IMG/VR virus record: IMGVR_UViG_3300043436_002214
Location: 1-23,445 of that record
Strand: one strand, 5' to 3'
DNA length: 23,445 nt
Origin: a virus
Made by a program: the position numbers and the translations under genes. Under the pieces are notes generated by a model. That model did no database searches. It was not told where the DNA came from and was given only the letters and a program-made list of their open reading frames with translations. Of this stretch, positions 1-23,445 are shown one piece after another; the first letter of the stretch is position 1, and each line of letters starts with the position of its first letter.

Positions 1-1081
1 CCCAAACAACTGTGACAACAGTAGAGTCAACTTTTCTAGCGGGGTCGATACCGACTACAACAGGGGTTCTGTGCCAAGCCTTAACAATTTCTTGAGAGGT
101 ATCCCCAAGTTCGTCCATTACCGTAGAGGTTACAAACATGCCTCGTTCTAGAAGCCACTTACAGTTATAGGACATTTGGAATTCATCAGAGTCTTCGCCT
201 ACACGTAGTATTTCTTTCTTAATAAACTTCTGGTAGTTATCATTATATTTAGCTACGTCTTTCCAATCCCACTGATAGTGGTTTTGTTTATTTCCTCTAG
301 AAGTTTGACGACGTTTGTTTAACTGAATAGAACGATAGAAGTTGTTTTTGTGTGTGGTAGGCGTGCCTGTCTTAACCATAGTTCCAGCGTAGTACGCCAA
401 CATAGGGGAGATAGATTTAGATACTACGAAATCGTCTGCTTCTTGGCACTCATCAATAACAATAAGGTGGAAAGACTTAGATTCAATCTTTGCGCGAGGG
501 TTAGCTGTCATCATCATTACAGATGAGCCAGAATTCTTTAATTTAATTTGCTTTGTAACTCCAGCAACTTTTTTAGCTTCGTCGTCAATCTCTGGGTCGC
601 CTAATACGCTAAGTGCATGGTCACTAGTAAGTCTATTAATAGTTCTACTAAATAATGTTTCTGCCTGACCTTCTACCGGAGCAAACAATCCTACCCAGAT
701 GCCATCTTTAAACTTACCTAATAAATCTGGATACATACGTGCAAGTCGTGGAAGAATAACCATAAGTGTAGCTACAGTATTTGCAATAGTTTCTGATTTA
801 CCAGACTGACGTGCAGCAAGAGCGGTAATTTCTTCACCGTCATTAATAATTACAGATTCCATAATTCTTCGTGCAAGTGGTGCTTGATATGGATGCAACT
901 CATAGCCAACAAGTGCTACTAAGAACACCATCATTTTGTCTACTAGTTTGTCAACAAACTCTCGGGACAGCTCATCTAACCCGTCGTCTTCTTCAGCGGG
1001 TTCAAGGTCGTCCTCATCAATTTCTTCGAAGTCTTCTTCTTCTTCAAAGAGTTCATCAATGTCAATATCTTCTTCAAACAT
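1..1081 (-). CDS. terL: Terminase large subunit (partial, C-terminus off the left edge)
   Basis: ATPase-nuclease motor that packages phage DNA into proheads. The 360 visible codons include an acidic N-terminus (runs of Glu/Asp in residues 2-35), a Walker A motif (AARQSGKSET, near residue 90), a Walker B motif (LIVIDECQEADD, near residue 205) and the start of the RNase H-like nuclease domain with its first catalytic Asp (VVVGIDPARKVDST) close to the window edge. The ATG at 1081 follows a strong ribosome site (AAAGGAGG) with good spacing. The rest of the nuclease domain is missing because the window ends. A promoter-like sequence and a leader hairpin lie just upstream. Family assignment is firm; the packaging subtype cannot be told from what is visible. 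Confidence 0.95.
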   Translation of the reverse strand, partial: MFEEDIDIDELFEEEEDFEEIDEDDLEPAEEDDGLDELSREFVDKLVDKMMVFLVALVGYELHPYQAPLARRIMESVIINDGEEITALAARQSGKSETIANTVATLMVILPRLARMYPDLLGKFKDGIWVGLFAPVEGQAETLFSRTINRLTSDHALSVLGDPEIDDEAKKVAGVTKQIKLKNSGSSVMMMTANPRAKIESKSFHLIVIDECQEADDFVVSKSISPMLAYYAGTMVKTGTPTTHKNNFYRSIQLNKRRQTSRGNKQNHYQWDWKDVAKYNDNYQKFIKKEILRVGEDSDEFQMSYNCKWLLERGMFVTSTVMDELGDTSQEIVKAWHRTPVVVGIDPARKVDSTVVTVVW

Positions 1082-1104
1082 TTGTACCTCCTTTAAAGAC
1101 GGAA

Positions 1105-1129
1105 AGCCCTGGGTTTAAAGTCCAGGGCT
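1105..1129 (-). promoter_or_regulatory. Hairpin in the terminase leader
   Basis: A perfect 8-bp inverted repeat (AGCCCTGG / CCAGGGCT) with a 9-nt loop, between the preceding gene and the terminase ribosome site. On the minus strand it is followed by only a short T-rich stretch, so it is a weak terminator at best. The loop contains CTTTAAA, complementary to TTTAAAG directly at the terminase ribosome site, so a loop-to-ribosome-site interaction is possible. That role is inference. Confidence 0.5.
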
Positions 1130-1171
1130 GCCGCTGCCACACGGGAGAGAAGGAGAGAGTTGGCGGATATA

Positions 1172-1199
1172 ATTTTAGCATACAAATGTAGTTACTCAA
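1172..1199 (-). promoter_or_regulatory. Putative sigma70-type promoter for terminase
   Basis: On the minus strand TTGAGT (1199-1194) is separated by 16 bp from TAAAAT (1177-1172), with TGC directly before the -10 box as in an extended -10 promoter. Transcription would start near 1165 and give an approximately 85-nt leader holding the hairpin at 1105-1129. It overlaps the end of the upstream gene. Sequence match only. Confidence 0.4.
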
Positions 1200-1437
1200 T
1201 GCGAGATAATCTTTTGTGCAATTCGTCAACAACTGCATGGATAGCTTCAGCTCCAGTAAGGGCTTCATCCAAATAAACTTGATTTCTGTTCTTTTCGTAA
1301 GCCGAAAGACAACGGCTTAACTCGTAGAGAATCTGGTCTGACCAAACCAAAAGTTCTCCTGAAGGTATCTTGGATACTCTTTTGGCCACCTTTTCAGAAA
1401 AAGGTTTGTTCCAATTCTTTTTTCGTCTAATTACCAT
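1192..1437 (-). CDS. Hypothetical protein, 81 aa
   Basis: Small, mostly helical, basic N-terminus (MVIRRKKNWNK), then amphipathic helices with regularly spaced Leu/Ile/Val and no Cys pair or membrane segment. I do not recognise the family. It sits directly upstream of the large terminase, where a small terminase subunit is often found, but I see no clear helix-turn-helix, so that role is only a positional guess. It overlaps the end of the next gene upstream by 7 nt, consistent with one minus-strand operon. Confidence 0.7.
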   Translation of the reverse strand: MVIRRKKNWNKPFSEKVAKRVSKIPSGELLVWSDQILYELSRCLSAYEKNRNQVYLDEALTGAEAIHAVVDELHKRLSRIE

Positions 1438-1712
1438 TCGTCTATCTCCTCAGTAGAGAGCCCCATATTACGGGCTCCAAGAGCATTTGCCAAAAGCAAG
1501 TCTGCGTCCTCTTCAAAGACTATCTCTGTGTTTTTATTCCACATACCTATTACTAAACCTGGTTTAGTGAAGGGGGTTCTAAAAACTAAACAAACTTTGC
1601 TTTTCCTGTAGGGGAAGTCAGTTTCTTGAGTCCAGCCTTTTTCTACTATCGGTAGGGCTCTACGGTGGTAGTACTGAATTACATCTACGTATAGTGGTCC
1701 GAATGTTTTCAT
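1431..1712 (-). CDS. Hypothetical protein, 93 aa
   Basis: A compact soluble protein of alternating hydrophobic strands (VCLVFRTPF, GLVIGMW, TEIVFEE) ending in an acidic helix. The pattern suggests a small beta-rich fold. No recognised motif. The ATG follows the preceding stop directly (CAGGAGTAGATG), so the ribosome site AGGAG overlaps the stop of the KTSC gene upstream, indicating translational coupling. Confidence 0.7.
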   Translation of the reverse strand: MKTFGPLYVDVIQYYHRRALPIVEKGWTQETDFPYRKSKVCLVFRTPFTKPGLVIGMWNKNTEIVFEEDADLLLANALGARNMGLSTEEIDEW

Positions 1713-2195
1713 CTACTCCTGTTTTCCGAATAGGTAATCATCCAAAGTAGGTATTTTAGGTTTAGACCCGTACATATATTCTGAAAACTCTGAAATGTCG
1801 TTCATCTGTTCCCTACGGTGTTTTGGCATACGGGTTACATCTGAAGGCCCCATGTCTCCCCAACCGTCTAACCCAGACTCTCTTAGAAACACTCCTTTAG
1901 ACGGTGCGTTAACAAAGTCATACCACACGTCTTCAGGAACTCCTCGATAATCCCACCAAGTACCGTCTCTAAATACAACGGTCATTGTGTTGGTTTTAAA
2001 ATCGTATCCAGCTTTTATAGTTCTTGGTTTAGCTGGGTTGCTTGTTGTAGTGGTTCGCATAGAGGGTCCACCGTCAATTACTTGAAATTCAGGGTCATTT
2101 TCTTTAGGGTCTTTTAAAAGTTCGTCAATAAAATTTGACGTGTAACTAGACGACATCTCTTCCCAAGAAGGGATAGTAGGTCTTTTCTTAGCCAT
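1713..2195 (-). CDS. KTSC-domain protein, 160 aa
   Basis: Residues about 58-108 fit the KTSC domain: an Ile/Ala-Gly-Tyr-Asp start, a strand pair with MTVVFRDGTWWDY, the VP turn (RGVPEDVWYDF) and the closing APSKGVFLRES segment. KTSC domains are short and found alone or fused in phages and bacteria; their molecular role is not established. The N-terminal 55 residues are polar and probably flexible. The start ATG overlaps the upstream stop (TAATG), typical of this operon. Confidence 0.8.
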   Translation of the reverse strand: MAKKRPTIPSWEEMSSSYTSNFIDELLKDPKENDPEFQVIDGGPSMRTTTTSNPAKPRTIKAGYDFKTNTMTVVFRDGTWWDYRGVPEDVWYDFVNAPSKGVFLRESGLDGWGDMGPSDVTRMPKHRREQMNDISEFSEYMYGSKPKIPTLDDYLFGKQE

Positions 2196-2458
2196 TAGTT
2201 CTCACATTCATGCAAAACAGCTTCTTCTTCTGTAACTCTAGCATGACAAGCTTTGCACCTAAGATACTTAGGGGGTTTAAAATTATTTTGAGCCGTAGCT
2301 CCTAAAGGAAGGTTGTTTCCGTTTTCATCATTTTCTGGTTCGTAATCAAATACTATCTTTGATTCTCTAAAGAGGTGGTCTGGAAAAGGTCCTTTAGCTT
2401 GATAAGCCTTTTCTGGCACGGGATGGGCTTGAATAGCTTTTACCCGTGTTATTTTCAT
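2195..2458 (-). CDS. Small CCHC zinc-finger protein, 87 aa
   Basis: The C-terminus carries C68-x2-C71 and H83-x-C85 (LRCKACHARV ... LHECEN), a likely structural zinc site. The N-terminal two thirds are rich in Pro, Lys and Asn without recognisable domain. The ATG overlaps the preceding TGA (ATGA). The protein lies next to a second zinc-ribbon protein, so the two may act together. Function unknown. Confidence 0.72.
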   Translation of the reverse strand: MKITRVKAIQAHPVPEKAYQAKGPFPDHLFRESKIVFDYEPENDENGNNLPLGATAQNNFKPPKYLRCKACHARVTEEEAVLHECEN

Positions 2459-2721
2459 ACTTCCTCTTCTGTTAGCTCCTCAGTAGATTCTACATCAACT
2501 TCTGTAGTTGTAGGTTTACTTGCTGCTTTTTTAGTTGTTTTCTTTGATGCTTCCACCACTGTGGCATTTCCAGGTTTAGCAGCTCCATTAAGTGATAACT
2601 GCCCAGATAATGCTCGCACTTGTAGGTGCGGTGGAAGACAGAGTGGGCAGTAACTTATTGGGTTAGCGCCTTTGTCCGCCAGAGTGAACTCAGCATTATT
2701 TGGGCAGTTTACACATTTCAT
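2455..2721 (-). CDS. Zinc-ribbon protein with Thr/Glu-rich tail, 88 aa
   Basis: Starting at the ATG at 2721, C3-x2-C6 and C25-x2-C28 (MKCVNC ... YCPLC) form a treble-clef or zinc-ribbon-like site. A longer reading would need a TTG at 2745 inside the upstream holin-like gene; the ATG at 2721 is better placed behind an AGGAGC ribosome site that overlaps the end of that gene. The C-terminal 40 residues are Lys/Thr then Glu-rich and probably disordered. Small proteins of this type sit near holin and terminase genes in actinophages; function unknown. Confidence 0.75.
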   Translation of the reverse strand: MKCVNCPNNAEFTLADKGANPISYCPLCLPPHLQVRALSGQLSLNGAAKPGNATVVEASKKTTKKAASKPTTTEVDVESTEELTEEEV

Positions 2722-2725
2722 GTTT

Positions 2726-2929
2726 TTACTTAGCTCCTGTGCCAAATGCGTTGTCAGAAGGGTTTAGATAACGAAGTAGTACTGGGAGAATCGCTACGAC
2801 ACCTGCGGTGAGGATAGCTTTTACTCCTTCTAGGTCAAGGCTAAATACATCTCCACCTGTGGCAACAAATGCGGAAACTGCTGCAGCCATGAACGAGCGA
2901 CCCCATGAGGCCAACATTGCTTTATTCAT
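2726..2929 (-). CDS. r1t-type holin-like membrane protein, 67 aa
   Basis: The sequence follows the pattern of phage r1t holins and related actinophage proteins: MNKAMLASWGRSFMAAAV at the start, one hydrophobic helix (residues 10-26), an Asp-containing linker, a second helix (38-55, ILTAGVVAILPVLL) and the ending RYLNPSDNAFG. Two helices and this length fit a small pore-forming or membrane-anchoring protein. It sits near an exported lysozyme-like gene (3393, opposite strand). A second holin-like gene lies at 11843-12253, so which one times lysis is open. Confidence 0.78.
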   Translation of the reverse strand: MNKAMLASWGRSFMAAAVSAFVATGGDVFSLDLEGVKAILTAGVVAILPVLLRYLNPSDNAFGTGAK

Positions 2930-3012
2930 TTATTTCTCTACCTTTCGAGACACAACTAGGTTAGTGCCTGCACAATTAGTCTGCCTGATTTACAACTTGA
3001 TGTCAAGCCCAA

Positions 3013-3258
3013 CTACTTTGAAGATTCCTCAATATGTTGCGTAAACCGTCCCTCTAAGCGTGCCATTGAAATTTTTTGTTCTGTTACATCTCTACTAATT
3101 TGATTTAACTGGTCCTTCATTGAGCTTCCACCGTTTGGTTTCAATTCGGACAAATACCCCTTTAACCAACTCTTTAATAACCAATTAGTTATTGAAATAG
3201 TAAATAAAGCAAACGTAGCAAAACTAGCTAATGTTTGCGCCCATTGTAAAACAGTCAT
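3013..3258 (-). CDS. Membrane-anchored coiled-coil protein, 81 aa
   Basis: One transmembrane helix (about residues 9-30), then a polar linker and a C-terminal helix with heptad-like spacing (QLNQISRDVTEQKISMARLEG). The ATG at 3258 is preferred over the TTG at 3261 because of its distance from an AGGA ribosome site. This architecture recalls small phage hemolysin XhlA-type or holin-accessory proteins, but similarity is only architectural. It begins the minus-strand set that runs on through the holin-like and terminase genes, and is divergent from the lysozyme-like gene at 3393. Confidence 0.65.
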   Translation of the reverse strand: MTVLQWAQTLASFATFALFTISITNWLLKSWLKGYLSELKPNGGSSMKDQLNQISRDVTEQKISMARLEGRFTQHIEESSK

Positions 3259-3326
3259 CAAATTATTTCCTGTCTAAAAGGCGTTATACGCAGTGTAGAA
3301 AAAAGTTTGTCATAAAAACACACCTT

Positions 3327-3355
3327 TGTCATGCTATTCAACTTGACATATATAC
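3327..3355 (+). promoter_or_regulatory. Putative promoter for the plus-strand lysozyme-whiB pair
   Basis: TTGTCA (3327-3332), 17 bp, TATATA (3350-3355); transcription would start near 3362. A TTGACA lies within the spacer, and TTTGTCAT occurs twice (3307 and 3326), 19 bp apart, which could be an operator. For the divergent gene only weak -10 matches (TACACT or TATAAC on the minus strand around 3280-3295) are visible. Confidence 0.5.
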
Positions 3356-3392
3356 GTAACTCAGTGTTTCCTTGTACTAAGGAGGAAATCAA

Positions 3393-3959
3393 ATGCTTTT
3401 GTTTAAGAACATAGCGCCAGAGTCAAAGGGATTAGGAGCCATGGCAATGTCCATGGTACTCGTAGTCGTGATGACAGTAAACGCAACTGGCTCGTCCCAA
3501 GCTTCAAATGAGTTTGGAGACGCAAAAGATATGGGTTCTGTCCAAGTAGTTACATTAAATGATTACTCAGATAAGACCTCACTCACGGACACGGAGTTAA
3601 AAGAACTTCTAACTCTTGTCGGATTTAAAGGGTCTGCGCTTAAGACAGCGTGGGCCGTAGCTAAAAAGGAATCCAACGGACGACCTTTAGCTCACAATAA
3701 AAATGCTAATACTGGGGACAACTCTTATGGCATTTTTCAAATCAACATGTTAGGCAGCCTCGGTGAGGACAGGAGAGAAAAGTTCTCTCTATTGACTAAC
3801 TCTGATTTGTTTAACCCAGTAAAAAACGCTCAGATAGCGTTTTATATGACCCAAGGAGGAGAAGACTGGTCCTCTTGGACATATTTGGAAGGAGAACGGT
3901 TTAAGCAATTTTTGCTTGAATACCCAGCGATATTTAATACCAAAAACAATAAGGAGTAA
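3393..3959 (+). CDS. Exported lytic transglycosylase / lysozyme-like protein, 188 aa
   Basis: Likely cleaves peptidoglycan glycan strands. Residues 16-31 form a hydrophobic signal or anchor segment followed by a plausible signal-peptidase site (SSQA-SN). The catalytic domain (about 65-180) has the SLT-family catalytic Glu in KKESNG (E93) and the hallmark SYGIFQIN (111-118), then an NPVKNAQIAFYM segment and a DWSSWTYL strand typical of the fold. The ATG has a strong AAGGAGG site. It is on the opposite strand from almost all late genes and is followed 3 nt later by the WhiB gene. It could be a secondary endolysin or a secreted wall-remodelling enzyme; the main CHAP endolysin is at 11283-11843. 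Confidence 0.85.
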   Translation: MLLFKNIAPESKGLGAMAMSMVLVVVMTVNATGSSQASNEFGDAKDMGSVQVVTLNDYSDKTSLTDTELKELLTLVGFKGSALKTAWAVAKKESNGRPLAHNKNANTGDNSYGIFQINMLGSLGEDRREKFSLLTNSDLFNPVKNAQIAFYMTQGGEDWSSWTYLEGERFKQFLLEYPAIFNTKNNKE

Positions 3960-3962
3960 TAC

Positions 3963-4226
3963 ATGGCTAAAGCACCAGGTTTTGACGGTACGCAACCCTG
4001 CGCTACTGTAAATGGAGATATGTTTTTTCCAGAAACTGGTGCTGAAACTATAGAGTTAAAACCTGTACTAAATAAGATATGCAATAGTTGTCAGTTCCAA
4101 ACACCTTGTTTACAGTATGCGTTAGAAAACGCTGTTCAAGGTTTTTGGGCTGGCACTGTTGAACGTGAAAGACGACTTATGCGTAAGCGTTTAAATATTG
4201 TAGTTAAGCCGTTAGTTTATTACTAA
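3963..4226 (+). CDS. WhiB-family [4Fe-4S] transcriptional regulator, 87 aa
   Basis: WhiB-like proteins bind a 4Fe-4S cluster through four Cys and act with the principal sigma factor of Actinobacteria. All four are present: C13, C40-x2-C43 and C49 (KICNSCQFQTPC). The G-W turn and basic tail follow as GFWAGTVERERRLMRKR. Length fits the family. An AAGGAG ribosome site precedes the ATG, 3 nt after the lysozyme-like stop, so the two are co-transcribed. Phage WhiB proteins (for example in mycobacteriophage TM4) are known to interfere with host WhiB control. This is the best evidence for an actinobacterial host. Confidence 0.92.
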   Translation: MAKAPGFDGTQPCATVNGDMFFPETGAETIELKPVLNKICNSCQFQTPCLQYALENAVQGFWAGTVERERRLMRKRLNIVVKPLVYY

Positions 4227-4235
4227 ATATTAGTA
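4221..4235. other. Small AT-rich dyad between convergent genes
   Basis: TACTAA-ATA-TTAGTA, a 6-bp stem at the point where the WhiB gene (plus) and the DUF6065 gene (minus) overlap tail to tail by 4 nt. It could act as a weak bidirectional terminator, but it is AT-only and has no T-run. Confidence 0.25.
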
Positions 4236-4966
4236 TCTGGTTCATTAAGTTTAAGTTTAGTTTTGTGGTTGTGTTCCCACTCAGGCTTAGTTCCATCTGG
4301 ACGTTGACCTCTTAAGTACATCTTTCCAAAAGTACCCATTTTTGCTTGGTCTGTAAGGTTTCTCCATTCAGAAAAGTCTCTACTATGTTTGTCCATTTCT
4401 GTTCCGTATTCCACAGAACTATGCTCTAACGTAAACTCTTCTAGTTCTGTTTTATGTATAGGTATAAAAAAGAACACAGGGTCGCCTTTTTTAAACACTA
4501 CTAGTTTATTAGCATGAGTTAACTTCCAATTAGCGGTTGGTGCGGAGAACATCCAGTCTGACTCTATAACGCCACTTAATGGAGAAGCTCCAGGAATTAC
4601 TAAATTAGGTGCTCCCATAATCCACAAGTTCCAATCCTTAGATGTTCTGGGTATAGCATTTAAATGAAACGTTACTACTCCGTTACCAGTTCCATTATCA
4701 GCAAATCTAACACCGTTTTGTTCCCTACCTTTTAATATATTAGTTCCACTAGCTGCGGAGCCACCATCCCACATAACTTCTACGTCTTCTACTAAGCGTA
4801 TGCACCAACCATGTCTACTGGCGTATGTCATAGGTAAACATCTATACGCGTATCCTTGAGCTGTTTGGTCCATCCACTCTCGGTCTACTGGAGCCTGCTC
4901 TATTAACATTCTTTTACCAATAGGCTGATTATGAAAAAACTTAATGTATTTGTCTGTTGTACTCAA
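4223..4966 (-). CDS. DUF6065-like protein, 247 aa
   Basis: Matches my memory of the DUF6065 family: APVDREWMD followed by the AYRCLPMTYASRHGW segment, a WDGG turn, VVTFHLNAIPRTSKDWNLW, and GVIESDW preceding a strand set ending in DPVFFFIP. The family is found in phages and bacteria beside glycosyltransferases and oxygenases; its biochemical role is not known to me. The start is a TTG with a GAGAGG site; the first ATG would remove 19 residues. It overlaps the glycosyltransferase gene by 26 nt, so the two are co-translated and probably belong to one surface-glycan module. Confidence 0.78.
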   Translation of the reverse strand: MSTTDKYIKFFHNQPIGKRMLIEQAPVDREWMDQTAQGYAYRCLPMTYASRHGWCIRLVEDVEVMWDGGSAASGTNILKGREQNGVRFADNGTGNGVVTFHLNAIPRTSKDWNLWIMGAPNLVIPGASPLSGVIESDWMFSAPTANWKLTHANKLVVFKKGDPVFFFIPIHKTELEEFTLEHSSVEYGTEMDKHSRDFSEWRNLTDQAKMGTFGKMYLRGQRPDGTKPEWEHNHKTKLKLNEPDTNI

Positions 4967-5906
4967 GTCTGTATTCCTCTCTCCAAGAATCTAATAATTT
5001 ACCGATATCATACCCTAAATATGAATAAAGCTCATCAACCGAACGAGTTGTTCCAAAATGCTCTTTACCCGTAAGTTTATTTAGTATGTTATCGATTACT
5101 AAATCAGTAGAGGGCATTTTGTTCAACTCCCACTCTAGTTGAAAGTCGTCCCATAATTTATTTAAAACCATGTCGTTTTTTACATCTTGAGGGTACATGT
5201 GCCTAACTGGTAAATTGTAAGGGACATATACATCCCATCCGTTTGTAAAAGCCATTAAGCTATGATAAAGCTCTTCTCCCCAAAACAATATCCAACTTGG
5301 CTGAACCACATCTAAAAAGTATTTTGCTGGTCCGAATATAAAGTGCCCACAGGTATACCAATTTTTAGTTGACAAATAGTTATCTCGCATTTGTACTTCA
5401 AGATAAGGGACTAATTCGTAAGTATCAAAAAGAGATTTTTTAGCAACTTTGTTATTGTAGTTTACGTTTGAGATAACACTAGCGTCATAGGAAAACAACA
5501 ACTCTTTTAAAAACGGAGTCCATCCTGGAAGATAGGTGCTAAATAATAAGTTAGAGCCGGTACGTTGTTCTGTTTTTTTGTGTTCTTTTACAAGTATGTC
5601 ATCCCAATTGTTTTCAAATCTACTGTGAGCATCTATTTGTAAAACATAGTCGTAGCTTTCATCTAGCCATTTATTTGCTAAACTTCTGCATTTACTTACA
5701 CTAAACACACACCCTGGAAGTTTAGACTCGTAATTTACTTTTCCCCCATAGGTATTAGTTATAGAAGTAGGGTCTGTGCTAAATTCTTGAACAAACACGC
5801 CTACATTAATAACATGTGACCCCGATGAGGTAATGAATAGGTTGTCAATAGTAGATTGAACTAATGGGTCTCTGTAAGAGGCAATTGAAACGTATATTTT
5901 TGCCAC
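4941..5906 (-). CDS. GlcNAc-type glycosyltransferase (PF11397-like), 321 aa
   Basis: Resembles the eukaryotic-bacterial GlcNAc transferase family: IYVSIASYRDP at the N-terminus (nucleotide-sugar binding) and YVLQIDAHSRFENNWD (residues 87-102), where DAH is the metal-binding DxH motif. Later come a CGHFIFGPA segment and WGEELYHSLMAFTNGWDVY, matching the acceptor end of the fold. Start: GTG at 5906 puts the first strand close to the N-terminus as usual; GTG at 5918 would overlap the upstream gene. No strong ribosome site for either. Its likely substrate is a wall, capsule or virion glycan of the infected cell; the sugar cannot be deduced. Confidence 0.85.
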   Translation of the reverse strand: MAKIYVSIASYRDPLVQSTIDNLFITSSGSHVINVGVFVQEFSTDPTSITNTYGGKVNYESKLPGCVFSVSKCRSLANKWLDESYDYVLQIDAHSRFENNWDDILVKEHKKTEQRTGSNLLFSTYLPGWTPFLKELLFSYDASVISNVNYNNKVAKKSLFDTYELVPYLEVQMRDNYLSTKNWYTCGHFIFGPAKYFLDVVQPSWILFWGEELYHSLMAFTNGWDVYVPYNLPVRHMYPQDVKNDMVLNKLWDDFQLEWELNKMPSTDLVIDNILNKLTGKEHFGTTRSVDELYSYLGYDIGKLLDSWREEYRLEYNRQIH

Positions 5907-5911
5907 ATTTT

Positions 5912-6316
5912 CTACCACTTACCGATAGGACAAGAAGCCTCTTTTAATTTTGTTTTTGCTTGCATAAAACACCCACATTTTTTGCATGTTTTGGTAAGTT
6001 GAATTAAATGTTCACAACCCAAACAAATATCTAGTCTATTTTTAGCGGTTTCGTCATCAGTGTAATTTGCTTTGTTTAGTAAATCCCAAGGCTTTACAGT
6101 TCTCTTTTTAACTTCGTCCTCTGTTGGTGGGGAGCAATCAAACTCACCATTTTCGTGTCTACATCCAACACCCACTTCAGGGTTATTAGTTAAATCTACA
6201 ATAGTTGGATTATTCAGTAGGATAGAGCCAAGTCTAGGCGGGGTTCCGATAAAGTCTACAACTTCTCCATCTAATACAAACCCTACTCGTTTAGAGCCTT
6301 CTGGTAACTGGTCCAT
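5912..6316 (-). CDS. Cys-rich zinc-binding phage protein, 134 aa
   Basis: The N-terminal half (RVGFVLDGEVVDFIGTPPRL) is a short beta region; the C-terminal third holds six Cys: C98, C101, C111, C114, C116 and C129 in a RLDICLGCEHL ... CKKCGCFM ... KEASCPIGKW pattern. I know this ending from phage proteins in marine and freshwater viruses, often next to glycosyltransferases or oxygenases. It probably binds one or two metals. Good AGGAG site with 6-nt spacing to the ATG. Stops 5 nt before the preferred glycosyltransferase start. Confidence 0.78.
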   Translation of the reverse strand: MDQLPEGSKRVGFVLDGEVVDFIGTPPRLGSILLNNPTIVDLTNNPEVGVGCRHENGEFDCSPPTEDEVKKRTVKPWDLLNKANYTDDETAKNRLDICLGCEHLIQLTKTCKKCGCFMQAKTKLKEASCPIGKW

Positions 6317-6357
6317 GTTTTTCTCCTATACTGTAGTACGACAATTCTATACTATGA

Positions 6358-6948
6358 TTATAAAAGTGGTAGCCATTTTTGAGGATATTGTTTTTCTAAT
6401 AAAGGTATGGGGGCTATGCTAAACGTCAGAATTTTTATGTTTTCTTCCCCATATACAATTCGTTTTCCAGCTTCAAATAAAAGGATAGTTCCTTTAGGAG
6501 TGGAGTATTTATCTCCATTAACAGAGGTAGTAGACTCTTCAGAAGACTCAATAAAATAAACGCCAGAGAAACAAGGTACGCTTACCCCACCCATGTCATA
6601 CCAGACGTCAGTTCTTACACTGTCTGAGTAATCTGATGAAAGGTAGTAACCAGCTTTGCTACTTAAATCATAGTAAGATAGGGCATCAATAAGTAGACCT
6701 TTAATTACCTGTAAAGCCTTGTTGATGTTTCTATTGTAGGCGCCAAAGTAGTTTTTTGAATCTGGGTTTTCTACAGGAATATGCCCTAGAAAATCGGCCT
6801 TTATACCGCTGTTAAATTTGTATACCTCATCTGGTGGGTACACTTTGTTTATTACCTCTTCTAATATGTTTTTAGGGTCAGAGGCCCCAGTAAATACTTT
6901 AAAAGGTTGTAGTTCTCTATTTAACAGGACTTCCTCTAGGTTACCCAT
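6358..6948 (-). CDS. Cupin / 2-oxoglutarate-oxygenase-like protein, 196 aa
   Basis: Residues 110-180 alternate strands and glycine turns (VWYDMGGVSVPCFSGVYFIE, PKGTILLFEAG, IKILTFSIAP), like the double-stranded beta-helix of 2OG-Fe(II) oxygenases used with DUF6065 and glycosyltransferases in other phages. However, no clear HxD...H metal triad is visible, so activity is doubtful. The ATG at 6948, behind GGGGGA, is preferred to a TTG at 6972; it overlaps the stop of the upstream gene by 8 nt. Fold assignment is tentative. Confidence 0.5.
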   Translation of the reverse strand: MGNLEEVLLNRELQPFKVFTGASDPKNILEEVINKVYPPDEVYKFNSGIKADFLGHIPVENPDSKNYFGAYNRNINKALQVIKGLLIDALSYYDLSSKAGYYLSSDYSDSVRTDVWYDMGGVSVPCFSGVYFIESSEESTTSVNGDKYSTPKGTILLFEAGKRIVYGEENIKILTFSIAPIPLLEKQYPQKWLPLL

Positions 6949-7507
6949 TAAATCCCCCAATTCTTTGACCAAACCATATCACAGGAGATGCTGGGTCTCT
7001 AGGAGGCTCTTGTTCAGGCATAGAAACCCTACCCCCAAGTATTGGGCTGTTAGGGTTGTTGTGGTTCATTAATTTAGTCAATGTTCCATACAGCCTATTA
7101 GTTATAGGACTTCGGTTTCTAGTTCCCTCTAAAAGAATGCCCCCAGCATTGTTATAGAATACTGAACGCAGCACACTAGCTAAAAACTTCCAATACCCGC
7201 GTCGTCTGTATATTGGATTTGTATACATTCTATTTGACTCTACAGTTTTGTTAAGCTCTGTATAAGAACCCCGTTGGTCAGGTGCTTGTATTGTGTACAT
7301 ATCTGGGTATTGGTTAGGAGTAAACTGAGAAAATATAATGGTTCCCGTTGGATATGTGGTGTTCTTGTAAAGTCCTATAGATATTTTAATAAATTCAGAG
7401 TTTACAAAACACGCGTGAATCCAAGAGTCACCTAGCTCTGTAGGGTATTGAGACAAGTTCATCATAGAGTGGCCGTCAATTGTTATTGGAGATATAGTAG
7501 TTGTAAT
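6941..7507 (-). CDS. GNAT-like acetyltransferase (tentative), probable ATT start
   Basis: Residues about 97-140 (NPIYRRRGYWKFLASVL, then GGILLEGTRN and a RLYGTL end) resemble the acetyl-CoA pyrophosphate loop and following strand of GNAT enzymes; the rest is not distinctive. Start choice is unusual: the first ATG (7465) has no ribosome site, while the open frame continues upstream with no ATG/GTG/TTG to an ATT at 7507 that lies 8 nt after a perfect AGGAG overlapping the previous stop (TAGGAG). I therefore place the start at ATT, adding 14 residues (TTTISPITIDGHS after the initiator). Function and start both need proof. Confidence 0.5.
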   Translation of the reverse strand: MTTTISPITIDGHSMMNLSQYPTELGDSWIHACFVNSEFIKISIGLYKNTTYPTGTIIFSQFTPNQYPDMYTIQAPDQRGSYTELNKTVESNRMYTNPIYRRRGYWKFLASVLRSVFYNNAGGILLEGTRNRSPITNRLYGTLTKLMNHNNPNSPILGGRVSMPEQEPPRDPASPVIWFGQRIGGFNG

Positions 7508-7518
7508 TGTTAAGTCTC

Positions 7519-9597
7519 CTAAAGGCTTACAGAATCATGCACCAATAGATGTTCAGTATAAAACACGTCATACGGTTCACAGTCTATTGAAACAACTTCG
7601 TGAGGTATTTCACCAGTCTTAAGATACTTTATGTCTTCCCAACTACTGGTTTGGTAATTATAAACCTTGTCACTAATAGACACTTCTGTAGACAGAACAA
7701 ATAAAGCTTTAGCTCCTTTTTTAACTAGAACATAGTGAGTATCAGAGAACAAATCGTTGTTTATTACCACACCTCTAGAAGCGGTTCTTCTAGTAATACT
7801 AACAACTGTTGTTTCCACGGTAGTAAACACTGGGTTCTTTGAAGACCAATTTATTGCAGCCAAAGTAGAGCCTGGAAGGTCTTCATAAGGGAACCCTTCA
7901 ATATCTGCGGAAAGCAGCACGTCTCCTACTTCAACACTTCCAGCAACAATTAGTCCATCTGGCGTTCTTAACAAAGTGTTTACACCAATAGATTTAATGG
8001 GTCCGATTGGTGGAAGTATAAATGGGTCAGGAGGAGGAGGCGGACCTGGGTCAGGAGGAGGCGGACCTGGGTCAGGAGGAGGCGGTGGAGTTTCATTATT
8101 TGTTCCACCAGACACGGAGCTATAAATAGGAATGTTTGGACAGCAATCAGGCGCACAGCACTGAGGTGCGTAATAATACGTTCCCATATTTACATATTGA
8201 CAGGTACAAGTAGCAGGAGGAGGCGGTGGTGGCGGTGGAGGTGGTGGCGTACTGCCTCCACATACAAAGGTTTCACCACAAGTAGTGACTGTAAAAATAG
8301 CCGGTCCGCCGCATGTGGCTCTGTATTCAGAGTAGGTGTATTGAAAAACGCATCCACCAGGAGGTGGAGGTGGCGGAGGAGGCGGAGGAGGTGTTCCGCC
8401 GCCTGTTGCTGTACAAGGGCCGTAAGTATTAAGGCAACCAAAATTAGTTATACATACTGTTTGTGTTCCTTCAGTAAATGTTCCTGATATTGGGTTGTAA
8501 ATTTGGCATGATTGAGTACTTGTTCCTAGTGCACAGGTAACACAGTCAATTGCTGGTGGCGGTGGCGGTGGGGGCGGTGGGCTACTACTGCCGCAGTTTG
8601 TAGACTGACATGCTGGATATGCTCCAGTGTTGTTATAGATACACTGTGTTGAATACCCTGAACCACTTGCAGAAACATCTGATGCAGATTCAGAGGTACC
8701 GCAATTTCCTGTGCCAGCACATTGAACTGAGGTTGTACACTTCCAAGAAAACGAATTTACTGCAACATTTGCTCCTGAGTAGTAATTACCACATGGGCCA
8801 GACTGTGATGTGCTTGTGCAAGGGCTACAAGAATTTGAAATATCAGCACCAGAACAGTAACAAGTTCCACCTGTAGTAGTTTGACTACAACCAGGGAGGT
8901 TTTCGGTTATGCATACGCCTGGAACGCTATAGTTACAAGAAGATACTTCAAAAGTATAATTATCGTACCTGCGAAAACCAGAAGCACAACCATCATCTGC
9001 TTGAGGACCTGAGCTAAATCCGTAAGAAGCTCCGCAATAAGTCGCACCTGTGTATCTGTTACCACAAGCTCCTGTTTGAGAAGTACTTGTGCAAGGGCTG
9101 CAAGGATTAGCTACATCAGCAGAAGAGCAGTAACAAGTTCCTCCAGTAGTAGTAGCTTGTGGACACACATCTCCGCCGCTGCCGCAGTTAGGTTGGCTTA
9201 CACTTCCTGAAGCACCACAAATCCAGTTGCTTGGATTACCAGAAAGATTTTGCCAGTAAGAACAACAAGAGCCTGTTGTACATCCACCAAATGCAACACC
9301 ATTATCTGTTCCGCACACAGCTCCGCCTGAAACAACACTTGCACCGTTACAGTAATAAAATCCTATGTTTACACAAGAAACTAAGCCGCTTCCGCCGCCG
9401 CCTCCAGGAGGCGGTGGTGGTGGTGGAGGAGGGGGTGGAGGAGGAGGAGGAGGGGCTGCTGCTGGGAAAGATTGACGCCAAACACCGTTATTTTTTACAT
9501 AAGTATTAGTAACAGCTTTCCAAACACCATTAACTTTTACATAATAAGCAGATGCTGCTTGCCAGCCACTTGGTGTTTTGACGTACCCGTGTGACAT
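7519..9597 (-). CDS. Cys/Pro-rich fibre-like protein with C-terminal Hint domain, 692 aa
   Basis: A modular virion-type protein. Residues 5-43 contain three short YVK...GVW repeats seen at the N-termini of phage tail or fibre proteins. A run of about 16 Pro and a Gly5 linker follow, then Cys-rich modules joined by further polyproline stretches (about residues 340, 400, 455 and 505-530). Two modules repeat each other (TTTGGTCYCS ... CSPCTSTSQ). Residues 536-692 form a Hint (intein-like) domain: SIGVNTLLRTPDG (block A), SVEVGDVLLS, SDTHYVLVKKGA (block B) and YDVFYTEHLLVHDS at the end (blocks F/G). No homing endonuclease insert. The ATG sits behind AGGT. Likely a receptor-binding or surface fibre; host attachment is inference. 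Confidence 0.75.
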   Translation of the reverse strand: MSHGYVKTPSGWQAASAYYVKVNGVWKAVTNTYVKNNGVWRQSFPAAAPPPPPPPPPPPPPPPPGGGGGSGLVSCVNIGFYYCNGASVVSGGAVCGTDNGVAFGGCTTGSCCSYWQNLSGNPSNWICGASGSVSQPNCGSGGDVCPQATTTGGTCYCSSADVANPCSPCTSTSQTGACGNRYTGATYCGASYGFSSGPQADDGCASGFRRYDNYTFEVSSCNYSVPGVCITENLPGCSQTTTGGTCYCSGADISNSCSPCTSTSQSGPCGNYYSGANVAVNSFSWKCTTSVQCAGTGNCGTSESASDVSASGSGYSTQCIYNNTGAYPACQSTNCGSSSPPPPPPPPPAIDCVTCALGTSTQSCQIYNPISGTFTEGTQTVCITNFGCLNTYGPCTATGGGTPPPPPPPPPPPGGCVFQYTYSEYRATCGGPAIFTVTTCGETFVCGGSTPPPPPPPPPPPATCTCQYVNMGTYYYAPQCCAPDCCPNIPIYSSVSGGTNNETPPPPPDPGPPPPDPGPPPPPDPFILPPIGPIKSIGVNTLLRTPDGLIVAGSVEVGDVLLSADIEGFPYEDLPGSTLAAINWSSKNPVFTTVETTVVSITRRTASRGVVINNDLFSDTHYVLVKKGAKALFVLSTEVSISDKVYNYQTSSWEDIKYLKTGEIPHEVVSIDCEPYDVFYTEHLLVHDSVSL
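8024..8091. repeat. Tandem repeat coding for a Pro-Asp-Pro-Gly linker
   Basis: Three near-identical units of about 21 bp (core GGACCTGGGTCAGGAGGAGG) encode the PPPPDPG repeats before the Hint domain. The first unit has one extra AGG triplet, suggesting slippage. Similar GGN-triplet tracts at about 8215-8248, 8364-8396, 8556-8580 and 9408-9460 encode the other polyproline linkers. Confidence 0.8.
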
Positions 9598-9603
9598 TTA
9601 TAC

Positions 9604-9753
9604 CTACGCACTCGTATATGTAAGCCAGATATCTCCGTCTTGACCTACAGTGCTTACTGGCACACCTGTAGAAACAAAGATGTTGCGGTCGCCATCGTCA
9701 TTATTTGATAGGACAGTTGGTCCGTATACAGTAACATCACCTTTTCTTGGCAT
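9604..9753 (-). CDS. Small structural-type protein, 49 aa
   Basis: Starts MPRKGDVTVYG and ends VGQDGDIWLTYTSA. The short QDGDIWLTY motif is common at the ends of phage fibre or receptor-tip proteins. The ATG overlaps the stop of the preceding gene (TAATG), and its stop lies just before the ribosome site of the fibre-like gene, so it fills an otherwise empty 155-nt gap with operon-like spacing. Likely an accessory virion protein. Confidence 0.65.
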   Translation of the reverse strand: MPRKGDVTVYGPTVLSNNDDGDRNIFVSTGVPVSTVGQDGDIWLTYTSA

Positions 9754-10091
9754 TATGAAATCACAATCCCTGAAATTACTAAGTTAACAGATGTCACTGC
9801 AGAGGCTTTTGCAGTTAAAGTTTCTCCAACTGCCATAGGCAAATCAACAGAGAAAATAATATTAGAGTTTGCTCCAACTGATAAGGCGCTTATGATTTTA
9901 TTAGCTGCGGTTACAGAACCACCGCTGGGTACTAAGTTAGCGTCTACAGTTACTGCTGAGCCAGTTACGTTTGTAAACAAAAGTTGTTTTACCACTCGAA
10001 CTTCTCCAGCGGGTACTGCTGTGATTACCTGAGAGTCTGTGGTTGAGAGCTGTACTGGGCCTGCAAGTCGGGCCGCTGAAAACGTTGGCAT
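9753..10091 (-). CDS. Beta-rich virion-associated protein, 112 aa
   Basis: Almost entirely beta-strand and glycine-turn sequence: LLFTNVTGSAVTVDANLVPSG, then NKIISALSVGANSNIIFSVDLPMAVGETLTAKA and VNLVISGIVIS. This composition is typical of small phage tail or fibre-associated proteins of unknown detailed role. A strong GGAAGG ribosome site precedes the ATG. First of three coupled genes leading to the Hint-bearing fibre-like protein, which supports a virion role. Confidence 0.72.
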   Translation of the reverse strand: MPTFSAARLAGPVQLSTTDSQVITAVPAGEVRVVKQLLFTNVTGSAVTVDANLVPSGGSVTAANKIISALSVGANSNIIFSVDLPMAVGETLTAKASAVTSVNLVISGIVIS

Positions 10092-10154
10092 TTAGTTCCT
10101 TCCTTGTGGCTACCTAAAAGTCTAGGATAGCCCATAATTTATGGTTTTAGTTGT

Positions 10155-10310
10155 TTACCTAGTACCGTGGTAAGCACGTCCTGGGTTCATGTAGCTCTTG
10201 ATACTTGGTTTTTCTTTGTCATTTAAGAATATCTTACGTAGTCCAAACCGAGAATCCCGCACTGTTATTAGTTTGGGTTGGACGTATGTAAACTCTTTTG
10301 CTCTACTCAT
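10155..10310 (-). CDS. Hypothetical protein, 51 aa
   Basis: Basic small protein (MSRAKEFTYVQPKLITVRDS ... MNPGRAYHGTR), not recognised. The open frame extends upstream to a TTG at 10370, but the ATG at 10310 is preferred because it overlaps the TGA of a separate upstream reading frame (ATGA) and follows an AGGTGG site. A longer start would have to run antisense to good evidence for that overlapping frame. Confidence 0.5.
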   Translation of the reverse strand: MSRAKEFTYVQPKLITVRDSRFGLRKIFLNDKEKPSIKSYMNPGRAYHGTR

Positions 10311-10471
10311 GGGGACCACCTGTTCCATTGAATAGCCTGAGTCACCATACCGGGAATAGAGGGCTTCCAACCTGCCTTTGTTATAGCGTCTCTAAATTCT
10401 CTGCTACGTCCAGTAAGTAGTTTTACTGGCTCACTAGGGACGTTTAGGGGGCTGTTAACTTCTTTTTCCAC
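10307..10471 (-). CDS. Small hypothetical protein, 54 aa, GTG start
   Basis: Reads MEKEVNSPLNVPSEPVKLL, then a basic helix (GRSREFRDAITKAGWKP) and GMVTQAIQWNRWSP. It fills the gap between two neighbours, overlaps the upstream gene by 17 nt and ends in a TGA that overlaps the ATG of the next gene. Trp and balanced composition argue for real coding, but no clear ribosome site precedes the GTG. Confidence 0.45.
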   Translation of the reverse strand: MEKEVNSPLNVPSEPVKLLTGRSREFRDAITKAGWKPSIPGMVTQAIQWNRWSP

Positions 10472-11225
10472 GGCTTTTACTTGCTAAATAATTTGCTTCG
10501 TTACTTAACATTGTTGAACTTGGTTCTGGGTTTACTGAGTAACTTCCATCAGAAGCCTTGTTAATACCAGACTTTCTAGATTTAACTGGTTTTGAAGGTG
10601 TATCAAACCCTGAAGCATTTGCTTTTTTACCTGCTGCTCTAGATGCGTATTTTTTAGCGTATGTTGGGCTAATCTCTATTGCGTCTTCTTCTGTAATATG
10701 ACCGCCAGCTACAGCTGCACGGGTATCTGTGTAAGTGCCTTTTCTGCCCTTAGACTTACCTGTAGAGCTCCACTGCTTGCCTTCAGCATGCCCGGAAGGA
10801 TTTGGTTTTGGTGTTGAGTCACCAGCTGTTTGATTTTGTACATCTTTAATTACATCTCCGTATTCAACGCTAAATCCACCTTTTCCATCTGCAGCAAGTT
10901 TTCTTAGTTTGCTACCTTCAGGGGTGTTTTTACCTGATGCTCCATAATGATAGTCGCCTCGTCGTGTTTCTCTATCGAGGTCATACTCTTTCATTGTGTT
11001 TTCATTTTGCCAATCTTCAGCACTTCTTTCGTTAGAACCTGAAGATGTTCTGGAAGAACTTCTAGACGAACTATTAGCTCCTCTACCACCAGGAGTTCCT
11101 CGTCCTAAAAACACTGCTGCAGCAATCTGTCCCATTGAGGAGTTGCGTCCAGCTTTTTTACCAAAGCCAGAGGCTGCACGTCCTTCTGATTCAGCGGAAG
11201 GTTTATTCATACCAAAAGTAGCCAT
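10455..11225 (-). CDS. Basic Ser/Gly/Lys-rich protein with one GHI repeat unit, 256 aa
   Basis: Mostly polar, low-complexity sequence with Ser/Arg runs near residues 52-66. A hydrophobic patch (GQIAAAVFLG, 32-41) occurs near the N-terminus. Residues 165-190 (TYTDTRAAVAGGHITEEDAI, then EISPTYAKK) match the unit repeated five times in the 292-aa protein at 18429-19307, linking the two genes. No known domain recognised. Possibly an internal virion or assembly protein; that is inference from basic charge and location among structural genes. Confidence 0.65.
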   Translation of the reverse strand: MATFGMNKPSAESEGRAASGFGKKAGRNSSMGQIAAAVFLGRGTPGGRGANSSSRSSSRTSSGSNERSAEDWQNENTMKEYDLDRETRRGDYHYGASGKNTPEGSKLRKLAADGKGGFSVEYGDVIKDVQNQTAGDSTPKPNPSGHAEGKQWSSTGKSKGRKGTYTDTRAAVAGGHITEEDAIEISPTYAKKYASRAAGKKANASGFDTPSKPVKSRKSGINKASDGSYSVNPEPSSTMLSNEANYLASKSRGKRS

Positions 11226-11282
11226 AATAGAAGTTTAAGCCACTTTCTCTAGTTTGACCTCGTATGTACTCATTTTATTTAA

Positions 11283-11843
11283 TTACTTGCCACAAGTAGG
11301 GCATTTATCCTCAGTAGAGCTAGAGTTTGTTGATGCTCCAGCTGCTTTGAATTTAGGGCGCCCAAATCCTACGATTGAAATCATAACTCCAGCCTTGTTT
11401 TTCTTAAAAGCACGAAGTTGTTTGCAAACTTCTCCGCCATTTCTTTGGCTTCCAGATTTCTTTGAAGATGTGTTTCCCTCAATACACCAAACAGTGCCAT
11501 CTTCATTGTCTTTGATAACAATACCTACGTGAGAAATTCTATCGACGCCATCTGAGGGGAAATCAAAATAGGCGATATCTCCTGGTTCTGGGTCTGCAAC
11601 ATCTCCGTCAATCCATGAGCCAGCTTTCTTAAAAGCCTGTGCCCCACTTGGAGTGTAGACAGTGTTAGGAATTTTTACGCCACTTTCTTTTCCACACCAA
11701 TTTACAAAACTTCCGCACCATGGTTGGAAGTTAGCTTTTGTGTAAGCTCCGTACTTTGTTTCATTATCTTTTGGGCCTTCAATAGTCCCAATTTCTGCTT
11801 TTGCAACTTCAATAAGACGTGCTGCTGTTCCTTGTTCTGCCAT
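11283..11843 (-). CDS. CHAP-domain endolysin, 186 aa
   Basis: Peptidoglycan amidase or endopeptidase. The CHAP catalytic Cys lies in PWCGSFVNW (C43), the His in ISHVGIVI (H105), and the third polar position in CIEGNTS (E122/N124); PGDIAYFDF is the usual strand before the His. The C-terminal 30 residues are a Ser-rich linker ending CPTCGK, possibly a small metal knuckle or attachment tail. Start ATG overlaps the holin-like stop (TAATG). With the holin-like, lipoprotein and small membrane genes it forms a lysis cassette. Confidence 0.85.
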   Translation of the reverse strand: MAEQGTAARLIEVAKAEIGTIEGPKDNETKYGAYTKANFQPWCGSFVNWCGKESGVKIPNTVYTPSGAQAFKKAGSWIDGDVADPEPGDIAYFDFPSDGVDRISHVGIVIKDNEDGTVWCIEGNTSSKKSGSQRNGGEVCKQLRAFKKNKAGVMISIVGFGRPKFKAAGASTNSSSTEDKCPTCGK

Positions 11844-12253
11844 TAGTCTTTATCCCAATCTGTATCAACTGGTTGTTCTTCTGGCATAGCGCCGTCTGGC
11901 TTTGCTGCAAGACGTGCTGCTGTAGCATCAATCTCAGCTTCTAATTTTTTGTCTGCTTGAGTGTTCTTAGCATCCATCTCTTTGTTATCTAATTGTGCTT
12001 TCATAATGTCTTTAGCACCAGATGAACCAATAAGAATACCAGCGAGAGTTCCTGTAATAAATGTAGCGATGCTTCCAAGAACGTTAAAGAACATCTTGTC
12101 ATTCTCTGACTGTGCTCCAATTGGCTGTGTCACAAATAAAAGGCCATAAAGAATGCCTAGTGATGTACATAGCAGAATTGTTCCTAGTGTGATTCCTAGA
12201 ATAAACTTTAAGCGAGCATCTAAGTCTTGTGGTGATAATCGTTCTTTACTCAT
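11843..12253 (-). CDS. Two-helix holin-like protein, 136 aa
   Basis: Residues 17-40 (ILGITLGTILLCTSLGILYGLL) and about 58-78 (VLGSIATFITGTLAGILIG) are transmembrane helices; the C-terminal 55 residues are a charged helical tail rich in Lys, Asp and Ala. It sits directly before the CHAP endolysin and overlaps the lipoprotein gene by 8 nt. Holin role is inferred from topology and neighbour. Confidence 0.65.
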   Translation of the reverse strand: MSKERLSPQDLDARLKFILGITLGTILLCTSLGILYGLLFVTQPIGAQSENDKMFFNVLGSIATFITGTLAGILIGSSGAKDIMKAQLDNKEMDAKNTQADKKLEAEIDATAARLAAKPDGAMPEEQPVDTDWDKD

Positions 12254-12467
12254 TTGGTGTTCCTTCTGGATTTACAGTAGCGGTAGTTCCGTCTGATGTT
12301 TTGACTAAGTCTACAGGACAAGTCTGCGTAGCGGTGCAAACTGGAGGCTTACACTCTGCTTTTTCCCAATTTGTGGGGTCTTGGCATGGGTATCTAAAAT
12401 GCCCGTCATACCCGCAACCTGTCAAAGAAAAAACAAGTAGGGCAGATAATGTAAGTCTTTTAATCAT
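12246..12467 (-). CDS. Phage lipoprotein, 73 aa
   Basis: A signal sequence ([18 protein letters not shown]) ends in a lipobox LTGC, so Cys18 should be lipidated after export. The mature part (GYDGHFRYPCQDPTNWEKAE, then three further Cys) is a motif I recall from small lipoproteins of aquatic phages. In a single-membrane actinobacterium it would be tethered outside the cytoplasmic membrane. Its position between a small membrane protein and the holin suggests a role in lysis or superinfection exclusion. Starts ATGA with the preceding gene. Confidence 0.75.
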   Translation of the reverse strand: MIKRLTLSALLVFSLTGCGYDGHFRYPCQDPTNWEKAECKPPVCTATQTCPVDLVKTSDGTTATVNPEGTPNE

Positions 12468-12634
12468 TCTTCGTCCTTCGGATTTCTAAGCGGGTAGGTC
12501 ACCGCCCAAGCAACTAATGTTCCCACAATTGCGTATCCCACAACGGTCTTAGCTGAGCCATCTAGGACAACCCAAGCAATAAACATTCCCAAAAGGGTCC
12601 ATAGCTGGTCAATCATGTCTCTTATTACTTTCAT
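12464..12634 (-). CDS. Small membrane protein, 56 aa
   Basis: [20 protein letters not shown] begins a first hydrophobic stretch (10-24); a second helix (29-47, [18 protein letters not shown]) ends in PLRNPKDEE. It is coupled on both sides by ATGA overlaps, to the 948-aa gene upstream and to the lipoprotein downstream. The coupling and membrane pattern make it a convincing gene. Could be a holin partner. Confidence 0.75.
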
Positions 12635-15477
12635 GGCTTACGTCTCCTAACGCCTTTACTGTCTCCTGATGGACCTCCGCCACCAGAGCTACCTCCGCCA
12701 CTTGAACCACCAGTGCTTCCACCAGTGCTTCCTGTTGCTGCACCAACTGCATTTATAGCAGCGCCTGCAGCTACAACGGCAGCAACAACCATTTCGGTTG
12801 CTTCTTCACGCTCTTCAGTGGACATATCAGCACCGATACTTCCAAGTGCTTGTAGTGCTTCACCTGGGTCGCTAAATATTGCGCCAATTAATTCGGATGG
12901 GTTCTCTAGTAAAACTAAAGCCGCAGCTACGTCTGCTGTAATTATAACTTCATTACCGTTTTCATCCTGCCTAACCTCAACAGGGGTCTGTTCAGGAAGG
13001 TCTTGATAAGCAATGCCAGCTTCTTGAATTTGTTCTTTTGTAAGAGTTTCTCCAGGAACTACTGATTCAATAAGGGCTTCTGCTACAAGTTCTTTTTCTG
13101 CCGTTGTAAACTTTCCATCTCCAGCAAGGGTTTCTGAAAGGTTATTTACCTCTGCTTGTGTAACCACTCCATCAGCTGATAAAGCATCTAAGATTAAAGA
13201 CTCTTCGGCAACGGTTAACTTACCGCCATCGCTTAGTGCTTCAATTAAAGCCGTAGCTTCAGCCTCTGTAACTTCTCCGTCAGCCATTAAAGAGTCAACA
13301 ACAGCATCAGACTCTGCTGCTGTTAAGTTGCCGTCAGATAGAACATCTTCAACCGCAGACTCCACCGCTTCTTCAGGTGTGATAGTCTCTGGAACTGTTT
13401 CTTCAATAGGAGGTTCTAATGGTTCTGTGGACGGATTTTCTGGCTCTGGCTCTGGTGACACTGGTTCTGGTGTTGGTTCCTCGGGTGTGGAAGGTTCCTC
13501 AGGCGCCTCGGGCTCTACGGGTGGCTCTTCGGGCTCTACCGGTGCTGGTGGCTCTTCTGTGGGTTCTGATGGCGTTTCTGTATCAGGGGCAGGTTCAGTA
13601 GGTGCGTCAGGTTCAGGCTCAGGAGTTGGTTCAGGCTCTACAGGCGGCTCAGGAAGAGGTTCTGGCTCTGGCACAGGCTCAGGCTCGGGTTCTGGGGTTG
13701 GTTGCGGCTCAGGTTGAGGAGTTGGCTCAGGCTCAACGGGAGGCTCTGGATTGGGATTTACAGGAGGCTCGGGCTGAGGAGTTGGTTCAGGTTGAGGAAC
13801 AGGTTGAGGTTCTGGAACCGGGGTGGGCTCGGGGACCACTGGTGGAACTGTAGGAGGTTCTGGTGAAGGTTCGGGTTGTGGTGCTGGCTCTGGTTGTGGT
13901 GCTGGTGTTGGCTCTGGCTGCGGTGCGGGAGTTGGCTCGGGTGCTGGAGTCGGCTGAGGAGTTGGAGTTTGAAGAGCTGTGACTGCAGTAGCAACTGTAG
14001 ATGTAGCGGTATCAGCTAAAGTATTTGCTGTAGTAACTGCTGTAGTAGCCGTTGATTGGAGGGTAGTTAATGTTTGAGTTTCTGTTGTTAGTGTGGACTG
14101 AGCTGTTGCAAGCTCTGTCACTGCTACTGTTTTCACTTCTGTAAGAGTATTTAAAGTAGCAACTTCAACTGCTTTAACTTCTGTTTTATCAGCGACTACT
14201 GCTGTTTGGCTTGTAATTTGAGCCGTTAAAGTTTCATTGGTTACATTGGTCATTGGCTGTACTGGAGCACCTGCAGTTTCACGCACTCCAATACGAGGTC
14301 CGTTATACAAGTTAGTTGTATTACCAGCAACAGTTCCAACGCCTGTCCACTCCCCTGTTTCAGGGTTTACAGTCATTGTCCAATTAACATTTGTAATAGG
14401 GCTGTTATTATCACCAAACTTTTTAAGGTTCCAATCAACTTCTAACGTTGTGTCTGTAGTTGTAACAGTAATTCCTGCACCGGTTCCAGCACTCATAAAG
14501 TCAGAGCCATAAACAGAAATATGTGCTCCTTGAGGAAAATCCCACCAAATATGGTCTCCAATGCCAAAGGTAATCGTTGCTTTTGAGGTTACATAAATTT
14601 GGCTATCTGTACCTTGACCGTTGTATACGGTATCGCCCATTTTAATATCAAATGGGGTTTGAATTTTAGTTGAACCATCGTACATAACAGGAAGAGTAGT
14701 TGTAGTCACGGTTGGGGTTTCTGGAGCAACAGGGGCTACATATCCTTCAGTTGTGTAGGTCTTGCTATCTGAAGGGGTATTTTGAAGAGCGGTCAATGTA
14801 GTTTGAGCATTAGTTAAGTTAGTTGTTGCAACTGCTACTACTGCTGTTTGAGACTCTACTGCTGCTGTGGCTGTAGCAACAACTGCGGTTGCAGTAGTAA
14901 CGTCCTGCGTTACTACGGCTACTACTGCTGTTTGTGACTCAACTGCTGCTACTGCGGTCACTGCTACTGCTGTTGCTGACTCTGCTGCCGCAATAGCTGT
15001 TTGAGCTGTTGCTACTGGCTCTGCTGCTGCAGAAATTTGTTCTGTACTTGCTGTTGATATAGCAGTGCTTAATGTTACAGTTGCATTCTCAATTTTTTCT
15101 TGGACGGAGGTAACTGATGGAACAAGTGGTGTGGTTTCTGTTTGGGTTGGGGCTGGGGTTGGCTCTGGATTGGGTACTGGTGAAGTTGATGTTGAAACCG
15201 CTGAAGAAGCGGTTGTCGGCTCTGGAGTTGTCTCGGGGCTCGGGGCAGGACTTGCCTCAGCACCAGAATTCGTACTGGAAGTTTGAGGGTCCGAAGTTGC
15301 AGAAGAAGGTTCTGGACTTGGAGATGGAGTTGGAGTCGATTCGTTCGAAGACTCTGTGGAAGCAGGACTAACTGCTACCTGTTCTGGGGCAGGGTCAGTA
15401 GCGCTCGCGTTTGATTGGCCAAGCAAAAATAGAAATAATGTGAGGACTGTTGCTGCGAATATGCGCAGTATTAACAT
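12631..15477 (-). CDS. Large exported Ala/Thr/Pro-rich surface protein, 948 aa
   Basis: A signal peptide (residues 1-26, cleavage near NASA-TD) is followed by a Ser/Thr/Pro-rich linker to about 120 and an Ala/Thr/Val-rich helical repeat region (TAV motifs, about 120-235). A folded beta domain covers about 245-408 ([18 protein letters not shown] ... [12 protein letters not shown] ... [15 protein letters not shown]), then a second TAV helical region. A 190-residue Pro/Glu stalk (502-690), five 18-residue DG-x-h-T repeats (712-805) and a hydrophobic segment (895-915) follow; the end is a Gly/Ser tail with RRRKP. Architecture is of a cell-surface stalk protein, not a normal virion part. A GAGGT site sits unusually close to the ATG. 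It is coupled to the lysis-like cassette. Confidence 0.75.
13063..13344 (-). repeat. Five 18-residue DG-x-h-T protein repeats
   Basis: Within the 948-aa protein, D-G pairs occur at residues 715, 733, 750, 769 and 787 in units such as [17 protein letters not shown] and [17 protein letters not shown]. Spacing is 17-19 residues. DG followed by hydrophobic-Thr and E three later recalls half of an EF-hand loop or a helical hairpin repeat. Confidence 0.75.
13408..13972 (-). repeat. Pro/Glu-rich stalk coding region
   Basis: Encodes residues about 502-690 of the 948-aa protein, an irregular PEP / PQPEP / PAP repeat with many Glu. On the DNA this appears as GGCTC/GGTTC-rich hexamer-like repetition. 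Such stalks are extended rods that hold a domain away from a surface. Confidence 0.8.
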
Positions 15478-15489
15478 TTACCTCTGATG

Positions 15490-15711
15490 TTACTGTAACT
15501 CAGTATCCCAATCAGGGTTAAAGTATGCAACAGAACTTAAAGCTTCTTGTTTTTCTTTCATATGATGCCCACAAAATATTAATTCTAAATTAGATGCTTT
15601 CATATGAACTCTTACTTTAGCTGCAGCACTGCAACTATCGCAGCGGTCATTAGCAGTTAGCGGTTCATCTTTAAACGTTAGTACTTCTTGCATCTTTTCT
15701 GCTGTAATCAC
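15490..15711 (-). CDS. DUF7455-like zinc protein, 73 aa
   Basis: LTANDRCDSCSAAAKVRV and LIFCGHHMKEKQEAL show the C-x2-C ... C-x2-HH metal site of the DUF7455 family, common in Actinobacteria (often near the principal sigma factor gene) and in actinophages. Its role is unknown to me. The GTG start has a GGAG site 5 nt away, which lies directly after a strong terminator hairpin, so expression is probably by readthrough from the structural gene upstream. Supports an actinobacterial host. Confidence 0.8.
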   Translation of the reverse strand: MITAEKMQEVLTFKDEPLTANDRCDSCSAAAKVRVHMKASNLELIFCGHHMKEKQEALSSVAYFNPDWDTELQ

Positions 15712-15728
15712 GTTGTCTCCTAAAATAG

Positions 15729-15759
15729 AGAAGCGGCAGGCTTTTGGCCTGCCGCTTCT
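15729..15759 (-). terminator. Strong 13-bp stem hairpin, probable terminator
   Basis: Perfect AGAAGCGGCAGGC / GCCTGCCGCTTCT with a 5-nt loop, GC-rich. On the minus strand it is followed by CTATTTTAGG, a short T-run. It lies after the PASTA structural gene, 17 nt before the start of the DUF7455 gene. A second small dyad (TACACT-AAA-AGTGTA, 15765-15779) is next to it. Confidence 0.8.
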
Positions 15760-15787
15760 AATACTACACTAAAAGTGTATTTTGGTT

Positions 15788-16510
15788 TTATGAAGCGGTT
15801 GCGTATGGTGTAACTGTGATTGTTGCGGTTGTAGCCACTGAAGATGCATTTGCAGCTGTTGACTGAGACTTGATTGTTCCAGCAACACCCACGACTGTTC
15901 CAGCAGACAAGCCTGTGAGGGCAAGTACGGTTGAAGCAGAAGATACGAATGAAACTGTGTTAGTTGCATTAGCTGTAACTGTGTATGTTCCGTTAAGTGG
16001 AGCACCAGTGTCAGCAAGAGATGCAACTGTAATCTTTGTACCAACTGGGAAGGCTGCGCCTGCTCCGGTTGCTGTAAGAGTTGCAGTTGTTGAACCTGCT
16101 GTGCGAGCTGCTGCTGTGATTGAAATAGCTGCGTTTGTTGCTGCTGTTGCAGTTGTGATGTTAGCTGTTTCGTAACCAGCATCCTTGAGCTTATCAAGAG
16201 CTACGGCTGTTGTGTCACCGATTACTGAAGGTACTACGATGTATGCAACGCCTGAGATATAAGCTCCGTCGTTGTTTCCAGTAAATTCTGGAAATCCTGC
16301 GTACTTCGCTTCTACCATAGCGTGAAATGAAAGAGCTGGGTTTAGACGGTCTGAGGCTACTCTAGTAGTAGCTCCCCAAAAATTATCGCCTGATGAGTTT
16401 GCTGAAAAATTAGCTGGTGATACTGCTCCAGCGCGGTCTTCGTTTGGTTGCATAGGGATGTTGCCCCATACAAAGTCAACGGCTTGTCGACCTGATGTAT
16501 CTGTTGCCAT
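15788..16510 (-). CDS. PASTA-containing probable structural protein, 240 aa
   Basis: The N-terminal 85 residues (MATDTSGRQAVDFVWGNIPM ...) are of phage virion type without a known name. Residues 92-116 (VVPSVIGDTTAVALDKLKDAGY) match the PASTA core seen in penicillin-binding proteins and kinases, which can bind peptidoglycan. The C-terminal half is Ala/Thr/Val-rich beta sequence resembling an Ig-like or decoration domain. AAAGG ribosome site. A strong terminator directly after the gene suggests high expression, consistent with an abundant head-decoration or tail protein. Which particle part it belongs to is not determined. Confidence 0.68.
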   Translation of the reverse strand: MATDTSGRQAVDFVWGNIPMQPNEDRAGAVSPANFSANSSGDNFWGATTRVASDRLNPALSFHAMVEAKYAGFPEFTGNNDGAYISGVAYIVVPSVIGDTTAVALDKLKDAGYETANITTATAATNAAISITAAARTAGSTTATLTATGAGAAFPVGTKITVASLADTGAPLNGTYTVTANATNTVSFVSSASTVLALTGLSAGTVVGVAGTIKSQSTAANASSVATTATITVTPYATAS

Positions 16511-16537
16511 TAAATTACCTTTTTCTCTAGAGTGGGT

Positions 16538-16813
16538 TTAACAATCCCATGCGCGAAGGGACTTGTTAATTCTACTATTTGGGTCTTTAGCAGTCTTGCT
16601 AGACGTATTTTTTTTCTTCATGCCCTCCATACGGGAACAGAAAGATTTACGACGAGCGGCAGACTTAGGAGACTTCTTAGCTTGTTCCTTCTTAACAGGG
16701 GGTTTTAAATTACTTCCAGGGTTTGCTTTTTCATAAGACTTACGACCCTTTTCGTTAAGACCGCCTTTAGCGTTCTTACCTTCTTTGCGTGTCCAGGCTT
16801 CTGACTTTGCCAT
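16538..16813 (-). CDS. DUF6321-like basic protein, 91 aa
   Basis: Closely follows the DUF6321 pattern known from many aquatic phages: SEAWTRKEGKNAKGGLNEKG, SYEKANPGSNLKPP, RRKSFCSRMEGMKKK and the end SSKTAKDPNSRINKSLRAW. Very basic, so nucleic-acid or virion-interior association is plausible; biochemical function is not known. GGAG site 9 nt before the ATG. Confidence 0.85.
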   Translation of the reverse strand: MAKSEAWTRKEGKNAKGGLNEKGRKSYEKANPGSNLKPPVKKEQAKKSPKSAARRKSFCSRMEGMKKKNTSSKTAKDPNSRINKSLRAWDC

Positions 16814-16901
16814 TTTTCATTACTCCATTATCTACGTTATCAACTGCATCGTCTAAAGACCATGTAGGTTCTTCAGAGCATGTTCCTTCTGCCCAACCCA
16901 T
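16776..16901 (-). CDS. Possible micro-gene, 41 aa
   Basis: An ATG 2 nt after the stop of the upstream gene opens MGWAEGTCSEEPTWSLDDAV, then DNVDNGVMKNG and a basic end. It fills a 90-nt gap and overlaps the DUF6321 gene by 38 nt. Acidic, Trp-containing sequence looks coding, but no clear ribosome site is seen. Confidence 0.4.
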   Translation of the reverse strand: MGWAEGTCSEEPTWSLDDAVDNVDNGVMKNGKVRSLDTQRR

Positions 16902-16903
16902 GA

Positions 16904-17137
16904 CTAGGTAAAGTCCCAGCCTTCGCCGTGGCGCTTCTTCATGTCATCAAGGTGTGCTTTACCTAAAGCTGAACCAGAGAAAGAAATACCTGTCTTTTTA
17001 CTAGTCATCGTAAACGGTATAAATAGGCCTTCGCCTGTCTTTTCATTTACCTTAGATACACCTTCGGAATCCATTTTATGAATTCCTTCTTTACCAACGT
17101 TTATCGTGGTTTTAATTTGTGGGTTCTTTGGAAGCAT
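16904..17137 (-). CDS. Hypothetical protein, 77 aa
   Basis: Polar Lys/Gly-rich protein with a possible beta meander (EGLFIPFTMTSKKTGISFSG) and a terminal helix (GKAHLDDMKKRHGEGW). No family recognised. The ATG overlaps the stop of the upstream 57-aa gene (TAATG) and follows a GGGAG site. Part of the run of small basic proteins between 16.5 and 20.3 kb. Confidence 0.65.
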   Translation of the reverse strand: MLPKNPQIKTTINVGKEGIHKMDSEGVSKVNEKTGEGLFIPFTMTSKKTGISFSGSALGKAHLDDMKKRHGEGWDFT

Positions 17138-17310
17138 TACTTACTCCCTTTCTTTGCAGAGCCGAACATGTTTGGATGGGACTCTTTAGTCATTCGGGTT
17201 CCGTCAGATAGAGTGGGAGAAGCTGTAGGGTCTCCTTGTAAAAACGCTCTACGAATCTCAATCTCAGACCTAGTATCTTTTGCTTCTTGAAAATCTTTAT
17301 TGTTTCTCAA
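17137..17310 (-). CDS. Small hypothetical protein, 57 aa, TTG start
   Basis: Reads MRNNKDFQEAKDTRSEIEIR, then RAFLQGDPTASPTLSDG and an NMFGSAKKGSK end. The TTG overlaps the TGA of the preceding gene and lies 9 nt after an AAGGAG site; its stop overlaps the next ATG (TAATG). Fully consistent with the tightly overlapping operon. Function unknown. Confidence 0.65.
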   Translation of the reverse strand: MRNNKDFQEAKDTRSEIEIRRAFLQGDPTASPTLSDGTRMTKESHPNMFGSAKKGSK

Positions 17311-17573
17311 AGTTTTCTTCTCCTTCCAGCAGCTCCAAAACGGAACATATCATCATCATCGCCAGCTTTGCTTCTAGGCTTTTCTGCAGTATCAGCTAGT
17401 GGTCCACCTTCAACCCAAGGATTCTCTTGTTTTAAAGAAAAAGAGTCAGGAATTTTATTTTTAGACTTAACTGTAGAAGGCAACGGAAATGATATACCTG
17501 GGTGGGGTTTACGATTTTTCTTTTCAGAACCGTCGTCTTGACCTTGAACTAGGTCCCCATTATTTCTTGGCAT
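17307..17573 (-). CDS. Hypothetical protein, 88 aa
   Basis: Polar, Pro/Lys/Asp-rich and probably disordered, ending in a strongly basic RFGAAGRRRKL. Not recognised. Coupled by TAATG to the HNH-like gene upstream and by an overlapping TGA to the 57-aa gene downstream. Could be an internal virion or DNA-binding protein by charge only. Confidence 0.6.
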   Translation of the reverse strand: MPRNNGDLVQGQDDGSEKKNRKPHPGISFPLPSTVKSKNKIPDSFSLKQENPWVEGGPLADTAEKPRSKAGDDDDMFRFGAAGRRRKL

Positions 17574-17863
17574 TATTTTTCGTTTTCTTTCTTGCCCGCT
17601 CGGCGCTTGTTTTCTTTCGCCACGTTTTTACCTTTAGAAATAGCGCGAAGGTTGCTAGGAGAATCGTTATTTTTGTTATTGTCTTTGTGGTCAACATCTG
17701 TCCCCTTAGGTAGCTTGCCATTCTTAGACTCGTAATCAGCACGGGCCTTATCCTTAGAAGTTGTTACCCATTTTCCGTTTACCTTCTTCTTGTAAACGTA
17801 AATAGGACGTCCACCGTTTTTCTTAGAACCTTTGTAGGGTCCAAACTTTTTTGCCTCGGCCAT
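17573..17863 (-). CDS. HNH-like protein, 96 aa
   Basis: Residues 56-80 (DVDHKDNNKNNDSPSNL, then N80) match the HNH_3 type motif of phage homing or packaging nucleases: DH at 58-59, a run of Asn and NL at 71-72. The final catalytic His is replaced by Asn (N80), which is tolerated in some HNH families. The N-terminal half has YVYKKKVNGKW, a small strand pair before the motif. Length suits a free-standing small HNH. Location away from terminase makes a packaging role less certain. Confidence 0.65.
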   Translation of the reverse strand: MAEAKKFGPYKGSKKNGGRPIYVYKKKVNGKWVTTSKDKARADYESKNGKLPKGTDVDHKDNNKNNDSPSNLRAISKGKNVAKENKRRAGKKENEK

Positions 17864-17865
17864 TT

Positions 17866-18066
17866 TTAATCCTTACTTGTTATAACTGGGGATTTACGCC
17901 CGTCTGGCAACTCCATCCAACGATGTACTCCTTGACTTGAACGAGACTCTTTTCTTACCATGAGAGGTTCGTTTTCTTTTGTAAAGAAAGTTTTAGGGTC
18001 AAAGCCTCCACCGTCAGTAGCTTCTGGGTCAGCTCCGCCGTGAAAGTCTGCATTATTACGTCCCAT
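17866..18066 (-). CDS. Hypothetical protein, 66 aa
   Basis: Gly/Asp-rich N-terminus (MGRNNADFHGGADPEATDGG) followed by FDPKTFFTKENEPLMV and a basic tail with WMELPDGRKSP. Not recognised. TAATG overlap with the upstream 27-aa gene. Confidence 0.6.
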   Translation of the reverse strand: MGRNNADFHGGADPEATDGGGFDPKTFFTKENEPLMVRKESRSSQGVHRWMELPDGRKSPVITSKD

Positions 18067-18149
18067 TAGTTGTTGCTCCTTACGTAAGGTAGAATTCCAT
18101 AATCATACTCGTCTTCTAACCAAGTGTCGGCGTATCCACTTTCACTCAT
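18066..18149 (-). CDS. Micro-gene, 27 aa
   Basis: MSESGYADTWLEDEYDYGIL followed by PYVRSNN: acidic and Tyr/Trp-rich. Its ATG overlaps the TGA of the preceding 35-aa gene and its TAA overlaps the next ATG. Double coupling makes translation plausible despite length. Confidence 0.5.
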   Translation of the reverse strand: MSESGYADTWLEDEYDYGILPYVRSNN

Positions 18150-18253
18150 ATTGAAGTCCATCCAGCATATTGAGCATCTGGATTATCTTTAAGCCACTGC
18201 TTATGCAGCTCATTTTGAAGTTTCCAATCAACATCCGTATTACGTTCTGTCAT
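18146..18253 (-). CDS. Micro-gene, 35 aa
   Basis: MTERNTDVDWKLQNELHKQW then LKDNPDAQYAGWTSI, an amphipathic Trp-rich peptide. ATGA overlaps at both ends with neighbours. Function unknown. Confidence 0.55.
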   Translation of the reverse strand: MTERNTDVDWKLQNELHKQWLKDNPDAQYAGWTSI

Positions 18254-18432
18254 TTTTGTCTCTCAATTGATTTAGAAACAACATCTCTTGCTGCCATAGA
18301 AGAAGAATACCGTTGAACAGTACCTCGTGGTCCCCCAAATATACGGTCGCTTATTCTTCTAAACTGTTGACCTTTTGCAAATTCGCTTGACCGAGGCAGA
18401 TATGCAGTAACTACACCTACGGATTTCTTCAC
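18250..18432 (-). CDS. Hypothetical protein, 60 aa
   Basis: Basic protein (MKKSVGVVTAYLPRSSEFAK ... RRISDRIFGG ... RDVVSKSIERQK). No recognised domain. Overlaps the upstream GHI-repeat gene by ATGA and the next micro-gene by ATGA. Confidence 0.6.
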   Translation of the reverse strand: MKKSVGVVTAYLPRSSEFAKGQQFRRISDRIFGGPRGTVQRYSSSMAARDVVSKSIERQK

Positions 18433-19307
18433 TTGTCTTCTCCAGGGTTGATATTAAGAAACTGCTTACCTTTTTTGTGGTATCCAGTATCCATCTTTCG
18501 AAGGTTACTTTTTAACTGCCTCATCTTTAGGGGGTCTGACGGTGGATAGGATGGGTTTAAAGAGCTACCCTCTTCTAATGTTATGTGTCCTTGGGAAACA
18601 GCTCTATGGATGTTAGTTTGACTTGGGGTTCTTCCCTCCCCAGAGGCTTTTATATCCTTATTCTTATTAAACCTTTTTAATTGTTTTTGTTGTTCTTTAT
18701 CAGTAGGTTTGTAATTTGTGTTTAAATCAGTAGCCTCTTCAGAGGTAATGTGTCCAGCGGAGTGGGCTTTATAAATATCTTGCAAAATTGGTATTTTTCC
18801 ATGGGAAGACGAGATTGCTTTATTAGCTCTTGCTCTATTATGAGACTTTTGCCAATTAGGGTGCAAATCATCAGCCTCTTCTTTTGTAATATGGCCTTCT
18901 TTGTAAGCTTTAGCAACATGTGTAGGTCTTGCTGGAACAGCAATACTTGAACCGGCATACTTCACTCTAGGGTTGCTAGGATTAAACGTTGGGTTTAAAT
19001 CACGTGCTTCATCTTCATTAATGTGACCAGCTTTAAAAGCATGATGTACATCGCTTTGATTTGCGCTTAGTGGGGCTGCACCTTGTTGATATTGTCTATG
19101 TTGATTTCTTTGGTTGTTCGTTCCTGTTTTTCCGTATTTTTTCTTAGGGTTATAAACAGGATTTAAATCCGAAGCTTGCTCATCATCTATATGACCAGTT
19201 TCTACAGCTGCGTACACATGCTTTAGTGATGGTTTAGCACCTTTGACACCAGAACGCATACTCTCATTACGTGCGGCTCTACCCTCAGTACGTCTTTTTC
19301 CAGGCAC
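18429..19307 (-). CDS. Protein with five GHI / LNP repeats, 292 aa
   Basis: Highly basic protein built from five copies of a unit of about 25 residues, with GHI at residues 38, 94, 138, 185 and 240. Each unit is an amphipathic helix (for example KHVYAAVETGHI, VHHAFKAGHI, THVAKAYKEGHI, IYKAHSAGHI, NIHRAVSQGHI), then T-x-E-EA, a Leu, and usually NP followed by an aromatic. Linkers of 20-30 residues are polar and Lys/Gln/Asn-rich. The same unit occurs once in the protein at 10455-11225. I know no named family for this. Suggested role: repeated docking peptide or nucleic-acid-binding helical hairpin in a virion-interior or assembly protein (inference). Confidence 0.7.
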   Translation of the reverse strand: MPGKRRTEGRAARNESMRSGVKGAKPSLKHVYAAVETGHIDDEQASDLNPVYNPKKKYGKTGTNNQRNQHRQYQQGAAPLSANQSDVHHAFKAGHINEDEARDLNPTFNPSNPRVKYAGSSIAVPARPTHVAKAYKEGHITKEEADDLHPNWQKSHNRARANKAISSSHGKIPILQDIYKAHSAGHITSEEATDLNTNYKPTDKEQQKQLKRFNKNKDIKASGEGRTPSQTNIHRAVSQGHITLEEGSSLNPSYPPSDPLKMRQLKSNLRKMDTGYHKKGKQFLNINPGEDK

Positions 19308-19513
19308 TATTTATCCGCATCACGCCAGCTGTTGCCTAATGCAATAGCTTCATCCTCGTGTTGACGTAATGAATCGCTATCCCCCTGTTTAGATGACTTA
19401 GGTTTCACGATACCCTTACGAATGGGTCCAAACTGAGACAAAGCGGCATTGGCTTTACTAAAGCGCTTCTCTGATAGCTGAACTACGTTCCACTGAGAGT
19501 CATTAGGGTTCAT
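19307..19513 (-). CDS. Hypothetical protein, 68 aa
   Basis: MNPNDSQWNVVQLSEKRFSK, then LSQFGPIRKG and a polar tail. Not recognised. Stop-start overlap with the repeat gene downstream (TAATG). Confidence 0.6.
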   Translation of the reverse strand: MNPNDSQWNVVQLSEKRFSKANAALSQFGPIRKGIVKPKSSKQGDSDSLRQHEDEAIALGNSWRDADK

Positions 19514-19520
19514 ATAAGAA

Positions 19521-19757
19521 TTATGCCTTAGAAGATGTTTCTTTAAACTCTAAATAGGCAACAAGAAATAACCTGAACAAATCAGGTCTGCCTCTATGCT
19601 CAAAGTGCTCTTTCCAGAAAAAAAGTGGATGGTCCTTACGAGCTACCATGCCGTTGTTCATCTCCGCCCACGCAAGCCGTCCAGCTAGGCCGACGTCCCC
19701 GCTCGCTTCACGCTGTGCTAATAACCATTCTGTAAACATTGGGCAATAGTAGGGCAT
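19521..19757 (-). CDS. YozE SAM-like domain protein, 78 aa
   Basis: FTEWLLAQREASGDVGLAGR, then LAWAEMNNG, a KDHPLFFWKEHFEHRG loop and LFRLFLVAYLEF fit the four-helix YozE_SAM_like fold, found in small bacterial and phage proteins and possibly able to bind nucleic acid. Length matches the family. Ribosome site weak. Confidence 0.6.
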   Translation of the reverse strand: MPYYCPMFTEWLLAQREASGDVGLAGRLAWAEMNNGMVARKDHPLFFWKEHFEHRGRPDLFRLFLVAYLEFKETSSKA

Positions 19758-19777
19758 GCAAGAGAATTAATCAGGTA

Positions 19778-20257
19778 TTAAAACCCTCTGTCGTGACATT
19801 CGTGTACAAGCTCCCAGGCAGGGCGTCCTTTAGAGAAGTTAGCGGCCAACTCTGGCTTTAGGCCCTCTACCAGCACTTGATGTACTCCAAGCCGTTTAAT
19901 GCGTTTCTTCAGCACCGCAAACTCTTTGTTCTCTTCAGCAATCATAGTCATATAGTAAATACCAAATACAACCGAAGCTTCTTCAGGATTTGGGTATTTA
20001 GCAGTTAATTCATCAATCCAATCAAATACTTCATCACTTACATCTGCAGTAGTTTTATCGTATAACCCGCAAAAATCTTCGTATGCTGCTTTTCCAACAT
20101 ATTGCTGATACACCCGCAATTTTATGAAGTACCACTTATCAGTAGGCCACTCTGGAAAGTTAGGATACTTAACATAAACTGCCCACTCATCGAACTTGCC
20201 TTGAGTAAACGCAAGATAACCTTTCGAGTACTTACGCATAATTCTTTTATTGTCCAC
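19778..20257 (-). CDS. Hypothetical protein, 159 aa, first gene of the minus block
   Basis: Mainly helical with many aromatics (WAVYVKYPNFPEWPTDKWYF ... VFDWIDELTAKY ... FGIYYMTMIAE) and a conserved-looking end (KPELAANFSKGRPAWELVHE, then CHDRGF). I think related proteins exist in actinophages, but I cannot name a function. The start is GTG 20257 (MDNKRIM) or ATG 20239; neither has a ribosome site. A -10-like GATACT lies 8 nt before the GTG, so the mRNA could be leaderless, as is common in Actinobacteria. Confidence 0.7.
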   Translation of the reverse strand: MDNKRIMRKYSKGYLAFTQGKFDEWAVYVKYPNFPEWPTDKWYFIKLRVYQQYVGKAAYEDFCGLYDKTTADVSDEVFDWIDELTAKYPNPEEASVVFGIYYMTMIAEENKEFAVLKKRIKRLGVHQVLVEGLKPELAANFSKGRPAWELVHECHDRGF

Positions 20258-20265
20258 CGCGGAAG

Positions 20266-23445: not shown

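Follow-up and report, generated by a model that had tools for sequence, protein, structure and literature searches.

The locus and its repeated units

The window, by which we mean the whole stretch of DNA analysed here, is a 23,445-base fragment of a viral contig. It carries a WhiB-like gene (PF02467 Whib, E = 1.7e-11, positions 3963-4226) and, given that whiB has been reported as a key actinophage indicator (PMC10202952), the window can be regarded as a phage of actinobacteria. The locus of interest is a gene for a basic protein of 292 residues, tightly packed between two small genes: its GTG start overlaps the stop codon of the upstream 68-aa gene (TAGTG), and its own stop overlaps the start of the downstream 60-aa gene (GTGA). 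The tripeptide GHI occurs in this protein at residues 38, 94, 138, 185 and 240, with a spacing of 56, 44, 47 and 55 residues. A previous sequence-only reading of this DNA had described five repeat units in the 292-aa protein and a sixth one in a 256-aa protein, and our analysis confirmed all six at the right coordinates, with the 292-aa gene on the minus strand (Table 1).

Structure prediction and alignment together define the GHI unit as a stand-alone module some 28 residues long, in which a first helix (PxxxxVxxA) and the G-H-I turn are followed by a capped second helix (T-x-E-E-A) and, as a tail, [DE]LNPx[YFW]. The glycine is invariant in the aligned units, and the E-E pair is present in most of them. 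The motif as originally proposed (GHI, followed by T-x-E-E-A and L-N/H-P-x-aromatic) holds for its core in the five units and the sixth, but not in every detail: units 1 and 2 have D or N in place of the T of T-x-E-E, and the tail departs from LNPxY in unit 4 (Table 1) as well as in unit 6, where it reads ISPTY.

Table 1. GHI units, their carrier and flanking genes in the window, and GHI proteins from other viral contigs
Feature	Position or record	Strand	Remarks
292-aa basic protein, five GHI units	18429..19307	(-)	GTG start
GHI unit 1	19137..19247	(-)	37 aa including flanks
GHI unit 2	18969..19079	(-)	in 292-aa protein
GHI unit 3	18837..18947	(-)	the one absent from the four-unit homologue L030
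GHI unit 4	18696..18806	(-)	LNTNY replaces LNPxY
GHI unit 5	18531..18641	(-)	in 292-aa protein
256-aa basic late protein, one GHI unit	10455..11225	(-)	beside CHAP-domain endolysin
GHI unit 6 (256-aa protein)	10644..10754	(-)	GHI at residue 175
f68, 68-aa gene	19307..19513	(-)	constant gene upstream of the variable slot; N-terminus MNPNDSQW
f60, 60-aa gene	18250..18432	(-)	constant gene downstream of the slot; family conserved in L002, L003, L013, L015
GHI proteins from other contigs	L002, L003/L004, L005		one unit; pattern search
GHI protein	L006		two units, second degenerate
GHI proteins	L026-L029		one unit, GKI
GHI protein	L030		four units; homologue of the 292-aa protein
GHI proteins	L039/L041		one unit
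GHI protein	L040/L077		two units in 1163 aa
GHI protein	L042		two units in a late protein of at least 714 aa

The linkers of the 292-aa protein have a low-complexity look, which would suit a chance repetition devoid of function. Such an explanation is contradicted by several kinds of evidence and its probability is practically negligible. The pattern GHI..[ED][EDQ][AG] was observed five times in the protein against 0.00015 expected per shuffled protein, and in a leave-one-out HMM analysis each of the five units reached 33-46 bits, compared with at most 18.5 bits in 40,000 shuffles. An HMM built exclusively from foreign units scored the 292-aa protein with 217 bits (E 4.9e-67; top of 20,000 shuffles, 16.8) and the 256-aa protein with 23.7 bits (E 1.3e-6; top shuffle, 7.7). 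Purifying selection and the recurrence of the unit across diverse contigs, described below, speak equally against chance.

Relatives in other phages

The family was collected through motif patterns, including a validated degenerate DNA pattern for the GHI core (KCNNNNNNNNNNGGNMANATHNNNNNNGANSANGSNNNNNNNYTNMAYCC), combined with neighbour genes. In this way, around ten further GHI proteins were found in viral contigs, and unit number varies among these relatives, with 1, 2, 4 or 5 units. Because most of the foreign loci had been picked by core-motif patterns at the DNA level, the E-values of these loci are inflated to some degree. Three results are independent of this selection. The first is the extent of the match to L030: this four-unit protein aligns with the 292-aa protein over 222 aa at 36% identity (E = 4e-33), and unit 3 is missing in the alignment, so that one whole unit has been gained or lost. 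The second is the order of genes in L002, which encodes a one-unit GHI protein at the same gene position as the 292-aa gene. The third concerns the 256-aa protein: a profile search of whole records detected its orthologue (L075, E = 1e-22) in the L002 record, and therefore the L002 phage has, like the window, both kinds of GHI proteins.

Other searches were negative within their scope. With the whole 292-aa protein as a query, no homologue appeared in phage records and none was confirmed in viral contigs. A tblastn search with the consensus unit, a 34-aa query of low power, gave no match in phages and a single chance-level match in plasmids, and 396 Actinomycetota genomes yielded two marginal matches (per-genome E 3.5e-4 and 9.5e-4), roughly the chance expectation. 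The pattern matches L031-L038 were likewise discarded as chance. Gene order had raised the suspicion that the 256-aa protein of the window was part of a fusion with the 258- and 268-aa late proteins of L077 and L076, which found no blastp support.

Conservation is concentrated in the units: between the five-unit protein and its four-unit homologue, identity is 48.6% in the units and 30.9% in the linkers. When the 256-aa gene was compared with that of L008, the GHI unit showed 14 synonymous changes and a single nonsynonymous one, a result with a probability of 1.7e-8 under neutral evolution. Outside the unit the counts were 29 and 16, respectively, and the contrast between unit and rest is marginal (p = 0.046). 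Far from showing no conservation in relatives, which had been named among the outcomes that would refute the idea, the unit is subject to purifying selection and conserved in the manner of a docking piece.

Variable gene slots and late genes

A comparison with four related records, L007-L010, which are ~95-97% identical to the window around the locus, revealed that all four lack the 292-aa gene and have a 47-aa gene flanked by the same genes of 68 and 60 aa. The slot holding the 292-aa gene is variable and the gene is accessory; being absent there, it is not needed for assembly in these four close relatives. The corresponding row of L002 consists of homologues of the 68-aa gene, a 154-aa gene, the 47-aa gene, the one-unit GHI gene and the 60-aa gene. 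This pattern could stem from loss of the 47-aa gene in the window and of the GHI gene in the relatives, or from some other course of gains and losses. The 256-aa gene is retained in L008, L009 and L010. A second gene-sized difference was seen nearby, where the 66-aa gene of the window (17866-18066, minus strand) is replaced in L007 by one of 103 aa that likewise starts with MGRNNADF.

A second slot for GHI genes lies beside the 177-aa and the 117-126-aa families. It is occupied in L005, in L006 (two units, 808-2194) and in L030 (four units, 6048-7858), and empty in L078, a relative of the window (2740-3626). In L005, L006 and L030 this slot is found near replication and accessory genes.

Past the GHI slot, the gene order in the group of the window continues with HNH, DUF6321, a PASTA-like protein, a CHAP lysin, the 256-aa GHI protein and a lysozyme, after which come the terminase, portal, scaffold-like and major head protein genes. 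In L039/L041, which belong to a different phage group by their terminase (no significant blastp match), a one-unit GHI gene directly follows terL (phrog_38, 7e-65). The sequence-only reading had suggested, as one example, a docking motif for a virion or packaging protein, and GHI genes do occur in the late region, immediately beside the terminase in one phage group.

Some other genes of this region offered observations of their own. The DUF6321 protein (16538-16813, minus strand; 6.8e-25) belongs to a family with further matches at the C-terminus of several larger phage protein families in PHROGs, and represents another module common to different phage proteins. A Pro-rich late protein of 948 aa (12631-15477, minus strand), with a weak Glycos_trans_3N match, has its own short helix-turn repeats (DGxxTxxE, around residues 700-800), in a layout like that of GHI with a different motif. 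Finally, a 692-aa protein (7519-9597, minus strand) combines long poly-Pro tracts with Cys-rich segments and has no Pfam match.

The accessory and slot-changing behaviour of the GHI gene keeps a host partner among the rival explanations. Here the target of the units would be a host protein, such as a polymerase or a component of the nucleoid or of a defence system, which the multi-unit protein would sequester in the course of takeover or counter-defence. The patchy distribution of the gene over at least two slots, gained and lost among phages ~95-97% identical around the locus, would suit such a role, as would the small size and basic character of the protein, its neighbourhood of other small variable genes, and the second slot near replication and accessory genes. 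The same unit, however, is also present in late proteins of 256, 1163 and >714 aa and beside terL in L041, and PADLOC returned just one weak match (0.002, HEC-02A). On balance we regard a host-directed function as somewhat unlikely, albeit the strongest of the alternatives.

Predicted structure and charge of the units

An AlphaFold2 model of a 37-residue unit, obtained with 21 aligned units, shows helices at positions 8-17 and 22-28 with a mean pLDDT of 86.5 (92-94 in the core), values that may be over-optimistic for short helical pieces. In the model of the full 292-aa protein, ten-residue blocks over the hairpins mostly score 82-94, several linkers fall below 50, and the pTM is 0.27. This low pTM and the low linker scores picture the hairpins as beads, with no packing of unit on unit. 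Instead of the unstructured chain that had been named among the outcomes refuting the original proposal, the prediction is a confident helical hairpin.

The distribution of charge is markedly uneven. The units of the 292-aa protein add up to a net charge of -13 over 120 aa, each of the five being net negative, and its linkers to +30 over 172 aa. This division extends to the family: the part outside the units is positive in 12 of the 12 GHI proteins examined, if nearly neutral in L042, and acidic or neutral units are seen in 11 of the 12, those of L077 being slightly positive. The second proposal of the sequence-only reading, that helical hairpins contact DNA, finds no support in this light. 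Two helices joined by a short turn, in proteins that are basic as a whole, would be compatible with direct contact in the style of a helix-hairpin-helix, but the units are acidic, the strong positive charge resides in the linkers, and the weak Foldseek results do not allow naming any DNA-binding family. We consider DNA-contacting hairpins very unlikely.

Comparison with known families

The claim that the unit was undescribed stands. Nothing exceeded the curated cut-offs in Pfam and NCBIfam, matches in PHROGs were weak, no PDB sequence was significant, and no clear match to a known domain emerged. A profile search of the PDB gave partial matches only (E 0.66 and 4.6), and photosystem II D2 (phrog_16300), phosphoglycerate mutase and ribosomal S20 were rejected as relatives, their weak, below-cut-off matches being due to chance. 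The DUF1707 SHOCT-like domain (PF08044) matched unit 3 weakly (E = 0.0045), with 17.4 bits against a cut-off of 27.6 and over 16 of 53 positions.

The closest resemblance is to SHOCT (PF09851), described as a domain of two helices and ~30 aa with conserved Gly and Glu, mostly C-terminal (89% within 50 aa of the end) and with its own function open (PMC3581485). GHI shares the two helices, the length of about 30 residues, the Gly and the Glu, as well as a hydrophobic residue after the conserved Gly and the T-x-E-E cap. An hhalign comparison found a local core of 16 columns with a score of 19.0, where the best of 40 column-permuted nulls reached 12.4. In contrast, the global profile alignment was poor (11.6), the second helix of GHI lacks the EF..K..LL of SHOCT and does not align with it, and GHI has an additional LNPx[YFW] tail and the His. 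SHOCT occurs as one C-terminal copy, whereas GHI forms internal repeats (residues 38-240 in the 292-aa protein) and is also internal in L042 and L077. In Pfam searches, SHOCT was not matched at E<=1 by the 292-aa protein, the 256-aa protein or proteins of six relatives, nor at E<=0.1 by the GHI proteins of L040, L041 and L042. Only the hairpin core of GHI resembles SHOCT, and by Pfam criteria GHI is not a SHOCT member.

At the level of fold, Foldseek and VIA produced no outstanding match. The best recurring PDB hit in both was the small phage protein gp23.1 of SPP1 (2xf5/2xf7; Z 2.5, rmsd 2.4 over 30 residues), which is not significant (E 2.6, Z <3); two helices arranged in this way are common. 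Altogether, we class GHI as a repeat family not described before, built of short helical hairpins.

Units of this sort might also associate hairpin to hairpin, so that their carriers would form a network or scaffold with no separate partner. Short amphipathic hairpins often oligomerise, and the unit is present in two proteins of one genome, both in the window and in the L002 record. Yet AlphaFold2 did not pack the five units against each other, and the SHOCT hairpin, which resembles the GHI core, failed an oligomerisation test (PMC3581485). Self-association appears improbable to us.

A putative docking module on a tether

Our preferred reading, to which we give slightly less than even odds (a probability of about 0.45), is that GHI units, carried on a tether that binds nucleic acid, provide multivalent docking to a protein during late phage assembly. 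In each unit, the conserved His of GHI and the LNPxY tail would make the contact with this protein, the common partner of all GHI carriers. The basic, mostly disordered linkers may bind nucleic acid or an acidic surface, whereby the 292-aa protein would work as a multivalent adaptor resembling a string of beads, recruiting the partner or gathering it into clusters during late assembly or packaging. The first candidate for this partner is a packaging or virion component of the phage, on account of the late-gene setting and the neighbouring terminase. If unit copy number tunes avidity, as we propose, this would explain why units are gained and lost, why the 292-aa gene is dispensable and why the one-unit 256-aa protein is kept. 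By analogy, and with no sequence relation claimed, multivalent docking modules on disordered tethers likewise combine small folded repeats, flexible linkers and a variable copy number.

A separate observation concerns the start of several small proteins. An N-terminal M-x-P-[NST]-x-x-Q-[FWY] was found in 9 otherwise unrelated small ORFs of the cluster, against 0.48 expected from shuffling, with carriers at 19307-19513 (minus strand) in the window and in L003 (its GHI protein), L014, L015, L078 and L081. This motif is possibly a second shared tag. In a related scenario that we consider doubtful, and as improbable as self-association, GHI would be a cargo tag in the phages of this actinophage group: the hairpin, accompanied in some proteins by the N-terminal MxP[NST]xxQ[FW], would load many unrelated small basic proteins onto one common particle or machine, the accessory cassettes being swappable and the tag kept.

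Most genes of these phages are without an assigned function, and the GHI module links several unrelated proteins of one phage. Identifying the one partner of the docking unit would give a role to around ten proteins at once, and the natural series from one to five units offers a ready avidity experiment.
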